Assembly: GCA_900170005.1 (NCBI GenBank)
Contig: LT827128.1
Coordinates: forward strand, 2,290,168-2,354,167
From: Gordonibacter massiliensis (ex Traore et al. 2017)
GTDB taxonomy: Bacteria > Actinomycetota > Coriobacteriia > Coriobacteriales > Eggerthellaceae
DNA: 64,000 bases
Direction of reading: 5' to 3'
Shown: positions 1 through 64,000 of the stretch, one piece after another
How the letters are laid out: each line of letters starts with the position of its first letter
Position numbering within the stretch: position 1 is the first letter of the stretch
Made by a program: the position numbers and the translations under genes
Notes under the pieces: model-generated
Database searches by the model: none
Told to the model about the DNA's origin: nothing
Seen by the model: only the letters and a program-made list of their open reading frames with translations

Positions 1-809
1 TGGTAGTCGGAGCCCGACGTGCACGCGAGGCCGTAGCGTTCGGCCAGGCGGGCGCAGCGCACGTGGTCGACCGGCGCGTGATCGGGGTGGTGGCGCTCGA
101 TGCCGCGCAGGCCGAGGGGAACGAGCTCGGGCACCAGGTCGTAGCTGTCCAGCTGGCCGGGATGCGCCAGCACGGGCATGCCGCCGTCTTCCGCGATGGC
201 GCGCACGGCATCGCGCGCGTCGACGTAAGTTATGTCGCGGTCGCAGATTCCGCCGTTTTTGAACAGGCTCTGGTAGAGCGTGCGGTAGGCCGCGCTCACA
301 TAGGGCTCGTCGGTGAGCGCTGCCATGAGGTGCTGCTTGTACAGGCAGGTGGACGCGCGGCCGAGCGCGAGGGCGCGGTCCGCGTCGATGTCGTAGCCGG
401 CGGCGACCAGCTGGTCGAGCTGCCAGAGCGAGTTGGCGTTGCGGCGTTCGAGAAGCGGCCGACACAGGGCCTCCACCGCAGGCGACCCCTCGCGCAGGCC
501 CAAGCCCAGCACGTGCACCTTGCGGTTGCGCTTGTAGTCGTAGGCGCTCACCTCGATGCCACCCGTCACCTGTACGCCGTAGCGCTGCCCGAGGGCCGCG
601 GCCTCGTCCAGGCCGCGCGTGGTGTCGTGGTTCGTGAACGCGATGCGGCCGATGCCGCGCTCGCGCGCTTGGATCAGCACCTCTTCGAAGGTGTCCGAGC
701 CGTCCGACATCGTGGTGTGCACGTGCAGGTCGGCGATGCCCGTCGAGTGGGGCGCCGCCCCGTCGCCGGATGCTTCACATGAAACATCCGTTCGCCGCAG
801 GTTCGTCAT
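1..809 (-). CDS. phnPP: PHP-family cyclic phosphate dihydrolase PhnPP (3' end outside window)
   Basis: This is the last gene of the phosphonate operon; it runs off the left edge, so the C-terminus is missing. The first ATG follows AAGAAGG. The metal-binding motifs of the PHP phosphoesterase family are visible: an N-terminal HxH in DLHVHTTMSDGSDT, then FTNHDT, LAHPGQLDSYDLVPEL and ERHHPDH. In the C-P lyase pathway, PhnPP of Eggerthella lenta and Clostridioides difficile hydrolyses 5-phosphoribose 1,2-cyclic phosphate first to ribose 2,5-bisphosphate and then to ribose 5-phosphate and phosphate. Assignment to PhnPP rather than another PHP phosphatase rests on its position after phnL. The first 20 or so residues are low-complexity and probably not part of the fold. 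Family assignment is secure, substrate likely. Confidence 0.88.
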   Translation of the reverse strand, partial: MTNLRRTDVSCEASGDGAAPHSTGIADLHVHTTMSDGSDTFEEVLIQARERGIGRIAFTNHDTTRGLDEAAALGQRYGVQVTGGIEVSAYDYKRNRKVHVLGLGLREGSPAVEALCRPLLERRNANSLWQLDQLVAAGYDIDADRALALGRASTCLYKQHLMAALTDEPYVSAAYRTLYQSLFKNGGICDRDITYVDARDAVRAIAEDGGMPVLAHPGQLDSYDLVPELVPLGLRGIERHHPDHAPVDHVRCARLAERYGLACTSGSDY

Positions 810-873
810 GCTCTGCACCTTCTTTCTTGGTAGGACGCTGCCCCGTCGGCGGCGGCTTGACGCGGAAATCCCG

Positions 874-1047
874 CTCCAAGACGCGAAATTCACCGCTGTG
901 AAGCGCACTTCGTTGATAGCGCGCTTCGAGAGGATCCGCGACCTGCGACAACGCTGGCAGTTCGCCGCCGCACGCCGGGCAAGGGACCCTCGCGAGCGCT
1001 CCAAGGCCGCGAAATCGCTTCACAGCGGTGAATTTCGCGTCTTGGAG
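874..1047. repeat. Perfect 32-bp inverted repeat with 110-nt centre, phnL-phnPP gap
   Basis: Arms at 874-905 and 1016-1047 are exact reverse complements over 32 bases. The element nearly fills the gap between phnL and phnPP, so it would fold in the operon mRNA and could act as an attenuator or mRNA stabiliser. The centre contains GAAGCGCACTTCG, resembling the AAGCG..CTTC core of other palindromic elements in this operon. No credible ORF lies in it. Confidence 0.85.
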
Positions 1048-1082
1048 CCGTTTTTGCGTGACGTGTGCCGCAGCCGCACCGG

Positions 1083-2003
1083 CTACGCCATCATTCCTTC
1101 CTGCATGTTGAACTCATGATCGCACAAGCCGTCCATGAATTCGAGGTCGTGGAAGATGCCGAGCATGGTGGTGCCCTCGGCCTTTAGCTGCTCGATGAGG
1201 GAGCGCACCTTGAGCTTCGACGCGTTGTCGAGCGAGGCGGTGGGCTCGTCCAACAGCAGCAGGCGCGGGCGCTTGATCATGGCGGCGGCGATGTTCAGGC
1301 GCAGCTTCTCGCCGCCCGAGAACGTGCGGGGATAGAGCTCCCACAGGCTCTCGTCCAGGTCGAAGTGGCGCAGCATGCGCTCGGTTTCGGCCTCGGCGCG
1401 CTCGCGGTCGTCGGCGCCGTAGGCCTCGAGCGCGCTTTTCAGCACGATGTCGCGGGCCGTTTGGCGCGGCAGCGCGTTCAGGAACTGGGAGACGTAGCCC
1501 AGCTCAAAGGCGCGCAGGTACAGCATCTGGCGCTGGGTGGCCTGCGCGAGGTCGAGCAGGCCGAAGCGCGCCGAGTCGTACAGGATGCGGCCGCGCTCCG
1601 GCAGGTTCGTGCGCCAGATGCAGCGCAGGATGGTGGACTTGCCGCTACCGCTGCGCCCGGTGATGCCCACGAACTGCCCCGGCGACAGGGCGAAACTCAC
1701 GTGCTGGCACCCCTGGATACGCCGGTCGACGCGGTGGAGCAGGAACGACTTGGAGAGGTCGTCGATGCGCAGGAGGGAGGTTCCGGCTGACGCCGCGGGG
1801 GATCCTTCGACTACGCGCTGCGCGCTTCGCTCAGGATGACAGGTTGGAAGCGTTGCTTGCTCGGGACGACACGTTGGGGACGCCGCTCGCTCAGGACGAC
1901 ACGGCGGGGTCGCCGCCTGCTCGGAATGGCATGTTGGGGTCGCTGCCTGCTCGGGATGGCAGGTTGGGAGCGTTGCCTGTTCGGAGTGACAAACGGTTGC
2001 CAT
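1083..2003 (-). CDS. phnL: C-P lyase ABC-type ATPase PhnL with repeat-encoded N-terminal extension
   Basis: The ABC ATPase has Walker A GRSGSGKST, the ABC signature FSGGEKLRLNIA and Walker B LLLLDEPTASLD. PhnL is needed with PhnG, H and I for phosphonate ribosylation in the C-P lyase system, in the cytoplasm. The start is the ATG one base after the phnM stop, preceded by AAGGCGGTG. The family-like protein begins only at LLRIDDLSKSF, about residue 72. Everything before it is encoded by a 30-bp tandem array (six ten-residue units of the CHPEQAATPT type) plus a REP repeat. No ATG or GTG lies between the array and the ATPase domain, so the extension is probably translated. About 306 residues against roughly 230 for ordinary PhnL. 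Confidence 0.9.
   Translation of the reverse strand: MATVCHSEQATLPTCHPEQAATPTCHSEQAATPPCRPERAASPTCRPEQATLPTCHPERSAQRVVEGSPAASAGTSLLRIDDLSKSFLLHRVDRRIQGCQHVSFALSPGQFVGITGRSGSGKSTILRCIWRTNLPERGRILYDSARFGLLDLAQATQRQMLYLRAFELGYVSQFLNALPRQTARDIVLKSALEAYGADDRERAEAETERMLRHFDLDESLWELYPRTFSGGEKLRLNIAAAMIKRPRLLLLDEPTASLDNASKLKVRSLIEQLKAEGTTMLGIFHDLEFMDGLCDHEFNMQEGMMA
1801..1990. repeat. REP repeat plus 30-bp tandem array inside phnL
   Basis: A REP-type palindromic repeat (gatccttcgac...cgctcaggatgaca, 1801-1841) is followed by about five degenerate copies of its last ten bases (CAGGATGACA-like: CGGGACGACA, CAGGACGACA, CGGAATGGCA, CGGGATGGCA, CGGAGTGACA), spaced exactly 30 bp apart. Because 30 is divisible by three, the array keeps an open frame and is read on the minus strand as the N-terminus of PhnL. 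Confidence 0.85.
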
Positions 2004-2004
2004 G

Positions 2005-3315
2005 TCACACCGCCTTAGGGGCGAGAACGCGGGCGAATTCGGCGTGCTCGCCCAGGTCGCGGCCGTAGCCGCGCGGTTGGTCGGGGTAGTGCGAGCGGAA
2101 CACGGAGTGTCCGCCCACGAACGCGCGCGTGACCACAGGCATGGTGCGCTCGCCGACGTCGCCGCACGCGATCTCGCGCACGAGCAGCACGTCGGCGCGC
2201 TTGCCCACCGCGAGGGACCCCGTCTCGTCGGCGATGCCCGCGGCCTTTGCCGGGTTGATGGACACGAGCGCGAACGCCCGCGCGATGTCGAGCCCGCACT
2301 CGTCGCGCAGCGCGAACACGGCGTCGAGCAGGGCCGCCGGGTAGTAATCGCTGCACAGCACGTCGATGGCGCCGGCCTCAACGGCCTCGCGAGCGCTCAG
2401 GTTGCCGGAATGGCTGTGGCCGAGCATCACGTTCGGCGCGCCGGCCACCGTGTGCAGGCCGCGAGCGCGCGCCTCGCGGGCGATGTCGAGCGAGATGGGA
2501 AATTCGGAGATGGACGCCTCGAGGCCATCCATGAACGCGAGCTTCTCCGCGCTGTCGTCGTCGTGCGACGCGATGGAGATGCCCCGCTCGCGCGCTATGG
2601 ACGCCAGCGCCGCAATCTGGGCGTACGTCATCTTGCTGCTCTCCTGCTGCATGCGGATGATGTCGCGCACCTCGTCGTCGGTCACGTCGCGGTAGCCCTT
2701 GAGCGTGTCGCCGAACATGAGCAGGTCGCGGTACTGGCCCTGGCCGGGCGTGTGGTCCATGAACGACACGAGGTCCACCTTGCCCGAACGCAGGAACTCC
2801 TCGATGTCGTCGTAGAGGTCCACCGAGTCCAGCTCCACGCGCATGTGCAGGCGGTGGCGGATGAGGTGGTCGCGCTCCTCGCCCGCGCGCAAAGCGGCCA
2901 CGCGGTCGATAAGGGCGCTCACGTTGCCGAAATCGCGGATGGGCTTGTGGTCGAAGATGTGCGCGCCGTACACCGACAGCGAGTGGAAGATGGTGGTGAT
3001 GCCATGCGACACCAGCTCGCGGTCGGCCTTGTACAGCGACGTGTTCAGATCCATGACCACGCTCGGGCGTGGCGAGGCCACGTTCTCCACGTAGTCGGAA
3101 TGGATGTCGATGAGGCCGGGCGCCACGTAGGCGCCGCGCGCGTCCACGATGGGCAGCACGCCCACCGTGGCGTCGGGCTGCGCGTCGAAATCGCTGGCGC
3201 CGGCGGGCTCGATGGCCGCGATGCGCCCGTCGATGACCACCACGTCGTGGTCGGGAAGCACGCGGTCGGCGCACACCACCGTGCCGCCGCGAATGATGCA
3301 GGAGTTGTCGTTCAT
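2005..3315 (-). CDS. phnM: Alpha-D-ribose 1-methylphosphonate 5-triphosphate diphosphatase PhnM
   Basis: An amidohydrolase of 436 residues, the usual PhnM length. PhnM removes pyrophosphate from ribose 1-phosphonate 5-triphosphate to give the PhnJ substrate. Family landmarks are APGLIDIHSDYVENV (PhnM replaces the usual HxH with a variant), a VSFMDHTPGQGQY segment, SIASHDDDS, LGHSHSGN and the terminal LCSDYYPA. The start is the ATG after AAAGGAACCCTCCC. It lies downstream of phnK across a 213-bp repeat-filled gap and is one base from phnL. Function is well supported by motif and context. Confidence 0.95.
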   Translation of the reverse strand: MNDNSCIIRGGTVVCADRVLPDHDVVVIDGRIAAIEPAGASDFDAQPDATVGVLPIVDARGAYVAPGLIDIHSDYVENVASPRPSVVMDLNTSLYKADRELVSHGITTIFHSLSVYGAHIFDHKPIRDFGNVSALIDRVAALRAGEERDHLIRHRLHMRVELDSVDLYDDIEEFLRSGKVDLVSFMDHTPGQGQYRDLLMFGDTLKGYRDVTDDEVRDIIRMQQESSKMTYAQIAALASIARERGISIASHDDDSAEKLAFMDGLEASISEFPISLDIAREARARGLHTVAGAPNVMLGHSHSGNLSAREAVEAGAIDVLCSDYYPAALLDAVFALRDECGLDIARAFALVSINPAKAAGIADETGSLAVGKRADVLLVREIACGDVGERTMPVVTRAFVGGHSVFRSHYPDQPRGYGRDLGEHAEFARVLAPKAV

Positions 3316-3338
3316 GGGAGGGTTCCTTTCGGGTTTGG

Positions 3339-3523
3339 GTCGTCATCCTGAGCGAGCGCACGTCCTTGGTTGTCATCCTGAGCGAGCGCAGCGAGTCGAA
3401 GGATCCCGTGCGGCGAGAGCAGGGAGGTTTTCGGCTGGCGCCGCACGGGATCCTTCGACTCCGCGCTTCGCGCTCCGCTCAGGATGACAACTGGAGCGAG
3501 CGCTCCACTCGAGATGACAACCG
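3339..3523. repeat. Facing REP pair (BIME-like) with 30-bp periodic edges, phnK-phnM gap
   Basis: Two REP repeats face each other (TGTCATCCTGAGCG... at about 3373 and ...CTCAGGATGACA ending near 3489), joined by a GGATCCCGTGCGGCG/CGCCGCACGGGATCC stem. Outside each one the decamer recurs exactly 30 bp away (TCATCCTGAG at about 3342 and CGAGATGACA at about 3512). The element sits in transcribed operon DNA between phnK and phnM and could modulate downstream expression. No other gene is seen in this gap. Confidence 0.85.
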
Positions 3524-3528
3524 GGGCG

Positions 3529-4389
3529 TTACAGCAAGGAGTACACCAGCTGCTGCGTGTAGGCGTGTTGGGGGTCTTCCAGTATCTGGTCGGTCAGGCC
3601 GCTTTCGATGACGCGGCCGTCCAGCATGACGAGCGTGCGGTCGGCCAGCATGCGGATGACGCCCAGATCGTGGCTCACCACGAGCATGCTCACGTCGAAG
3701 TCGCGCCTAATCTGCTGCACGAGGTCGAGCACGGCGGCCTGCACCGACAGGTCGAGGCCCGTGGTCACCTCGTCCAGCAGCAGGATGGGCGGGTTGTTCG
3801 ACAGCGCCTTCGCTATCTGCACGCGCTGCTGCATGCCTCCGGAGAAGTTCCGAGGCGGTTCGGCCTCGCGGGACAGGGGGATGTTCACGCGTTCGAGCAG
3901 CTCCTCGCCACGGGCGCGCATGGCGCCCACGTTGCGGCTGCCGGCGGCTATCATCTGCTCGGCGATGTTCGACAGGCTGGAGAAATCCATGCGCAGGCCC
4001 AGGTAGGGGTTCTGGTACACCATGCCGAACACCGTGTTGCGAATGGCGCGCTGCTGCTGCGGCGAGAGCGCCAGCAAGTTGGCCGCCCCGCCGTCGAAGG
4101 GCCGGGCGCGCACGTCGCCTTCCGTGGCCTCCTCGTCGAAGAACAGGCATTTCATGAGCGACGACTTGCCGCTGCCCGACTCGCCTACGATGCCCACGAT
4201 CTCGGCCGGGAACACGTCCAAGCTCACATCGCGCACCGCGTGCACGGTGCCGCAGCGCGGGCACACGTTGCGCTCGAGCTGCGGCTCGGGGGCCAGGCAG
4301 TGCGGACAACCCGCCCCGAAGCGCTTCGACAGGTGGCGCACGGACAGGCAGGGAGCCTCGTCCGCGCCGAACCGCTGCTCATCGAGCAT
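3529..4389 (-). CDS. phnK: C-P lyase ABC-type ATPase PhnK with zinc-ribbon insert
   Basis: ABC ATPase of 286 residues with Walker A GESGSGKSS, signature FSGGMQQRVQIAKAL and Walker B ILLLDEVTTGLDLS. PhnK docks on the PhnGHIJ core complex and its ATPase cycle gates the C-P lyase. Between the first strand and the Walker A motif is a CPHC...CPRC pair (about residues 28-47), a likely zinc ribbon that E. coli PhnK lacks but which I believe occurs in other anaerobe PhnK proteins. Its ATG lies 11 bases inside the end of phnJ, implying translational coupling. Confidence 0.93.
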   Translation of the reverse strand: MLDEQRFGADEAPCLSVRHLSKRFGAGCPHCLAPEPQLERNVCPRCGTVHAVRDVSLDVFPAEIVGIVGESGSGKSSLMKCLFFDEEATEGDVRARPFDGGAANLLALSPQQQRAIRNTVFGMVYQNPYLGLRMDFSSLSNIAEQMIAAGSRNVGAMRARGEELLERVNIPLSREAEPPRNFSGGMQQRVQIAKALSNNPPILLLDEVTTGLDLSVQAAVLDLVQQIRRDFDVSMLVVSHDLGVIRMLADRTLVMLDGRVIESGLTDQILEDPQHAYTQQLVYSLL

Positions 4390-5398
4390 GGGAGGCTCCT
4401 TTCTGGTTGAAGAATGGGTCGCCGGTCGTTCGTAGGGTCAGCGAGGGGGCTTCTGGTGCCGAAGATTGCGGTGAAAGGCCGACGAAGCGTGCTTCTGCAC
4501 GTGAGGAGGCCTTGGAGCCGCAAAATTCGGTGCCAGAAGCCGCCGCAGCGTCGACCGGTTTCGTCGGCTGACAAGCCGACGAAACGCAAAACGCCGTGTC
4601 GTTGCATTGGTAGTACGTCTCGCCGGTCGTCTCGTCCACCAGCTCGTCGAGGTAGACGTCCTCGGCGCCGCATAGGCGGCAGCGCTTGCCGTCGAAGCGC
4701 TCCACCGCGAACGGGTAGTCCTCGAAATCGAGCGGCACCACGTCGGTGTGGGGCGGCACGGCGTAGATCTTCTTCTCGCGACCCGCACCCAACAGCGTGA
4801 GGTGCTCGGCCTGATGGAGTTTCAGGTTGTCGAAGCGCGGGATGGGCGACGGCGCCATGACGTAGCGGCCGTTCACGAGCACGGGGTGATCGGCGCCGGT
4901 GGTGGTCATGTCGTAGCGCACGATCTGGTCGAACAGCTCCAGCCACGCACCGGTGTAGTCGGCTTCGGCGTGCAGGCGCTTCGTCGCGGCCTCTCTCGGC
5001 TCGAAGCTGCGCAGCGGCTCGGGCGTGGGCACCTGCAGCACGAGCACCTGGTCGGCGCGCAACGGTTGCTCGGGAATGCGGTGGCGTGACTGGATGAGCG
5101 TGGCCTGTTCGGTGGCGTCGGTCACCTCCACGTCGGTGGTGTCGGCCACGAGCTTCTTGATGTTCACGGCGTTCACGCTGTCGTCCGAGCCCTGGTCGAT
5201 GACCTTGAGAACGTCGCTGCGCCCGATGATGGCCAGCGTGATCTGCAGGCCGCCCGTGCCCCAGCCGCGGCCGATGGGCATCTCGCGCGAGGCGAACGGC
5301 ACCTGGTATCCGGGGATGGACACGCCCTTGATGAGGGCGCGGCGAATCTCGCGCTTGGACGCCTCGTCGAAGAAGGCGTAGTTATAGCGCTGCTGCAT
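4379..5398 (-). CDS. phnJ: Carbon-phosphorus lyase catalytic subunit PhnJ (radical SAM)
   Basis: PhnJ cleaves the C-P bond of ribose 1-phosphonate 5-phosphate using a [4Fe-4S] cluster and SAM. The hallmark cysteines are present with E. coli spacing: CRLC, 21 residues, C, 5 residues, C (in CNDTAFC). The glycine-rich IGRGWGTGG segment carries the radical region. After CNDTAFC the protein diverges into about 55 residues of low-complexity sequence (VDAAAASGTEF...RAEARF...) encoded by a palindromic repeat inserted in frame, and the gene still overlaps phnK. It starts 17 bases inside phnI. The core should be functional; the tail is an oddity. Confidence 0.95.
   Translation of the reverse strand: MQQRYNYAFFDEASKREIRRALIKGVSIPGYQVPFASREMPIGRGWGTGGLQITLAIIGRSDVLKVIDQGSDDSVNAVNIKKLVADTTDVEVTDATEQATLIQSRHRIPEQPLRADQVLVLQVPTPEPLRSFEPREAATKRLHAEADYTGAWLELFDQIVRYDMTTTGADHPVLVNGRYVMAPSPIPRFDNLKLHQAEHLTLLGAGREKKIYAVPPHTDVVPLDFEDYPFAVERFDGKRCRLCGAEDVYLDELVDETTGETYYQCNDTAFCVSSACQPTKPVDAAAASGTEFCGSKASSRAEARFVGLSPQSSAPEAPSLTLRTTGDPFFNQKGASHAR
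4428..4590. repeat. Multi-hairpin palindromic repeat, copy A, inside the phnJ 3' end
   Basis: The element has the head GTAGGGTCAGCGAGG, imperfect 16-bp arms at 4448-4463 and 4526-4541 (14/16 complementary), a centre GAAGCGTGCTTCTGCACGTGAG, a linker GCAGCGTCG, and a terminal 12-bp hairpin with GACA loop at 4558-4585. The same order of parts recurs at 8836-8996 and 57849-58010. It is read on the minus strand as the C-terminal tail of PhnJ, in the same codon phase as the copy in phnE2. Confidence 0.75.
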
Positions 5399-6536
5399 CG
5401 GTTGCCTCCTTCGCTTCCAGCGCGGCTGCGGCCTCTTGGTCGATGTCGTGGTCGTGCGTGCCGCGCACGCTGGAGAGCTTCGATTGGAACGTCACGTAGT
5501 GCGGGAGCTTGAGGTGCGAGATGAAACCCGTGGCCTCCACGCCGTCCACGTGGTAGAGCACGAACTCCTCGTCCTCGGTGGGATAGCGCTTGTCGCCCAG
5601 CTCCAAGCATCGGTCGAGCACGCTCATGGCGATGGACTTCGTCTCGGCACGGCCGAGCACGCACCCGTAGCCGATGGCGAGCGAGAGGCCGTCTTCGGCA
5701 CCGTCGCCTTCCGACATGAACACGCTTTCCACCTCCGTCACGGGGACGGAGCCCAGGTAGTACGCGTTGTCCGCGCCGCCCGGCTCGAGCGGATGGTCCA
5801 CGGCCACGGCCACGCGACCTTGCCGCAGCTCGCCCACCGTGGGATGCGCCGGGCCGAAGCCGCGTATGGCCGCGTAGCCCAGCGCCTCCACGGCCTGCGT
5901 CATGCCGCGCGCGAGCGTCTGCAGGCGCACGGAGCGCGGCGCAGGGAACGTGAGCGGCACCATGGTGGCGTCCACGGGCTCGGCGTCGTCAGGTGCGACG
6001 GGGGAAACAAGCCCCTGAGCCCGCAGGTAGTCGAGCACGCGCGGGAGGGTGGCGGAGGCGCCCGCACCAGCGGAGGCCTCGTCGAAATGCTCGGCCAGTT
6101 CGGCGCGCTTCTCGGCCAGCTCCTCGGGGCCTTCCGTTTCCAGATCGAAGGCCAGCAGGCGGTGGCTGTAGTCGCGCGTGGCGCCCAGCAGCTGGCCGCC
6201 CGGCACGTCCTTGAACGCGGCCGACACGCGACGGGCGACGCGCATCTCCCCCGTGTCCACCGGGCGCGACACGTAGGGACGCTCGAGCGCGGAGCGGAAC
6301 GCGCGCAGCAGGAACACAGCCTCGTCGGGCGAGCCTTGAGCCTGCTTGAGCGCAAGGGCGGCCAAGCGCGGCGCGTACAGGGACGCCTCGCCCATCACCT
6401 GGTCCACCAGCTCGGGGAACGTTCCCTCGATCTCGTCGGTGCTCCAAGGCGACGACGTGCTCACGCGCTCGTATTCCAGCAGCTTGAGGCTTTCTTCGAT
6501 GGCTTTGCCGCCTCCGCGGACAGCTACGTATCCCAT
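5382..6536 (-). CDS. phnI: C-P lyase core subunit PhnI
   Basis: PhnI is the nucleosidase-type core subunit of the C-P lyase complex. With PhnG, H and L it couples phosphonate to the ribose of ATP, releasing adenine. The 384 residues start MGYVAVRGGGKAIEESL, the conserved PhnI N-terminus, and contain GATRDYSHRLLAFDLE and the LPHYVTFQ segment typical of the family. The ATG abuts the phnH stop with no gap, and the 3' end overlaps phnJ by 17 bases, so translation is tightly coupled. An acidic, Ala-rich stretch near residues 150-175 is variable. Confidence 0.95.
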   Translation of the reverse strand: MGYVAVRGGGKAIEESLKLLEYERVSTSSPWSTDEIEGTFPELVDQVMGEASLYAPRLAALALKQAQGSPDEAVFLLRAFRSALERPYVSRPVDTGEMRVARRVSAAFKDVPGGQLLGATRDYSHRLLAFDLETEGPEELAEKRAELAEHFDEASAGAGASATLPRVLDYLRAQGLVSPVAPDDAEPVDATMVPLTFPAPRSVRLQTLARGMTQAVEALGYAAIRGFGPAHPTVGELRQGRVAVAVDHPLEPGGADNAYYLGSVPVTEVESVFMSEGDGAEDGLSLAIGYGCVLGRAETKSIAMSVLDRCLELGDKRYPTEDEEFVLYHVDGVEATGFISHLKLPHYVTFQSKLSSVRGTHDHDIDQEAAAALEAKEATDAAAL

Positions 6537-7250
6537 CTAGCGAGCCTCCCCGACCAAGCAGGGTTCCGACGGCGCGGCAACACGATCGGGCATCGACGCT
6601 TCACCGACCGAGGCGTCCTCGCCCGCCAGCGTCACCTGCGAGCTACGCGGCACGGCTACGAGGTTCCCCTCGCCGTCCACCAGCACGATCTCAACGCCGC
6701 AGGGGAATTCGTCGTGCCGCGCGGCGCGGTCGCGAGCCCACTCGACACGGTCGACAGCGAAACGGTTCACGTCGGCCACGCCCGGACCGCGCACCTCCAC
6801 CACGTGGAGGGCCGGCTCGCCGCCGGCGGCCGCCTGCTCCGGTGCAGCCAAGCGGGCGCAACCCATGAGCACCGTCGCGCCCTTCTCGGGAGCCACGAGC
6901 GTGCCACGGCATGCCTCCAGAACGGCCTCGGCCGCCAACTGCGCGTCGGCGCGCGCCGGCACCACGACGAAGTCGGCCTCGCGCACGGGGAAGCGCATGG
7001 CATGCGTCTCGCCCGTGAGGTAGGCGGCCGTGGCGTCGGGCTCCGCGTCCACCACGCTGAACGTGACCGCCTGGTCAACGAACAGCCGCACAACCGACTC
7101 GAGGGCACCGTCGAGCGCCGCAGGTCGCACCGAATTGTCGGCCGCGCGCTCGATCATGCATAAGGCACCGGGATGCGCGAACGCGTCGAGCACGCTGCGA
7201 AACGCTCGCTGCGCGCGATGCAGTTCGGCGTTTTCCGTAATCATCATCAT
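6537..7250 (-). CDS. phnH: C-P lyase core subunit PhnH
   Basis: PhnH is a non-catalytic homodimerising subunit of the PhnGHIJ core with a PLP-transferase-like fold. The 237-residue protein shows the family's N-terminal RAQRAFRSVLDAFAHPG motif, which corresponds to the QxxFRxxLxAMxxPG signature. Three ATG codons in a row start it; the first (7250) overlaps the phnG stop as ATGA. The longer open frame upstream to 8129 is a shadow running through a palindrome and phnE2. Confidence 0.93.
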   Translation of the reverse strand: MMMITENAELHRAQRAFRSVLDAFAHPGALCMIERAADNSVRPAALDGALESVVRLFVDQAVTFSVVDAEPDATAAYLTGETHAMRFPVREADFVVVPARADAQLAAEAVLEACRGTLVAPEKGATVLMGCARLAAPEQAAAGGEPALHVVEVRGPGVADVNRFAVDRVEWARDRAARHDEFPCGVEIVLVDGEGNLVAVPRSSQVTLAGEDASVGEASMPDRVAAPSEPCLVGEAR

Positions 7251-7708
7251 GACTCCACCTTCATAGTTGAAAAATCCACCTTCGTCGCCGCGTTGCGGCG
7301 CGCGTCCTCGACCTCGCGCGCTTCGATGCGCTCGAGCTCCTCGCCCAAGCGCTCCTCCCAGCGGGCTGCGCGATGCTCGCCCGTCGCGCCCGCGAAGGCC
7401 GCATCCACCACAGCCAGCTCGTAGGCTCGGCAGCGGTCGCTGCCGAGCACCATGCCCAGTCCCACGGCCTCGCCCAGGCGCACCCGGCACGATGTCATGA
7501 GGGCCTCCCCCAAGTAGAACAGGCCGCCGTGCGCCGTCTCGCGCACCTTCACCATGACCAGCTCCTCGCGCGGCTCGTCGAGAACGGCCACGGCACCCAC
7601 GCCCAGCTCGTCTTCGACGTCGCGCACGATAGCGCGCGCCAACGTGGAATCCCCCTCCACCAAGGCGCGCGTCCGTTCGTACCGTTTCAACAAAACACCA
7701 ACTCCCAT
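7247..7708 (-). CDS. phnG: C-P lyase core subunit PhnG
   Basis: PhnG is the small subunit that packs on PhnI in the core complex and is required for ribosylation of phosphonates. The 153-residue protein carries the family motif VMVKVRETAHGGLFYLGEALMTSCRVRL with its conserved ETA..F.LGE..., followed by GMVLGSDRCRAYELAVVDA. It is the first gene of the lyase part of the operon, about 245 bp after phnE2 with a strong palindrome between, and overlaps phnH by ATGA. Confidence 0.94.
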   Translation of the reverse strand: MGVGVLLKRYERTRALVEGDSTLARAIVRDVEDELGVGAVAVLDEPREELVMVKVRETAHGGLFYLGEALMTSCRVRLGEAVGLGMVLGSDRCRAYELAVVDAAFAGATGEHRAARWEERLGEELERIEAREVEDARRNAATKVDFSTMKVES

Positions 7709-7801
7709 CTACCAAAACCAACCGACTAAATTCTTCTTCACGAAAGAGGTGTGCCACGAAGTTGCGCAAGCACCCCAGGTCAAAAAACGTTTCCACAAGA
7801 G

Positions 7802-7935
7802 GGATCTCGAGGCTCGGGCCCGGACGGTGCCCACCAAGCGAGTTCCGCACGAGCCAAACAGCCCAGCGGGCTGTTTGCGCGAGCCCAGGACTGCCCGAGC
7901 GACTGGGCACCGTCCGGGCCCGAGCCTCGAGATCC
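7802..7935. repeat. Perfect 32-bp inverted repeat between phnE2 and phnG
   Basis: Arms at 7802-7833 and 7904-7935 are exact complements over 32 bases. The 70-nt centre has CCAAGCGAGTTCCGCACGAGCC, similar in layout to the centre of the phnJ and phnE2 elements, and a 9-bp hairpin at 7856-7876. In mRNA this would be an extremely stable structure separating the transporter genes from the lyase genes, so it may set their expression ratio. The rest of the gap shows no ORF. Confidence 0.85.
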
Positions 7936-7953
7936 ACCCATCCGCAGGTCAAC

Positions 7954-9006
7954 TCAATGCTGCACGATGTAGCGCTTGCGCAACTTCGTGGCAACGACCT
8001 CCAGCACCACCGCCACGGCCAGGCACAGATACACGATGAGCCCCACCTCGTGGATGTTGTAGTAGAAGCTGCCGGCCAAGAACAGCTGATAGCCGATGCC
8101 GCCCGCGCCCGCCACGGCGCCCACGGCAACCGCGTTCACGAAGTTGATCTCGAAGCGGATGAACGTCCACGACAGCATCTCGTTCACCTTCTCGGGCACC
8201 ACGCCCTGGAACACCACCTGCCACCACGACGCGCCGCTGGCGCGCAGCGCCTCGATAACGCCCGCGTCCACCTCCTCGAAGCTCTCCGAGTACGCCTTCA
8301 CCAAATACGCCACGCTGTGGAACAGCAGGCCGATGACCGCCGCCTCCGGCCCCAACCCGATAGCCACGCTGAACACGAGCACCCACAGGATGGTGGGCAC
8401 GGCGCGCGCCACGCTCATGAGCACCTTGATGGCGTTGCTCGCGGCCCGGTTCGACAAATTCGACGCCGCCAGCAGGCCCAGCACGAACGCGATGACCGCG
8501 CCGATGAAGGTGGTGAGCAGCGCCAATGCCAGCGACACGAACAGCCCCTCCACCACGTCGGGCAGCGTGAAGTGTCCCGCGAGCCCCGGCTGCAGCATCA
8601 TGGTGACGAAGTCGCCCACGGCGGCCGCGAACGCTTGTGCGAACGGGACCTTGCCGTAGTTCATCGTCACCATGGTGAACACGGTCACCAGGGCCAGCAC
8701 CCCCAGCGTGAGCATGAGGGCCACATTCGGCTTGCTGGCCACGCGCGTCTTGATCTTGCCGGAGCGCGTAACGCGCGCACCTGCGGGGACGCGCGGGTCG
8801 TCTTCCGGTTGCAGGTTGTTCGTTGACCGCAGGTCGTTCGTAACGTCAGCGAGGGTTTCCGCAGTGCCCGAGATCGTGGGGATGGCGGGGGCGAAGCGTA
8901 CTTCGGTGCGCGAGTCCCCGGCATCGCCGCGAGGTCGGGCACTGCGGGAAGCCGCAGCCTCGGCTCTTCTGTCGTTCGGAAGAACGACAGAACCGGAAGG
9001 CGTCAT
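7954..9006 (-). CDS. phnE2: Phosphonate ABC transporter permease PhnE (second copy)
   Basis: A membrane permease for phosphonate import, paired with the preceding permease. Hydrophobic segments begin near residue 90 (VALMLTLGVLALVTVF), and the inner-membrane permease loop reads EALRASGASWWQVVFQGVVPE, the EAA motif that contacts PhnC. About 350 residues against roughly 260-280 for PhnE: the first 80 or so are hydrophilic, and residues about 4-55 are encoded by a palindromic repeat. The ATG overlaps the phnE1 stop (ATGA) with AGGAGGATCC upstream, so the long N-terminus is probably translated. Confidence 0.92.
   Translation of the reverse strand: MTPSGSVVLPNDRRAEAAASRSARPRGDAGDSRTEVRFAPAIPTISGTAETLADVTNDLRSTNNLQPEDDPRVPAGARVTRSGKIKTRVASKPNVALMLTLGVLALVTVFTMVTMNYGKVPFAQAFAAAVGDFVTMMLQPGLAGHFTLPDVVEGLFVSLALALLTTFIGAVIAFVLGLLAASNLSNRAASNAIKVLMSVARAVPTILWVLVFSVAIGLGPEAAVIGLLFHSVAYLVKAYSESFEEVDAGVIEALRASGASWWQVVFQGVVPEKVNEMLSWTFIRFEINFVNAVAVGAVAGAGGIGYQLFLAGSFYYNIHEVGLIVYLCLAVAVVLEVVATKLRKRYIVQH
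8836..8996. repeat. Multi-hairpin palindromic repeat, copy B, inside the phnE2 5' end
   Basis: Head GTAACGTCAGCGAGG, arms 8856-8871 and 8935-8950 (15/16 complementary), a centre GGCGAAGCGTACTTCGGTGC, linker GCAGCCTCG, and a terminal 11-bp hairpin with GGAA loop at 8967-8992. Translated on the minus strand it gives RRAEAAASRSARP...SRTEVRF, alignable in frame with the PhnJ tail. Confidence 0.78.
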
Positions 9007-9863
9007 AGGATCCTCCTTCGCACGTAGTTCGAAACAAGCTCGCAGGCGATGCACACCGCGATAATGGCGAGCACCACGAGCCCCGCCACGTCGTAGCGGA
9101 AACTCTTGTAATAAATGTCGAACACGAACCCGATGCCGGTGCCGGTGAGGATGCCGATGAGCGTGGCATCGCGGATATTCGTCTCGATCATGTACAGCAC
9201 CCAGCTCACCACCGACGCGATGCTCAGGGGTATGACGGCGTGCGCGACGATCTGCCCGTAGGTGGCGCCGGTGGCCCGCAAGGCCTCCACCGGGCCCGTG
9301 CTCATCTCGTCCACGCTCTCCAAAAAGCAGCGCGTCAGATAGCCGAAGCTCGTGAGGAACAGGGCGAAAAACCCGGTGAACTCGCTCTGCTTGAATGAGA
9401 ACAGCAGAATGAACGCCCAGGCCACCACCGGGATGTTGCGGAAAAGCGACGCGATGCCCCGCACGACAAGGGGGACGGGGCCGCCCACCCCCACCGAGCG
9501 CGAGCCGAGTACCGCGCATATATAGGCCAGGACCGCCGCCGTGCAACTGGAGGCGATCGAGGCCAGTATCGTCGAACCCAAGGCGGGAAGGATGGTTCCC
9601 AATTTGTCGAGGGAAGGGAGGGAGGGGACGAATTGAGTCGCCATCCACACGAGCCCGCCTGGGACATCGAGGATTGCCTTAATTGAATCGAAACCGACGA
9701 ACGTGCCCGACACGGCACCCAGCGCCACGAACACGACGGCGGCCGCGACGATGGCAAGCGTGCGTCGGCGGAAGAACGATCCGTCGTACGAGCCGCGCGG
9801 CACGGCTCCTTTGCCGCGCAGGCTCGCGCGCAAGCCAGCCGGCTGCATGGTGCGTTCGGTCAT
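9003..9863 (-). CDS. phnE1: Phosphonate ABC transporter permease PhnE (first copy)
   Basis: A 286-residue inner-membrane permease with about six hydrophobic segments, the first near residues 33-52 (TLAIVAAAVVFVALGAV). The EAA loop is VEALRATGATYGQIVAHAVIPL. With PhnE2, PhnC and PhnD it forms a phosphonate/phosphite-type importer. The ATG overlaps the phnC stop by ATGA and the gene end overlaps phnE2 in the same way. Two distinct permeases suggest a heterodimeric channel. Confidence 0.94.
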   Translation of the reverse strand: MTERTMQPAGLRASLRGKGAVPRGSYDGSFFRRRTLAIVAAAVVFVALGAVSGTFVGFDSIKAILDVPGGLVWMATQFVPSLPSLDKLGTILPALGSTILASIASSCTAAVLAYICAVLGSRSVGVGGPVPLVVRGIASLFRNIPVVAWAFILLFSFKQSEFTGFFALFLTSFGYLTRCFLESVDEMSTGPVEALRATGATYGQIVAHAVIPLSIASVVSWVLYMIETNIRDATLIGILTGTGIGFVFDIYYKSFRYDVAGLVVLAIIAVCIACELVSNYVRRRIL

Positions 9864-10810
9864 GCGGCCTCCCCCGAGAGATCCTTCGACTCCGCGCTGC
9901 GCGCTCCGCTCAGGATGACAGAGGAGGAGTCCTCGTTCTCGCCCGGTGCGACAGAGGAGCCCTCGCGCTCGCCCGGGGTGATGGAAGAGGGGTCCTCGTT
10001 CTCGTTCTGGACGACGGAGGGGTTGCCGCTCCCGTCTGGGACGAGGGTGGGATCCTCGCTCTCACCTGTAGCGTAGATGTCGGCGATGGCGTCCTCGTCC
10101 AGCTCGTCCGGCCGCCCGTCGAACACCAACCTTCCGCCCTTGAGCCCCACGATGCGGTCGGAGAACTCGAGGGCGAAGTCGACCTGATGCAGATTGACCA
10201 AGCACGCGATGCCCAGCTCGTCGGCCGCCCAGCGCAGGTGCTCCATGACCGTGCGCGACGACTTGGGATCCAAACTGGCGATGGGCTCGTCGGCCAGAAT
10301 GAGCAGCGGATCCTGCACGAGCGCACGGGCGATGCCGACGCGCTGCTTCTGGCCACCCGACAGCTGGTCGGTGCGCGTGTAGGCGAAATCGGCCAAGCCC
10401 ACCTGCTCGAGCGCCTCGAACGCACGACGCTTCTCGCTTTCGGAGAACAAGCCCAGCGCGCCGGCCACCGTGGACTTGTAGCCTAGGCGGCCTTGCAGCA
10501 CGTTCTCGATGGACGTGGCGCGGTACACCAGGTTGTAGTGCTGGAATATCATGCTGATGCGCCGACGCACCTGGCGCAGGTCGCGTCCGCGCACGTGCGT
10601 GATGTCGCGGCCGTCGAACACGACGCTGCCCTGCGTGGGGTCGATAAGCCGGTTCGCGCAGCGCAAAAGCGTCGATTTGCCCGCGCCCGACGAGCCGATG
10701 ACGGACACGAACTCGCCGCGTTCCACCCGCATCGCCACGTCGCCGAGCGCCTTCGACCAACCGTCGTAGCTTTTCGTCAGGCCTCGGACATCGAGAAGCG
10801 CTTCGGTCAT
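9860..10810 (-). CDS. phnC: Phosphonate ABC transporter ATPase PhnC with repeat-encoded tail
   Basis: The importer ATPase has Walker A GSSGAGKST, signature LSGGQKQRVGIARAL and Walker B LILADEPIASLD. The PhnC-type ATPase ends around residue 250. The following roughly 65 residues are Gly/Ser/Glu-rich units (SSITPGEREGSSVAPGENEDSSS) and then a translated REP repeat (VILSGARSAESKD), reaching the stop that overlaps phnE1. The start overlaps the phnD stop by one base (TAATG). Length 316 residues instead of about 250. Function clear; the tail is unlikely to be needed for transport. Confidence 0.94.
   Translation of the reverse strand: MTEALLDVRGLTKSYDGWSKALGDVAMRVERGEFVSVIGSSGAGKSTLLRCANRLIDPTQGSVVFDGRDITHVRGRDLRQVRRRISMIFQHYNLVYRATSIENVLQGRLGYKSTVAGALGLFSESEKRRAFEALEQVGLADFAYTRTDQLSGGQKQRVGIARALVQDPLLILADEPIASLDPKSSRTVMEHLRWAADELGIACLVNLHQVDFALEFSDRIVGLKGGRLVFDGRPDELDEDAIADIYATGESEDPTLVPDGSGNPSVVQNENEDPSSITPGEREGSSVAPGENEDSSSVILSGARSAESKDLSGEAA
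9880..10070. repeat. REP repeat plus about 30-bp periodic array inside the phnC 3' end
   Basis: A REP repeat (9880-9921, ending CTCAGGATGACA) is followed by degenerate copies of its last ten bases (CGGTGCGACA, CGGGGTGATG, CTGGACGACG, TGGGACGAGG) at about 30-33 bp intervals. The layout mirrors the array in phnL and is likewise translated, here as the PhnC C-terminus. Confidence 0.78.
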
Positions 10811-11907
10811 TACGCCGCCCCGCCCAGCTTGCGTACGGGCTCGTACCAATCGTCCGTCACCTTCACGAAGCACGTCTTTTCGGAGTCCTTCTCGAAAATG
10901 CCCTTGGCGTTCTCGTCGTCGGGGTCGACGAAGATCTTCTTGTCGTCGGCCACCTTGTTGGAGCAGAAATAGTCCACGATCTTCGTGCGGTCGTCGTCGG
11001 AGATGGCATCCTCGTTGAAGCAGATGGGGGCGTTGAGCACCGGCGTGATGGCGATGATGGTGAACTGCTTGCCGCGAACGGTGTCGAAGGGAGCCTCGGC
11101 GTCGTCCTTGGCCTTGTACACCGCGCCGATGCTGTTGGCTTCTCCGGACACGAGATCCAGGAACATGTCGACGTCCACGTCGTCGAACGCGGCCACGTCG
11201 GCGTCGCCCGACAGCAGGTTCACGGCCGAGCCCTGGTGCGAGTTGCCGAACAGGACCTCAGAGAAGAACTTGCCGCCCTCCAGCAAATCGTCGGAGCTGT
11301 CGAGCTTGAACTCGTCGACGATGGCCGAGGAGGGGACTTTGAAGCCCGAGGTTGACGTGGCCGACACGAACGAGAACGACTTGCCCTTGATGTTCTCGAT
11401 GGAATAGCTGCTGCCGTCTTTGTACTGATCCGCGTTGTCGGTGAGCACGCAGATGCGGCTGTAGTAACAGGCGCCGTCGAGGCCGCCGTCCTCGTCGCTA
11501 TTCGTGAACGCTGCGAGCACCTTGGGATTCTTCTTGTTGGCCTGCACGTAGCCTTCTGCGCCCAGCAACGCCATCTGAGCTTTGCCCGACGCGATGGACT
11601 CGATGGCCACGTTGTAGTCGGTGGTGGTGAGCAGATCAGCCTCGCGGCCGCACGCCGCCGTGATGGCCGCGCCGATGGCCTCGCGCGAAGCCGTGAGATC
11701 GGCCGAGGAGTTGTCGGGCAGCCACACCATGGTAAGGGGGTCGGAGGAATCGCTCGCTTTGCCGCCGTCGGACTTCGGTTCGTCCGCGCCCGCCGCCGCG
11801 CCGCTGCCGCCGGCCGTGCAACCCGTCATCACGCCGAACATGCCGGCCAACGCAACCGTAGCGCCGCCGATCACGAACTGCCGCCTGCTCAGATACCCGT
11901 CTGTCAT
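10810..11907 (-). CDS. phnD: Phosphonate ABC transporter substrate-binding lipoprotein PhnD
   Basis: The extracytoplasmic binding protein of the importer. The ATG at 11907 follows GTCGAAAGGAATAGGG and gives an N-terminus with twin arginines (LSRRQFVIGG), a hydrophobic stretch and a lipobox-like MTGC, consistent with an exported lipoprotein, possibly by Tat. A Gly/Ala/Asp linker follows, then a PhnD-type fold (LTMVWLPDNSSADLTASREAIGAAI; KGKSFSFVSATSTSGFKVPS). It is the first gene of the operon. Ligand could be phosphonate, phosphite or similar; context favours organophosphonates. Confidence 0.92.
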   Translation of the reverse strand: MTDGYLSRRQFVIGGATVALAGMFGVMTGCTAGGSGAAAGADEPKSDGGKASDSSDPLTMVWLPDNSSADLTASREAIGAAITAACGREADLLTTTDYNVAIESIASGKAQMALLGAEGYVQANKKNPKVLAAFTNSDEDGGLDGACYYSRICVLTDNADQYKDGSSYSIENIKGKSFSFVSATSTSGFKVPSSAIVDEFKLDSSDDLLEGGKFFSEVLFGNSHQGSAVNLLSGDADVAAFDDVDVDMFLDLVSGEANSIGAVYKAKDDAEAPFDTVRGKQFTIIAITPVLNAPICFNEDAISDDDRTKIVDYFCSNKVADDKKIFVDPDDENAKGIFEKDSEKTCFVKVTDDWYEPVRKLGGAA

Positions 11908-12375
11908 CCCTATTCCTTTCGACTTTCCGCGCCAACACGCGGCACGGCATGCGATTCGCCTGCACCGCCTTCCATACATCTGACATGGCGGCGTGTGGGT
12001 TCAATCGTAAGAAAGAAAGGTAAGAGCCCGTTCAGGCGCACGTAAAGAAGCGCCCAAGTTCAGGCAAAGCAACGATCACGCTTAGGGAAAGGAACGGTAA
12101 AACCGCTGGTGACAGGGCTGTTTCGTAAGCAACGGAGCTGTGCGGTTGAAAATGCGGTGGAAATCCGCTTGATGCGTGCAAGACCCGCGCAAGGTTCGCA
12201 CGGTCGATGCGGTGGGAACGTGCAAGGTCGGGGCGGTTCCGCGACGGCTCGATTACGGTCGGCCGGCAAGGTCGCGGCTGTAGGATGGACCCACGGAGCG
12301 CGGAGGCGGCGCGGTGCCACGCCCCTTCCCACCTATGTTCCCTCTTGAGGGGCCTTACGGAGGGAGGTGGACACC
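11908..12375. other. Non-coding region upstream of phnD and of the small peptide
   Basis: About 470 bases with no convincing gene. The minus-strand open frames here lack ribosome binding sites and family signals. The part 12130-12330 repeats short GC-rich words (GTGCAAG, AAGGT, GGCGGTTCC) and may be the 5' leader of the small peptide at 12376. The phnD promoter must lie near 11910-12050 but no clear -35/-10 pair was found. Confidence 0.4.
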
Positions 12376-12486
12376 ATGACCGATTTGGTTTTGATTTCGG
12401 CAGTGCTTCAGCTGATAGCCAGTGCGGTGTACCTTGCCGCGGTAATACTGGAGCGGCTCCCGGCCCGCAAGGACAGGGAGCCGTAA
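12376..12486 (+). CDS. 36-residue single-span membrane peptide, candidate type I toxin
   Basis: The peptide is MTDLVLISAVLQLIASAVYL... with a charged C-terminus ending ARKDREP. One hydrophobic span covers nearly all of residues 3-25, followed by basic and acidic residues, as in small holin-like or Fst/Ldr-type toxins. A very strong ribosome binding site (GGAGGGAGGTGG) precedes the ATG. Opposite and convergent to its 3' end is a TATAAT promoter, which would make an overlapping antisense RNA. I do not recognise a named family, so toxin function is inference from size, topology and arrangement. Confidence 0.6.
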   Translation: MTDLVLISAVLQLIASAVYLAAVILERLPARKDREP

Positions 12487-12512
12487 ACAAGACCAAACCG
12501 CCGAAGCGATTC

Positions 12513-12581
12513 GAGAGCCGTGGGGAGTTAGCGCTCCCTGCGGCTCGTCAGCATTATAGCAAACGCATCCTCTTCGTGCCA
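12513..12581 (-). promoter_or_regulatory. Convergent promoter and hairpin downstream of the small peptide
   Basis: On the minus strand a consensus -10 TATAAT lies at 12558-12553, with TGGCAC 17 bases upstream as a possible -35. Transcripts would begin near 12546 and immediately read a hairpin (AGCCGTGGGGAG/CTCCCTGCGGCT, 12517-12548), then run antisense into the peptide gene. The hairpin might alternatively terminate the peptide mRNA. Confidence 0.5.
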
Positions 12582-12655
12582 CTTATATCGGTATAGAAAT
12601 TTTATGGGAGTGCTTCCGACAAAGCGGCAAGACGATGCCGCGTACGCCGGCGCGG

Positions 12656-13780
12656 CTATCCCTCGAAGTGCTCGGCGGCCACCTCCAGCTGATGGACGAT
12701 GTCGATGCTTTGGGGGCACATCGCCTCGCAGGCTCCGCAAGCAATGCACGTCGACGCGCGGCCCGGCGCCTGCCATTGGTACAGGCCCTTCACGAAGTCG
12801 CGGTTCTCGGTCATGAGCTCCAGGTTCAGCAGGCTCATGATCTCGGGGATGGACACGCCCTGCGGGCAGTCCTTCACGCAGTAGCGGCAATTCGTACAGG
12901 GAACGGACGCCATGCCGCGCAGCGTGGCAACGGCCTGGTCGAGCGCTTGCCTCTCCTCGGCTGAGAACGGCTTGTTCGCTCGATAGGCCGCCACGTTCTC
13001 GCGCGCCTGCTCCAAGGTGGACATGCCGGACAGCACGGTGAGCACGCCCGGCAGGTTCCAGCAGAAGCGATAGGCCCAGCTGGCCAAACCCGCATCGGGA
13101 GCCGCAGCCCGGAACGGGGCCGCCACGCGCTCGGGCAAGTCGACCAGACGGCCTCCGCGCGCGGGCTCCATGACCACGACCGGCTTGCCGTGCCGTTCGG
13201 CCACCTCCATGCATGCGCGCGCCTGCACCACCGGGTCTTCCCAATCGAGGTAGTTCACCTGCAACTGCACGAAATCGGCATCGGGATGCGCCGTCAGCAG
13301 CGCGTCGAGCGCGTCGGGGCCGTCGTGCATGGAGAACCCCCAGTTCCTAATCAGGCCCTCTTCTTTCTTCTGCTTGACGAAGTCCCACATGCCGAACTCG
13401 TCGAACTTGGCGGTGCGCTCGCCGCCCACGTTGTGCAGCAGGTAGAAGTCCACGTAGTCAAGCCCCATGCGCTCGAGCGACGTGGCCAGGTTGCCTTGGG
13501 CCTCGTTCTTGCTGCCGGCGACCCAAGCCAGGCATTTGGTCGCCACGGTGTACGCGTCGCGCGGATAGCGATCGACGAGCGCCGCGCGCAGCGCCGTCTC
13601 GGAGGCGCCTCCGTGGTAGACGAACGCCGTGTCGAAGTACGTGCCGCCGCCTTCCAAGAACGCGTCCACCATCTGCTTGAACTGCTCCACGTCGATGCTG
13701 GTCTGGTCGGCGGGATCGAGCAGCGGCAGGCGCATGCAGCCGAAACCGAGCTTCGGCGTGGATTCGAATTCCGGGTTCAT
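12656..13780 (-). CDS. Aldo/keto reductase with C-terminal 2x[4Fe-4S] ferredoxin domain
   Basis: A 374-residue fusion. The N-terminal aldo/keto reductase barrel shows LGFGCMRLPLL, TYFDTAFVYHGGASE (active-site Asp and Tyr), TKCLAW (Lys), DYVDFYLLHN and GFSMHD. The C-terminal part carries two cluster motifs, CTNCRYCVKDCPQG and CIACGACEAMCPQ. Such fusions are common in anaerobes; reported or proposed roles are reduction of aldehydes or ketones coupled to ferredoxin. The substrate is unknown. The ATG at 13780 follows GAGAGGAG. A MerR-type promoter lies just upstream, suggesting induction by reactive aldehydes or electrophiles. Confidence 0.88.
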   Translation of the reverse strand: MNPEFESTPKLGFGCMRLPLLDPADQTSIDVEQFKQMVDAFLEGGGTYFDTAFVYHGGASETALRAALVDRYPRDAYTVATKCLAWVAGSKNEAQGNLATSLERMGLDYVDFYLLHNVGGERTAKFDEFGMWDFVKQKKEEGLIRNWGFSMHDGPDALDALLTAHPDADFVQLQVNYLDWEDPVVQARACMEVAERHGKPVVVMEPARGGRLVDLPERVAAPFRAAAPDAGLASWAYRFCWNLPGVLTVLSGMSTLEQARENVAAYRANKPFSAEERQALDQAVATLRGMASVPCTNCRYCVKDCPQGVSIPEIMSLLNLELMTENRDFVKGLYQWQAPGRASTCIACGACEAMCPQSIDIVHQLEVAAEHFEG

Positions 13781-13811
13781 AGGAGGTCTCCTCTCGTCAG
13801 ATTGCCCTCCC

Positions 13812-13842
13812 ATCATAGAACTTGGAGCGCACTCGAAGTCAA
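13812..13842 (-). promoter_or_regulatory. MerR-family (AdhR/NmlR-like) promoter-operator of the aldo/keto reductase
   Basis: On the minus strand, TTGACT (13842-13837) and TATGAT (13817-13812) are 19 bp apart, the long spacer typical of MerR-activated promoters. The spacer holds the dyad ACTTCGAGTGCGCTCCAAGT (13820-13839), similar to operators of AdhR/NmlR-type regulators that sense aldehydes and nitrosative stress. The regulator is not adjacent; a MerR gene lies at 20055 but no link is shown. Confidence 0.7.
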
Positions 13843-13876
13843 GCGGAAAGTTTGCACGAGCGAGAAGGCAGCCGTT

Positions 13877-14764
13877 TCACACCGAACGCAGGTCGTCGAA
13901 CAGGCGGGCGTACTCGTCCCCGAACACGCTGCCTTTCAGACGGATGAACGTCAGGTCGTGCTCGATCAGCCGACCGGCAAGCGGGATGCGCACGAGCGTG
14001 CCGGCCTCGAGCTCGCACACGACGGCGGCCCCGTACAAAAACGCGATGCCGTAACCGCTGGCGGCGAACTGCTTGATGATGTTGACGCTCTCGATCTCCG
14101 TGACCCGTGCGAAGCTCTCGACCGACAGGTTCCGCGCGGCCAAGGCGTGCTCGAGCACGGCGCGCGTGCCGGAGCCGCGTTCTCGCACCAGCACGTGCTG
14201 GTCGAGCAGGTCTTCGAAGTGCAGGGGCTCGCGCGAACCGGCAAGCGGCGCGTTCGGAGAGCACACCGCCATCAGATGCTCCGTGGCGAACACGCGCCAG
14301 TCGTAGGCGCTCTTATCGAAGAACCCCTCTACGAGCGCGCAGTCGATGTCGCCGGCGTGCAACTGTGCGAGCAGGCGCTCCGTGTCGGACGACGCGATGC
14401 GCACCTGCACGTCGGGGTGGTCCACCAGATACGCCGCCAGCGGCTCCGCCAGCACGTACTCGCCGGCTGTGAGCGTCATGCCCAGGCGCAGACGGCGGCG
14501 CGGCCCCGCGAGGGCGGCGATGGCATCGCGCAGCGTCGCCTCGTCGTGCGCCATGGTGGCAGCCGCATCGCGCAGCAGCTCGCCGGCCGGCGTGAGCGAG
14601 AGCTTCTTGCCGTGGTACGACAGCAGCTTGGCGCCGTACGCCTTCTCAAGGTAGGCGATGTGCTGCGATACAGCCGGTTGCGTTATGTTGAGCTCTGCCG
14701 CCGACCGGGTATAGTTCAACGTTCGGCATACGCTCAAGAACGTGTTCATACGGAAATCTTGCAT
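13877..14764 (-). CDS. LysR-family transcriptional regulator
   Basis: A 295-residue LysR protein. The N-terminal winged helix reads FLSVCRTLNYTRSAAELNITQPAVSQHIAYLEKAYGAKLL, followed by a periplasmic-binding-like effector domain from about residue 90. The ATG at 14764 follows GGAAGGAT. It is divergent from the TDT transporter at 14942 across a 177-bp AT-rich gap, and so probably controls it in response to the transported anion or a related metabolite. The effector is not predictable. Confidence 0.92.
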   Translation of the reverse strand: MQDFRMNTFLSVCRTLNYTRSAAELNITQPAVSQHIAYLEKAYGAKLLSYHGKKLSLTPAGELLRDAAATMAHDEATLRDAIAALAGPRRRLRLGMTLTAGEYVLAEPLAAYLVDHPDVQVRIASSDTERLLAQLHAGDIDCALVEGFFDKSAYDWRVFATEHLMAVCSPNAPLAGSREPLHFEDLLDQHVLVRERGSGTRAVLEHALAARNLSVESFARVTEIESVNIIKQFAASGYGIAFLYGAAVVCELEAGTLVRIPLAGRLIEHDLTFIRLKGSVFGDEYARLFDDLRSV

Positions 14765-14941
14765 GGTAATCCTTCCGTTGCTTGTGTTCGCCCAACGGGC
14801 GCGGTATCGTCGGATGGCACAACGGCGCACGTCAGAAGCCATGTGGGCTTTGGCAAGACGCCCAGCGTTCATTAATCTATTATATATTGTTATTAACACA
14901 TAATGATATATCATTTTTATTTTTGATAGGAGCATGCAAGA

Positions 14942-15976
14942 ATGCGTCTGAGCAAAGCGAAGAACGACGTTGAAAGGCATGTGACTATGCGCGATATCAT
15001 CGAGAAAGTACCCATTCCCACGGCAGGCGTGGCCCTGGCGCTCACGGCGTTGGGCAACCTGCTGCAGCCGGCGTACGAGGGCATCCACATTCTGTGCGGC
15101 GTGGTGGCGCTGCTCCTCATCGTCATGCTAGCGGCGAAGATCGTCATGTTCCCCAAGCTCATCCGCGACGACCTGCACAACTCCATCATGGCCAGCGTGA
15201 GCGGCACCGTGTTCATGACGTTCATGCAGTTTTCGTCGTACCTGGCGCCGATCGCCTACGTCCCCGCCTTCGCGCTGTGGATCGCGGCCACCGTGGCCCA
15301 TCTGGCGCTCATCGTGTGGTTCACGGCGCGGTTTTTCAAGCAGTTCAAGCTGCACGAGGTGTTCCCCACGTACTTCATCTGCTACGTCGGCATCGTCGTC
15401 GCCTCGGTCACGTCGCCCGCTTTCGGCATGCAGGCCGTGGGACAGGCCATCTTCTGGTTCGGCTTCGCATGCTACGCGGTGCTGCTGGGCCTGGTGACGT
15501 ACCGCTACGCCAAGCATGAGATTCCCGAGGGCGCACGGCCGCTGTTCTGCATCTACACGGCCCCCATGAGCCTTTCCATCGTGGGCTACCTGGCCGTTAC
15601 GGCCGAGCCCAACGCGGTGATGGTGGGCGTCATGCTGGTGCTGGCCCAGGTGCTGTTCGCGGTGGTGCTCTCCCGCCTGCCTCGCTTGCTGAAGCTGAAG
15701 TTCTATCCCAGCTACGCGGCCATGACGTTCCCGTTCGTCATCACGGCCACCGCGCTCGGCCAGGCCACCGCGTTCTTCCGCGCGAACGGCGTTGCGCTGC
15801 CTTTCGCCTTCGACGTGCTGTTCTACGCCGAGGTGACGTTGGCAACCGTGATGGTGGCGTACGTGCTGGCGCATTACCTGCGCTTCTTCTTCCGCCGCGT
15901 CGAGCTGCCCCAAAGCGCCGGCGTGCTCAAAGAGAACGCCCAGATCGCCCGCTTCTCGGAGAACTTCGAGAACTGA
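14942..15976 (+). CDS. TDT-family (TehA/SLAC1-like) membrane transporter
   Basis: A polytopic protein of 344 residues with about ten hydrophobic segments. The N-terminal segment KVPIPTAGVALALTALGNLL is typical of the tellurite-resistance/dicarboxylate transporter family, which includes anion channels and exporters of organic acids and tellurite. The ATG at 14942 follows GATAGGAGC; ATG 14987 (MRDIIEKVP...) with GAAAGG upstream is an equally good start and would place the protein at the family's conserved beginning. Control is likely by the divergent LysR gene. Substrate unknown. Confidence 0.85.
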   Translation: MRLSKAKNDVERHVTMRDIIEKVPIPTAGVALALTALGNLLQPAYEGIHILCGVVALLLIVMLAAKIVMFPKLIRDDLHNSIMASVSGTVFMTFMQFSSYLAPIAYVPAFALWIAATVAHLALIVWFTARFFKQFKLHEVFPTYFICYVGIVVASVTSPAFGMQAVGQAIFWFGFACYAVLLGLVTYRYAKHEIPEGARPLFCIYTAPMSLSIVGYLAVTAEPNAVMVGVMLVLAQVLFAVVLSRLPRLLKLKFYPSYAAMTFPFVITATALGQATAFFRANGVALPFAFDVLFYAEVTLATVMVAYVLAHYLRFFFRRVELPQSAGVLKENAQIARFSENFEN

Positions 15977-16004
15977 CAAGGCGGCGCGAAAGCGCCGCCT
16001 TGTC
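15975..16004 (+). terminator. 13-bp hairpin after the TDT transporter
   Basis: GACAAGGCGGCGC, a GAAA tetraloop, then GCGCCGCCTTGTC starts at the stop codon. It is a probable terminator although it lacks a strong T run. Its right end also forms the left half of the IS110 target site (TTGTCATCCT). Confidence 0.75.
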
Positions 16005-16049
16005 ATCCTATGGGACAATAGATGCGCTTTCCGATGATGAGGAGCGTCA

Positions 16050-16250
16050 TTGGAAGAGAAGCCCCGCCCTGCCGGCCGACCCGTTGTCATCCAGGCCCTC
16101 GGTGCCTTCGCTCAGGCTCGTCGCCGGCAGGCGGGGCTTCGCCGTGAAAACCGCGCGGGGGCCTTCGGGGATGACTTGATAGGAGCCCGTCGGGGGGCGC
16201 CCGACATGCCATAGGATCGTCTCGCCCGGAAGCCTTCCCGCGCAACCCTT
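16050..16250 (+). ncRNA. Putative bridge RNA of the IS110 element
   Basis: Two large hairpins with internal loops precede the transposase. The first stem pairs 16058-16076 with 16123-16140 (one bulge). Its loop holds TTGTCATCC (16084-16092), equal to the left half of the target, and CTTCGCTCAGG (16106-16116), the reverse complement of the right half CCTGAGCGAAG. The second hairpin (stem near 16152-16170 with 16222-16246) holds ATAGGAGC (16179-16186), equal to the element's right end at 17338-17345, and CCATAG (16209-16214), complementary to CTATGG at the left end. This is the target-loop and donor-loop layout of IS621-type bridge RNAs. Exact RNA ends are not known. Confidence 0.88.
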
Positions 16251-16266
16251 TCGGGAGGAATCCATT

Positions 16267-17319
16267 ATGGCAGACGGATGCAGGGTTGTCACAGGGGGCG
16301 TCGACACGCACAAGGACGCCCACGCGGCAGCGGTTCTGGACGCCGCGGGCGCGCTGCTCGGCGCGCGGCCGTTCCCCGCCGACGCCGGGGGCTACGCCTC
16401 GATGCTCGCGTGGATGCGCGGGTTCGGGGAGGTCTCGGCCGTCGGCGTCGAGGGGACGGGAGGCTACGGGGCGGGGCTCGCCCGCGCGCTCGCGCTCGCA
16501 GGCGTTCCCGTCCTCGAGGTCGTCTCGCCCGACCGCTCCGAGCGGCGCCGCCGCGGCAAGGACGACGGGTTCGACGCCGTCCAGGCGGCGCGCGCGGCGC
16601 TCGCGGGGGCCCGCTGCGCGCCGGCCAAGTCGCGGGGCCTCGAGGCCGAGGCCCTGGGCGCGCTGGAGGCAGCCTACGAGGGCGCCGTGAAGGCGAGGAC
16701 GGCGGCGCTGAACGCGCTGCAGGCCCGGGTCGTCTCCCTGCCCGAGGGCATGCGCGCGCCGCTTCGGGGCATGGGGTCCTCCGAGCTCGCCCGCGCCTGC
16801 GCCTCCATGCGCCCGGGCGCGGGCGCGACGCCCGAGGCGTCCCTGCGCGCAGCCCTCCGCTCGCTCGCGCGCCGGGCGCTCGCGCTGGAGAAGGAGGCCG
16901 GGGACCTGGAGGCGAGGATCGACGCGCTCACGGAGAAGCTCGTCCCCTCGGTGCGGGCGCTCGTCGGCGCCGGCCCGCACGTCGCCGCGAGGCTCCTGCT
17001 CGCGGCGGGCGCGAACGTCTCCCGCCTGCGCTCGGAGGCGTCGTTCTCCATGCTGTGCGGGGCGAGCCCCGTCCCCGCCTCGAGCGGCAGGACCAGCCGC
17101 CACCGGCTCAGCCGGGGCGGGGACAGGCGGGCCAACTCGGCGCTCTACACCATGGCCATCACCCGCATGGCCCACGACGAGAGGACCCGCGCCTACGTCG
17201 CGCGCAGGATGTCCGAGGGCAAGACGAAGAGGGAGGCGATACGCTGCCTCAAGCGCTACATCGCCCGCGAAGCCTACCATGCCATCGTGCGGGACATGGA
17301 GGCCCCGGGGATGGCGTGA
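16267..17319 (+). CDS. IS110-family DEDD transposase/recombinase
   Basis: A 350-residue bridge-RNA-guided recombinase. The RuvC-like domain has D13 in GGVDTHKD, E62 in GVEGTGGYG, and D100/D103 in GKDDGFDA. A coiled middle region (about 190-230) leads to the C-terminal Tnp domain SFSMLCGASPVPASSGRTS with the catalytic serine in ASSG, then RRANSALY. The ATG at 16267 follows GGGAGGAA. All catalytic motifs are intact, so the element may be active. Confidence 0.95.
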   Translation: MADGCRVVTGGVDTHKDAHAAAVLDAAGALLGARPFPADAGGYASMLAWMRGFGEVSAVGVEGTGGYGAGLARALALAGVPVLEVVSPDRSERRRRGKDDGFDAVQAARAALAGARCAPAKSRGLEAEALGALEAAYEGAVKARTAALNALQARVVSLPEGMRAPLRGMGSSELARACASMRPGAGATPEASLRAALRSLARRALALEKEAGDLEARIDALTEKLVPSVRALVGAGPHVAARLLLAAGANVSRLRSEASFSMLCGASPVPASSGRTSRHRLSRGGDRRANSALYTMAITRMAHDERTRAYVARRMSEGKTKREAIRCLKRYIAREAYHAIVRDMEAPGMA

Positions 17320-17349
17320 GAAAGCCCTCTTGACAACATAGGAGCGTCT

Positions 17350-17436
17350 GAGCGAAGCGAACACCGTGAGCGAAGTCGAAGGATCCCGTGCGGCGCAAGC
17401 CGGAAGCCAAAACCTGCAAGTCTGACGAACCCTCCC
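17350..17436. repeat. Right half of the REP repeat split by IS110
   Basis: GAGCGAAGCG...GTCGAAGGATCCCGTGCGGCG (17350-17395) is the remainder of the REP element whose first bases are at 16000-16009. The following 40 bases up to the GH30 stop show no gene. Confidence 0.8.
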
Positions 17437-18825
17437 TCAGTGCGCCTCTTCCCCATCCCACACCAACGTCATGATGCTGTGCGGCGGCGCTTCGAGGCGG
17501 GCGACGTGCGGGCGCTCTGCCGCTTCGAAGCGCACGGCGCGGTCGCGCCGGTTGAGCACGACGAGCACGCGCCGACGGTCCGGACGCACGAAGCCCGCGC
17601 ATTCAAGGTCGTCCGTGAAGCGCGAAACCAGGAAGCGCTGCGAACGCGGCGGCACGAACCGAGAGAAATGCCCCAGGTATGAGAACGAGCGGTTCTCCAC
17701 GAGCTCTTTCGCTCCGCGGTCGTACATGAGGGGCGCCTCGCAGAAATTGCGCACGTGGTTCGGGCCGCCGCGCTCGTCGAGCAGCAGGTTCCAGTCGATG
17801 AAACCGCTTGCCCCGGCGTTCAGGCACCCCATGACGGCGTGCGCGTATTGCTCGGCTTTGCGTTGCTGCTCGGCGTCCGACACGCGACCGACACGCCCGC
17901 CCGCAGCGCCCTCGCGCGCGTACTCCACGCACCCTTCGGTGAACAGCAGCTCCTTCTCGGGGTACGCCTCGGCCACGGCGCGCACCTGCTCGAAGTGGTC
18001 GCCCGCGTACCAGTGGAACGCCACGCCGTCGAGCGCCGCCCACGCACCGGGCACGGCGAGCGCCTCCTCCGCGCGCTCGAGCGTGCGGTCGGTGTTGTGG
18101 TCCCACATCAGCAACCGCATGTCGGCGAACCCGGCCTCGTCGAGCGCTGGACGCAGGTGGCCGGCGGCGAACCCGGCCTCTTCCGCAGCGGTGAACAGGC
18201 ACGAATCCCAACGCTGCGCCGCCATCGGCTCGTTTTGCACGCTCATGCGCCCGATGCGCACGCCCGCCTCCGCGTACGCCGACACATAGCGCGCGAGCAG
18301 CCGCGCCCATGCCCCGTAGCACGACTTCCGCAGCCGACCGCCTCCGTTCATGCGCCCGTTCGTCTTCATGAACGCCGGGGGGCTCCACGGGGAAGCCACC
18401 AGCTCGAGCGCCGGGTTCACAGCCAGCCCGCATCGGATGAAGGGCAACAGCAGCTGCCGATCGCGCTCGATGGAGAACGAACGGAGCGTCCGGTCGAACG
18501 GCCGCACGTAGGCGTAGTTGCCCAGCGCGAAGTCGCAGCTCTGCACATGCGTGCGGCAGAGCGTGTACGCGTTGCCGCCCCGCCCCTCGTCGCCGTCGGC
18601 GGCACCACCGAAGCACTTCAGCAAAAACTCGTCTTGCACCTGGGGCGGCATCTGCGCGAACACATAAGCGCCCGCCTCGGTGAACGCGCCGCCAAAACCG
18701 GCGATGCGCTGGTAGGTGCGGTCGGGGCGGCACACCACCAGCTCCATTTCGGCGCGCTCGTCGCGGCGGAACCGCACGTCCTCGCGGCGAAACGCGCCGT
18801 GGGCATCGGTGGTGTAGGTGCGCAT
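17437..18825 (-). CDS. Glycoside hydrolase family 30 (glucosylceramidase / endo-1,6-beta-glucanase type)
   Basis: A 462-residue GH30 enzyme of the retaining type. It shows FGGAFTEAGAYVF (N-terminal barrel), WSPPAFMKTNGRMNGGG, the acid/base Glu in SVQNEPMA, and the nucleophile Glu in LLFTEGCVE, then GFIDWNLLLDERGGPNH and a C-terminal beta domain (VLVVLNRRDRAVRFE). No signal peptide is seen, so a cytoplasmic role is likely, on beta-glucosides or glucosylated lipids. The ATG at 18825 follows CTGAAAGGACC. The substrate cannot be read from sequence. Confidence 0.9.
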   Translation of the reverse strand: MRTYTTDAHGAFRREDVRFRRDERAEMELVVCRPDRTYQRIAGFGGAFTEAGAYVFAQMPPQVQDEFLLKCFGGAADGDEGRGGNAYTLCRTHVQSCDFALGNYAYVRPFDRTLRSFSIERDRQLLLPFIRCGLAVNPALELVASPWSPPAFMKTNGRMNGGGRLRKSCYGAWARLLARYVSAYAEAGVRIGRMSVQNEPMAAQRWDSCLFTAAEEAGFAAGHLRPALDEAGFADMRLLMWDHNTDRTLERAEEALAVPGAWAALDGVAFHWYAGDHFEQVRAVAEAYPEKELLFTEGCVEYAREGAAGGRVGRVSDAEQQRKAEQYAHAVMGCLNAGASGFIDWNLLLDERGGPNHVRNFCEAPLMYDRGAKELVENRSFSYLGHFSRFVPPRSQRFLVSRFTDDLECAGFVRPDRRRVLVVLNRRDRAVRFEAAERPHVARLEAPPHSIMTLVWDGEEAH

Positions 18826-18895
18826 AGTCGGTCCTTTCAGCAACGTCGTCGGCTGTCGCCGCGGGAAGACCCTTCGACTCCGTCTAGCGCCAGGT

Positions 18896-19028
18896 TGTCA
18901 TCCTGAGCGGAGGCGGCGCAAGCCGCCGGAGTCGAAGGATCCCGCATGGCGCCAGCAGCAAGCGCTTTCGGCTGGCGCCGCACGGGATCCTTCGACTCCG
19001 CGCTGGCGCGCTCCGCTTAGGATGACAG
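18896..19028. repeat. Facing REP pair (BIME-like)
   Basis: Two REP repeats face each other: TGTCATCCTGAGCGGAGG... and ...CTCCGCTTAGGATGACA, joined by GGCGCCAGC...GCTGGCGCC and CGCACGGGATCC. It has the same composition as the pair at 3339-3523. It lies between the GH30 gene and the alarmone synthetase, both read leftwards. Another REP fragment lies at about 18862-18880. No gene is seen in the 218-bp gap. Confidence 0.85.
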
Positions 19029-19043
19029 GTTGGCAGGCCTCGC

Positions 19044-19790
19044 CTAGTCGTCCATTTCCAGCGCGCGGGCCAAGATCTGCATGCGGGCCTCCACGTCCTC
19101 GATGATGCGGCTGCAGTCCTTCAGCTCGTCGCGCGAATCGATGCCCTCCACCTCGCTCACGGCCTTGTACTTCAGGTCGTGCTCGAGGCTGGCCCAAAAG
19201 TCCATGGCGATGGTGCGCAGCTGCACCTCCACGGGTATGAGCTCCTTGTTGTCCAGGAAGTACACGGGGATGCGCACGATGACGTGCAGGCTGCGGTAGC
19301 CGTTGGGCTTGGGATTGGCGATGTAGTCCTTCACCGTGACGATGGTGAGGTCGTCCTGCTTGCGCAGAAGTTCCAGCAGGTTGTACACGTCGTGGATGTA
19401 CGAGCAGATCACGCGCACGCCCGCGATGTCCATGATGTAGCGTTCCATGTTCTCGAGCGTGGGTTCCTTGCCGTAGCGCCCCAGCTTCTCGAAGATGCTC
19501 GCCGGCTTCTTGATGCGCGACTCCACGTGGTGGATGGGGTTGCGGTGCTTCTTCAGGTTGAGATCCTGGTCGAGTATCTCGAAGCGCACTTCCATCTCGC
19601 GCATGGCGGCCTGGTACTTCTGGATGATCTCGCGCGTCTTCGCCTCCATGTCCTTGAGGCGGGTGAGCTCGTCGATGGGCTCGCGCAAATCGTCGGTGAC
19701 GCTGAAGGGAGGGCGCTCGTCCGTCTCCTCCTGCGCCTCCCCCACGACAAGGCGATGGTCGAACGGCGGCTGCTGCGATGCGTCTGGCAT
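19044..19790 (-). CDS. Small alarmone synthetase (RelQ/YjbM-type GTP pyrophosphokinase)
   Basis: A 248-residue RelA/SpoT-homology synthetase that makes (p)ppGpp from ATP and GTP/GDP. Domain landmarks are VESRIKKPASIFEKL, YIMDIAGVRVICSYIHDVY, DYIANPKPNGYRSLHVIV and VEVQLRTIAMDFWASLEHDLKYK. It lacks the HD hydrolase, TGS and ACT domains of long RSH proteins. The start ATG follows AAGGAGCC. It is expected to raise alarmone levels under stress through transcriptional control. Confidence 0.92.
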   Translation of the reverse strand: MPDASQQPPFDHRLVVGEAQEETDERPPFSVTDDLREPIDELTRLKDMEAKTREIIQKYQAAMREMEVRFEILDQDLNLKKHRNPIHHVESRIKKPASIFEKLGRYGKEPTLENMERYIMDIAGVRVICSYIHDVYNLLELLRKQDDLTIVTVKDYIANPKPNGYRSLHVIVRIPVYFLDNKELIPVEVQLRTIAMDFWASLEHDLKYKAVSEVEGIDSRDELKDCSRIIEDVEARMQILARALEMDD

Positions 19791-20054
19791 GGTGTAGGCT
19801 CCTTGGCAATGATGGCAGTGCTCCGATTCATGATAACGCCCCGCAGGTGCAGGGCGCAGACCCCCTGCGCAATCTCGCGCAAATCACCAGATGCCTTAAG
19901 CGGGCGCGACGCAGCGGACGTAGCGAGCGCGGCGATGCGGACGGTGCGGGCGGTGCGTTGCCCGACGGCACCGGCTTCCCTCCGCTCCCTCGCCCTGTGG
20001 TATGCTGCTCGCGGGGACGACCGCCGGCACGCCGGCGCGAGGGAGGGATTCGCA
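19791..20054. other. Divergent intergenic region between alarmone synthetase and MerR gene
   Basis: About 260 bases without a supported gene; it should hold the promoters of both divergent genes. No clear -35/-10 pair or operator dyad stands out. Confidence 0.35.
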
Positions 20055-20852
20055 ATGTACCGCATCAAGGAGTTCGCGGCGATGACGGGGTTGCCGCCGT
20101 CGAAGATCAGGTTCTACGAGAAGCACGGCCTTCTGGCCACGCGCCGCGAGGAGAACGGCTACCGCGTGTTCTCGCCCGAGGATGCGTTCCGCTCGAACGC
20201 GTTCCGCGTGCTGCTGCAGTACGGGTTCACCGTGGAGCAGGCCGTGGCCATGCTCGACGCCGAGCAGGGCACCGACGAGTTCAAGCGCTCGCTGGAAGAC
20301 CAGCAGGCGAAGCTGCTGCGCGAAGCCGACCTGCTGCGCTACCGCCTGGCGAAGATCGGCAGCGCGCTCGAGCTGATAGACGGAGGCGGCCAGGCCGCGT
20401 TCACGCTCATGGACGCGCCGGACCAGGTGTACGTGAGCGCGTCGAAGGGGCGCGATTTCGGCGTGTCGGTGGACAACGAGCGCGAGATCGCGCTGTTCTA
20501 CGATCTGCTGAGCATCACCAGCTGCGCGCGCATCATCGCCAAACGCGACTTCGAAGCGCCCGGCGACGCGCTCGACCCCAGCTACGTCATAACCATGCCC
20601 GAGAGCGAGGCGCATCGGCTGGAGGGCGTCGACCCGGCGCACCTCGGACATCTGTGCCTGGGGAAATGCGTCCGGTTCCGCCGGCGCGTGACGCGGGCCG
20701 AAAGTGTGCGCAAGGAGACGTTCGCCGACCTGTTCGCCTACTTGGACGATCACGGCTACGAGCTGCGCGGCGACACGATACTGTTCCCGTCGTTTTTGAA
20801 CCTCGACGGCAACGGCAGCGACATCGAGACGCTGTTCGTGCCCGTGCGGTAG
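20055..20852 (+). CDS. MerR-family transcriptional regulator
   Basis: A 265-residue MerR protein. The N-terminal helix-turn-helix and wing read YRIKEFAAMTGLPPSKIRFYEKHGLLATRREENGYRVFSPED, followed by a dimerisation coiled coil (about 80-120). The long C-terminal domain (about 120-265) has isolated cysteines (ITSCARI, LCLGKCVRF) and resembles effector-binding domains, with no recognisable ligand. The ATG at 20055 follows GGGAGGGATTCGCA. Convergent with the flavoprotein gene at 20985; its target is unknown. Confidence 0.88.
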   Translation: MYRIKEFAAMTGLPPSKIRFYEKHGLLATRREENGYRVFSPEDAFRSNAFRVLLQYGFTVEQAVAMLDAEQGTDEFKRSLEDQQAKLLREADLLRYRLAKIGSALELIDGGGQAAFTLMDAPDQVYVSASKGRDFGVSVDNEREIALFYDLLSITSCARIIAKRDFEAPGDALDPSYVITMPESEAHRLEGVDPAHLGHLCLGKCVRFRRRVTRAESVRKETFADLFAYLDDHGYELRGDTILFPSFLNLDGNGSDIETLFVPVR

Positions 20853-20862
20853 GGACAGGCGC

Positions 20863-20909
20863 GCGCTGCCCCGCCGGCGGAGGGAAGAGGAGAGCCGGTG
20901 GGGCAGCGC
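20863..20909. terminator. 16-bp hairpin between convergent genes
   Basis: GCGCTGCCCCGCCGGC and GCCGGTGGGGCAGCGC pair around a 15-nt loop between the MerR and flavoprotein stops. A second GC hairpin lies at about 20920-20955. A likely bidirectional terminator without a long T run. Confidence 0.65.
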
Positions 20910-20984
20910 TTGGAGGGGAGGCCGCGCCGCCTTGGCGAAAAGGGCGGCGGGGCCTATGAGAGTTGTCTTACCTGGAGGAAACGC

Positions 20985-22739
20985 CTACGCCTTGAGGGCG
21001 GCCACGGCCTCTTCGGCGGCGATGTAGCCGGAGTCAATGCACAGGCCGTAGCAATAGCCGGGAATGTCGTAGTAGGGCGAATAGTACAGGCTGCCCGCAT
21101 CGGTGCCGGCCGCGTACAGGCCGGGGATGGGGTCGTTCGTCTCGGCCGCCAGCACGCGGCAGCAATCGTCGATGCGCACGCCGCCGAACGTGCTCCATGC
21201 GCTGGGCTCGTTCTCGGTCACGTAGAACGGCGGCGTGGCCACGGGCGACAGGTACCAAGGGTTCGCGCCGAACTCGGCGTCGACGCCGGCGGCGCAATAC
21301 TCGTTGTACTGGGCTACCGTTTCCGGCAGCTCGTCGAGTCCGAAGTGCTCGGCCAGCTCTTCCAGCGAGTCAGCCTTGAAGCACCAGCCCTCCTTCACGC
21401 CCTCATCGATGTCGGCGGGCAGGTTCGTGAGGATGCGGTCCTTGAAGTAGTTGCCGATGAACCACGTTTCCTCAGTGGCGCCCTTGGCCGTGGTGTAGTT
21501 GTACAGGCCCTCGGTGGTCATGGCGTCCACGTAGGCCTGATCGACCACGGCGTACCACGGCGAGTTCTTGAGGATCTGCTCGGAGCCGTAGCTCATGGGG
21601 TAGTCGCACAGCAGGCCCTCGTTGATGAAGCGCTTACCCTCGGCGTCGACCAGCAGGCAGCCGTACAAGCCGAACTTGAACGCGGTGTTCTGGTCGAACT
21701 TGTCCTGCTTGGCCGGGCGCGTGGCGTCGGCGTGCGTTCCGCCGTACTCGCAGGGGCAGTAGCCGTACGTCTTCTCCAGCGCGGCGCCGATCTTCTCGGC
21801 CGCGAGGATGGTGTCGCCGGTGCAGATGGAGTCGCCGCCGCGCGCCACGTTGAGCTTGCGCGTGTGCAGGAAGCGCTCCTGCAAATCGCGGTTGCCCAGG
21901 TAGCCGCCCGCCGCCAGGATGGTCGCCTTGGCGTTGAACGTGATGTTCTTTTTGTCCTTCTCCACGGCGTTCACGCCGGTGACGGCGCCGTCGTCGCCCG
22001 TGGCCAGCGAGACGAGCGCGGTGGAGAAGCGCACCTCCACGTTGTTGGCGGCCAGCGCCTCCTCCCACAGCGTCGCGCGTTCGTCGGACGCGTTCATGAT
22101 GGCATGGAAGCCGCCCTTCTCGCCCATGAACGGCGTTTCGAAGCGGAAGTTCTTCTCCTCGAACGTGTAGCCGATCTCCTCGAGCTGGGCCACGGCGTCG
22201 GCCGACGTCTCCAGGCAGCGGCGCATGAGGGCCGGGTTCGGCGTCCAGTGCGAGTAGTTCATGACGTGGGTGAACGCGTCGTCGACGGTGAGCGTGGTGC
22301 CGCCGGGCTTGTTCTGCAGCACGTCGGTGCCCACGGCGAACGGACCGGACACGTAGATGCCGTTCGGGGCGGCCATGTTCTCGCCCTTCTCCAGCACCAC
22401 CACCTTCGCGCCGCCCTTGGCCGCGCGCAGCGCCGCCATGAAGCCGGCCGCGCCGCAACCCACGACCACCACGTCGGCGTCCACCGTTTCCTCGGCCGCG
22501 AACGGCTTGTCGTCGGCCGCCTGCGCGCCGGCGGCCGCGTCGGTTTCCTTGCCGCCGTTCTGCTGCGGCGCGCACGCCGCGAGCGCGCCCGCCGAGGCGA
22601 TGCCGAGCGCCGACAGCGCCGCGCCCTTCAAGAACCCGCGACGGTCGATGCCGCGCTTCGGCGCCGCCTCCGCCGCCGCCTCGACGGCGACCTGTTCGAT
22701 TTCGTTCGTCTGGATTCCCTCGTTGCCCTGCTTTTCCAT
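20985..22739 (-). CDS. Tat-exported FAD-dependent fumarate-reductase-like flavoprotein
   Basis: A 584-residue protein of the flavocytochrome c/urocanate/fumarate reductase flavoprotein family, expanded in Eggerthella. The N-terminus has a long hydrophilic leader, then a twin-arginine motif RRGFLKGAALSALG and a lipobox-like LAAC. The FAD site is DVVVVGCGAAGFMAALRAAKGGAKVVVLEKG; the C-terminal FAD loop is IPGLYAAGTDAG...YSPYYDIPGYC. No heme c motif is present, so electrons must come from a separate cytochrome, probably from menaquinol. The acceptor is unknown. The start ATG follows AAAGGGAGG. Confidence 0.9.
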   Translation of the reverse strand: MEKQGNEGIQTNEIEQVAVEAAAEAAPKRGIDRRGFLKGAALSALGIASAGALAACAPQQNGGKETDAAAGAQAADDKPFAAEETVDADVVVVGCGAAGFMAALRAAKGGAKVVVLEKGENMAAPNGIYVSGPFAVGTDVLQNKPGGTTLTVDDAFTHVMNYSHWTPNPALMRRCLETSADAVAQLEEIGYTFEEKNFRFETPFMGEKGGFHAIMNASDERATLWEEALAANNVEVRFSTALVSLATGDDGAVTGVNAVEKDKKNITFNAKATILAAGGYLGNRDLQERFLHTRKLNVARGGDSICTGDTILAAEKIGAALEKTYGYCPCEYGGTHADATRPAKQDKFDQNTAFKFGLYGCLLVDAEGKRFINEGLLCDYPMSYGSEQILKNSPWYAVVDQAYVDAMTTEGLYNYTTAKGATEETWFIGNYFKDRILTNLPADIDEGVKEGWCFKADSLEELAEHFGLDELPETVAQYNEYCAAGVDAEFGANPWYLSPVATPPFYVTENEPSAWSTFGGVRIDDCCRVLAAETNDPIPGLYAAGTDAGSLYYSPYYDIPGYCYGLCIDSGYIAAEEAVAALKA

Positions 22740-22828
22740 GATGAGCCTCCCTTTCCCCTTGTGGTTGAAAAGCTGCTCTCACGGTAAGGCCTGAACCATG
22801 TCGAAGGTCAAGGGTTTTGGGAGGAACG

Positions 22829-25800
22829 CTAGCCGCGATGCACCTGAATGCGGTTCTTTCCCATTCGTTTCGCCTGATAGAGGGCCTCGTCGGCCTTAAC
22901 GAACACATCGCGGTAGGTTTGATCGTCCATGCGGGTGGCGTAGACGCCGATGCTGATGGACGGCGCGTGGTCCAAGCCCGGCACCGCCGTGGAGGATATC
23001 TGGTTTCGCACCCGCTCGAGCTTGCGCAGCACCACGTCGAGGTCGATCTGCTTGAGCAGCATCACGAACTCGTCGCCGCCCACGCGTCCCAAAACGTCGC
23101 TTTCGCGGAAGTTCGCGCGCAGCACGGAACCAACCGTGTGCAGCAGTGCGTCGCCCTCCATGTGGCCGCTGCTGTCGTTCACCAGCTTGAAGTCGTCTAT
23201 GTCCAGCACGACGCACACGCTATGGCCCCGCACATCGGGGTCCGCAAGCGCGGCCGTGATCAAATCCTGCGTTGCCGCATGGTTGCTCAGCCCCGTGGTC
23301 GCGTCGTATTCGGCGCGGTAGCGGAGCTCGCGCTCGTCGTCGATGTTCTCGATGAGCCCCACCAGATGCCAGGCCCCCGCCTCGTCGTGCGCCACGAACA
23401 GGTTGGCACGATACCACGCGAAGCCGCGCCCGTAATAGTCGGCGCGGTACTCCACGCTCACCTTGTCCGCGCCGCTGCGGGCATCCTCGAACATCTGGCG
23501 CACGTCGTCCAAACTGTCGGGGTGGATCACCTCGCTGCGCGAGCTGGCGAGCGTCTCCAGGTAGCGGGGTATGATCTGGGCTTCGGTGCCGTTGCCCGTC
23601 AGGTCGATGTACAGCAGCACCGTGTCGGTGTCGGAGTCGTAGTCGAAGCTGATCTTGTGGGTCATCTCGCTGAGCAGGCGATAACGCTCGTCCTGCCACG
23701 CCTGCTTGCGGCCCTCGGTCGCCATGCGCTCCGTCACGTCCTTGTTGCAGCACAGCAGGCTGGTATCGGAAACCCGGACGAACGTGCTCTGGCACCATCT
23801 GACCTCTTCGTTTATGCTCACCTTGTACGTGCAGGTGGACGGCTTTACACCATCGCCCTTCCAGCATTCTTCGGCGGTCTTGCGCAGCCCGGCCCGCTCC
23901 ACGGCGTCGGGAAGGCATCGCATCCACCGGCCGAACGCCTCGTCGAGCGGAAGCACGGCGCCGCTCGCGTCGGGGCGCTTGGAGGAGTACAGCATGCGGT
24001 ACTGGTTGCCCTGGTGATTGAATTCGAATATCTCGTCGTACACCGAGCAGAGCACCTTCGCGTAGCGTTGCAGGTCGCGTTCGTGGCGCTGCTGCTGTTT
24101 GTCCGACACGTCGATGAACGCGCTCTGCACGAGCGGCGATCCCTCCGTCATCGCCTCGAGCGCCGAAGTCCCCTCGATCCATCCGACCGACCCGTCGCGC
24201 CGATAGTAGCGATACAGGAAATCGACGGGAGGGGCCCCGTTCATGAGCATCGCTATCGTCTCGCGATGCCGGGGAACGTCGTCTTTGTAGATGGGTACGA
24301 GCGCGTCGCCGTCGGACAGTGCGAGGTACTCTTCCATCGACTCGTACCCCATGATGTCGCAGGCCTTGCTGTTGATGGACACGATGCGGGGATGCGCGTC
24401 GGCCGTGTAACGCACGATACCGCAGGGGATGGCGTCGTAAAGGCGCCGCTGGGCTTCGTTCTGCGTGCGAAGCCTGAGCTCGTTGCTCTTCTCGGCCGTC
24501 ACGTCGATGGCCACGACCACCACGAAGAAGGCGTCCTCGTCGCGGTACACCACCGATGCCGACAAGTGCGCCCAACGATGCCCCTCCGTCCGGTGCTTCA
24601 CGCGCACCGTGCACGACGCGCCCCGGTCTCCGGAGCGCAGCCTTTCCAGCGCGGCTTCGACAAGAGGCCGGTCGTCTTCGAGCACGACGGCAGCCGTGCC
24701 GGACTTCGCCCAGCTCAGGTATTCCTCGCGCGTGCAGCCGGCGAGCTCCGCGGCCGCATCGCTGAAGTCGAGCACGCGGGGACCGTCTTCGTCCACCTCG
24801 TAGAACAGCAGCCCTCCCGGTATAGAGCTCGTCGTAGCCGCCAGCCGGTCGCGCAGCGCCTGCTCTTTGGTGGCCTCCTCTCCCATGAGGTACAGGATGC
24901 ACGCGTCGCCCATCCGCGACAGCAGGCGGAAGCGAAGGCGCACCCAACGGCCGATGCCCCGCCCGCTGCGGTAATGGAATTCGCACGCAGCGTCCGACTC
25001 GCCGTCCTTCGCACGGCGCAATGCCGCGCACAGCGCATCGCGATCCTCGCGGGAAAGCACGGAGACGAGGTCCTTGCGCAGAAGGGCGGCGGTCTCGTCG
25101 TTTTCGGCTATGTCCAACAGCTCCGCGAACTCGTCGTTCAGGCGCACCAGTTCCAGCGAGCGACCGTCGTACTCCGCAATGGCCGCAGCGCCCACGTAGC
25201 CGTTGAATATGAGGGCCAGTTGGGATTCGGCGTCCCAGAACTCCGTCACATCTTCCCGCAGCATTTCGGCACGCGGGCGGTCGACGTCTTCGGCGTCCAG
25301 CTCGTCGAACAGGCTTTCGAACGCGGCGCGGTCCACGGGTTTCGAGAACAGGTAGCCCTGCATGTATTCGCAGCCCACGCTGGCCAGATACGCGGCCTGC
25401 TGGCGCGTTTCGACGCCCTCGGCGATGGTGGGCAGGTCGAGCCAGCGCGCCATGCGCACGACGGACGCGAGGATGAGACCGCCGCGCGCACCGGCATGCG
25501 CGTCGAGAAAGCCCATGTCGAGCTTCAGCACGTCGACCGGCACGTCCTTCAGCGTGTTGAGCGACGAGTAGCCGCTGCCGAAGTCGTCCATCTCCACGGT
25601 GAAACCGGCCGCGCGCAGCTTCGTGACGACGTCGATAAGCTGTTCGGGGGCCTCCATGTAGGCGCTCTCGGTGATCTCCAGGTGCAGCAGGTCGGGGGGA
25701 ACGTCGTAGCGCTCGACGAGTCCCGTGAGGTACGGGCACAGGTCGGAGCAGTAGATGTCGGCGCGCGACAAGTTCACGGACAGGCGCGGCACGCGCTGCA

Positions 25801-26638
25801 CGCCGCGTTCGTCTATCCAGGCGCGCAGACAGCGGCACGCCTGGTCCCACATATAGAAGTCGAACGTGGCTATGAGCCCGTTGCGCTCGAACACGGGGAT
25901 GAATTCCATAGGGCCCAACAGACCCTTTACGGGATGGTTCCACCGGGCCAGAACCTCCGCCCCCACCATGCGCCCCGTGGCATAGCGGTACTGAGGCTGG
26001 AAGAACGGCACGAACTGGCCGTTTTCCAGGGCCACGATCATCTCGCCGGCAAGCTCCTGCTCCTTGAGCACCGAAGAGCGAAGGCCCTCGTCGTAAAGCA
26101 CGTACTTGCTTCCCACGTAGCCGCTTTTTGCGGAGCGAAGCGCGAGCAGCGCGCGGTCGCACATGAGGCTGACGTCGAGCGTGGGATCGTCGACGGCGTA
26201 CAGCCCCAAGCGCACGAAGAACGTGAAGTCGTCGCGATAGGACGAGAACCATTCGTCGAACCGGGCGAGCAGCGCATCGGGATCGAACGAAGAGCTCGGA
26301 CAGCAGCACACGAAATGGTCGGCGCGCAACCGGGCGGCCACCGCTCCCGAAGGCATCACGTCGCGTACCATGCCGCCGATATCCGAGAGCAGCCGATCGC
26401 CCATCGCCGTGCCGAACAGGTCGTTGTACACCTTGAAGCGATCGATATCCCCGTATACGAGCATGTACTGCTCGCCGGGATGACTGTCCAAGAGGCTGCG
26501 AACCCGCTTGCCGAACCCGTTTCTGCTCAGCAGCCCCGAGAGCGCATCATGATCGGAAGACGAGGCTGGGATCCCCCCCCCGCCTTCTTCTTTTGTCGAC
26601 GAGCCTTTTGCGATTCCAAGTTCCCATGCAGGACGCAT
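22829..26638 (-). CDS. 1269-residue hybrid cyclic-di-GMP protein: degenerate GGDEF, EAL, PAS, GGDEF
   Basis: The domain order is unusual. Residues about 30-190 form a GGDEF fold with a ruined active site (LRADHF where GGDEF should be). Next an EAL phosphodiesterase with intact signature residues (AEVLARW, EITES, DDFGSGYSSL, IAEGVETRQQ) spans about 205-455. Several PAS-type sensor segments fill about 480-1090. Last is a complete GGDEF domain (RVGGDEF, about 1105-1265) with an RESD inhibitory site five residues before it. No membrane segment is obvious, so it is probably a cytosolic sensor. The start ATG follows GAGGAGGGCG. Confidence 0.9.
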   Translation of the reverse strand: MRPAWELGIAKGSSTKEEGGGGIPASSSDHDALSGLLSRNGFGKRVRSLLDSHPGEQYMLVYGDIDRFKVYNDLFGTAMGDRLLSDIGGMVRDVMPSGAVAARLRADHFVCCCPSSSFDPDALLARFDEWFSSYRDDFTFFVRLGLYAVDDPTLDVSLMCDRALLALRSAKSGYVGSKYVLYDEGLRSSVLKEQELAGEMIVALENGQFVPFFQPQYRYATGRMVGAEVLARWNHPVKGLLGPMEFIPVFERNGLIATFDFYMWDQACRCLRAWIDERGVQRVPRLSVNLSRADIYCSDLCPYLTGLVERYDVPPDLLHLEITESAYMEAPEQLIDVVTKLRAAGFTVEMDDFGSGYSSLNTLKDVPVDVLKLDMGFLDAHAGARGGLILASVVRMARWLDLPTIAEGVETRQQAAYLASVGCEYMQGYLFSKPVDRAAFESLFDELDAEDVDRPRAEMLREDVTEFWDAESQLALIFNGYVGAAAIAEYDGRSLELVRLNDEFAELLDIAENDETAALLRKDLVSVLSREDRDALCAALRRAKDGESDAACEFHYRSGRGIGRWVRLRFRLLSRMGDACILYLMGEEATKEQALRDRLAATTSSIPGGLLFYEVDEDGPRVLDFSDAAAELAGCTREEYLSWAKSGTAAVVLEDDRPLVEAALERLRSGDRGASCTVRVKHRTEGHRWAHLSASVVYRDEDAFFVVVVAIDVTAEKSNELRLRTQNEAQRRLYDAIPCGIVRYTADAHPRIVSINSKACDIMGYESMEEYLALSDGDALVPIYKDDVPRHRETIAMLMNGAPPVDFLYRYYRRDGSVGWIEGTSALEAMTEGSPLVQSAFIDVSDKQQQRHERDLQRYAKVLCSVYDEIFEFNHQGNQYRMLYSSKRPDASGAVLPLDEAFGRWMRCLPDAVERAGLRKTAEECWKGDGVKPSTCTYKVSINEEVRWCQSTFVRVSDTSLLCCNKDVTERMATEGRKQAWQDERYRLLSEMTHKISFDYDSDTDTVLLYIDLTGNGTEAQIIPRYLETLASSRSEVIHPDSLDDVRQMFEDARSGADKVSVEYRADYYGRGFAWYRANLFVAHDEAGAWHLVGLIENIDDERELRYRAEYDATTGLSNHAATQDLITAALADPDVRGHSVCVVLDIDDFKLVNDSSGHMEGDALLHTVGSVLRANFRESDVLGRVGGDEFVMLLKQIDLDVVLRKLERVRNQISSTAVPGLDHAPSISIGVYATRMDDQTYRDVFVKADEALYQAKRMGKNRIQVHRG

Positions 26639-26763
26639 CGCCCTCCTCGCCTTCTCGCTCGACTTGCATACCTGATGTCGGAGGTACAGTTTAGCGCTTA
26701 TGGGAGGGCAGCGCCATCAATATGACCTGCAAAGATTCGTTTAATCGCCCGGCGGGCCCTCCC

Positions 26764-27762
26764 CTAGCAGCCCGGCACGGACCGCTCGGGACGCTCGAGC
26801 TCCTTGGCCTGGCGCCACAGGGCCTCGCGCCCGTCGGGGCCCATCTCTTCGAGAGAGACGCCCTGGGCCCACGCCGCCCCTTCCATGAACGACCAACGAC
26901 GGCGGAACTTTCCACAGGTGGAGCGCAGCGCGTTCTCGGCATCGATACCCATGCGGCGGCCCACGTTCACCAGCGAGAACAGCACGTCGCCGAACTCGTC
27001 CTCCACGGCTGCGGCGGCGCGGGCGGCCGCGGCGGCTTCGCCTTCCGCCACGCCGGCGTCCACTTTGCCGTTGGCCGCCTTCGGAGCTTCCGCGTACGCC
27101 TCCTGCAGCTCGCGCACCTCTTCGCGCACCTTGTCCCACACGTCGTCGAGCGCGTCCCACTCGAACCCGGCGGCTGCGGCTTTCCGCGAGATCTTCTGCG
27201 CCTGCATGAGCGCCGGGAAGCTCGTGGGCACCCCGTCGAGCAGGCCTTTCGGCGCGTCGGTGCCGACGTTGTCCGCCGCAGCGTCCTCCGTCGCCGCAAC
27301 GGTGCGTTCCCCTTCCGCGGGCGTTGCGTCTACGGAAGGGGTTGCGGTCGCGCCCGCGGCGCGCTCGGCCATCTTCACCTGGTCCCACAGGTCGAGCACC
27401 TCGGAGGCGTTGTCGGCGCGGGCCTCGCCGAACACATGGGGATGGCGGCGGATCATCTTCGCGTTCACGTCGGCGCACACGTCGTCGATGTCGAACGCGC
27501 CTGCATCGGCCGCTATCTGGCTTTGCAGCACCACCTGCAACAGCACGTCGCCCAGCTCTTCGCGCAGATGCGCCGTGTCGTTCGACTCGATGGCGTCCAC
27601 GGCCTCGTAAGCTTCCTCTATCATGTTGTGCGCGATGCTCTGGTGCGTTTGCGCCTGGTCCCACGGGCATCCGCCGGGCGCGCGCAAGGCCGCGATGGTG
27701 GCCACGAAGTCGTCGAAGGCGGGATGGTCGGTGGGCGCGATGCGCTCGTGCTCGGTCGCCAT
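26764..27762 (-). CDS. mazG: MazG-type nucleoside triphosphate pyrophosphohydrolase
   Basis: A 332-residue tandem MazG protein that hydrolyses NTPs to NMP and PPi. The first domain shows GGCPWDQAQTHQSIAHNMIEEAYEAVDAI and LREELGDVLLQVVLQSQIA, with the EExxE..ExxD metal site. The second shows VREEVRELQEAY and VEDEFGDVLFSLVNVGRRMGID. Between them is a long Ala/Asp-rich linker (about 140-175), longer than in E. coli MazG (263 residues). The start ATG follows CTGAAAGGAAGC. Confidence 0.93.
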   Translation of the reverse strand: MATEHERIAPTDHPAFDDFVATIAALRAPGGCPWDQAQTHQSIAHNMIEEAYEAVDAIESNDTAHLREELGDVLLQVVLQSQIAADAGAFDIDDVCADVNAKMIRRHPHVFGEARADNASEVLDLWDQVKMAERAAGATATPSVDATPAEGERTVAATEDAAADNVGTDAPKGLLDGVPTSFPALMQAQKISRKAAAAGFEWDALDDVWDKVREEVRELQEAYAEAPKAANGKVDAGVAEGEAAAAARAAAAVEDEFGDVLFSLVNVGRRMGIDAENALRSTCGKFRRRWSFMEGAAWAQGVSLEEMGPDGREALWRQAKELERPERSVPGC

Positions 27763-27918
27763 GGGTGCTTCCTTTCAGCCGATGGTCTGCAAGCAGTATA
27801 CCGCTCGACACCGCAGACGCGAGCGAATGCGCTACACTCGTCACGGTACGAACGCGAAGCGCGCGGCGCGAACCGGAGCACTGCAGGATCCCCTGTAAGA
27901 GGCGAAAGGCAGCGGGCA

Positions 27919-28383
27919 ATGGACAAGCGAGGGTTGACACGGAGCCGGAAGGCAGCGGGCGTCGCGGCGCGCATCGCCGTGGCGCTCGTGTTCGCCATCA
28001 ACGTGCAGTGCGCGGTGTCGTTCGTGCTGTGGCCTGAGGCGTACGCGGGCGGTTTCGAGCTGGCCGGCGTGCCGGGCGCGGCCGCGGTGCGCGGACTGGG
28101 CGTGGCCTTCCTCATGTGGAACGCCACCTACCCCGCCGTCATCGCGAATCCGCGTCGCTTTCGCTCGCTGTACGCGGTGGTGCTGGCGCAGCAGTGCGTG
28201 GGGTTGGTCGGCGAGGCGTGGATACGCTGCTCGCTGCCTGCCGGCCATGCAGCGCTCTCGGCCTCCATCGAGCGCTTCATCGCCTTCGACGCCGCCGGGC
28301 TCGCACTCATGGCGGCGGCGTTCGTATGGATGCTGCTGGTCGATCGGCGCTGCGCGCGATCAACCGACGGCGGGCGCCCATAG
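27919..28383 (+). CDS. Small membrane protein of unknown function
   Basis: A 154-residue protein with four hydrophobic segments (about 14-34, 50-72, 86-100 and 118-142) and basic ends. No catalytic motif or family is recognised. The ATG at 27919 follows GGCGAAAGGCAGC. It lies alone between mazG (divergent) and the iron exporter (same strand, 164 bp apart). Confidence 0.65.
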   Translation: MDKRGLTRSRKAAGVAARIAVALVFAINVQCAVSFVLWPEAYAGGFELAGVPGAAAVRGLGVAFLMWNATYPAVIANPRRFRSLYAVVLAQQCVGLVGEAWIRCSLPAGHAALSASIERFIAFDAAGLALMAAAFVWMLLVDRRCARSTDGGRP

Positions 28384-28547
28384 CCATGGGCTCTTGGTCC
28401 TCGAAACCCCGCCCGTAGGCCAACCCTCGTCTGCGGTGCCGCTTCATCGATTTCCCGTTCTCAGGTTTTCGCTTAAGAAGACCGTCGGGGCTTTTGCACG
28501 GTATACTGGGGAGTCGTTCGCAACGGGACTATCGAGGAGCAAAGCAC

Positions 28548-29447
28548 ATGACCGAGAACGCTACGATCGCGCCGGCGCTTTCGCCGGCGGCGCTCGCGCA
28601 GATACGCGCGTTCCAGCAAAACGAGGTGACGGAGGCCGCGGTGTACCGCCGCATCGCCGCGCGCACGAAGGACGAGGGCAACCGCACCACGCTTCTGCGC
28701 ATCGCCGACGAAGAGGCGAAGCACGCGGGCATCTGGCAGCGCTACACCGGCCAGGAGATGCGCCCCCAGCGCGGCAAAGTGCGACGCTACGCGCTCATCG
28801 CGCTCGTGTTCGGCTTCACGTTCGCCGTCAAGCTCATGGAGAAGGGCGAGCAGAAAGCCCAGATATCGTACGAGGAGCTGGCGAAAGAGGCACCGGAAGC
28901 GCTCGAAATCCGCGATGACGAGGAAGCGCACGAGAAGGCGCTGCTGGACATGCTGGACGAGGAGCGCCTGTCGTACGTGGGCAGCATGGTGCTGGGCATG
29001 AACGACGCCATGGTGGAGATGACCGGCACGCTGGCCGGCCTCACGCTGGCCATGCAGAACACGCGCCTCATCGCACTGTCGGGCCTGATCACCGGCATTG
29101 CGGCCACCTTGTCGATGGCGTCGAGCGAGTACCTGTCGTCCAAGAGCGAGGGCCGCTCCGACGCGCTGAAGTCGGCCACGTACACGGGCATCGCGTACCT
29201 GATTACGGTGGCGCTGCTCATCTTGCCGTACCTGCTGTTCGACGAGTCGCACTATCTATGGGCCATGGGCACCATGGTGGTCATCGTGCTTTTGATTTTG
29301 GTGGTGTTCAACTACTACATCTCCGTGGCGCAGGACCTGCCGTTCAAGAAGCGCTTCGGCCAGATGGCCGGCATCAGCCTAGGAGTGGCGGCGCTGTCGT
29401 TCGTCATCGGCATCTTGGTGAAGCAGTTCCTAGGCGTGGACATTTAG
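28548..29447 (+). CDS. Rubrerythrin-VIT1/CCC1 fusion, iron/manganese transporter (MbfA-like)
   Basis: A 299-residue protein. The N-terminal ferritin-like domain has the di-iron ligands in QNEVTEAAVYRRIA and ADEEAKHAGIW. The C-terminal VIT domain reads YVGSMVLGMNDAMVEMTGTLAGLTLAM and SMASSEYLSSKSE, followed by four to five membrane spans. MbfA-type proteins export iron to limit oxidative stress; others move manganese. The ATG at 28548 follows GAGGAGC. The two-domain architecture is clear. Confidence 0.9.
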   Translation: MTENATIAPALSPAALAQIRAFQQNEVTEAAVYRRIAARTKDEGNRTTLLRIADEEAKHAGIWQRYTGQEMRPQRGKVRRYALIALVFGFTFAVKLMEKGEQKAQISYEELAKEAPEALEIRDDEEAHEKALLDMLDEERLSYVGSMVLGMNDAMVEMTGTLAGLTLAMQNTRLIALSGLITGIAATLSMASSEYLSSKSEGRSDALKSATYTGIAYLITVALLILPYLLFDESHYLWAMGTMVVIVLLILVVFNYYISVAQDLPFKKRFGQMAGISLGVAALSFVIGILVKQFLGVDI

Positions 29448-29610
29448 AGGCAATCGCTCCGCATTCGTACGGAGGACGGTCGAGGGGCGGTGCGGCGCTC
29501 GGGCAGTCCTGAGCTCGCACTCTTCCGCGCCACGATGGGGCTTCGTGCGGGTGCCGGATCCGCTTGAAGGCGTGATGTGCTGCTCCCAAGCGGATCCGAG
29601 TGGGCGGCGT

Positions 29611-31272
29611 TTACGCGAGGATCGTCGCCAAGTCGCCCTCGGGGGTGCTGATGGGGCGCACGTCGAACTCCCGCACCAGCACGTCCAGCACGCCGGGGGA
29701 CACGAACGCGGGCAGCGTCGGGCCCAGGTAGATGCCGCGGATGCCCAGGTGCAGCAGCGTGAGCAGGATGCTCATGGCTTTCTGCTCGTACCACGACAGC
29801 ACCAGCGTGAGCGGCAGGTCGTTCACCTCGCACTCGAACGCCTCGGCCAGCGCCACGGCCACGCGGATGGCGCCGTACGCGTCGTTGCACTGCCCCATGT
29901 CCATGAGGCGCGGCAAACCTGCGATGGTTCCCAGATCCAGGTCGTTGAAGCGGTACTTGCCGCACGCCAGCGTCAGGATGATGCTGTCGTCGGGCGCTTG
30001 TTGCACGAAGTCGCGGAAGTAGCTGCGCCCCGGACGCGCGCCGTCGCAGCCTCCCACGAGGAAGAAGCGGCTGATGGCACCCTGTTTCACCGCGTCGACC
30101 ACCGTATCGGCCGCGCCGAGGACGGCACCGTGTCCGAAGCCCGTGGTGAGCGTGCCCGACGCATCGCCCGCAGCCGCGCAGCCGCCCTTGCCGTCGCTCT
30201 CGCCCGACTCGCTCTCGGCTACGCCGAGCGCGTGCGGCTCAGCGTAGCCGCCCAGCTCCAGCGCGCGCTCGATGAGCGGCGCGAAGTCCTTGCCGCCGTC
30301 CCCGTCTGCGCCGATGCGCGTCGCGCCGGGGTACGCCACGGGACCCGTGGTGAACACGCGATCGGCGTAGGAGGCCGCCGGCGGCATGAGGCAGTTCGTG
30401 GTGAACAGGATGGGCGCGGGCAGGTCGGCGAACTCGACGCGCTGGTTCTGCCAGGCCGTTCCCAGGTTGCCTTTGAGGTGGGCGTAGCGCTTCAGCTCGG
30501 GGTAGGCGTGCGCGGGAAGCAGCTCGCCGTGCGTGTAGACGTTCACGCCGCGGCCCTGCGTCTGGTCGAGCAGCAGCTTGAGGTTGTGCAGGTCATGGCC
30601 CGAGATCACGATGAAGGGGCCGGCCTCCACCGTGCGCGCCACCTCAGTGGGCTCGGGCGTGCCGAACATCTCGGTGTTCGCCTGGTCGAGCAGCTCCATG
30701 CAGCGCAGGTTCACCTCGCCCACCTTGAGCGACAGCGGCAGCAGCACGTCGGCGCCCGCCTCGGCGTCGGCCAGCGCGGCCAGGCCCTCGTGCAGGAAGG
30801 ACGACACCGCGTCGTCGCGATAGCCGAGCGCCGCCGCATGGTAGGCGTAGGCCGCCAGCCCGCGCAAACCGAACAGCACGAGCGACTTGAGCGAGCGCAC
30901 GTCCTCCGGCGCGCTCCACAGCAGGTCGAGATCGTAGTCGGGCGCAGCGTCCACGCCACCGGCCCCTGCGGCCTTATCGCGTACAGCGTGCACGCGCCCG
31001 ACGAGGTCGCGCAGGTCGGCATCGTCGAAATCCACATTGGTGAGCGTGGCGAACAGGCCCTCCATCGCCAGATCGTCCGCCGCGCGCCGAGCGTCCCCGC
31101 CGGTGCCGGCCGCCCGCACCGTCTGCGCAAGGCCCACGAGCGCGCCCGTCACCTCGTCCTGCAGGCGCGCCGTGCCCGCCTGCTTGCCGCACGCACCCGC
31201 CGCACCGGTGCACCCGGAGCACCCCGCCGTCTGCTCGCACTGGAAGCAGAACATCGTCATCGTCTCGTTCAT
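29611..31272 (-). CDS. hcp: Hybrid cluster protein (hydroxylamine/NO reductase, Hcp)
   Basis: A 553-residue Hcp. The N-terminal cluster cysteines are in FCFQCEQTAGCSGC...CGK. Hybrid-cluster ligands lie in ISGHDLHNL, YTHGELLPAHAYPEL, FTTNCLMPP, VGGCDGARPGRSYFRDF, ILTLACGKYRFN and LSWYEQKAM. Hcp detoxifies NO and hydroxylamine in anaerobes. A Gly/Asp/Ser-rich insert near residues 370-395 is unusual. The ATG at 31272 follows GAGAGAGGACG. The divergent Crp/Fnr gene is its probable regulator. Confidence 0.95.
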   Translation of the reverse strand: MNETMTMFCFQCEQTAGCSGCTGAAGACGKQAGTARLQDEVTGALVGLAQTVRAAGTGGDARRAADDLAMEGLFATLTNVDFDDADLRDLVGRVHAVRDKAAGAGGVDAAPDYDLDLLWSAPEDVRSLKSLVLFGLRGLAAYAYHAAALGYRDDAVSSFLHEGLAALADAEAGADVLLPLSLKVGEVNLRCMELLDQANTEMFGTPEPTEVARTVEAGPFIVISGHDLHNLKLLLDQTQGRGVNVYTHGELLPAHAYPELKRYAHLKGNLGTAWQNQRVEFADLPAPILFTTNCLMPPAASYADRVFTTGPVAYPGATRIGADGDGGKDFAPLIERALELGGYAEPHALGVAESESGESDGKGGCAAAGDASGTLTTGFGHGAVLGAADTVVDAVKQGAISRFFLVGGCDGARPGRSYFRDFVQQAPDDSIILTLACGKYRFNDLDLGTIAGLPRLMDMGQCNDAYGAIRVAVALAEAFECEVNDLPLTLVLSWYEQKAMSILLTLLHLGIRGIYLGPTLPAFVSPGVLDVLVREFDVRPISTPEGDLATILA

Positions 31273-31353
31273 GATCGTCCTCTCTCGCGCTCTCATCCGT
31301 ATGCCGTCGTTCAAAGGGCGGGGCTGCATCGAACGCGCCGCTCCGCCGGACCT

Positions 31354-31433
31354 GTAGGGCAAGGGCTCTGCCCTTGCCGCCCGACAAGGCACGTTTTCGC
31401 AGGTCGCTGGCAAGGGCAGAGCCCTTGCCCTAC
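31354..31433. repeat. Perfect 25-bp inverted repeat between hcp and the crp-type gene
   Basis: Arms 31354-31378 and 31409-31433 (GTAGGGCAAGGGCTCTGCCC.. and its complement) surround a 30-nt loop. Each arm is itself palindromic (GGGCAAGGGC.CT.GCCCTTGCC). It lies in the 310-bp divergent region and may affect hcp mRNA. It resembles dispersed GTAGGGC repeats of other genomes. Confidence 0.85.
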
Positions 31434-31556
31434 CGTGCGATCGCAAAGAGCGTGCGTTGGCGACTTTTGATACAGCTCCGTTTTCCCGAGCGGCCGACGC
31501 ACGCGCCGTCGCTTGCCTTGCGGGGCTCACTCTACGATAATGGGTTCGTTGTTTCC

Positions 31557-31570
31557 GTTGTATATACAAC
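31557..31570. promoter_or_regulatory. Perfect palindrome GTTGTATATACAAC, probable Crp/Fnr-type operator
   Basis: A 14-bp perfect dyad ends directly before the ribosome binding site AAAGGAG of the regulator gene. Position and symmetry suit autoregulation. The sequence is not the classical FNR site, so the cognate protein is inferred from adjacency. Confidence 0.6.
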
Positions 31571-31582
31571 AAAGGAGTACGA

Positions 31583-32257
31583 ATGGACGGCCACCTCCCT
31601 CTCATTGCGCGCTCGCCGTTGTTCCGTGGCATCGAGCCCGACGAGATCGAAGCCATGTTGGGCTGCTTGGACGTGCGGCAGCGGCACGTACCCAAAGGCG
31701 ACGCGCTGCTGCGCGTGGGCGACGTGACCACGTCCATGGGTCTGGTGCTGGAAGGATCGGTGCGCCTGGAACGCGAGGACTACTGGGGCAACCGCACGAT
31801 CTTGGCGTCGTTCGGCCCCGGCCAGTCGTTCGCCGAGGTGTACGCCTGCGAGCCCGACCTGCCCCTCGACATCAACGTGGTGGCGGCCGAGGACGCCCTC
31901 GTCATGCTCATGGACCTGCGCCGCATCACCACCATGTGCCCTTCCTCGTGCGCGTTCCACGCGCGGCTCATCCACAACCTGCTGGGATGCGTGGCCCGGC
32001 GCACGCACGCGCTCACGCGCAAGATCGAGCACACGTCGAAGCGCACGACGCGCGCCAAACTACTCTCGTACCTGTCCGACCAGGCGAAAGCCGCCGGGTC
32101 GAACCGTTTCTCCATCCCGTTCGACCGCCAGGAGCTGGCCGACTACCTGTCCGTCGACCGCAGCGCCATGTGCGCCGAACTGTCCCGCATGCGAAAAGAA
32201 GGTATCATGGACTATCGGAAAAACGAATTCGAGCTCAAGGAGGAAAGCGCGCTATGA
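31583..32257 (+). CDS. Crp/Fnr-family transcriptional regulator
   Basis: A 224-residue protein with an N-terminal cyclic-nucleotide-type sensor barrel (HVPKGDALLRVGDVTTSMGLVLEGSVRL) and a C-terminal helix-turn-helix (IPFDRQELADYLSVDRSAMCAELSRMRKEGIM). A few cysteines are scattered (LGCLDV, YACEP, TMCPSSC), not the Fnr cluster pattern. Divergent from hcp, as HcpR-type NO sensors are, so nitrosative-stress control of hcp is likely. It overlaps the next gene by ATGA. Confidence 0.88.
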   Translation: MDGHLPLIARSPLFRGIEPDEIEAMLGCLDVRQRHVPKGDALLRVGDVTTSMGLVLEGSVRLEREDYWGNRTILASFGPGQSFAEVYACEPDLPLDINVVAAEDALVMLMDLRRITTMCPSSCAFHARLIHNLLGCVARRTHALTRKIEHTSKRTTRAKLLSYLSDQAKAAGSNRFSIPFDRQELADYLSVDRSAMCAELSRMRKEGIMDYRKNEFELKEESAL

Positions 32258-32898
32258 TCGATCCTCGAAAAGCGGCACTCATCATCATCGACATGCAGAA
32301 CGGGTTCATCGACCCGGCATCGGCGCTGTGCGTGGAGGGAGCGGCGGCCACGGTGCCGGCGTGCTCGCGCGCGCTCGACCGGGCACGCAGCTTGGGAATG
32401 CCCGTGTTCCACGTGGTGCGCGAATACGCCGAAGACGGCTCGGACGTGGAGGCGGTGCGTCATGACGCGTGGCGCGACGGCGGACGGCCCGTGTCGCGGG
32501 CCTGTGCGAACCCGCATTCGCTGGACGAGCCCGCGCCGCTCGCCCCGCAACCCGGCGACCGCGTGATCGTGAAGCCGCGGTTCTCGGCGTTCTTCAACAC
32601 GAACCTCGACAACGTGCTGCGCCGCTTGGACGTGGGCACGGTGGTGCTCACCGGCACGACCACGCCGAACTGCATCCGCACCACCTGCTACGACGCTCTC
32701 TCGCTCGACTACAACGTGGCCGTCATCGAAGACTGCACCTCGTCGCGCACGCCCGCCGTGCAGGCGGCGAACATCGAGGACATGGCCCACATCGGCGCGC
32801 AGATGATCACGTGCGACGAGTTCTGCAAGCGCGGCTTGGAGAACGTGCGCGACGTGTCCGCCGAGGTGGCGGCCGCCGTGCGGGGGCTGCGCCCATGA
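32254..32898 (+). CDS. Isochorismatase-family cysteine hydrolase
   Basis: A 214-residue cysteine hydrolase with the catalytic triad visible: Asp in ALIIIDMQNGF, Lys in VIVKPRFSAF and Cys in TPNCIRTTCYDA, with the cis-peptide segment TGTTT. Family members hydrolyse nicotinamide, N-carbamoyl compounds or isochorismate; the substrate is not evident. The ATG overlaps the regulator's stop and the gene's end overlaps the methyltransferase, so the three are one operon. Confidence 0.88.
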   Translation: MIDPRKAALIIIDMQNGFIDPASALCVEGAAATVPACSRALDRARSLGMPVFHVVREYAEDGSDVEAVRHDAWRDGGRPVSRACANPHSLDEPAPLAPQPGDRVIVKPRFSAFFNTNLDNVLRRLDVGTVVLTGTTTPNCIRTTCYDALSLDYNVAVIEDCTSSRTPAVQAANIEDMAHIGAQMITCDEFCKRGLENVRDVSAEVAAAVRGLRP

Positions 32899-33752
32899 TC
32901 GTGCGCGTGGACACGCTGGACGACCCGCGGCTCGATGCGTACGCACGGCTCACGGACGTGCAGCTGCGCAGCAGGCTGGAGCCCGAGAAGGGGCTGTTCA
33001 TCGCCGAGTCGGGCAACGTGATCGAGCGCGCCCTCGAAGCCGGCATGCAGCCGCTGTCGCTGCTCATGGAAGAGAAGTGGCTCGATGCCCTACGGCCCGT
33101 CATCGAGCGTGCGGCCGCCGCGAACCCCAACGCGCCCGTGTTCGTCGCTCCGCGCGCCGAGCTGGCGAAGCTCACGGGTTTCGAGCTGACGCGCGGGGCG
33201 CTCGCGGCGTTCCGACGCCCCGCGCTGCCGAGCGTGGCCGACGTCGTGCGCGACGCCCGCCGCATCGCCGTGCTGGAGAACGTGACGAACCACACGAACG
33301 TGGGCGCCATCTTCCGGTCGGCGGCGGCGCTCGGCATGGACGCCGTGCTGGTGACGCCCTCGTGCTACGACCCGCTGTACCGCCGCGCCGTACGCGTGTC
33401 CATGGGGACGGTGTTCCAGATCCCCTGGACGCGCATCGGTGAAGACGGCGAGTGCACCGACCCCCGCAAGGCCACGAGCGGCGCGTGGGCGGCGGCGGGC
33501 ATCCCCCTGCTGCGCGAGCTGGGCTTCGCCACGGCCGCGTTCGCGCTGTCCGACGACTCCGTGTCGCTGGACGACCCGCGGTTGGCGGCCGAGGAGCGCT
33601 TGGCCCTCGTGTTCGGCACCGAGGGCGACGGCCTCTCCCCCGTCACCATCTCCGGCTGCGACTACACCGTGCGCATTCCCATGCAGCATGGCGTGGACTC
33701 CCTGAACGTGGCCGCTGCCAGCGCTGTAGCCTTCTGGGCGCTGCGCGTGTAA
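32895..33752 (+). CDS. SpoU/TrmH-family RNA 2'-O-methyltransferase
   Basis: A 285-residue SPOUT methyltransferase. The three motifs are ENVTNHTNVGAIFRSA, LVFGTEGDGL and IPMQHGVDSLNVAAASAVAFW. The N-terminal substrate-binding domain (about 1-110) includes KGLFIAESGNVIERAL. It methylates a ribose in rRNA or tRNA; the target base is not predictable. The ATG overlaps the isochorismatase stop. Confidence 0.92.
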   Translation: MIVRVDTLDDPRLDAYARLTDVQLRSRLEPEKGLFIAESGNVIERALEAGMQPLSLLMEEKWLDALRPVIERAAAANPNAPVFVAPRAELAKLTGFELTRGALAAFRRPALPSVADVVRDARRIAVLENVTNHTNVGAIFRSAAALGMDAVLVTPSCYDPLYRRAVRVSMGTVFQIPWTRIGEDGECTDPRKATSGAWAAAGIPLLRELGFATAAFALSDDSVSLDDPRLAAEERLALVFGTEGDGLSPVTISGCDYTVRIPMQHGVDSLNVAAASAVAFWALRV

Positions 33753-33978
33753 CGCTGTGCGCGCACGAGGCGCGCGGCACCCGCGGGCGTGGCGTGGCGG
33801 GCGCGCGCAGCCGACAAACACGGTGCGGCGGGCGGCGTGGCGGGCAAACGCGGTTCGGCGATTGCGTGACAGGTGCCAACGCAAAACGGCACGAAACGGC
33901 AAAGCAGCATCAGCGCCGCCTCGCCGTTTCAGCGCTTCAACGTCAGCGCTTCGGCGCAAATTCACCACAAATGGCCTC

Positions 33979-33998
33979 AAGGGTGCCTGACCCTTTTT
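33979..33998 (+). terminator. Small hairpin with T run after the SpoU gene
   Basis: AAGGGT, loop GCCTG, ACCCTT followed by TTT. It can serve the rightward operon and, weakly, the leftward efflux gene. The 226 bases before it (33753-33978) hold only GC-rich low-complexity DNA with no gene. Confidence 0.55.
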
Positions 33999-34004
33999 AG
34001 GACA

Positions 34005-35816
34005 TTACAACGAGTCGTCGGAGGCGTGGCCGGTGTGGTTCACGCTCTTGGCCAGGGGGTTCTCCTTCAGGGTGAGCATGAGGAGGAAGCCCACGACAAG
34101 CAAAGGCACGACGTAAAGGAAGATGGGCACGAGAGCGTCGGAGTAAGCGGTGGTGATGATGTCGCGCGCGGGGCCGCTCAGGTGGTCGATGACCTCGGGT
34201 GTGATGCGGTTCATGCTGATGTTGTCCGTCTTCGGCAGCTGCGCGGCCAGATCCGCCGCCAGCCGCGACGTGAACAGCGCGCCCACGAGCGACGCGCCCA
34301 GCGTGGAGCCGATCTGGCGGAAGAAGTTGTTCGCCGCCGTAGCCGTGCCCACGATGGCGTGCGGGAACTCGTTCTGCACGATGAGCACGAGAATCTGCTG
34401 GCCGAGCCCGATGCCGAAGCCCAGCACGAACAGGAACACACCCGTCACGAGCAGCGACGTGTCCGGCGTCAGGCGCGACAGCAGCACGAAGCCCACGGCC
34501 GCCACGGCGCAGCTGGCGATGGGCATCCACTTGTAGCGGCCCGTCTTCGTGGCCAGGAAGCCCGTGCCCACGGCCGTGATCAGCACGCCGGCCATCATGG
34601 GGAACGTCATGAGCCCGGCCTGCTCGGGCGCGAGGCCGTCCACGATCTGGAAGTACGTGGGCAGGTACGACACCGTGCCCATCATGCCCAGCATGATGAA
34701 CATGCCCGTGACGGTGCACACCACGAAGTTGCGGTTCTTGAACAGGAGCATCGGGATGATGGGCTCGGCCGCGCGCCGCTCCACGAGCACGAACACCACG
34801 GCCGCCACCAGGAACAGCGCGAACAGGCCGAGGATCTGCCACGACAACCACGGGAACAGCGTGCCGCCCCACGCGGTGGCCAGCACGAGCGACGACACCG
34901 ACACGGCCATGGCCATCATGCCGCCCACGTCCACCGGCGGCCGGTCCTGGCGGCGCTCGGGATTCGTGAGGAAGAACGCCACGGCCCCGATGGCCAAAAG
35001 CGCCAGCGGGATGTTGAACGCGAACAGCCAGCGCCAGCCCGTCACCTGCACGAACCAGCCGCCCAGCAGCGGTCCCACCACGGTGGACACCGCGAACACC
35101 GAGCCCATGACGCCCATGTACTTGCCGCGCTGCCGCGGCGGGATGATGTCGGCGATGGTGGCTTGCGCCAGGATGATGAGGCCGCCGCCTCCCAGCCCCT
35201 CCACGGCGCGCCCCGCGATGAGCCCGTCCATGCTGGGCGCGAGCCCGCAGGTGGCCGACCCCACGATGAAGATGGACAACGCCACAATAAACAGGTACTT
35301 GCGTCCGAACAGGTCGCCCAGCTTGCCGTAGATGGGCATCATGATGGTAGACGCCAGGATGTAGGCCGTCGTTACCCACTGCATGTGGTCGACGCCGCCC
35401 AGGTCGCCCACGATGGTGGGCAGCGCCGTGGCCGTGACCGTCTCGGACAGCGTGGACACGAACATGGCCAGCAACAAGCCCGCGAACACGGCGGCCACGC
35501 CGCGCTTGCGCTCGGGCTTGGGCTCGGCGGCCGGCACGCCGCCTTGGCGGGCGGACGCCGCCGCGAGCTCGCTGGCGCGAGCGGCCGCCGCGCGCTCGGA
35601 TGCGGACAGGGAAGCCGACGACGGGCTGGCGGCTTCGGATCCGCCGGCGGCCATGTGCCCGTCGCGCGCCTTCCCACCGGGCGCGTTCCCGCCGGAAGCG
35701 CTGCTCCCATCAGCCGCTTTGCCAGCCGGCCTACCGCCCGCCCGCTCCGTTTCCGCCGCCTCGCGCACGCGCGCTTCGTCAGCCGCCGTGCCGCCCGTTC
35801 GATCCACGCCTTCCAT
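34005..35816 (-). CDS. DHA2-family (EmrB/QacA) multidrug efflux transporter
   Basis: A 603-residue MFS protein with 14 membrane spans. It has the motif A stretch GKLGDLFGRKYLF and motif C region VVGPLLGGWFVQ. These proton antiporters expel drugs, bile salts or dyes. The first 105 residues are hydrophilic and Ala/Gly/Glu-rich, absent from typical homologues; the ATG at 35816 follows GCGAAGGAGC and no better internal start with a ribosome site is seen, though translation from a later codon is possible. Confidence 0.9.
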   Translation of the reverse strand: MEGVDRTGGTAADEARVREAAETERAGGRPAGKAADGSSASGGNAPGGKARDGHMAAGGSEAASPSSASLSASERAAAARASELAAASARQGGVPAAEPKPERKRGVAAVFAGLLLAMFVSTLSETVTATALPTIVGDLGGVDHMQWVTTAYILASTIMMPIYGKLGDLFGRKYLFIVALSIFIVGSATCGLAPSMDGLIAGRAVEGLGGGGLIILAQATIADIIPPRQRGKYMGVMGSVFAVSTVVGPLLGGWFVQVTGWRWLFAFNIPLALLAIGAVAFFLTNPERRQDRPPVDVGGMMAMAVSVSSLVLATAWGGTLFPWLSWQILGLFALFLVAAVVFVLVERRAAEPIIPMLLFKNRNFVVCTVTGMFIMLGMMGTVSYLPTYFQIVDGLAPEQAGLMTFPMMAGVLITAVGTGFLATKTGRYKWMPIASCAVAAVGFVLLSRLTPDTSLLVTGVFLFVLGFGIGLGQQILVLIVQNEFPHAIVGTATAANNFFRQIGSTLGASLVGALFTSRLAADLAAQLPKTDNISMNRITPEVIDHLSGPARDIITTAYSDALVPIFLYVVPLLVVGFLLMLTLKENPLAKSVNHTGHASDDSL

Positions 35817-36011
35817 AGCCGCTCCTTCGCCGTTGCATACCTGCCGTCAAGTATCGGCGAAACGGTCGGGTTGGCGCGCCGCACCCTGCATTGGAAAACG
35901 CGCCGTCAGCGTTTCGAGAACGGAAGGACAAGGCCCTTGCGGCGAAAGCGCCTGCGCGAGCCGAAGGCGCACGGCCGAAGGGTCTTCGGCAACGGAAGGC
36001 AACCTGCGTTG

Positions 36012-36053
36012 AAGATCCTTCGACTGCGCGCTACGCGCTCCGCTCAGGATGAC
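36012..36053. repeat. Single REP repeat
   Basis: gatccttcgactgcgcgc...cgctcaggatgaca, matching the copies at 1801, 3339, 9880 and 18896. It lies between the efflux gene and the DUF2064 gene, about 30 bp from the latter's stop. The 195 bases before it are palindromic and gene-free. Confidence 0.85.
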
Positions 36054-36083
36054 AAAAGGGGGCGCGCCGCTGCAGCGAGCCTC

Positions 36084-36941
36084 TTACCGGTCGATCTCCT
36101 CGCGCGGGTCGTGCAGGTCGTTCGGCGGAACGCGCACTTCGTTCCAGCCCATCTGTTTGAGGGCGTCGGCGGTGCGCCACGGCGGCGTGACGTCGTCGTG
36201 CCTCGCGCAGTAGCACAGCGCCTCCACCACGGTGATGGCGTGCATGAGGTCGGCCATGGTGTCCACGTCGGGGATAGGTGGCAGGTACAGCGCGGGAAGC
36301 CCCTGCTCGCGGGCCTTGGCGATGTAGGCGGGCAGCACGGTGAGCCCTTCGGCGTTGTAGAACACGCCCGCGTGGTCGAAGTCCGTCTCGCGGGTCCAGC
36401 CGATCACCGACACGCCCATCTCCTGGTCGGGCGCGAGCACGATGCCGCCGCCCGGCACGCCGTCCAAGCGGTGCAGCGCGTCGAACCCGGCTATGACGTC
36501 GGCTTTCGTAAGCGCCGGCATGTCGGCGCCCATGGACAGCACGGCGTCGGCGCCGCGCTCGAACGCCTGCGCGAACGCATGGTTGTAGTGCTCGTCGAAG
36601 CTGGAGCCCTCGTCGGCGATGAACGTGATGGGGCGCGGCCACGCGCCCGCCTTGTGGTACAAATCGCGCATGACCTCGACGTTCGACGCCGGCGTCGTGG
36701 ATATGATCAGCTCGTACGCGTCGAGCACGCCTTCGGCTTCGGCGCGTTCGGCCGACCGCGCCTCAAGGTCGGCCATCGCCGCGCAGCAGATCTCCGTCAC
36801 GTCGAACAGCATGCAATGGTACAGCGCGGAAGCCACCTCGGGCGTGAACACGCCGTCCTTGAGCGTGGTCAGGCGCGTTTTCACCAGACCCGGCACCGGC
36901 GGCTTGCTGAACAGCACCAGCGCGTTCTTGCGTTCCCTCAA
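36084..36941 (-). CDS. DUF2064 / TIGR04282 glycosyltransferase-like protein
   Basis: A 285-residue protein with the nucleotidyl/glycosyltransferase A-like opening VLFSKPPVPGLVKTRLT and the GADMPAL segment (DxD-like metal region). Family members accompany sugar or arsenosugar biosynthesis in other bacteria; the role here is unknown. The start is a TTG at 36941, directly preceded by AAGGAGGAAGG, with no upstream ATG. It is an apparent operon with the stress protein gene 97 bp upstream. Confidence 0.82.
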   Translation of the reverse strand: MRERKNALVLFSKPPVPGLVKTRLTTLKDGVFTPEVASALYHCMLFDVTEICCAAMADLEARSAERAEAEGVLDAYELIISTTPASNVEVMRDLYHKAGAWPRPITFIADEGSSFDEHYNHAFAQAFERGADAVLSMGADMPALTKADVIAGFDALHRLDGVPGGGIVLAPDQEMGVSVIGWTRETDFDHAGVFYNAEGLTVLPAYIAKAREQGLPALYLPPIPDVDTMADLMHAITVVEALCYCARHDDVTPPWRTADALKQMGWNEVRVPPNDLHDPREEIDR

Positions 36942-37038
36942 ACCTTCCTCCTTGTTGCTCTCGGCAGACGCCGTCGCGTGCGGAACCGCCGCGCACGGCT
37001 CACATCGTGCGCTCCCCCACGGCCCCGCACATCCTGTG

Positions 37039-37470
37039 CTACTTGGCGATGAGCACCGGCACCTTCGCGCCGTTCACCACCTTGTGGCTGACGCTGCCCA
37101 TGTACTCCTTGAGCCCGCTCAAGCCGCGATTGCCGATGACCACGAGGTCGTAGGCGCGCTGCTCGGTGAGCTTGATGATCTCCGTCGCCGGGTTCACGCC
37201 CGTCAACAGCAGCGTTTCGGTGCGCGCGGCGACGTCGTCGCTCATGTCGCCCTCCATCTTGGCAAGCACGTCCTCGCCGTCGGAGATCATCATGTCCAGG
37301 ATCTCCTTGAAACTCGCCGTCTGCGATTCGTCCAGCAGCGGGATGGGAACCACGTACACCAGGTCGAGATGCATGTCGGGAGCGGGAGCCGCCAGGGCCT
37401 CCGCCACTTCGAGCGCGCGCTTGGCGCCCTCGGATTCGTCTACGGCCACGAGCACCTTGTTGATTTTCAT
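37039..37470 (-). CDS. Universal stress protein (UspA family, ATP-binding type)
   Basis: A 143-residue single-domain USP. It has the N-terminal VLVAVDESEGAKRALEVA and the ATP-binding GNRGLSGLKEYMGSVSHKV (G-2-G-9-G-S), so it probably binds ATP. The start ATG follows GAAAGGAGCGCG. The molecular role of USPs is generic stress endurance. Confidence 0.92.
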   Translation of the reverse strand: MKINKVLVAVDESEGAKRALEVAEALAAPAPDMHLDLVYVVPIPLLDESQTASFKEILDMMISDGEDVLAKMEGDMSDDVAARTETLLLTGVNPATEIIKLTEQRAYDLVVIGNRGLSGLKEYMGSVSHKVVNGAKVPVLIAK

Positions 37471-37831
37471 GTCGCGCTCCTTTCGCGCGCGCCCCGTTCG
37501 AACGCGCTTGTCGCCTGCGAGCTTCCTTCACCTACCAGTATAAAGGTTTTCGCGGGCCGCGCGAGCCGTTGTTCGAAGGCGGTTGATTCGGCTGGGCGAT
37601 GAGCCCGTCCGCCGCTGCCCGCATCGCGGTTTGCCAACGGTTCGGTTATGGCACGACGCACACCCGGTCCTGCGGGCAGGCAAAAACGGCTGCGGGCGTA
37701 GGATGGCGCTATTGGACATGATAGGCGAAGCGCCTTGCTTCGACGCGGCGGGGAGAACCGCCCGACACCGTACGCACAACCAGCGTCGTTCGATGCGCAG
37801 GAGCAAGGCAAACCCGAGGAAAGGAAGAACC

Positions 37832-39202
37832 ATGGACCAGGTGGACGCGGCGATCATCGGATTCGGAGCAGCGGGCAAGCCGCTGGCGTTGGACTTGGCG
37901 AACGCGGGGCTCACCGTGGCCGTTATCGAGCGGTCGAGCCGCATGTACGGCGGCGCATGCGTCAACACGGCCTGCCTTCCCTCGAAGATGCTCGTGCACG
38001 CGGCCGCCGAAAGCGCGTTTCAAGGAGGAGAGTTCCCCGAGCGCTCCGAGCGCTACGAAGCCGCGGTCGACGAGAAGAACGCCGCCACGGCGCGCCTGCG
38101 CGAGCGGAGCTACCGCGCGCTCGCCGACAACCCGCGCATCGAGGTCGTCGACGGCGAGGCGTCCTTCGAGGACGCAACCCACCTGATCGTGAAAACGGAT
38201 GACGGGGAACGCCGTATCGAAGCCGCCCGCACGTTCATCGACACCGGCTCCGTGCCCGCGCTGCCCGACATCCCCGGTGCGGACGGCAAGCGCGTGTACA
38301 CGAGCGAAACGCTGCTGGACGTGAAAGTGCTGCCCGAGCGTGTGGTCGTGGTGGGCGCGGGCTATGTGGGACTGGAGTTCGCGTCGCTGTTTGCCGATTT
38401 CGGCGTGGACGTGACGGTGCTGCAGGGCGGCGAGGAGCTTTTGCCCCACGAAGACCGCGACGTGGCGCGCGCCGTGCGCGAGAACTTCGAGCAGCGCGGC
38501 ATCCGCCTTGCGCTGGGGGCGCACGTGAAGAGCATCGATGACGACGTGGCCCAGGTGCTCGTGGTGGCCGACATCGACGGCAAGGAGGAACGCATCCCCG
38601 GCGATTTCGCACTCGTTGCCACCGGGCGCAGGCCTGCAACGGCCGATCTGAACCTGGATGCAGCCGGGGTGAAAACGGACGAGCGCGGAGCCGTCGTCAC
38701 CGACGAGCATCTGCGCACCACCGCACCGAACATCTGGGCCTTGGGCGACGCGACGGAGGCGAGGCAGTTCACCTACATCTCGTATGACGACTACCGCGTA
38801 GCGGCTTCGGACGTGCTGGGCGACGGCAGCCGCACGCGCGACGACCGAGGCGCCGTGCCGTCGTGCATTTTCGCCAACCCGCCCTTCGCCCGCGTGGGGC
38901 TCACCGAGCAGGATGCGCGCGACCAGGGCTTCGATGTGGTCACCGCCGTGCTCGAAGCCGAGGACATGCCGAAAGCTCCTCTGCTGGGCAAGCAGGCGCT
39001 GCTTATGAAAGCCGTGGTGGACAACGCCACCGGCCGCGTGCTCGGCGTGCACCTGTACTGCTCGGACGCGCCCGAGATCGTGAACCTGGCGAAATTCGCC
39101 TTGGACGAGGGCCTCACCGCCACCGATCTGCGCGATGCCGTGTTCACGCACCCCACCCTCACCGAAGAGCTGAACAACCTGTTCGCCAAGGCGGCGAAGT
39201 AA
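37832..39202 (+). CDS. RclA/mercuric-reductase-like flavoprotein disulfide reductase, copy 1
   Basis: A 456-residue FAD/NAD(P) oxidoreductase. The FAD fold begins DAAIIGFGAAGKPLALDLA and the redox disulfide is in GGACVNTACLPSKML (C-x4-C). The NAD fold is VVVGAGYVGLEFASLFADFG, the second FAD contact is NIWALGDATEARQFTYIS, and the C-terminal dimer motif is HPTLTEELNNLF, lacking the usual His-Glu reactive pair. Related RclA proteins resist reactive chlorine. About half identical to the protein at 40218. The ATG follows GAGGAAAGGAAG. Confidence 0.9.
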   Translation: MDQVDAAIIGFGAAGKPLALDLANAGLTVAVIERSSRMYGGACVNTACLPSKMLVHAAAESAFQGGEFPERSERYEAAVDEKNAATARLRERSYRALADNPRIEVVDGEASFEDATHLIVKTDDGERRIEAARTFIDTGSVPALPDIPGADGKRVYTSETLLDVKVLPERVVVVGAGYVGLEFASLFADFGVDVTVLQGGEELLPHEDRDVARAVRENFEQRGIRLALGAHVKSIDDDVAQVLVVADIDGKEERIPGDFALVATGRRPATADLNLDAAGVKTDERGAVVTDEHLRTTAPNIWALGDATEARQFTYISYDDYRVAASDVLGDGSRTRDDRGAVPSCIFANPPFARVGLTEQDARDQGFDVVTAVLEAEDMPKAPLLGKQALLMKAVVDNATGRVLGVHLYCSDAPEIVNLAKFALDEGLTATDLRDAVFTHPTLTEELNNLFAKAAK

Positions 39203-39311
39203 GCGCCGGTCCTCTGCAGCAGCCGCGGCCAAACGCGCCGCGCCGACCGTGCGGCCCGCAGGCTTCCGCGGGCCGCACGGTCTTTTCTTTCGAGAATCAT
39301 CCCTTTTCTCC

Positions 39312-39340
39312 TTGACAGCGTTAACTGTACGCACTATTGT
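39312..39340 (+). promoter_or_regulatory. Sigma-70 type promoter of the rhodanese lipoprotein
   Basis: TTGACA and TATTGT separated by 17 bp. Downstream (39341-39378) are AT-rich words TAATTGTACC and GATTACATTTA resembling those after the promoter at 41771, so the two rhodanese genes may share a regulator. Confidence 0.65.
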
Positions 39341-39402
39341 TACAATAAGTAATTGTACCTATTGCGATTACATTTAGAATGCGACTGGAGAAAGGGGCGG
39401 AT

Positions 39403-39984
39403 ATGCGTGCCGATGGCAGGAAAAGGAAAGCATTAGCCGCTGCGGCCGCTACGATGGCCTTGGCGGCGGTGCTCGGATTGTCCGCGTGCGCGAACACCGC
39501 ACCGGGCGAGGGAACAAGCGCGTCGGGCGATGGAGGCGGCAGCGCGATGAGCGGGTCCGGCTCGGGCGGCGGTATGACGGGCGGTTCGAGCAACGGCATG
39601 ATGGAAGGCTCGAACATGGCCGGCAAGAGCGACGCCGCGAACGCCTACCGCAAGATCACGGCCGAGGAGGGTAAGGCCCTCATGGACCAGGGCGGCGTCA
39701 CCGTCGTCGACGTGCGCACGCCCCAAGAGTACGCCGACGGCCACGTGCCCGGCGCCATCAACATCCCGAACGAGGACATAGGATCGACGCCGCCGTCCGA
39801 GCTGAACAGCCTGGAAGACAAGCTCGTGGTGTACTGCCGCACCGGCGTGCGCAGCAAGCAGGCCTCCGACAAGCTGGTGTCCATGGGCTTCACCGACGTG
39901 AACGACATGGGCGGCATCGTGGACTGGCCCTATGACACCGTGACCGGCATGGACTCAGGCACGGGCTCCGACACCATGATGTAG
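39403..39984 (+). CDS. Secreted rhodanese-domain lipoprotein
   Basis: A 193-residue protein. The N-terminus is basic, then hydrophobic, with lipobox LSAC near residue 29, followed by a Gly/Ser/Met-rich linker (about 35-80). The rhodanese domain has VVDVRTPQEYADGHVPGAINIP and the active-site loop VVYCRTGVRS with catalytic Cys. It likely moves sulfane sulfur on the outer face of the membrane. The ATG at 39403 follows GAGAAAGGGGCGG; the ATG at 39379 is in frame but less well placed. Confidence 0.88.
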   Translation: MRADGRKRKALAAAAATMALAAVLGLSACANTAPGEGTSASGDGGGSAMSGSGSGGGMTGGSSNGMMEGSNMAGKSDAANAYRKITAEEGKALMDQGGVTVVDVRTPQEYADGHVPGAINIPNEDIGSTPPSELNSLEDKLVVYCRTGVRSKQASDKLVSMGFTDVNDMGGIVDWPYDTVTGMDSGTGSDTMM

Positions 39985-40035
39985 GAACTGCGTCAAAAGC
40001 CGCCGCGACGCGCATCCTCGGTGGTTGTCATGTAG

Positions 40036-40141
40036 GGAGGGGTTTGGGGGAGCGCGCCGCCACGACCGAACTCGTAGTTGTGTGGGCAAACGCAACCTCA
40101 ACGAGTCGCGCCACGTCGGCGCGCTCCCCCAAACCCCTCCC
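40036..40141. repeat. Perfect 25-bp inverted repeat before the second flavoprotein gene
   Basis: Arms 40036-40060 (GGGAGGGGTTTGGGGGAGCG..) and 40117-40141 pair exactly; the 56-nt centre folds again (ACTCGT.AGTTG with CAACCTCAACGAGT). It lies between the rhodanese and flavoprotein genes. No ORF of its own is supported. Confidence 0.85.
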
Positions 40142-40217
40142 GCGCTCTCGACGCTTCCCGCATCCTGTCCGAACCCCTTCGCACCCCGTTCGCACTCCCC
40201 TCTCGAAAGGAGCCCTC

Positions 40218-41588
40218 ATGAAGCAGGTCGACGCAGCCATCATCGGTTTCGGCAAAGGCGGCAAGACGCTGGCGGGCGCGCTCGCCGGTGCGGGCAAGAC
40301 GGTGGCGCTGGTGGAGCAGTCGCCGAAGATGTACGGCGGCACCTGCATCAACGTTGCCTGCATTCCCACGAAGTCGCTCGTGCGCTCCGCCGCGCTGTCG
40401 GCGGCCCAGGGCGGCACGTTCGACGAGCGCGCCGCGCGCTACGCGGCGGCCATCGACGAGAAAGACCGCGTGACCGGCCTGCTGCGTACTAAGAACTACC
40501 GCAAGCTGGCCGACCTGCCGAACGTGGAGGTGGTGGACGGCACGGCGTCGTTCGCGGACGCGACGCACCTGCATGTGAGCACGCCCGACGGCGGCACAGA
40601 GGCCATCGAGGCCGCGCAGATCTTTATCAACACGGGGGCCCGGCCGTTCGTGCCGCCCATCCCCGGCGCCGACGGCCCGCGCGTGCACGTGAGCGAGACA
40701 CTGCTCGACGTGCGCGAGCTGCCCGGGCGCCTGGTCATCATCGGCGGCGGCTACATCGGCATGGAGTTCGCTTCCATGTACGCGAACTTCGGCTCGCAGG
40801 TCACCGTGGTGCAGAACGAGGACGCGTTCCTGCCGCGCGAGGACGCCGAGATCGCGGCCGCCGTGCTGGCCAGCGTGGAGGAGCGCGGCATACGCGTGGT
40901 GCGCGGGGCAAACGTGCTGCGCATCGAGGACGAGGCGGAGCACGCCGTCGTGGCGATCGAGGTCGCCGGTGCGGAAGAGCGTCTGCCCGCCGACGCCGTG
41001 CTCGTGGCCACCGGCCGCCGCCCCAACGTGGCCGGGCGCAACCTCGAGGCGGCCGGCGTGGAGCTCACCGAGCGCGGTGCCGTGCGCGTCGACGAGCACC
41101 TGCGCACCACCGCGCCGAACATCTGGGCGATGGGCGACGTGGCGGGCGGGCTGCAGTTCACCTACATCTCGCTCGACGACTTCCGCATCGTGAAGGCCGA
41201 CGTGCTGGGCGACGGCGCGCGCACCACCGAGAACCGCGGCGCGGTGCCGTACAGCGTGTTCATCGACCCGCCCCTCTCCCGCGCCGGCATGACCGAGCGA
41301 GAGGCGCTCGATGCCGGCTTCAACGTGAAGGTGGCGAACCTGCCAGCGGCCGCCATCCCCAAGGCGCAGCTGCTGCAAAAGCCCATGGGCCTGCTGAAGG
41401 CCGTTATCGACGCCGACGCCGACCGCATCTTGGGCGTGCATCTGTTCTGCGAGGAGTCGTACGAGATGGTGAACACGGTGAAGATCGCCATGGATGCCGG
41501 GCTCCCCTACCAAACCCTGCGCGATGCCGTGTACACGCACCCCACCATGAGCGAGGCGTTCAACGATCTGTTCGCCGTGATCGCATAA
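40218..41588 (+). CDS. RclA/mercuric-reductase-like flavoprotein disulfide reductase, copy 2
   Basis: A 456-residue paralogue of the protein at 37832. It has DAAIIGFGKGGKTLAGALAGAG, the redox pair in GGTCINVACIPTKSLV, VIIGGGYIGMEFASMYANFG, NIWAMGDVAGGLQFTYIS, and the terminal HPTMSEAFNDLF again without the classical His-Glu pair. Probably reduces a disulfide, quinone or metal ion with NAD(P)H. The ATG at 40218 follows CGAAAGGAGCC. Both copies neighbour a rhodanese, suggesting a common sulfur or reactive-chlorine stress function. Confidence 0.9.
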   Translation: MKQVDAAIIGFGKGGKTLAGALAGAGKTVALVEQSPKMYGGTCINVACIPTKSLVRSAALSAAQGGTFDERAARYAAAIDEKDRVTGLLRTKNYRKLADLPNVEVVDGTASFADATHLHVSTPDGGTEAIEAAQIFINTGARPFVPPIPGADGPRVHVSETLLDVRELPGRLVIIGGGYIGMEFASMYANFGSQVTVVQNEDAFLPREDAEIAAAVLASVEERGIRVVRGANVLRIEDEAEHAVVAIEVAGAEERLPADAVLVATGRRPNVAGRNLEAAGVELTERGAVRVDEHLRTTAPNIWAMGDVAGGLQFTYISLDDFRIVKADVLGDGARTTENRGAVPYSVFIDPPLSRAGMTEREALDAGFNVKVANLPAAAIPKAQLLQKPMGLLKAVIDADADRILGVHLFCEESYEMVNTVKIAMDAGLPYQTLRDAVYTHPTMSEAFNDLFAVIA

Positions 41589-41770
41589 CATGAACGGGCG
41601 CGTTGCCCAGCCGTCGGCCAAGCTTGCCCCGATGCTATCGCGGCTGGACGGCGCGCCAAGTTTCCCCCTCCCCTGCCGAAGCGTCCCCGCGCGAGGGCGC
41701 TTCGGCGGCATCACGGGACGCCCGCCCGGGACGACCGTCCGGTTTTTTCGCCGTGCCGGGAAGCTTCCGC

Positions 41771-41799
41771 TTGACACGTCCCTCGAAGAGACGTACTGT
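41771..41799 (+). promoter_or_regulatory. Sigma-70 type promoter of the cytosolic rhodanese
   Basis: TTGACA and TACTGT separated by 17 bp, followed by TGTAATTGCATTAGATACATTTACG, similar to the leader of the gene at 39403. Confidence 0.65.
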
Positions 41800-41883
41800 T
41801 GCCGTCATAAACTGTAATTGCATTAGATACATTTACGTTCCCTTCTCGCATGGCTCGCTTGAAGGGGCGGATGGGAGGACGGC

Positions 41884-42267
41884 ATGGCAAACGAGGAAGG
41901 GTCGGTCAAGGTGGTCATCACGGCCGACGACCAACGGGCGCTCGATTCGGACGCGTACCATTTGATCTCGTCCGAGGCCGCCGAAGACCTTATTGACCAG
42001 GGCGGCGTGACCGTCTTGGATGTGCGCTCGCCCCAGGAGTACGCCGACGGGCACCTGCGCGAATCGCTGAACATCCGCTACGACAGCCTCGACCCGCTGC
42101 CCGCCGAGCTCGAAGGCCTCGACCGGGGCGCTCCCGTGCTCGCCTACTGCCGCACCGGCAACCGCGCCCGGAAATCCTGCGCGCAGCTCATCAACAACGG
42201 CTTCACCAACGTGTACAACATGGACAAGGGCATTCTCGACTGGGCTGGCGTGACGGTGGCTTGGTAA
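41884..42267 (+). CDS. Cytosolic rhodanese-domain protein
   Basis: A 127-residue single rhodanese domain with VTVLDVRSPQEYADGHLRESLNI and the active loop LAYCRTGNRARKS. No signal peptide. It is closely related to the domain of the lipoprotein at 39403, apparently a duplicated partner without secretion. The ATG follows GGGGCGGATGGGAGGACGGC. Confidence 0.9.
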   Translation: MANEEGSVKVVITADDQRALDSDAYHLISSEAAEDLIDQGGVTVLDVRSPQEYADGHLRESLNIRYDSLDPLPAELEGLDRGAPVLAYCRTGNRARKSCAQLINNGFTNVYNMDKGILDWAGVTVAW

Positions 42268-42404
42268 AGGGGCACATCCGCCGAAGAACGGTCGCCCGAT
42301 GCCCGATGTCAAGCCGTTCAACAACATTTTAACCGTATTGACATGGGGTTACTCTCCAACGACGATAACAACGCCAACTATTGCTCAAGGAGAGGAGCCG
42401 ATCC

Positions 42405-42554
42405 ATGGCCGTCGAAGCGTACTGCATGAAGTGCAAGGAAAAGAAAACCATGAAGGACCCCGTCGCGGGCACGACGAAGAACGGCAAGCCCATCACGAAG
42501 GGCACGTGCCCGGTATGCGGCAGCACCATCTGCCGCATCGGCAGCATGAAGTAG
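42405..42554 (+). CDS. 49-residue zinc-ribbon protein (DUF5679-like)
   Basis: A small protein starting MAVEAYCMKCKEKK and ending GTCPVCGSTICRIGSMK. Two CxxC pairs form a zinc ribbon. Homologues are short, conserved in actinobacteria and chloroflexi, and of unknown function. The ATG follows GGAGAGGAGCCGATCC. A TTGACA lies at 42338, but no well-spaced -10 follows. Confidence 0.85.
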   Translation: MAVEAYCMKCKEKKTMKDPVAGTTKNGKPITKGTCPVCGSTICRIGSMK

Positions 42555-42633
42555 CGGCCGGCCTCAACCGGCGCGCTCGCGCTTCGCGCGGGCCAAACGC
42601 AAGCATTCATTCAAAGCAAGGGGAGCCTTTAGC

Positions 42634-43344
42634 ATGGAAGTTACACCAATGAAGAAATACGCCGCGGAGGCGTTCGGCACGTTCGTGCTCACGCTGTTCG
42701 GTTGCGGCAGCGCCGCCGTGGCGGGCGCGACGCTGGGCACGCTGGGCATCGCCATGGCGTTCGGCCTGTCCATCATCGCCATGGCGTTCGTCATCGGCAA
42801 CGTGTCGGGGTGTCACATCAACCCGGCCGTGTCGTTCGGCCTGTTCTTGGACAAGCGCCTGTCGGGCAAGGATCTGATCGGCTACTGGATCGCCCAGTTC
42901 ATCGGCGGCATCGTGGCAGCGGCCGTGCTGGCGCTCATCATCAGCATGTGCGATCTGGGCGGCGTGCTGGCCACCGGCCTGGGCTGCGACGGCTACGAGG
43001 CCGCGTCGGCCGTGGGCATCTCGCTTGTGGGCGCCCTTATCGTCGAGGTCGTGCTCACCTGCATCTTCGTGCTCAGCGTGCTGGGCTCGACGGCCGACGA
43101 GCGCACGGCGCCCTACGCCGGCATCATCATCGGCCTCACGCTGGCGTTCGTGCACATCATGGGCATTCCGCTGACGGGCACGTCCGTGAACCCGGCGCGC
43201 AGCTTCGGCCCGGCCCTCATGATGGCCTTCAACGGCGATATGACCGCGTTGTCTCAGGTGTGGGTGTTCATCGTGGCCCCGCTCGCGGGCGCCGCGCTGG
43301 CCGCGCTCGTGTGGATGGGCCTGAAGCAGAAGGCCAAGAAGTAG
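42634..43344 (+). CDS. Aquaporin (MIP family, AqpZ-like)
   Basis: A 236-residue channel with six spans and two NPA half-helices: CHINPAVSFG and TSVNPARSFGPAL. The conserved His (VHIMGIPLTG) and Arg after the second NPA fit the narrow water-selective filter of AqpZ rather than a glycerol facilitator. The start ATG is 18 bases before a second Met (MKKYAAEAFG), which may be the true start. Downstream is a strong terminator. Confidence 0.92.
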   Translation: MEVTPMKKYAAEAFGTFVLTLFGCGSAAVAGATLGTLGIAMAFGLSIIAMAFVIGNVSGCHINPAVSFGLFLDKRLSGKDLIGYWIAQFIGGIVAAAVLALIISMCDLGGVLATGLGCDGYEAASAVGISLVGALIVEVVLTCIFVLSVLGSTADERTAPYAGIIIGLTLAFVHIMGIPLTGTSVNPARSFGPALMMAFNGDMTALSQVWVFIVAPLAGAALAALVWMGLKQKAKK

Positions 43345-43366
43345 CCTTTGGGCGAACGCCCTGCGG

Positions 43367-43411
43367 AAAGCGGCCCCTTCGGCATATGCGCGGAAGGGGC
43401 CGCTTTTGTTT
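43367..43411 (+). terminator. Rho-independent terminator after the aquaporin gene
   Basis: AAAGCGGCCCCTTC and GAAGGGGCCGCTTT form a 14-bp stem followed by TTGTTTGG. Confidence 0.9.
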
Positions 43412-43451
43412 GGCGCGAACCGATGTCCCGCAGAGCAGCGCCGGCCGCACG

Positions 43452-44348
43452 CTACTTCAAGAAGGGAAGCCCACCGCTCAAGCGCAGCTTCTCCACCACG
43501 GAGTACGTCGCGGCGCCGTGACCTTTCAAGCAGACGATGCAGATGGGCACGGCCATGGCGTCCTCCGAAGCCATAAGCCGCACCGTCAGCAGCGGGCTCG
43601 TGCGCCCAAGCGCGGGAATGCCCGTAGTGAAGATGAGGCCGCCCTCGCTTAGGAACTTCACGACGCCTTCCAACGCAAGCTCGACGAAGTTCAGACGCGC
43701 CTCTCGCTTGCGATAGTTTTCGACGATGGTGTCGTTGGCGCGATCGAACCAGCTCGAACGCGCTATCGGGTACGGAGCGAGGTCGTCCAAAGCGACCACG
43801 TCCTTGGCCGTAAGCGGATGGCGAGAGCCCATCATGACGCCGGCGGGAACGGTGCCGACAGGAAAGCAGTCAATGTTGGCATGGTTGAAGGCCCCCACGG
43901 TGACCAACGCGTCGAACGTGCCGTCGACCAGCCCCTGGTACCCCGCCCCTCCCGTGGCAAGATCGCAAGTGACATCGATTCCAAGCTGGCTCTTCATGAA
44001 CGCCACGGTGTTTTCGCGCACCAGCTCGTTCCCGGGAAACGCCGGCGTGTTCAACGCGAGCCGCAACCGACTGAGCACGCCTCCGCACTCGCCGTACGCG
44101 GCAGCGAACGATTCGAGCTCCATGAACCCCGTGATCACGCCTTGGGCCTTCTCGTAAAACGCTTGGCCGAACGGCGTGGGACGCACGCCACGGCTGCCGC
44201 GCACCAACAGGCTTTGACCCAGCTCGCGCTCAAGGTCGGCGATGGCCTTCGAAACCGCCTGCACGGTGACGTACAGCTCCTTGGCGGCCGACGACAAGCT
44301 GCCGCGTTCTATGGTCTTCGACAGGTATACGATTTGCTTGATATTCAA
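43452..44348 (-). CDS. LysR-family regulator, paralogue 1
   Basis: A 298-residue LysR protein. The winged helix reads IVYLSKTIERGSLSSAAKELYVTVQAVSKAIADLERELGQSLLVRGSRGVRPT, and the effector domain starts near residue 90. The start is TTG at 44348 with AAGGTGCG upstream. About half identical to the next regulator, with an almost identical recognition helix (VTVQAVSKAIADLERELG), so both probably read related operators. Confidence 0.88.
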   Translation of the reverse strand: MNIKQIVYLSKTIERGSLSSAAKELYVTVQAVSKAIADLERELGQSLLVRGSRGVRPTPFGQAFYEKAQGVITGFMELESFAAAYGECGGVLSRLRLALNTPAFPGNELVRENTVAFMKSQLGIDVTCDLATGGAGYQGLVDGTFDALVTVGAFNHANIDCFPVGTVPAGVMMGSRHPLTAKDVVALDDLAPYPIARSSWFDRANDTIVENYRKREARLNFVELALEGVVKFLSEGGLIFTTGIPALGRTSPLLTVRLMASEDAMAVPICIVCLKGHGAATYSVVEKLRLSGGLPFLK

Positions 44349-44503
44349 CGACGCACCTTACAGAGCCAGAAAAGTAAGCACAGTAACTGGCTATTGTACT
44401 AGGCCCGCATACCGCCCACCGGTCATACGATCCATTCAAATATATTTTTAGGTATCTGCGATATTAAACTTGACAGAAACGAAGGCACCTGAACCAATCA
44501 AGC

Positions 44504-45451
44504 TTACTTCGTCGAAGCGGAGGGCGCGCCGCCGCCCAAAACCACCAGCTCTCCCGCCAGCCAACGTTCGAACGCAAGGTACGAAGATGTTTTGCGATCT
44601 TTCAAGCTCACCAGGCAGATGGGCACGGCCACGGCGTCGCCGGACGCAATGGGTCTTATCACCGTACCGGGGTACATCTCGCCCAACGCCGGGATGTACA
44701 CCATGAGGCAAACGCCGTTTTCGACCATGATATGACGGTCGAAATCATGCGGATCGAGCGTGATGAAGCTCATGTCCGTCTTGCGCTTGCGGTACATGGT
44801 GACGATGGACTCGTTGAAATTGTCGAACTCCGACGACAGGGAAACGGGATAGTCCGCCAGATCGGCAAGGCTCACGGAATCCCGACCAGCCAAGGGATGG
44901 TTTTTCGCCATGACCACACCGGGGGAAACCGTGCCCACCGACACGCAATCGACGGTGGCGTTCGAGAACGCCCCGATGGTGATGAGCGCATCGTAGCCTC
45001 CCGCGCACAGCTTCGCGATGCCCTCGGTTCCGGTGTCCAAAGCGACGCTCACGTCGACGCCCAGGCCGCGCTTCGCGAACAGGGCGATGCTCGCACGCGC
45101 CTGCTCGTTTCCGTAAAACGCCGGCGAGCACAGGGCGAGGCGCAAGGCGCTTGTCGACTCGTGCTCCCGATACTCTTTGGCAAAGGCTTCGAGCTCGCTG
45201 AAGCCCTTCAGAACCACTGCGGCTTTCTGGTAAAACGCCTTGCCGAACGGCGTGGGGTGCACGCCGCGGCTCTCGCGCACGAACAAGCTGTGCCCCAGCT
45301 CGCGCTCGAGGTCGGCGATGGCCTTCGAAACCGCCTGCACGGTGACGAACCGCTCCTTCGCCGCCGCAGACAAGCTGCCAAGTTCGACAACCGACGCAAA
45401 ATATCGGATCTGCTTGATATTCAATGGCTTCGCTTTCAAACCGCACCTCAT
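44504..45451 (-). CDS. LysR-family regulator, paralogue 2
   Basis: A 315-residue LysR protein with helix-turn-helix IRYFASVVELGSLSAAAKERFVTVQAVSKAIADLERELGHSLFVRES. The ATG at 45451 follows CGGAGATGTC; a TTG at 45424 would give the same N-terminus as paralogue 1. The tail after residue 300 is Ala/Gly/Ser-rich. No adjacent enzyme gene suggests a target. Confidence 0.88.
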   Translation of the reverse strand: MRCGLKAKPLNIKQIRYFASVVELGSLSAAAKERFVTVQAVSKAIADLERELGHSLFVRESRGVHPTPFGKAFYQKAAVVLKGFSELEAFAKEYREHESTSALRLALCSPAFYGNEQARASIALFAKRGLGVDVSVALDTGTEGIAKLCAGGYDALITIGAFSNATVDCVSVGTVSPGVVMAKNHPLAGRDSVSLADLADYPVSLSSEFDNFNESIVTMYRKRKTDMSFITLDPHDFDRHIMVENGVCLMVYIPALGEMYPGTVIRPIASGDAVAVPICLVSLKDRKTSSYLAFERWLAGELVVLGGGAPSASTK

Positions 45452-45770
45452 GACATCTCCGTTAGAATTCTACTGCGCCGCTCTCGGCCCGCCTGCCCGA
45501 CGGGACCCATTCAACTTCTTTTGAAACCCTTTTGTTACTCTTCTTCCGCACAGGGTAGCGGCACAACGACACCAGATCCCTATCAGCGGCACATTGTCGC
45601 CGGTCATCGGCCTACTTCCGCATGCGGAAACATCGAACGGCCACCGCCGGGCCAAGCTTGAAACGAACCTCGGGCCGCCTGGAAGGTTTGTGGCGAACCG
45701 CGTGCCGGCACGGCGGGTTCCCCCCGAAGCGATACCATGAGGCCAACCGCTGAGCGAACGAAGGGATCGC

Positions 45771-46766
45771 ATGGGCCTCCTCAAGCAGAACGATTATGCC
45801 GATGTGCGCAGCGTGGGCATTCCCCGGGCGCTGCTGTACCACCGTTACGGCACGTTGTGGGAGGCGTTTTTTCGCGAGCTGGGACGCGAGGTGGTGCTCA
45901 GCCGCGAAACGGACCGTGCGCTCGTGGACGAGGGAAGCGCCCTGTCCGTGGACGAATGCTGCCTGGCTTCGAAAGCCTATCTGGGCCACGCCGCCAGCCT
46001 GGTGGGCGCCTGCGACGCGCTGTTCGTTCCGAGCATGGGAAACCTGGGGCGCCATCTGGGGTTCTGCACGAAGTTCCAAGCGCTGCCCGATTTGGTGGAG
46101 AACACGCTGCGCGACCGCAACGTGCGCGTGGCGTCGTGCTTGGTGGACGTGACCGAGGAGCACGCGCCCATGCGCGAGGCGTTCCTCGATCTGGCGAGCC
46201 GCTTCGGGGCAAGCCCCCGCGAGGCGAAGCGCGCCTGGAAGACGGCCTCGCACACTCAGGAGCGCGCCGATCGCGCAGCAGCGGGCGCGCAGGAACGGCT
46301 GCTGGCGTCGCTCGGATCCCTGCAAGGCAGCGAGCGGCCTTTGGCCATCCTGCTGGTGGCGCACCCCTATCTGGCTCACGACTCCTATCTGGGCGGCAGC
46401 GTGACGGACCCCCTCGAGCGCATGGGGGCCACGGTGCTCTACGCCGACGAGGCCGACCGCGAGCGCGCGCTCAAGGCCAGCTTCGACTTCTCGACCACGA
46501 TGCCGTGGGTGGTGAACCGCGAGCTCATCGGCGCCATCATGCTTTTGCACGAGCACATCGACGGCATCGTGCTGGTGAGCGCGTTCCCCTGCGGGCCCGA
46601 CTCCATGACCGACGACGCCATCATGCGCTGCATCCAGGGCAAGCCCATCTTGAACCTCACTATCGACGCGCAGAGCGGCACGGCCGGCCTGGAAACGCGC
46701 ATCGAGAGCTTCGTGGACATCCTGCGCTACCAGAAGAAGGGAGGCTACGTGCATGACCGACACTGA
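45771..46766 (+). CDS. DUF2229-type protein related to 2-hydroxyacyl-CoA dehydratase (first component)
   Basis: A 331-residue protein beginning VRSVGIPRALLYHRYGTLWEAFF, the typical start of DUF2229 (activase-related) proteins. Cluster-type cysteines appear in SVDECCLASKAY, FCTKFQALPD and AFPCGPDS. In Clostridia this domain is usually part of a single large activase-DUF2229-dehydratase polypeptide; here the parts are separate genes. The ATG follows GAAGGGATCGC. It overlaps the next gene by 14 bases. The reaction is unknown; an ATP-driven radical or low-potential electron transfer role is likely. Confidence 0.8.
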   Translation: MGLLKQNDYADVRSVGIPRALLYHRYGTLWEAFFRELGREVVLSRETDRALVDEGSALSVDECCLASKAYLGHAASLVGACDALFVPSMGNLGRHLGFCTKFQALPDLVENTLRDRNVRVASCLVDVTEEHAPMREAFLDLASRFGASPREAKRAWKTASHTQERADRAAAGAQERLLASLGSLQGSERPLAILLVAHPYLAHDSYLGGSVTDPLERMGATVLYADEADRERALKASFDFSTTMPWVVNRELIGAIMLLHEHIDGIVLVSAFPCGPDSMTDDAIMRCIQGKPILNLTIDAQSGTAGLETRIESFVDILRYQKKGGYVHDRH

Positions 46767-48069
46767 CGATACCGCTTCGGAACGCGGCGGCTCTGCTTCG
46801 ACCGGACGGAGCCGCGCATGCGACGGTGCGACGACCTCTGCGGAGGGCGAGAGCGGGATCGGCGCGGACGTCGAGAACCTGCTCGGGCACGCCGACGGAT
46901 CGGACGACACGCTGCGCGCCCGCATCGCCCTGCAGATGGAACGCAAGCGCCCGCCGCGGCTCGTGCTGCCGCGCCCGCGCCCGAAGCGCGACCGGCACGC
47001 CCGCACGCGCGTGGCCTTCCTGCGCTACAGCTACTACGACATCGTGTTCAAGTTCTTCGTGGAACACGTGCTGGACGCCGACTACCTGCCCCTGCCCGAG
47101 CCCACGAAGCGCACGGTGGAGTTGGGCAGCCGCAACTCGAGCGACTCGGTGTGCGCCCCGTTCAAGCACATACTGGGCGACTACCTGGAGGCGCTGGAGC
47201 TGGGGGCGGACGTGCTCGTGCAGTTCGCCGGCCCCTGCCGCCTGGGCTACTACGGCGAGCTGCAGGAATCCATCCTGCGCGACATGGGCTACGAGTTCGA
47301 GATGCTGAACTTCGCCACCGTCACGGGCAAGCCGCTCACGGAGTACATCGAGGTGTGCAAGAAGAAGGTGAACCCCAACCTGTCCGTGCCGCACGGCGTG
47401 CGCGGCATGCTGATAGCGTTCCAGATGATCGAGTACCTTGACGAGGCGCAGGACTTCTACCTAGCCCACGCCGGCTTCGAGGCCGAGCGCGGTTCGTTCG
47501 ACCGCGCGCTGGCCGCCTACCACGCTGACATGCGCACCGTGGTAAACGAGTACGACCTGATGGACGCGCACAAGCGCGGCATGGCGGCGCTGCGGGCGCT
47601 GGAAGTGCGCGTGCCCGTGAGGCCGCTGCGCGTGGGCGTGGTGGGCGAGTACTTCACCGCCGCCGACCCGCGTTCGAACCTGGGGCTGGAGCGCAAGCTG
47701 CTGGACATGGGCGTTGAGGTGCACCGGATGCTGAACATGACGAACCGCAACCTGCGCTACCACGAGAAGAACCTGCGGGCGGGCATCTCCGACTACGTGC
47801 GCTACGACATGGGCCCCACGTCGAGCATGACCATCGCCGCCACGCTCAAGTACGCGCAGGAGGGGTTCGACGGCGTGGTGCACCTGAAGTCGTCGGGCTG
47901 CACGCCGGAAGTGGACTGCATTCCCGTGCTGCAGCAGGTCAGCCACGACACGGGCATGCCCATTTTGTATTTGAGCTACGACTCGCAGACCAGCGACACG
48001 GGCCTGGACACCCGGCTCGAAGCGTTCTACGACATGCTGGCCATGAAGAAGGAGAGAACGGCATCATGA
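46753..48069 (+). CDS. 2-hydroxyacyl-CoA dehydratase-like protein (second component)
   Basis: A 438-residue protein. The first 75 residues are hydrophilic and Ser/Gly/Asp-rich. The conserved part begins TRVAFLRYSYYDIVFKFFVEHVLDADYLPLP and has NSSDSVCAPFKHILGDYLEAL, FAGPCRLGYYGELQ and SSGCTPEVDCIPVLQQ, the last resembling the HgdB-type cluster-binding C-terminus. It probably pairs with the neighbouring DUF2229 protein and activase to form an electron-activated enzyme. Overlap with the activase gene is ATGA. Confidence 0.8.
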   Translation: MTDTDDTASERGGSASTGRSRACDGATTSAEGESGIGADVENLLGHADGSDDTLRARIALQMERKRPPRLVLPRPRPKRDRHARTRVAFLRYSYYDIVFKFFVEHVLDADYLPLPEPTKRTVELGSRNSSDSVCAPFKHILGDYLEALELGADVLVQFAGPCRLGYYGELQESILRDMGYEFEMLNFATVTGKPLTEYIEVCKKKVNPNLSVPHGVRGMLIAFQMIEYLDEAQDFYLAHAGFEAERGSFDRALAAYHADMRTVVNEYDLMDAHKRGMAALRALEVRVPVRPLRVGVVGEYFTAADPRSNLGLERKLLDMGVEVHRMLNMTNRNLRYHEKNLRAGISDYVRYDMGPTSSMTIAATLKYAQEGFDGVVHLKSSGCTPEVDCIPVLQQVSHDTGMPILYLSYDSQTSDTGLDTRLEAFYDMLAMKKERTAS

Positions 48070-49094
48070 CGGACGCCTACCTGGGCATCGACATCGGTTC
48101 CATTTCCACGAAGGGCGTCGTCGTGGACGCCGACCGCACCATCGTGGCGCGGTCGTATTTGTGGACGGAGGGCAACCCGGCGGACGCGGCTCGGCGCGTG
48201 GTGGCCGACCTGGCGTCGCAGATCGACCGCGACGTTGTGCGGGTGCGCGCCGTGGGCACCACCGGCAGCGCGCGGCGCCTCGTGGGCGCCATGCTGGGCG
48301 CGGCCGTGGTGAAGAACGAGATCACCGCGCACGCCGTGGGCACGACGTACCTGCACCCGGACGTGCGCACCATCTTGGAGATTGGCGGGCAGGACTCGAA
48401 GATCATCTGCGTGGAGGGCGGCATAGCCGTGGACTACGCCATGAACACGCTGTGCGCGGCCGGCACGGGCGCGTTCCTGTCCAGCCAAGCGCACCGCCTG
48501 GGCGTGGAGGTGGAGGAGTTCGGCCCCATCGCGCTCACGTCGAAGCGGCCGGCGAACATCGCCGCGCGCTGCACCGTGTTTGCCGAGAGCGACCTGGTGC
48601 ACAAGATACAGGTGGGCTACGCGCGCGAGGATATCATCGCCGGGCTTTGCCGCGCCGTGGCGTCGAACTACCTGAACAATGTGGGCAAGGGCAAGAAGAT
48701 AACCGCCCCGGTGGTGTTCCAAGGCGGCGTGAGCAAGAACGTGGGCGTGGTGCGCGCGTTCGAGGACATGCTGGGCATGGACGTGCTCGTGGATCCCGAC
48801 GGCCACCTCATGGGCGCCTTCGGCGTGGCGCTCTTGGCCGCCGAGGCGAGCGCGGGCGCGGGACGCGGGACGGCTCCAGCCGGGGACGGCGACGGCGGCG
48901 AAGGAGACGGCGAGCCCTTCCGCGATGGCGCGTTCGACTTCGACGCCGTCGGGGATTTCGCGTTCAAGACACGCGAGATCGAGTGCTCCAAGTGCGCGAA
49001 CCACTGCGAGATCATCTGCGTCTACCGCGACGACGCGCTCATCGACTCCTGGGGCAACCGCTGCGACCAGGGAGCCGTGAAGGCGGGACTGTAG
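48066..49094 (+). CDS. ATP-dependent activase of the BadF/BadG/HgdC family
   Basis: A 342-residue ASKHA ATPase. Phosphate-binding DAYLGIDIGSISTKGVVVD, central EIGGQDSKII, the bridging cluster ligand in NTLCAAGTGAFLSSQ and a second Cys in IAARCTVFAESD match activators that hold one [4Fe-4S] between two subunits and fire electrons into a dehydratase. The C-terminal 90 residues carry an acidic Gly linker and CSKCANHCEIICVY...NRCDQG, a DUF2229-type cysteine motif left on this gene. It is the last gene of the three-gene operon. Confidence 0.88.
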   Translation: MTDAYLGIDIGSISTKGVVVDADRTIVARSYLWTEGNPADAARRVVADLASQIDRDVVRVRAVGTTGSARRLVGAMLGAAVVKNEITAHAVGTTYLHPDVRTILEIGGQDSKIICVEGGIAVDYAMNTLCAAGTGAFLSSQAHRLGVEVEEFGPIALTSKRPANIAARCTVFAESDLVHKIQVGYAREDIIAGLCRAVASNYLNNVGKGKKITAPVVFQGGVSKNVGVVRAFEDMLGMDVLVDPDGHLMGAFGVALLAAEASAGAGRGTAPAGDGDGGEGDGEPFRDGAFDFDAVGDFAFKTREIECSKCANHCEIICVYRDDALIDSWGNRCDQGAVKAGL

Positions 49095-49644
49095 ATCCGC
49101 GCGCGGGCTGACCCGGACACCCTTCGAAGCGCCCGCTCGCGCACGGCGCGAAAACCGACCATCCGGGCTGGCTTCGCTGGCGGGTCGCCGCCCGCACGAG
49201 TTGGCGCAGGAGCAGGTCGCCACCTGCACGGGTGGCCGCGGGACAGGTGGCCGTCCGGGTTGTACGCGTGGCGTCGCTGCCCAGGTTGGCCACAGGGCGT
49301 CGCCGTTCGGGTTGCCCGCAGGGCGTCGCCGTCCGCCGGGTTCCCCTTTCAGCCGCAGCACGGAATGCAGCGCGCGCGAAACAAGTGCAAAGTTAACCAT
49401 GGTTTCGGAGTAAAAATCACGGTAGGGCACCGCGGCGGCTCCTGCACCCCGGAGGAGCGATCGCGTTTCTCCTGATGGCGTTTTCTTGCTTTCCCACGAA
49501 AGGCGCAAAGGGCCCTTCAAGAGGCACTTTGCAGCCGAAAAGCGGTACCCAACCGTGATTTTTGACCCGAAAATGATCTTCTTCGCGCACCGGTCCCGCG
49601 CTTTCTCTCCGCAGAACCTGCAACCGGGCTTTTCCGCACCGCGT
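49095..49644. repeat. Gene-free repeat region: degenerate tandem array then long inverted repeat
   Basis: At about 49160-49345 are degenerate units of roughly 26 bp (CGGGTTG...GGGCGTCGCCGTT, three best copies at 49257-49335). At 49401-49433 and 49542-49574 are imperfect 33-bp complementary arms (26/33) around a 108-nt centre that itself folds. No convincing ORF or RNA gene is seen in these 550 bases. Confidence 0.7.
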
Positions 49645-50151
49645 CTAGCTCAGCCAGTGCACGCGGTCTTCCTCGTAGCGGTCCTTGCCCTTCGCGGCCG
49701 GCTCGACCTCGGGGCGGCCGAGCGCGATGACGGCGAACGGCTCGAGGCCTGCCGGGGCGCCCACGATCTCGGACACGGCCGCCATGCGGTCGGGCTCGGG
49801 CGCGATCCCCATCCACACGGCGCCGAGCCCCAGATCGACGGCTTCCAGCAGGATGTTCTCCACGCAGGCGCTCATATCCTGCACGGCTATCTCGGGGAAG
49901 CGCAGGCCCTCCGTGCGCATGCACGGCACGATGGCGCACGCCGCACCGGCGGCCGGCTTCGCGTAGGGGCTCGCCTCCGACAGCAGCTGCAGCGTGGCTC
50001 GGTCGCGCGCCACGTAGAACTCCCATGGCTGCTGGTTGCCGCCCGAAGGCGCCGCCATGCCCGCGCGCAACAGCGCGCGCGCCTCGTCGTCGGTCACCGG
50101 TTCGTCGGTGAATCTCCGCACGCTCGCCCGCTTGAAAATTGCGTCCACCAT
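49645..50151 (-). CDS. Nitroreductase-family flavoprotein
   Basis: A 168-residue FMN-dependent nitroreductase fold. N-terminal FKRASVRRFTDEPVTDDEARALLRAGMAAPSGGNQQPWEFYV, and AVDLGLGAVWMGIAP toward the end. It reduces nitro or quinone substrates with NAD(P)H; substrate unknown. The ATG at 50151 follows GGTGAAGGAGGC. The last native-GC gene before the low-GC block. Confidence 0.9.
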   Translation of the reverse strand: MVDAIFKRASVRRFTDEPVTDDEARALLRAGMAAPSGGNQQPWEFYVARDRATLQLLSEASPYAKPAAGAACAIVPCMRTEGLRFPEIAVQDMSACVENILLEAVDLGLGAVWMGIAPEPDRMAAVSEIVGAPAGLEPFAVIALGRPEVEPAAKGKDRYEEDRVHWLS

Positions 50152-50323
50152 GTGATGCCTCCTTCACCTTGCCGGTCAACTGGACTCATGATACTGCTTG
50201 CCGGGTTCGCCCTTGCTTTTTGTTTCCTCATAATCATTTCGGGTTTAGCTTCATTCCTTTTCTAAACCGCACTTGCCAGCCCCATTCGAATTGCCCTCGC
50301 TTAGACAACGAGCGATTACGGTG

Positions 50324-51532
50324 CTATTTGAACTTCGTCGCAATAGCACTTGCGGCACCGACCAAACCCATAACGCCGCACGCAAACGCCAGCAGACCCC
50401 AATTGTTTAGCCGAACACCCAAAAAGAAGGGCGCAGCCAGCCCTGAAAACAATTCTCCAAAGCATTGAACGAACATGTAAACGGAAACGGCTATCGTGTA
50501 AAAACGCTGGTTATTGATCACCCTCGTAATCGACGCCAAGGTGGATACAAATACAGGCGTAGCAAACAAGCCCATTGCCGTTGCCGCAACCCAAAGCATC
50601 GCACCTTGTGAGGTGAAGAGCATCACCGTGGTAATCATATTGGCAAAAAGAGCGAGCACAAGGATTTGTTTCGCGCACCCGAATCTGTCGATCAGAGCAC
50701 CGCCGATAGGACCTGTCGCCATGGAGAGGAGCATGGGTATAGTAGTGACGAAGCCCGAAACGGATGCGTCCATTCCCGTGCTTTGCATGTAGCTTGGCGC
50801 GTAGCTCATAATTGTGAAATTGAGAAGATTGAAACTCAGCCAAGCAACCAAGAAAAGCACGAAGTTGCGACTTGGCTTGATTTTTCCAACTCGAGCCTTT
50901 ACGCCCCCCGTTTCCCTCTTTGTCGCAGGCACGCTTTTCGGAAGCGGAACGAACGCCAGAACCAAACCCGCAACAACCGCAAGGGGAACGACGAAAACAA
51001 GCCATAGGCCCGCAAATCCCATTGGCCCGAAATAAATCGTAGGAGCCAAAACCTCGCCAATGAATGCTCCGAGGGGAATCCACGCCCCCCAAATGCCATT
51101 CGCCAAACCTTGCTTTTCTTCTGGAACCACTTGCTTGATCGCTATAGGCCCCGCCACGCAAATAATCGCGAACCCCACGCCTTCGACTCCGCGAGACAAA
51201 ACAAGAGGAAGCGGTTGCTCGAAAGCGAGCCCCAGCAGAGATCCGGCAACGCTGAAGAACGAAGCTACGAAGATTGCCTTTTTGACTCCTATCTTGCCAG
51301 TCAACGGGCCGGAGGCAAGCGCCATCACCGCACCCGAAAGCGTGAACATGGTAATGAGCCAAGGGCCCAATTCTCCGGTTAATCCCTTGTCGACGATCAG
51401 GCTCGAAAGAACCGTTGGGACCTTGTATTGAACCGCGGCGAAAAAAGTGGCAAGCAGCATGAGGACCGTAGGGATCAGCAAATATCGAAGGGTACCGCCC
51501 TTAGCTTGCACATCGTTTTCGTTCCCATTCAA
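50324..51532 (-). CDS. MFS transporter (first of two in the low-GC block)
   Basis: A protein of about 402 residues with 12 spans, YLLIPTVLMLLATFFAAVQY first, motif-A-like GPLTGKIGVKKAIF, and 6+6 symmetry with a central basic loop (KRETGGVKARVGKIKPSR). The start is taken as TTG at 51532 with AAGGGAG ten bases upstream; the frame stays open back to 51625 but that would cross the hairpin ending the upstream gene. Codon use and GC are lower than outside the block. It probably moves the substrate or product of the adjacent molybdoenzyme. Confidence 0.85.
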   Translation of the reverse strand: MNGNENDVQAKGGTLRYLLIPTVLMLLATFFAAVQYKVPTVLSSLIVDKGLTGELGPWLITMFTLSGAVMALASGPLTGKIGVKKAIFVASFFSVAGSLLGLAFEQPLPLVLSRGVEGVGFAIICVAGPIAIKQVVPEEKQGLANGIWGAWIPLGAFIGEVLAPTIYFGPMGFAGLWLVFVVPLAVVAGLVLAFVPLPKSVPATKRETGGVKARVGKIKPSRNFVLFLVAWLSFNLLNFTIMSYAPSYMQSTGMDASVSGFVTTIPMLLSMATGPIGGALIDRFGCAKQILVLALFANMITTVMLFTSQGAMLWVAATAMGLFATPVFVSTLASITRVINNQRFYTIAVSVYMFVQCFGELFSGLAAPFFLGVRLNNWGLLAFACGVMGLVGAASAIATKFK

Positions 51533-51560
51533 AAAATCAGATCTCCCTTCCGATAGCAAA

Positions 51561-51593
51561 GGGGAACGTCGGAAAAGTCGCCCGACGTTCCCC
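51561..51593 (-). terminator. 12-bp hairpin between the two MFS genes
   Basis: GGGGAACGTCGG and CCGACGTTCCCC pair around a 9-nt loop; on the minus strand CTTTGC follows. A partial terminator or processing site between the two carrier genes. Confidence 0.7.
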
Positions 51594-51608
51594 TTCTTCA
51601 ATACGCAA

Positions 51609-52871
51609 TCACTTGGTTTTTGCAACCTTTTCTTTCTTTTCGATTGCCGCGGCTTCTTTGTTATTGATGAGCAAACAACAGAGCGCGCCGAGCAAGCCGA
51701 TTATCAAACACGGTAGTCCGGCCGCCGACCAAACGTTGCCGGCGGCTTCAACGACGGTTCCGATGACCATAGGGCCCACTGCGATACCCGCGTTTTGGAA
51801 CAAGGTGACCAACGCCACGACAATGCCGATGTAAACGGGCCTTGGAATAGTATCCGGACCGATTGTGAACAGCGAACTCGAGATAAATCCCACGAAGAAG
51901 CCCGCTACGACCATCGCAAGAGCAGCGACCATCAGAGAAGGAGCGAAAAACGCGAGGGCAGCTCCGAATCCGAGGCCGGCGAGACCGATGGCGGGGAGAT
52001 ATTTACGGTTTTTTATACCAACTTTATTGAGTAGGACGCCGTTCAAAACGATGGCGGGAATCATCACTGCGCTCAACAAGCTGACTATAAGAGTTGAGAA
52101 ATCGAGAGAGGCGCCATACGTCTCCACCAAAGCCGTTGGCATGTAGGTAGTCAAACCGTAAAACGTGATGTCGAAGCAGAGGAAAGCAACGAGGACGCAC
52201 CACAAACTCGGAGTTTTCACAAGCTTTTTCACGCTCACCTTCTCGGCCGTCTCATTGGATTCTTTCAACTTTGCGGTGTGCGATTCCGTATAGGGACGCT
52301 GGTTGGAAAGCCGGGCAAAAACAACGACGAGCGTGATTGCGCTCAACACCGCGCCAAGCCACCAAACAGCATGCCACGAAAAAGACTCGGTGAGGAGCGG
52401 AGACACGTTCAGCATGAAAAAGCACGCGATCGGATACATGCAAACCATGATCGCAGTCGGTAAGCCTCTTTTGTCCGGCGTAAACCACTCATCGATAATG
52501 AAGGCGCAAATGACTCCGAGGATACCAATGCCCGCACCGCTCAGAACGCGAGCAAAGCACAGCACGGCGAAGGATTCCGTCACTCCCCCAAGGATGCCAG
52601 AAACAAGCGGCAGGGCGACCGCCAAGGCCATGGTAAGTTTTGGCTTGATTTTCGTAAGGAGCCAAGCTGCCGGAAGCGCCGCCAAGAGAGAGGCCCACCC
52701 CAACGCGCTCATGAGCCAGCCTCCGTCGACCACGCTCAAGCCCATATTCTCAGATAAAATCGGGAGAATTGGAGGCACCCTCTGCTCGGAAGTTTCAACG
52801 ACGAAAAAACAGAGACAAACGATGACGGTAACCGCCCAGGATTTTTTGCTATTCAAACGCGAGTCTTCCAC
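51609..52871 (-). CDS. MFS transporter (second of two in the low-GC block)
   Basis: A 420-residue, 12-span major facilitator protein. It opens WAVTVIVCLCFFVVETSEQRVPPILPIL and has the ARVLSGAGIGILGVICAFIIDEWF segment (motif B/C-like). The start is GTG at 52871 after AAAGGGGAAGATC. Only weakly similar to the neighbouring MFS protein, so the two likely carry different compounds, for example substrate in and product out. The Lys-rich C-terminus is cytoplasmic. Confidence 0.87.
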   Translation of the reverse strand: MEDSRLNSKKSWAVTVIVCLCFFVVETSEQRVPPILPILSENMGLSVVDGGWLMSALGWASLLAALPAAWLLTKIKPKLTMALAVALPLVSGILGGVTESFAVLCFARVLSGAGIGILGVICAFIIDEWFTPDKRGLPTAIMVCMYPIACFFMLNVSPLLTESFSWHAVWWLGAVLSAITLVVVFARLSNQRPYTESHTAKLKESNETAEKVSVKKLVKTPSLWCVLVAFLCFDITFYGLTTYMPTALVETYGASLDFSTLIVSLLSAVMIPAIVLNGVLLNKVGIKNRKYLPAIGLAGLGFGAALAFFAPSLMVAALAMVVAGFFVGFISSSLFTIGPDTIPRPVYIGIVVALVTLFQNAGIAVGPMVIGTVVEAAGNVWSAAGLPCLIIGLLGALCCLLINNKEAAAIEKKEKVAKTK

Positions 52872-52895
52872 GATCTTCCCCTTTCTTGATACAAG

Positions 52896-53636
52896 CTAAC
52901 CTGCAAAGTTATGGGTTGAGCGCAAGCGCGTTTCGCATGATTCATGCTTCATGCGAAGCTCGGGGCTCCGCAAAGCTTCGCGAGGCACCTCCGTCACGTC
53001 CTGCGCGCTGTCAAAGAGATCGTCGAGTCCCTCTCTCTTTTTCATAAGCTCAACGGCTTTTTCTGCGTCGTACGAAACGATTCGCTTTCTGTCGGCGGCG
53101 GCTTTTACAATGAAATTGGGCGACGTAACCGGCTCGGGCATCTGATCGAGCCATCGCGACGTGCCGTACTTTGCGGTCATTTCGTCCACCGGGCCGAAAT
53201 CGAGAGCCCTGAGCGGACAGGATGCCACGCACACGGGAATATGCCCCTCGTTGAGCCGGTCGACGCACATGGTGCATTTGCTCATTTTGGTATCGGAACC
53301 GTCGTCCGCGAACTTCGGGGAGCCGTAAGGGCAGGCCTCGTAGCAGGCTCGACAACCCATGCACGCATCTTGGTCAACAAGAACGGCGCCGTATTCGCCT
53401 TCTTTCGTAACCGCCCCGACAGTGCAAGCTTTTACGCAAGCGGGATCGTCGCAGTGCGCGCAGGGGAAAGCCAAGCCGCGAAGCCTTATGTCGGGAAACG
53501 CGCCTTCCTCCCATTCGTAAACCGACATCCATTTCTCGGGTCCAGCCTCAATCCCATTCCAGTCTTTGCAAGCGACCGAGCAGGCATGGCACGAATAACA
53601 GCGACTTTGATCGAAATAGAACGCGTACTGGCCCAT
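52896..53636 (-). CDS. Four-cluster ferredoxin subunit (DmsB/AthS-like) of a molybdoenzyme
   Basis: A 246-residue electron-transfer subunit with four [4Fe-4S] motifs: CYSCHACSVAC, CAHCDDPACVKAC, CMGCRACYEAC and CTMC...CVASC. No signal peptide or anchor. It begins two bases after the large subunit's stop, so the two are made together. It carries electrons to the molybdopterin subunit. The C-terminal 70 residues are charged and variable. Confidence 0.92.
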   Translation of the reverse strand: MGQYAFYFDQSRCYSCHACSVACKDWNGIEAGPEKWMSVYEWEEGAFPDIRLRGLAFPCAHCDDPACVKACTVGAVTKEGEYGAVLVDQDACMGCRACYEACPYGSPKFADDGSDTKMSKCTMCVDRLNEGHIPVCVASCPLRALDFGPVDEMTAKYGTSRWLDQMPEPVTSPNFIVKAAADRKRIVSYDAEKAVELMKKREGLDDLFDSAQDVTEVPREALRSPELRMKHESCETRLRSTHNFAG

Positions 53637-53638
53637 CT

Positions 53639-56125
53639 CTATCGCCTCTCTCCCTCGACAAGCTTCTCCACCTGCACAAGCCCATGCTTGATATTGACTC
53701 CCACGGCATGCGGCAGATGGACATCGTCCGTCATCACATTTGTCGAGCCCGCATAGTCGACTCCTTCGGGCATGAGGCTCGTTTTCTCCCGGCCGCCTTC
53801 GTACCAGCGACCGTGATAAACCAAAACCGTTCCAGGCGACATACGTTGGGTGATGTAGACGGGCAGCCTCATCTCTCCTTTATGGTTGAATATGCGAACC
53901 ATGTCGCTCTTTTCGATGTTTCGTTTCGCAGCATCGGCGGGATTGATCCAAACCGCGTGTTCGTAGCAGTCGTTCAGCAAAGGGTTCTTGTCATTGCACG
54001 ATTGCTGCCTGAACATGGAAACGGCCGTGGTCAACACAAGCGGATAACGCTCGGCTTTTTTATCGTAGAATGAATCGAGAGGCTTTCCGTCGGGCATATA
54101 GGCAAGCTCCCAACGTGGCATCGGATCCATGTAGCCACCGAATCTCGTGTCTTTTCCGTTCGATTCGATCAGGGTTTGCGAGACGAATTCGATCTTCCCT
54201 GATTTGGTGTTCTCATAGGGGTTTCTGTCGGTCCATTGGTAATCCATGAAAGCGTGAAAAGGCACCTCTATGGGAATGCGGACGATGGGCATTTCGAGGA
54301 ACTCGTCCCAAGGTTTGATTTCGGCTCCGAGATTCTCCATTGCGAGCCGGTAATCAGCGTACCACTTTTCGTAGGCTTCATGATAGATGTCATCCACCCT
54401 CGCATCCCACTCGTTCCAAGGAACGTTCTTGAGACGGGGGCAATACCGATCCGCAATGCCAAGTCGACTTGCCAACGCCGACCATACCCAATCGACGGAA
54501 CGTATTTCGCCAGGCGGATCAACCACTTTTTGCGCGTACATGAAGTAATTGTGCATGCCCCCGGGACCTTGCATGAACCTATTTTGGCCTAGCAGGTACT
54601 CGTCGGTCGATTCGAACATGTGAACAGGCGCCGGAAGCACGATGTCGTAAGCGTCCATTGTCTGCTGCTTTTTGTTCCAGAGCCAGCCCCAGCTGAAGTA
54701 GGTCTCCTTCAAAGCTCGAATGCATTTATTCGTATCGGGTATGCCGTTCGCGAAATTATTGAGACCGATGAGCATTTGTATATTCGGAACAGGGCTTTCG
54801 GGCGGACAGCCGATAGCTGCCCGATATTCTTCCTCGGAGAGTGCGCCTGATTCCATATCTTTGCGCATGAGGATCGCGTCTGCAAGCTTGTTGTGATTGA
54901 GGCAGATGGGCGCTTCGTAGTCGCCTGGCTGCTGGCCGAATTCGGGCTCCGGCACAGGCATGCGTTCGGGCGTCCAAATGCAGATGCCGCTTTCGCACCC
55001 ACCGGCAACGTCGATGTTTCCCGTCATGCTCTGCAAAAGCATCGCCATGGAAGCGACGTACTCTCCTCCGTGCCGTTTCGAGACCGAGTATTGAAGCTGC
55101 AGGTGAGTCGGCTTCGTCGCACCGTATAGCCGCGCAATATCTCGTATGGTTTCCGCAGGCACGGCGCAAATGCCCTCTGCCCATTCCGGATTCCTGCAAA
55201 TGCCGTCCTCGCCCCCCATGACGTATGCGCGAAATTGGGCAAAACCCTCGGGCTCGACATGCTCGGCTACGTAATCCGCGTCATAGAGGTTCTCTTCGAA
55301 AAGAACTTGCGCCATTGCCAACATCATTGCCATATCCGTGCCGGGCCGAATGGGAATCCATTGATCCGCAAGAACCTCGGCGCTCGTCGTGTAGCGAGGA
55401 TCTATCAGAATGATGGGAATGCCCTTTTCACGTGCGAGCTTAAGATAATAGGCAACATAGCCGTACCAGCTCACAAGAGGATCCATGCCCCATAGAATGA
55501 TGAGCTTGGAATTGAAAAGATCCGGCGCCTCGAACCCGACCTCGCCGATGTAGCCTTTTCCGGAAAACATCTTTCCGACATCGTAGCCAAGATGCCTATA
55601 CTCGGCCGTCGCTTGCGCCGGGGCGGAATTTTCGCCCCATGCGCCCACCCCCGCATGAAGGTAGGGTGCGAAAGGAAAGAAGCAGCGATCCCAAAACGAA
55701 TCGAGATGCAGGATGCTGTGCGGGCCAAATCGTTCTATGACCTCCTTTATCTGGGCGGCGATGGTGTCGAGAGCCTCGTCCCAGCTGACCCTTTCGAAAT
55801 CGGACGACTCACCCTTCTTCCCCTTGCGCCGCATCGGATACAAAATGCGATCGGGATCGTCGAGCGACTTCTTCCATGCATGGCCCTGAACGCAAGGCCG
55901 GGCCTGGAGCATGCCCGCTCTGACTGCGTCATCCCCGACGTTTTCGCGCCCCATTCCCGCATTGATCGAATCGTCCGGCTCAATGGCGGTAATCTTGCCA
56001 TCCTTCGTCCGGCACTTCAAGATGCACACCGCATCCCAGCAGCCGTTCTGATAGCACGTCGTGTAACGCACCTCTTCACCTTCGTGCCGTTTCGCCAACT
56101 TTTGGACAATCTCGTTCTGATCCAT
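53639..56125 (-). CDS. Molybdopterin oxidoreductase, soluble DMSO-reductase-family catalytic subunit
   Basis: An 828-residue enzyme of the DMSO reductase superfamily. N-terminal cysteines CYQNGCWDAVCILKC with a fourth-type Cys in ARPCVQGHAWKKSL; molybdopterin domain with WGMDPLVSWYGY, LIDPRYTTSAEVLADQWIPIRPGTDMAMM; C-terminal dinucleotide-binding domain LVLTTAVSMFRQQSCNDKNPLL and VWINPADAAKRNI. No Tat signal is present and no membrane anchor gene follows, so it should be cytoplasmic. Closest analogues by layout are soluble catechol dehydroxylases and pyrogallol transhydroxylase. Substrate unknown. The ATG follows GAGGGAGGGGGAGC. Confidence 0.88.
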   Translation of the reverse strand: MDQNEIVQKLAKRHEGEEVRYTTCYQNGCWDAVCILKCRTKDGKITAIEPDDSINAGMGRENVGDDAVRAGMLQARPCVQGHAWKKSLDDPDRILYPMRRKGKKGESSDFERVSWDEALDTIAAQIKEVIERFGPHSILHLDSFWDRCFFPFAPYLHAGVGAWGENSAPAQATAEYRHLGYDVGKMFSGKGYIGEVGFEAPDLFNSKLIILWGMDPLVSWYGYVAYYLKLAREKGIPIILIDPRYTTSAEVLADQWIPIRPGTDMAMMLAMAQVLFEENLYDADYVAEHVEPEGFAQFRAYVMGGEDGICRNPEWAEGICAVPAETIRDIARLYGATKPTHLQLQYSVSKRHGGEYVASMAMLLQSMTGNIDVAGGCESGICIWTPERMPVPEPEFGQQPGDYEAPICLNHNKLADAILMRKDMESGALSEEEYRAAIGCPPESPVPNIQMLIGLNNFANGIPDTNKCIRALKETYFSWGWLWNKKQQTMDAYDIVLPAPVHMFESTDEYLLGQNRFMQGPGGMHNYFMYAQKVVDPPGEIRSVDWVWSALASRLGIADRYCPRLKNVPWNEWDARVDDIYHEAYEKWYADYRLAMENLGAEIKPWDEFLEMPIVRIPIEVPFHAFMDYQWTDRNPYENTKSGKIEFVSQTLIESNGKDTRFGGYMDPMPRWELAYMPDGKPLDSFYDKKAERYPLVLTTAVSMFRQQSCNDKNPLLNDCYEHAVWINPADAAKRNIEKSDMVRIFNHKGEMRLPVYITQRMSPGTVLVYHGRWYEGGREKTSLMPEGVDYAGSTNVMTDDVHLPHAVGVNIKHGLVQVEKLVEGERR

Positions 56126-56377
56126 GCTCCCCCTCCCTCTCTCATCTGCTTTCCTGCCCGGTCGCATGATTGCTTGCGCGCTGGGCTTTCACTTGGAATA
56201 TACGAGCGCGGACTGGAATCGCCCTAGCACCGTTTTGGAATGCCCCTCTCGCAAACCAGGAATACGCCTGCACGGGCTTCTCACCGATCTTCATTGGGCT
56301 ATGATGATTTCGAATAAGCGCTGCCTCCAAACCGAAGAACGGGCGTTTATACTGCAATAAGGGGTAGAGGGGTAGCT
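56126..56377. promoter_or_regulatory. Divergent control region of the molybdoenzyme operon and LysR gene
   Basis: A 252-bp gap between divergent genes, AT-richer than the genome. It should contain both promoters and the LysR operator. T-N11-A type boxes cannot be chosen with confidence from sequence alone. No ORF with a ribosome site is seen. Confidence 0.5.
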
Positions 56378-57343
56378 ATGAACATCGATTTAATGAATGA
56401 GTTTATTGAGTTCTCGAAGAGCCTCAACGTCAGCGCCGCAGCAAAGAGCCTCTTCGTGTCCCAATCAACTCTCAGCAAGCATTTGAAGGCCCTGGAAGAA
56501 GAGGTCGGAGCCCAGCTTATCGACAGATCGCCCGCTTCAGGATTGAGGCTTACCGAGGCGGGCAAAGTGTTCTTGGATGCCTGCAGCCTCATTTCGCATT
56601 CCTACGATGTCGCGCTTGAGAATTGCCATAAGCTCTCGCGCAGCCCAAAGAAGATCTCGATTTTGAGACCTTGCACTATAGACGCAAGCTCAGAGCTCAT
56701 TTACGAGGTCTATCGCAACATGCAAAAGGATCACGACGATATCTCCGTCAGCCTTTTGCAAATGGGCGGCTACTCCATGATCGAAAACCTTACCATGGGG
56801 CGCGTTGACTGCACGACATCCCATATCGTTTCACCTATGCAAAAGGCAGAGTTAGAGGCAAAGAACGTCAGCCTTATTCCCTTGCTCGAAGACGACGTCT
56901 ACGTTTGGGCGCAGAAGGATTCAGAGCTGATAGCGAAAGAGCACCTGTATGTGAGAGACCTGATAGACGTTCCGATACTCGTACCTGCAAGCAGAATCTA
57001 CATGGACCTGCACGAATGGTATACCTTTCTCTGCGCTAAAGCGGGTTTCAAGCCCTTGCTTGCCTACAGGGATGTGAACGATATGTACGAACTCATGAAT
57101 ACCAACCTCAAACACGGCATCATGGTTCTCACGTCAGAAGCAACTATGGGCGACCCCGTCTTCGAACTGCAATCAAACCTTGCTTTGAGGCCATTCGAGG
57201 ATAACGACCTGAAAAACATTCTTTACCTTGCGTTTATGAAAGACAACGACAACCCCGCTTTGCAAGTTCTCATCGATTGCATCAGGAGCCACGAATACCC
57301 TGTTTTCAAGGGGAAATCCGTTACCGACATCATTGAGCGATAG
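56378..57343 (+). CDS. LysR-family regulator of the low-GC molybdoenzyme block
   Basis: A 321-residue LysR protein. Helix-turn-helix EFIEFSKSLNVSAAAKSLFVSQSTLSKHLKALEEEVGAQLIDRS; the effector domain has an unusually weak match to standard LysR folds. The ATG follows AGAGGGGTAG. It shares the low GC of the operon it faces, so it probably arrived with it and activates it when the substrate is present. Confidence 0.9.
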   Translation: MNIDLMNEFIEFSKSLNVSAAAKSLFVSQSTLSKHLKALEEEVGAQLIDRSPASGLRLTEAGKVFLDACSLISHSYDVALENCHKLSRSPKKISILRPCTIDASSELIYEVYRNMQKDHDDISVSLLQMGGYSMIENLTMGRVDCTTSHIVSPMQKAELEAKNVSLIPLLEDDVYVWAQKDSELIAKEHLYVRDLIDVPILVPASRIYMDLHEWYTFLCAKAGFKPLLAYRDVNDMYELMNTNLKHGIMVLTSEATMGDPVFELQSNLALRPFEDNDLKNILYLAFMKDNDNPALQVLIDCIRSHEYPVFKGKSVTDIIER

Positions 57344-57848
57344 CCGCTCGCCGCATCGAGGAGGGCGTCGGGCATCGCCTCAAACCTATCAGCCTTCGAG
57401 AGCGCGGAATGAAACGGGGGCCGATCGCGAAAACGAAGGGATGCCTGGGCAGATCATAGGGGGGATCGCATCAAACGACGTCGAAAACGCCCTTCGTAGA
57501 CCCAGGCTTGCCCCGCCCTAACGTGGCGATCGCGGAACGCGCGCAACGACGACTTTGATGCAGCAACGGTTTCAGCGCAGCAAGCAGCCGAGGCTCGCGT
57601 TTTCGCGCTTCGCGCGAACGGGCGATCAGGAGATCGCCCCTACGGGGTCCATGAGGCATGCGGACTTTTCCGCGGGCGCTGGCGTTCGCGCGAAGCGCGT
57701 AATCCGCCGCCCAGGCTTCCCCGGCAGGCGAGCGCAGCGGTGCCTGCCATGCGGCCGCAGGCCGCATAACGAACTCCCAGGTGGACCGCGCGAGAGCGAA
57801 GCGACCCGCGCTTCGCGCGCAAGCGCGAAAACTGCCCGCCCAAGTTGG
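57344..57848. repeat. Gene-free region of nested palindromes
   Basis: High-GC palindromes such as CGGGCGATC.AGGAGATCGCCC, GGCAGGCGAGC.GCAGCGGTGCC, GCGGCC.GCAGGCCGC and CGCGCTTCGCGCG occur in series. GTTTTCGCGCTTCGCGCGAA near 57597 pairs with a complementary stretch near 57810-57835. No gene is supported. GC returns to the genomic level here, marking the right edge of the low-GC block. Confidence 0.65.
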
Positions 57849-58010
57849 CGTAGTAAGTCAGCGAGGCCCGCCCTCGTGCCCGAGATCGCAGGGATCGCGG
57901 GCGACGCGTACTTTGGTACGCGAGCCCGCGGGATCGCCGCGAGATCGGGTGCGAGGACGGGCCACAGCGTCGGCTTCGTTCCGGCGGCCGACAGGCCGCC
58001 GGAACCCGAA
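57849..58010. repeat. Multi-hairpin palindromic repeat, copy C (intergenic)
   Basis: Head GTAGTAAGTCAGCGAGG, arms near 57865-57883 and 57945-57963 (about 17/20 complementary), a centre hairpin GCGTACTTTGGTACGC, linker CACAGCGTCG, and a terminal 12-bp hairpin with GACA loop at 57978-58005. It is the intergenic member of the family seen inside phnJ and phnE2. Its minus strand is open in the same phase. Confidence 0.78.
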
Positions 58011-58024
58011 CCGCAACGTCGAGA

Positions 58025-58053
58025 GGTTCCGCGGGCCGTAGGCCCGCGGAACC
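58025..58053 (-). terminator. Hairpin terminator of htpG
   Basis: GGTTCCGCGGGCC and GGCCCGCGGAACC form a 13-bp stem with a 3-nt loop directly after the htpG stop. A T run is lacking. Confidence 0.7.
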
Positions 58054-58056
58054 AAC

Positions 58057-59982
58057 CTACATCAGTTTCGCCACGTTCTGGGCGAAGGCGACCGGGTCGT
58101 CGATGGGCATGCCCTCGACCAGCAGCGCCTGATTGTACAGCAGGTCGGCGTAGAGGCGCACCTTGTCGGTGTCGCCGGCCTCGTGGGCGGCTTTCAGCGT
58201 ATCAAACACGGGGTGCTTGGCGTTCAGCTCCAGCACGCGCTGCGACTTCACGCCGTCGGGGCCTTCGGGGCCCTTCGACAGCACGCGCTCCATCTCCAGC
58301 GACACAGGGCCCTCGGTGGTGACGCAGGCAGGGGCGTCGGTGAGGCGGGCGGACACGGCCACCTTGGTCACCTGCTCGCCCAGCGCATCTTTCAGGGCCT
58401 TGAACAGGCCCTCGTTCTCCTTCGTGGCCTCTTCGGCTTCCTTCTTCTCGTCCTCGGTGGCGAAGTCGAGATCGCCCGATGCCACGTTCTTGAGCTCCTT
58501 GGCGCCCTCGCCGTCCTCGTTCGCGCCGTAGTCGCGCATGGCGGTGAAGCAGAACTCGTCAACGTCCTGCGTGCACAGCAGCACGTCGTAGCCCTTGCCC
58601 AGCACCGTCTTCACGATGGGCATCTTGTTCAGGCGCTCGACCGAATCGCCGGCGGCGTAGTAGATGGCGGGCTGGTCGGCGGGCATGCCCTCCACGTACT
58701 CGGCCAGCGTCACGAGCTTGTCCTGCTTGGCGGAGTAGTACAGCAGCAGGTCGGCCAGCGTGTCCTTCTGCGCGCCGTAGCTGGCGTAGATGCCGTATTT
58801 CAGGCCGCGGCCGAAGTTCTCGAAGAACGCCTCGTAGCCCTCGCGGTCGTTGTCGCGCATGTCCTCCAGGTCGGACGTGATCTTCTTCTCGATCTTCTTG
58901 GCGATGGCGCGCAGCTGGCTGTTGTGCTGCAGCGTCTCGCGGGAGATGTTCAGCTGCAGGTCCTGGCTGTCCACCACGCCGCGCACGAAGTTGTAGTAGT
59001 CGGGCAGCAGCTCCTCGCACTTCTCCATGATGAGCACGTTGGAGCTGTAGAGCGCCAGGCCCTTCTGGTAATCCTTGCTGTACAGGTCGAACGGCGCGCG
59101 GCTCGGCACGAACAGCAGTGCGTCGTAGGACAGCGCGCCCTCGGCGTGCACGGAGATGGTGCGGGCCGGGTCGGCGAAGTCGTGGAAGTCGGTCTTGTAG
59201 AACTCGTCGTACTCCTCCTGCTCCACCTCGGACTTGCGGCGCTTCCAGATGGGGATCATGGAGTTCACGGTGTCGAGCTCGGTGTAGTTCTCGAACTGCG
59301 GCACGTAGTCGTCGCCGGCGTCCTCGGGCTTCGGCAGCTCGCGCGACTTCGTCACCTCCATGCGAATGGGGTAGCGCACGTAGTTGCTGTAGCGCTTCAC
59401 CAGGTCCTTCAGGCCGTATTCGGACAGGTAGGCGTCGTAGTTGTCGTCGTCGGTGTTGTCCTTGAGCGTGATGATGACGTCGGTGCCGTGCTCGGCGCGC
59501 TCGGCCGGCTCGATGGTGTAGCCCTCCACGCCGTCGCTCTCCCACGCCCACGCCTCGTCGCTGCCGTAGGCCTTCGACACCACGCGCACGCTCTTGCCCA
59601 CCATGAACGAGGAGTAGAAGCCCACGCCGAACTGGCCGATGATGTCCACGTCGTCGCCCTGCACCTCGTCGTTCTCCATCTTGAACGCCATGGAGTCCGA
59701 GTGCGCGATGGTGCCCAGGTTGCGATCGAGCTCGTCCTTCGTCATGCCGATGCCGCTGTCCGACACGGTGACGGTGCGGGCGTCCTTGTCGAAGCTCACC
59801 TGGATGGCCAGCTCGTCCTTCGAAAGCTGGATGGACTTGTCGGTGAGGCTCTTGAAGTAGAGCTTGTCCACCGCGTCCGACGCGTTCGAGATGAGTTCGC
59901 GCAGGAAGATCTCGCGGTTCGTGTAGATGGAGTTGATCATGAGGTCGAGCAGCTTCTTGCTCTCTGTTTTGAACTTGCGCAT
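58057..59982 (-). CDS. htpG: Chaperone HtpG (bacterial Hsp90)
   Basis: A 641-residue Hsp90. The N-terminal ATPase motifs are FLRELISNASDAVDKL, VSDSGIGMTKDEL and GQFGVGFYSSFMV; the middle domain has LFVPSRAPFDLY and SRETLQHN; the C-terminal dimer domain ends YNQALLVEGMPIDDPVAFAQ. An acidic stretch near 500-545 (EDEKKEAEEATKE) is normal. The start ATG at 59982 follows AAGGAGAGG. Heat-shock control is supported by the CIRCE element upstream. Confidence 0.97.
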   Translation of the reverse strand: MRKFKTESKKLLDLMINSIYTNREIFLRELISNASDAVDKLYFKSLTDKSIQLSKDELAIQVSFDKDARTVTVSDSGIGMTKDELDRNLGTIAHSDSMAFKMENDEVQGDDVDIIGQFGVGFYSSFMVGKSVRVVSKAYGSDEAWAWESDGVEGYTIEPAERAEHGTDVIITLKDNTDDDNYDAYLSEYGLKDLVKRYSNYVRYPIRMEVTKSRELPKPEDAGDDYVPQFENYTELDTVNSMIPIWKRRKSEVEQEEYDEFYKTDFHDFADPARTISVHAEGALSYDALLFVPSRAPFDLYSKDYQKGLALYSSNVLIMEKCEELLPDYYNFVRGVVDSQDLQLNISRETLQHNSQLRAIAKKIEKKITSDLEDMRDNDREGYEAFFENFGRGLKYGIYASYGAQKDTLADLLLYYSAKQDKLVTLAEYVEGMPADQPAIYYAAGDSVERLNKMPIVKTVLGKGYDVLLCTQDVDEFCFTAMRDYGANEDGEGAKELKNVASGDLDFATEDEKKEAEEATKENEGLFKALKDALGEQVTKVAVSARLTDAPACVTTEGPVSLEMERVLSKGPEGPDGVKSQRVLELNAKHPVFDTLKAAHEAGDTDKVRLYADLLYNQALLVEGMPIDDPVAFAQNVAKLM

Positions 59983-60074
59983 GGTGGCGTGCCTCTCCTT
60001 CGTCTGGAACAGTTGCTTCCACGGCAAGACCGCCGGACGGGCCACCCCCGACGCGCAGCGCGCATCGACCCGTC

Positions 60075-60135
60075 TTAGCAGTCTAAGCCTTCAAGTGCTA
60101 ACACCGAATTGTAATACGACCCCGATGTATGTCAA
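60075..60135 (-). promoter_or_regulatory. htpG promoter with CIRCE (HrcA) operator
   Basis: On the minus strand TTGACA (60135-60130) and TACAAT (60113-60108) are 16 bp apart. Overlapping the start is a 9-9-9 dyad, TTAGCACTT then GACTGCTAA (60101-60075), one mismatch per half from the CIRCE consensus TTAGCACTC-N9-GAGTGCTAA. HrcA should repress htpG until heat or misfolding stress. Confidence 0.85.
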
Positions 60136-60158
60136 GCGGCACCTTATTACCGGCAGAT

Positions 60159-61013
60159 TTATCGGATCTTTCCGATGCACCGCGTTCCTACGAGAACTAT
60201 CGCGTCAACAGCTTCCTCCAAGGTGACCGTGCGGGCGAACGAGTTCTCGTCTGCATAGGCCACCCATAAGTTGGCGATAGCATCGGATTCAAGCAACTCG
60301 TGGCAAATTCTCTCATAGTCGACAATAAGGGCCTCACTGCCGCGATGCCGTACCGTATTGGCGACGGCCCGTCGCACGTCGTTCCAGTCGAGATCGTCCT
60401 TGTAGATCTGCATCAGACGCGCAAGGTCATACAGATCTCTCGCCCTGGTCGTAGTAACTCCGCGCTTAACCAAGGCCTCAAACTTCTCGGCGATTGACGT
60501 AGCGAGAGGATAGGACATAACGAGAACGCTGCCCTCGTCGAACATCAGGGGGAACGGATATGCAACCGCAGACGGCGTGATGGAGTCGCCGCACGTGAGA
60601 TCAATCTTCATGGGAGCGCTCATGCGACCGAATGTCGCTTTGATGTGGGCGCGTAGCCCACCGTATTCATCGTCGTCGCGAATGGGCTCAACGTAGTCGA
60701 ATGCAAACAAGATGCCGTCATCTGCCTCTATTCCGCAGATCTCCGACACCATGTGCTCCGCCGTTTTCTCGTCCAAGCTCACGGAACGCAACGTCGCATC
60801 CATGTCCATGGTGGTGCGGTTGGCAACTCCCATGAGCGACGCTATGAGCAACCCTCCCTTTAGTATGAAACGATCGTTGTAAGGGCTTTGGGACAAGCGC
60901 ACCAAAAAGCGCTCGAAAAAATACATCTGCATGACCTCTTGGGCCTTGAGGCCGTGCCGTTTCGCCAAAGCCTTGCATTTGCCTCTTAGGCTTGCATCGT
61001 TCGACACCGTCAC
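60159..61013 (-). CDS. abiEii: AbiEii-type nucleotidyltransferase toxin
   Basis: A 284-residue type IV toxin. The nucleotidyltransferase core reads YNDRFILKGGLLIASLMGVANRTTMDMDATLR (GG and DxD motifs), followed by APMKIDLTCGD and the Lys/Arg-containing SYPLATSIAEKFEAL...TRARDLYDLARL. AbiEii enzymes add nucleotides to targets such as tRNA. The start is GTG at 61013, overlapping the antitoxin stop (GTGA). The open frame beyond it (to 61187) overlaps the antitoxin and is not used. Confidence 0.9.
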   Translation of the reverse strand: MTVSNDASLRGKCKALAKRHGLKAQEVMQMYFFERFLVRLSQSPYNDRFILKGGLLIASLMGVANRTTMDMDATLRSVSLDEKTAEHMVSEICGIEADDGILFAFDYVEPIRDDDEYGGLRAHIKATFGRMSAPMKIDLTCGDSITPSAVAYPFPLMFDEGSVLVMSYPLATSIAEKFEALVKRGVTTTRARDLYDLARLMQIYKDDLDWNDVRRAVANTVRHRGSEALIVDYERICHELLESDAIANLWVAYADENSFARTVTLEEAVDAIVLVGTRCIGKIR

Positions 61014-61624
61014 GACAACACCTCCGTGTATCTTCTCAAGTCGTCGGAAAGGCCAAAGGCATCGGCGTAGCGGGCAAGTTTGGGAAGGTTCTTTTCTTTT
61101 GATCTCATGTAGGCGTTCAACACGTTGGAAAAAAGCTGCAACTCGGCCTTGCCTTGGCGTCGTTGACGCAAAAGATCGCAGATGCATCGCTCCGGATCGT
61201 AAAGCCTAATCGGAGTGCCTGTAGGTGACAGCCCCTCCTGCACGCCAAGTTCGAAACGCTTCCCAACGGACGTATGTATTCTTGTATCGGGAAACTCTTC
61301 GAGCAACGCGGGCGACTGATACCCTTGCGGACAGGTAACGTCCATCCGTGCGGGCACGCGGTCGGACAGCCCGTGCAGGTAGAGGGCGCTCCCGTGCGAG
61401 AACACCGCTTTCGGCCATCTGAGGGCAATGACGGCGAATGTGTCCAAGGGCACGGTGGTCAAAGCGTAAACGCCGCGCGTTTCGCGCTCAACAGAACCTT
61501 CGCGCTCAAGGAGAGCCAAAAGCGTGTTTGAGAAACCCGCCTCACGCGCTGCCTTGGTGGTGATGCGCCCACCCCGAGCTTCCATGAGTCGTATAAGATC
61601 GTCTTTCTTCATAAGCACCTTCAT
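61010..61624 (-). CDS. abiEi: AbiEi-type antitoxin and autorepressor
   Basis: A 204-residue antitoxin. The N-terminal winged helix reads LMEARGGRITTKAAREAGFSNTLLALLEREGSVERETRGVYAL, and the C-terminal domain has SHGSALYLHGLSDRVP and LYDPERCICDLLR. AbiEi neutralises AbiEii in type IV fashion and represses its own promoter. The ATG at 61624 is used here; ATG 61612 or GTG 61636 are alternatives because the leader is very short. Confidence 0.9.
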   Translation of the reverse strand: MKVLMKKDDLIRLMEARGGRITTKAAREAGFSNTLLALLEREGSVERETRGVYALTTVPLDTFAVIALRWPKAVFSHGSALYLHGLSDRVPARMDVTCPQGYQSPALLEEFPDTRIHTSVGKRFELGVQEGLSPTGTPIRLYDPERCICDLLRQRRQGKAELQLFSNVLNAYMRSKEKNLPKLARYADAFGLSDDLRRYTEVLS

Positions 61625-61630
61625 GTTAAG

Positions 61631-61664
61631 ATACACGGTATAATTATATTATTCATAGTGTATA
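61631..61664 (-). promoter_or_regulatory. abiE promoter and operator
   Basis: ATACAC (61631-61636) and GTGTAT (61659-61664) form an inverted repeat around an AT-rich centre holding TATAAT on the minus strand (61648-61643). AbiEi proteins bind inverted repeats at such positions, so autorepression is likely. Confidence 0.7.
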
Positions 61665-61704
61665 TTAACACGATAGAAGCACCGAATCGAGGAAGATTCG
61701 ACCC

Positions 61705-62634
61705 TTACTCCCTGCCCTTGTTGCACACCAGCAACCACTGGCTGCCGGTGGCGCCGGCGTGGGGGCAGCCGATGCAGGAGGGTTCCTCGCAGGTCTCGGC
61801 GGAGGGCGGGGCATCGAGGTCGGCCGCGGGGGACGCCAAGGCCTCGGCGATGCGCGGAGCCAGCACCGTGGGTGCTCCGGCGGCGCGTTCGGCCTCCATC
61901 GCGCGCAGCACCAGCGCGGCGAACTGGCGCATGCCGCGCGCCGTGGGATGCGTGCCCTCCAGGCCCTCGTAGTCGCGGCCGAGCGCGCGCACGTCGGCCA
62001 CGCGGCAGCCTTGGCGGGCGGCGGCGCTGCGGATGGCGGCGTTGTAGGCGTCGAACGGAACGCCGCGCAAGCGGTACGCGAACGTGGAGCCGGCGCGCCC
62101 GACCACGCGGCCCGGGCACAGGGTGCAGCACCAGATTTCGGCGCGCGGGTAGGCGGCGCGCATCCGCGCGAGCATGGCCTCGTAGGCGGCCCCGAACCGC
62201 TCGGCCGCATCGGCGGGAGCCAAACCGGGTTCGCGTTCCTCGCCCAGCGCGGCAGCGTCCAGGCACACGGGCATTGCGCTGCCCCGGCCGGCCGCCTGGG
62301 CGTCCGCCCCGCCCCAGCCGTAATCGTTGATGCCGATGAACACGAGGACGACATCGGGGGTCTGCCCGTCGCGCGCGAGCGTCGCGATGCGCTCGGCGCT
62401 GTTGCCGGCCGGAAAGCCCGCGCCCTCCACCATGCTGCCCGAGTACGACCCGTTCGCCAGAAGCTCGCCGTCCAGCGCATCCACCACCTGCGCCCACCAC
62501 GTGTCCTGCGGCGCAAGCACGCCGGTCGCCTCCAGCCGTTCGCTTTCGTAGAACACGCGAAAACCCTCCGGGTTGCACCCCTCGAACGTGCTGATGGAAT
62601 TGCCCAGAATGGAGAACAGCCGCTTTTCCGTCAT
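61705..62634 (-). CDS. SGNH/GDSL-type hydrolase
   Basis: A 309-residue esterase-like protein. Block I is FSILGNSISTFEG (GNS in place of GDS), the Gly of block II is in NGSYSGSMV, block III is VFIGINDYG (GxND), and the His of block V is in EGTHPTARGMRQFA. No signal peptide. The C-terminus carries CIGCPHAGATGSQWLLVC, which may bind a metal. Substrate unknown. The ATG at 62634 follows GAAGGGCAAGCG. Confidence 0.82.
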   Translation of the reverse strand: MTEKRLFSILGNSISTFEGCNPEGFRVFYESERLEATGVLAPQDTWWAQVVDALDGELLANGSYSGSMVEGAGFPAGNSAERIATLARDGQTPDVVLVFIGINDYGWGGADAQAAGRGSAMPVCLDAAALGEEREPGLAPADAAERFGAAYEAMLARMRAAYPRAEIWCCTLCPGRVVGRAGSTFAYRLRGVPFDAYNAAIRSAAARQGCRVADVRALGRDYEGLEGTHPTARGMRQFAALVLRAMEAERAAGAPTVLAPRIAEALASPAADLDAPPSAETCEEPSCIGCPHAGATGSQWLLVCNKGRE

Positions 62635-62840
62635 CGCTTGCCCTTCGTCGCCTCGTCGTATCCGGCCGCGCACGGCAGCGCGCGGCGGTTCGGCGACCAT
62701 GATACTAGACCCGTCGCACACCCGCCACGGCGCTGTCCCGATCGGCGCGAATCGACAACGGCGCGCAACGGCGTTCGCGCAGCGTCACGCCTGCCGGCTG
62801 CACGCGGTACGATGCCGCGATCATCCGTTATACTGGCACC

Positions 62841-64000
62841 ATGGAAGACGCTTCGAACATACGCAAGGCGCGGCTTTGGTGCGCCGTGGGGTTCACGAGC
62901 TACTGGGCCTGGCTGTTCCTTCTGCTTATCGCACAGGTATTCGGCGCCCCGCAGCAAACGCCGATCAAGAACGTATGGCTTTGGTGCACAATCGCCCACA
63001 TCGCGGCCCTGATCGTTTTGGGCTTGCTCGCTCGAAGGCTCTCTCCGTATTGCGACAACACAGTCGTTGCCGCAGGCTCCCCTTCCATCATGGCGGCGGG
63101 AACGGGATTGCTGCTAGCAGGCATAGGCATGGATTCCGCGTTCCTGATTCTGTTCGCCCTCGTTTTCGTAGGCGTCGGCACCGCCGGCATGGTGCTGTGC
63201 TGGGGAGAGGTGCTCGCTGCGTTGAGCCCCGGCGGAGAGCAGCGAACCCTGCTGCTCTCTTGCCTGATGGCAAGCATCGCCGTCTACCTGATACTCGCCT
63301 ACCTCCCTGCAGAGGCGTTCTACGTCGTGCTGTTCGCCATGCCCGCCGTCGCCGCGGTTCCCCTTCGAATTTGCACCCGCATGCTCGGCCCCCAACTGCA
63401 CGCAAAGGAAGCCGACGAAGCAAAGCCCGAAAAGCTCACCTCGCGCTTCGGGCTCTTCTGCCTGATCTACTCGGTTCCGCTCGGGTTCTTCCAAGTGAAG
63501 TACACCATGAGCGGCGGCGGGCTGGTCGATTGGGTTCCCGTGCTCGTTCCCTCGTTCCTGATCCTCGCCGTCATCGGCGCGGCGGATTCGCAGCTCGAAC
63601 GCAGGCGCGGTTTCAATTTCATACCCGCGATCGTCATACCGGGAGCCATCGCGGGACTGCTTTTGCTGGCGACCTTCAACGACGGGGACGCGCGGCCCGC
63701 CGGCGTGCTCATCTTCTCTGCCCAGCAGCTACTCACGGTCGTGCTGTATGCGCGCTTCGCCGCCATGGCCAGCCGGGGGAAGAACAACCCCGCAGCCGTG
63801 TTCGCTTTGGGCGTGGGGGCGACGGACGCGGGATTCGTGATCGGCATGTTCGCGGGGGAATCGGCGAACAGGGGCTCGTGGCCCCTGGACCTTACCCTGG
63901 GAATCGCCTACATCGTCGTGCTGGGCGGCTTTTTGGCAACCGGCTTGTTCCAACGCAAGGCGGGCGGCTCCGAAGAGCTCGCTCAACCCGTTACCGGCAT
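62841..64000 (+). CDS. Polytopic membrane protein, probable LuxR-type membrane regulator (3' end outside window)
   Basis: The visible 386 residues form about 10-12 hydrophobic spans (FTSYWAWLFLLLIAQVFG; PSIMAAGTGLLLAGIGMD; VVLFAMPAVAAVPL and so on), after a short polar start MEDASNIRKARLW. In Eggerthella relatives, such 10-12-span N-termini commonly precede a LuxR helix-turn-helix domain; the reading frame leaves the window just where that domain would begin. The function is therefore inferred. The ATG at 62841 lacks a strong ribosome site. Confidence 0.6.
   Translation, partial: MEDASNIRKARLWCAVGFTSYWAWLFLLLIAQVFGAPQQTPIKNVWLWCTIAHIAALIVLGLLARRLSPYCDNTVVAAGSPSIMAAGTGLLLAGIGMDSAFLILFALVFVGVGTAGMVLCWGEVLAALSPGGEQRTLLLSCLMASIAVYLILAYLPAEAFYVVLFAMPAVAAVPLRICTRMLGPQLHAKEADEAKPEKLTSRFGLFCLIYSVPLGFFQVKYTMSGGGLVDWVPVLVPSFLILAVIGAADSQLERRRGFNFIPAIVIPGAIAGLLLLATFNDGDARPAGVLIFSAQQLLTVVLYARFAAMASRGKNNPAAVFALGVGATDAGFVIGMFAGESANRGSWPLDLTLGIAYIVVLGGFLATGLFQRKAGGSEELAQPVTG

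Follow-up and report, generated by a model that had tools for sequence, protein, structure and literature searches.

A folded repeat of about 150 bases, present in many copies in Coriobacteriales and usually placed directly after a gene's stop signal

The RPEs, the protein-coding palindromes of Rickettsia, are hairpin repeats of about 105–150 bp that occur in many copies and lie in frame within unrelated conserved genes, where they add a recurrent peptide (PMC10969869, PMC2229807). The YPAL/RU-2 repeats of Yersinia are about 168 bp long, contain internal inverted repeats, form in-frame fusions, have target duplications of 3–26 bp and are proposed to affect the upstream mRNA (PMC2229807). GTAG REPs and REPINs, which go with RAYT transposases, are palindromic, non-autonomous gene-end units, some of which supply stop codons (PMC3116915, PMC2817692). 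CGTC REPs have no dedicated transposase, adjoin the 3' ends of ORFs, occur inside replication and repair genes and supply stop codons; they are units of 20–40 bp, mostly head-to-head dimers, with stems of 8–9 bp and the tag at the stem (PMC3733652, whose main text does not contain the word 'Actinobacteria').

The Coriobacteriales repeat analyzed here has a composite build: a lead, a head GTCAGCGAG, a long imperfect hairpin and a linker GCAGCGTCG, to which the family found in our window adds a roughly 12-bp terminal hairpin. Compared by description, it shares with the RPEs the many-copy hairpin and the recurrent in-frame peptide in unrelated genes, since 19 of the 20 copies called coding use one reading frame (..DAAAS..; one of the 19, L019, stops inside the long hairpin). 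It differs in belonging to another order, in lying mostly after stop codons, in combining a long with a terminal hairpin and in its strong replication orientation. With the CGTC REPs it has in common a CGTC in the linker 5' of the hairpin on the head strand, the lack of a dedicated transposase, a position beside the 3' end of the ORF upstream and some intragenic copies; however, a 4–6 nt spacer follows CGTC, so that the tag is not at the stem, which measures about 12 bp and comes after a long hairpin. Like the GTAG REPs, it is palindromic, non-autonomous, placed at gene ends and in part a supplier of stop codons, but reading of the aligned copies showed no GTAG tag at their hairpins. The likeness to YPAL/RU-2 lies in size, internal inverted repeats, in-frame fusions and a proposed effect on the upstream mRNA, target duplications being reported for the Yersinia repeat. 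The 250 palindromic entries among 3161 candidate RNAs of the human microbiome (PMC8040213) could include the repeat.

The window, by which we mean the whole 64,000-nucleotide stretch, holds three copies. An earlier note had reported them at coordinates no more than 9 bases from those of the covariance model, which are listed here together with the genes around the copies:

4437..4588, head strand + (antisense to phnJ): copy 1; R1 model match, 140.2 bits; genome 2294604-2294755
about 4558-4585: terminal hairpin of copy 1
8845..8996, head strand +: copy 2; R1 model match, 157.0 bits; genome 2299012-2299163
about 8967-8992: terminal hairpin of copy 2
57857..58008, head strand +: copy 3; R1 model match, 143.5 bits; genome 2348024-2348175
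57978-57989 and 57994-58005: arms of the terminal hairpin of copy 3
58025..58053, no strand assigned: second terminal-type hairpin, a 13-bp perfect inverted repeat separating copy 3 from the htpG stop codon
3529..4389, strand −: gene after phnJ (phnK position), from the ORF list; its start overlaps the phnJ end
4379..5398, strand −: phnJ, 339 aa; PhnJ domain at residues 4-273 (Pfam PF06007, E 3.3e-136)
7954..9006, strand −: phnE2, 350 aa, its extent taken from the ATG overlapping the PhnE1 stop codon; transporter domain at residues 174-338 (Pfam PF00528, E 1.4e-19)
9003..9863, strand −: phnE1, from the ORF list; stop codon 6 bases off the element end
58057..60045, strand −: htpG-like gene, from the ORF list and codon usage, named by reading the C-terminal sequence

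The order of parts proposed for these copies holds: head GTCAGCGAGG, long imperfect stem, central hairpin, linker CAGCNTCG and terminal hairpin. Against dinucleotide shuffles, the folds of copies 1, 2 and 3 gave z values of −11.3, −9.9 and −9.1, respectively, and in each case 0 of 200 shuffles equaled the native fold. The head pattern occurs 45 times in the genome, compared with 5 times for the reversed pattern, the 45 including places that are not copies, such as L003 and L008. Rfam 15 gave no match at the gathering score in the window, and three matches at 10 loci with copies, all below their own gathering scores.

Copy 1 sits at the phnJ–phnK junction and extends the C-terminal end of PhnJ, the ORF remaining open throughout; beyond residue 273, the protein consists of the element and a short tail. 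Copy 2 is doubly placed, within the N-terminal tail of PhnE2, whose ORF (7954-9006, −) also stays open, and directly after the stop codon of PhnE1. The in-frame position in both proteins had been read from the sequence at the outset and is borne out, as is the codon phase that copies 1 and 2 were said to share, the linker being read as GAC or GAG GCT GCG GCT (one of the two supporting comparisons was made by reading). Copy 3 follows the htpG stop codon with the further hairpin in between. The tails of PhnJ and PhnE2 that hold the element vary in length among relatives. These two proteins represent the mildest kind of insertion, and stronger cases exist elsewhere in the genome.

The window copies are not alone. 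A covariance model search found about 60 copies in the 3.95-Mb genome, many more than the three first seen, which makes this a large family. Of 94 model matches in this genome, we worked with 59: 48 are close to full length and 11 are short, including four (L093-L096) that keep little beyond the linker and terminal hairpin. The 59 exclude reverse-strand echoes, one short copy (L004, at 530547) and two weak matches, at 2057978 and 3930033, that may be real copies. Model matches were present in 100 of 138 genomes of the family Eggerthellaceae and in three additional families of the order, while the class and phylum searches, run with stricter filters and few candidates scored per genome, gave one borderline match outside Coriobacteriales. 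A search of main texts, largely outside subscription journals, found no printed description of the repeat.

That the copies form one family with pairing kept despite divergent stems was an early claim, and it stands: in the structure alignment of 120 of the 139 copies, those 135–160 nt long, 94.8% of the cells are paired, compared with 35.4–42.8% with slid partners, and two-sided changes occur in 39 of 42 pairs, compared with 27–35. For the long hairpin, it is the strand opposite the gene and its mRNA whose fold is conserved. This head strand carries the excess of G-T over A-C, tandem wobble, G-A mismatches and a UUCG loop in the long hairpin. Free-standing GTTCC hairpins serving as host targets were considered and rejected, because 44 of 50 GTTCCG..CGGAAC places lie in or adjoin model matches (reversed control: 10); the GTTCC hairpin is therefore a module of the element.

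Across three genomes, the stop codon lies immediately before or within the terminal hairpin in 97 of 137 copies, two of the 139 having no recognizable linker and being excluded. The remaining 40 comprise 20 called coding past the linker and 20 left over. Reading of this last set places three copies (L011, L076, L178) with the coding ones and four (L168, L174, L192, L201) with those at a stop codon. With genes called by a custom codon-usage script rather than a standard gene finder, the median gap from stop codon to element is −1 nt (n = 105) and that on the other side of the element 48 nt (n = 95). The same placement is found in other families of Coriobacteriales and after hisF in Collinsella. 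The earlier picture of in-frame insertion of the Rickettsia type thus fits a minority, copies that share one phase in unrelated genes; as the main picture it gives way, the coding copies being few (20 of 137), and the element sits mainly at gene 3' ends, as REP repeats do. That copies lie only a few bases from stop codons is more than passive survival alone explains. Ribosomes reportedly stall at REPs within 15 nt of the stop codon, as a 2015 study in Mol Cell is said to describe.

Orientation follows replication. With replichore borders set where the copies and the GC skew both switch, 55 of 59 copies in the genome face the leading strand, compared with 91 of 139 background genes (65%; P 5.7e-7). 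The sign of the skew fits these borders in all but one (L299) of 20 sample stretches, but flanks of single copies show the expected skew in only 38/59, 28/40 and 33/40 cases. Should the head strand be the active one, its place on the leading-strand template would be the reverse of that in IS200/IS605 insertion.

By Pfam, the hosts of intragenic copies look like dnaX, priA, recQ, carA and hypF, while one coding copy (L191) lies in an unnamed ORF and RNase R holds a short form of the element. Relatives free of the insert exist for PriA and PhnJ. None of 20 readable PriA relatives contains the full insert, and one (G075) has a remnant resembling a scar; in RNase R, G067 has the short form, whereas G068, G075 and G020 lack it.

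Regarding a mobilizer, the genome gave no match to Y1_Tnp (PF01797), a domain present in 71 of 138 family genomes. Present spread driven by a RAYT is therefore rejected, and the repeat differs in this from RAYT-linked REPs. No integron integrase (TIGR02249) exceeded the cut-off in 21 genomes, which rejects an identity as integron attC; sub-threshold matches to other recombinases occurred in 21 of 21 genomes and likewise in 14 of 14 controls. Phage or plasmid carriage is rejected as well, exact pattern matches being absent from viral contigs and phages and numbering one among plasmids, where the match lies on a record of 899,693 bases from Collinsella aerofaciens. Among copy pairs within the genome, 65 of 1081 are at least 85% identical, and in the 12 most similar the right flanks are merely 25–40% identical. 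Neither a target duplication nor an exact-border, single-event empty/filled pair was found among the compared sites, the tails being too variable for borders. About 12, 10 and 7 clear same-site pairs across genera show that some sites have kept the element for a long time; a host function would have the same outcome.

We propose that this is probably a new, order-specific, non-autonomous composite palindromic repeat of Coriobacteriales, REP-like at gene ends and RPE-like inside genes. The family keeps its fold in unrelated hosts, sits at stop codons, is oriented with replication, is read in one frame when translated and is missing at some sites in close relatives. Against this proposal stand the lack of a Y1_Tnp match and of an exact-border empty/filled pair, the long retention at some sites, the strand relation to IS200/IS605 insertion and the closeness to stop codons. 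Copies would spread via a folded single strand, antisense to the host gene, and may persist where they are least harmful or somewhat useful. One such site would be right at the stop codon, where a strong hairpin could affect the end of the mRNA and the ribosome as it terminates; the other would be linkers and tails, where the frame yields a presumably benign, disordered-looking peptide. It is also conceivable, if quite unlikely, that the repeat is a new replication-oriented element structured as a single strand, with selection seeing the leading-strand-template fold, spread free of Y1 and an undescribed landing at stop codons, for example by folded single-strand transfer at replication forks or by RNA-templated insertion.

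The stop-codon spacing, repeated in other families of the order, could alternatively be function itself, the repeat being a host RNA module of the 3' end (an mRNA stabilizer, or one for translation termination or operon attenuation) copied by gene conversion. Retention at the same gene across genera with compensatory changes (e.g., L070/L159/L188) fits this, as does a copy after an SRP-RNA-like gene (L173, by reading). However, the fold of the long hairpin lies on the strand opposite the mRNA, one genome shows a recent burst, some copies are within coding sequences, three or four own copies are oriented against their neighbors (L080, L082, L083), and by reading, L042 and L051 already have an ordinary T-run terminator before the element. 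We consider this explanation unlikely.

The strand of the fold would suit a putative antisense RNA, or a barrier to antisense transcription, in which the head strand is transcribed toward the gene end and the structure stops or processes incoming transcripts. The wobble, mismatch and loop features of that strand, the nearly constant antisense placement and the leading-strand bias are consistent with it. Yet in the 60-base profile preceding the head, only about the last 14 bases are conserved, with no promoter-like block, and the copies that were read showed no T-run beyond their terminal hairpin. We regard this reading as very doubtful. Nor did the copies read show, in the sense of the gene, the T-run of an intrinsic terminator. 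Selection for the peptide, with the DNA fold as a by-product, is the most improbable of the explanations. The accepted coding copies do share one frame, and a related peptide at the PhnJ end is common to several genera; but most copies are untranslated, the same proteins in relatives lack the element or have other palindromes at the corresponding place (L203, L238), short forms lacking the middle are tolerated (L085, L091), and a peptide product leaves the opposite-strand fold of the long hairpin unexplained.

The repeat is probably an unrecognized mobile or regulatory element that reshapes protein ends and linkers in Coriobacteriales. Odd tails and linkers of annotated proteins of this order are explained by it, and a searchable model is now supplied for a repeat that falls below every Rfam threshold. 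Protein-coding palindromes, best known from Rickettsia, would then also occur in an order whose members are common in the gut, and the proteins bearing them would include ones resembling DnaX, PriA and RecQ. Two questions become testable. Does a repeat placed at a stop codon govern translation or the ends of the mRNA, and is the spread of a folded strand coupled to replication?

The element is a palindromic repeat of about 150 nt (lead, head, long imperfect hairpin, linker and a terminal hairpin of about 12 bp), and its tight spacing from stop codons is its strongest and least explained feature. Placement was scored for 59 copies of the own genome and for 40 each of the congener G068 and of G053, a genome of another genus (all matches at E<=1e-9 in these two). 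Among the 137 copies with a recognisable linker, the upstream sense gene has its stop codon ahead of the terminal hairpin in 76 and within it in 21. Coding is called beyond the linker in 20, and 20 have no called adjacent sense gene; reading shifts several of the latter into the stop-before, stop-inside or coding groups and shows that, in a few, another hairpin separates the stop codon from the element. The median gap from stop codon to element is -1 nt (n=105; 79% at <=10 nt), and that on the opposite side is 48 nt (n=95; 5% at <=10 nt). Readings from other families of the order Coriobacteriales are similar, those with a misplaced head being omitted (4/12 in f2, 1/11 in f3 and most rows of genome G341): in f2, 7 of the 8 placeable copies are without a terminal hairpin, their stop codon being at the linker, and in f3, 7 of 10 placed copies lie <=3 nt from a stop codon. 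At loci L042 and L051, the element by reading starts after an ordinary terminator instead. One G068 copy (L173) lies 3' of a stretch that reads like an SRP RNA gene.

The three copies in the window (4437-4588, at the PhnJ C-end; 8845-8996, in the PhnE2 N-tail; 57857-58008, after an htpG-like gene) fold as the earlier note had drawn them, with z scores of -11.3, -9.9 and -9.1 and none of 200 shuffles equally good in each case. A count over the 3.95-Mb genome gives 45 occurrences of the head, GTCAGCGAGG, and 5 of its reversed pattern. Eight aligned copies gave the covariance model of the element, R1, and 57 consensus pairs, 26 with two-sided compensatory change. In a 120-copy alignment, 94.8% of cells pair, versus 35.4-42.8% with slid partners, and two-sided changes occur at 39 of 42 pairs versus 27-35. 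The pairing is therefore well supported.

Four features assign the fold conserved in the long hairpin to the strand opposite the gene (the head strand). The consensus energy (120 copies, structure-free alignment) is -69.3 kcal/mol on the head strand versus -53.3 on its complement; the long hairpin has 319 G-T versus 80 A-C cells on the head strand; 47/120 copies match a UUCG apical loop; and tandem G-A loops are legible there. A tandem wobble of two adjacent columns contributes 142 G-T versus 4 A-C cells; leaving it out gives a ratio of 2.1 (1.3-3.6, 95% bootstrap by cluster). The terminal hairpin favours neither kind of cell (24 versus 29; ratio 1.13, 0.63-2.0). Left of the third window copy, 57580-57856 is a mosaic of other inverted repeats of the GCGCGAAGCGCG type, and several own copies that are nearly identical to one another (e.g. 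L013, L015, L024, L032) have a mosaic-like stretch before them as well. A number of copies in G053 (L183, L178, L181, L185, L186, L198, L201) exceed the usual length by about 27 nt; in L183 and L201 the alignment places the extra length as a small GC-rich hairpin within the element, perhaps a second repeat.

Copies are also oriented with replication. By GC skew, 55/59 own copies have leading-strand sense, versus 91/139 genes in twenty sampled stretches (binomial P 5.7e-7). When each of the three genomes is divided into two arcs by a fit to its own copies, 55/59, 39/40 and 38/40 copies conform to the split; single-copy flanks agree with it less well (38/59, 28/40 and 33/40). As own-genome exceptions, L080, L082 and L083 are inverted relative to the normal arrangement, and L084 agrees with its gene, not with its replichore. 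In two genera (L082, L199), an opposite-orientation copy lies immediately 5' of the start codon of a gene reading as hisF-like, its ribosome-binding site abutting the terminal hairpin.

When translated, the element is read in a single frame (D-A-A-A-S or a close variant) in 19 of the 20 copies called coding past the linker, the odd one, L009, being an ORF of low score with a better gene next to it. Of the stops within the hairpin, 14 use that frame, 7 a second one and none the third. Stops ahead of the hairpin occur in all three phases (26, 30 and 20); the frame rule is therefore about how the element is translated and not about the phase in which it inserts. Two of the three head-anchored frames are open in 88/128 and 103/128 copies, and stops alone thus do not force the choice. 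By Pfam, copies lie in or between domains of DnaX-, PriA-, HypF-, RecQ- and CarA-like proteins, an RNase R-like and a TauE-family protein (both by the short form) and a Mur-ligase family protein, as well as at the end of PhnJ and the start of PhnE2. For PriA, 23 relatives were aligned, three being illegible where the insert lies; the full insert is missing from all 20 others, and the G075 protein carries a remnant resembling a deletion scar. The RNase R short form also occurs in G067 and is absent in G068, G075 and G020; G065 has a different insert at that site.

Among 24 coriobacterial PhnJ loci read, three carry the element in frame (L204, Gordonibacter An230; L206 and L208, Paraeggerthella). 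In two Gordonibacter loci, L203 and L238, after 6798, the lead is kept at the phnJ end and the body is replaced by another in-frame palindrome, of GTCATCCTGAGC type in L203 and GTCCCAAAT type in L238. The other 19 tails are without the element. The PhnJ of G053 also bears it (L133). R1 was run on 48 of 80 fetched loci, and the 24 from outside the coriobacteria yielded no copy. Among named relatives of the PhnJ, that of Gordonibacter sp. 28C is nearest (97%), records very near the window possibly being left out. At the PhnE2 start, what L203 retains in frame is the terminal hairpin with part of the linker and nothing more; L238 is masked there, and the remaining starts that were read have N-tails that differ in length and lack the element. 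A nested perfect palindrome (window 7752-7993) lies between phnG and phnE2, its core found only in L016, this same stretch, among 381 fetched loci:

7802-7833/7904-7935, 32-bp arms
7752-7771/7974-7993, 20-bp arms, an inverted copy of the phnE2 end

R1 gives 94 matches in the own genome, many being the same palindromes read from the other strand; of the 59 copies analysed, 48 are nearly full-length and 11 short. Some of the short ones (L085, by reading) have lost the long hairpin between short direct repeats, the outcome expected of slippage. Family-level matches (R1, E<=1e-4) occur in 100/138 genomes and 34/48 genera. In a class sample, 109/296 genomes match; a single one of these (E 8.8e-5) falls outside four families of this order, and the 7/246 matching in a phylum sample are all within the order. 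A record of Collinsella aerofaciens (Coriobacteriales) has a 72% match between hisF and hisI, ending 12 bases from the hisF stop.

At some sites, copies have long been retained. In three genome pairs, 14, 12 and 8 reciprocal best genes lie beside copies; once pairs of <77% identity are removed, some of which match through the peptide of the element itself, 12, 10 and 7 same-site pairs remain, with <1 expected by chance by our estimate (one retained pair, L023, was assigned to a neighbouring copy). Some sites hold a single variant with compensatory changes (L070/L159/L188); at others, the variants found in the same position differ. Pure inheritance is opposed by the 65 of 1081 own copy pairs that are >=85% identical, the 12 most similar of which have unrelated right flanks. 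The family is old and turning over, and has lately multiplied in this lineage. We propose that it spreads via a folded single strand. If the head strand is the active one, its position on the leading-strand template is the reverse of that for IS200/IS605 elements, which counts against a simple Y1-type model. No match to a Y1 transposase, the type tied to GTAG REPs, was found in this genome.

In PMC3733652, REPs mostly adjoin the 3' end of the upstream ORF and can supply stop codons, also occur within replication and repair genes, and include a CGTC class without transposase, whose tag-and-stem layout, as described there, differs from that of the present family. Rickettsia palindromic elements, as described in PMC10969869 and PMC2229807, resemble it in length and in-frame fusions. 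Spread, structure, placement, orientation and a single coding frame are all observed. We file the family as a new, order-specific composite that acts like REPs and Rickettsia palindromic elements and is a member of neither. Its copies may survive where they are harmless or useful.
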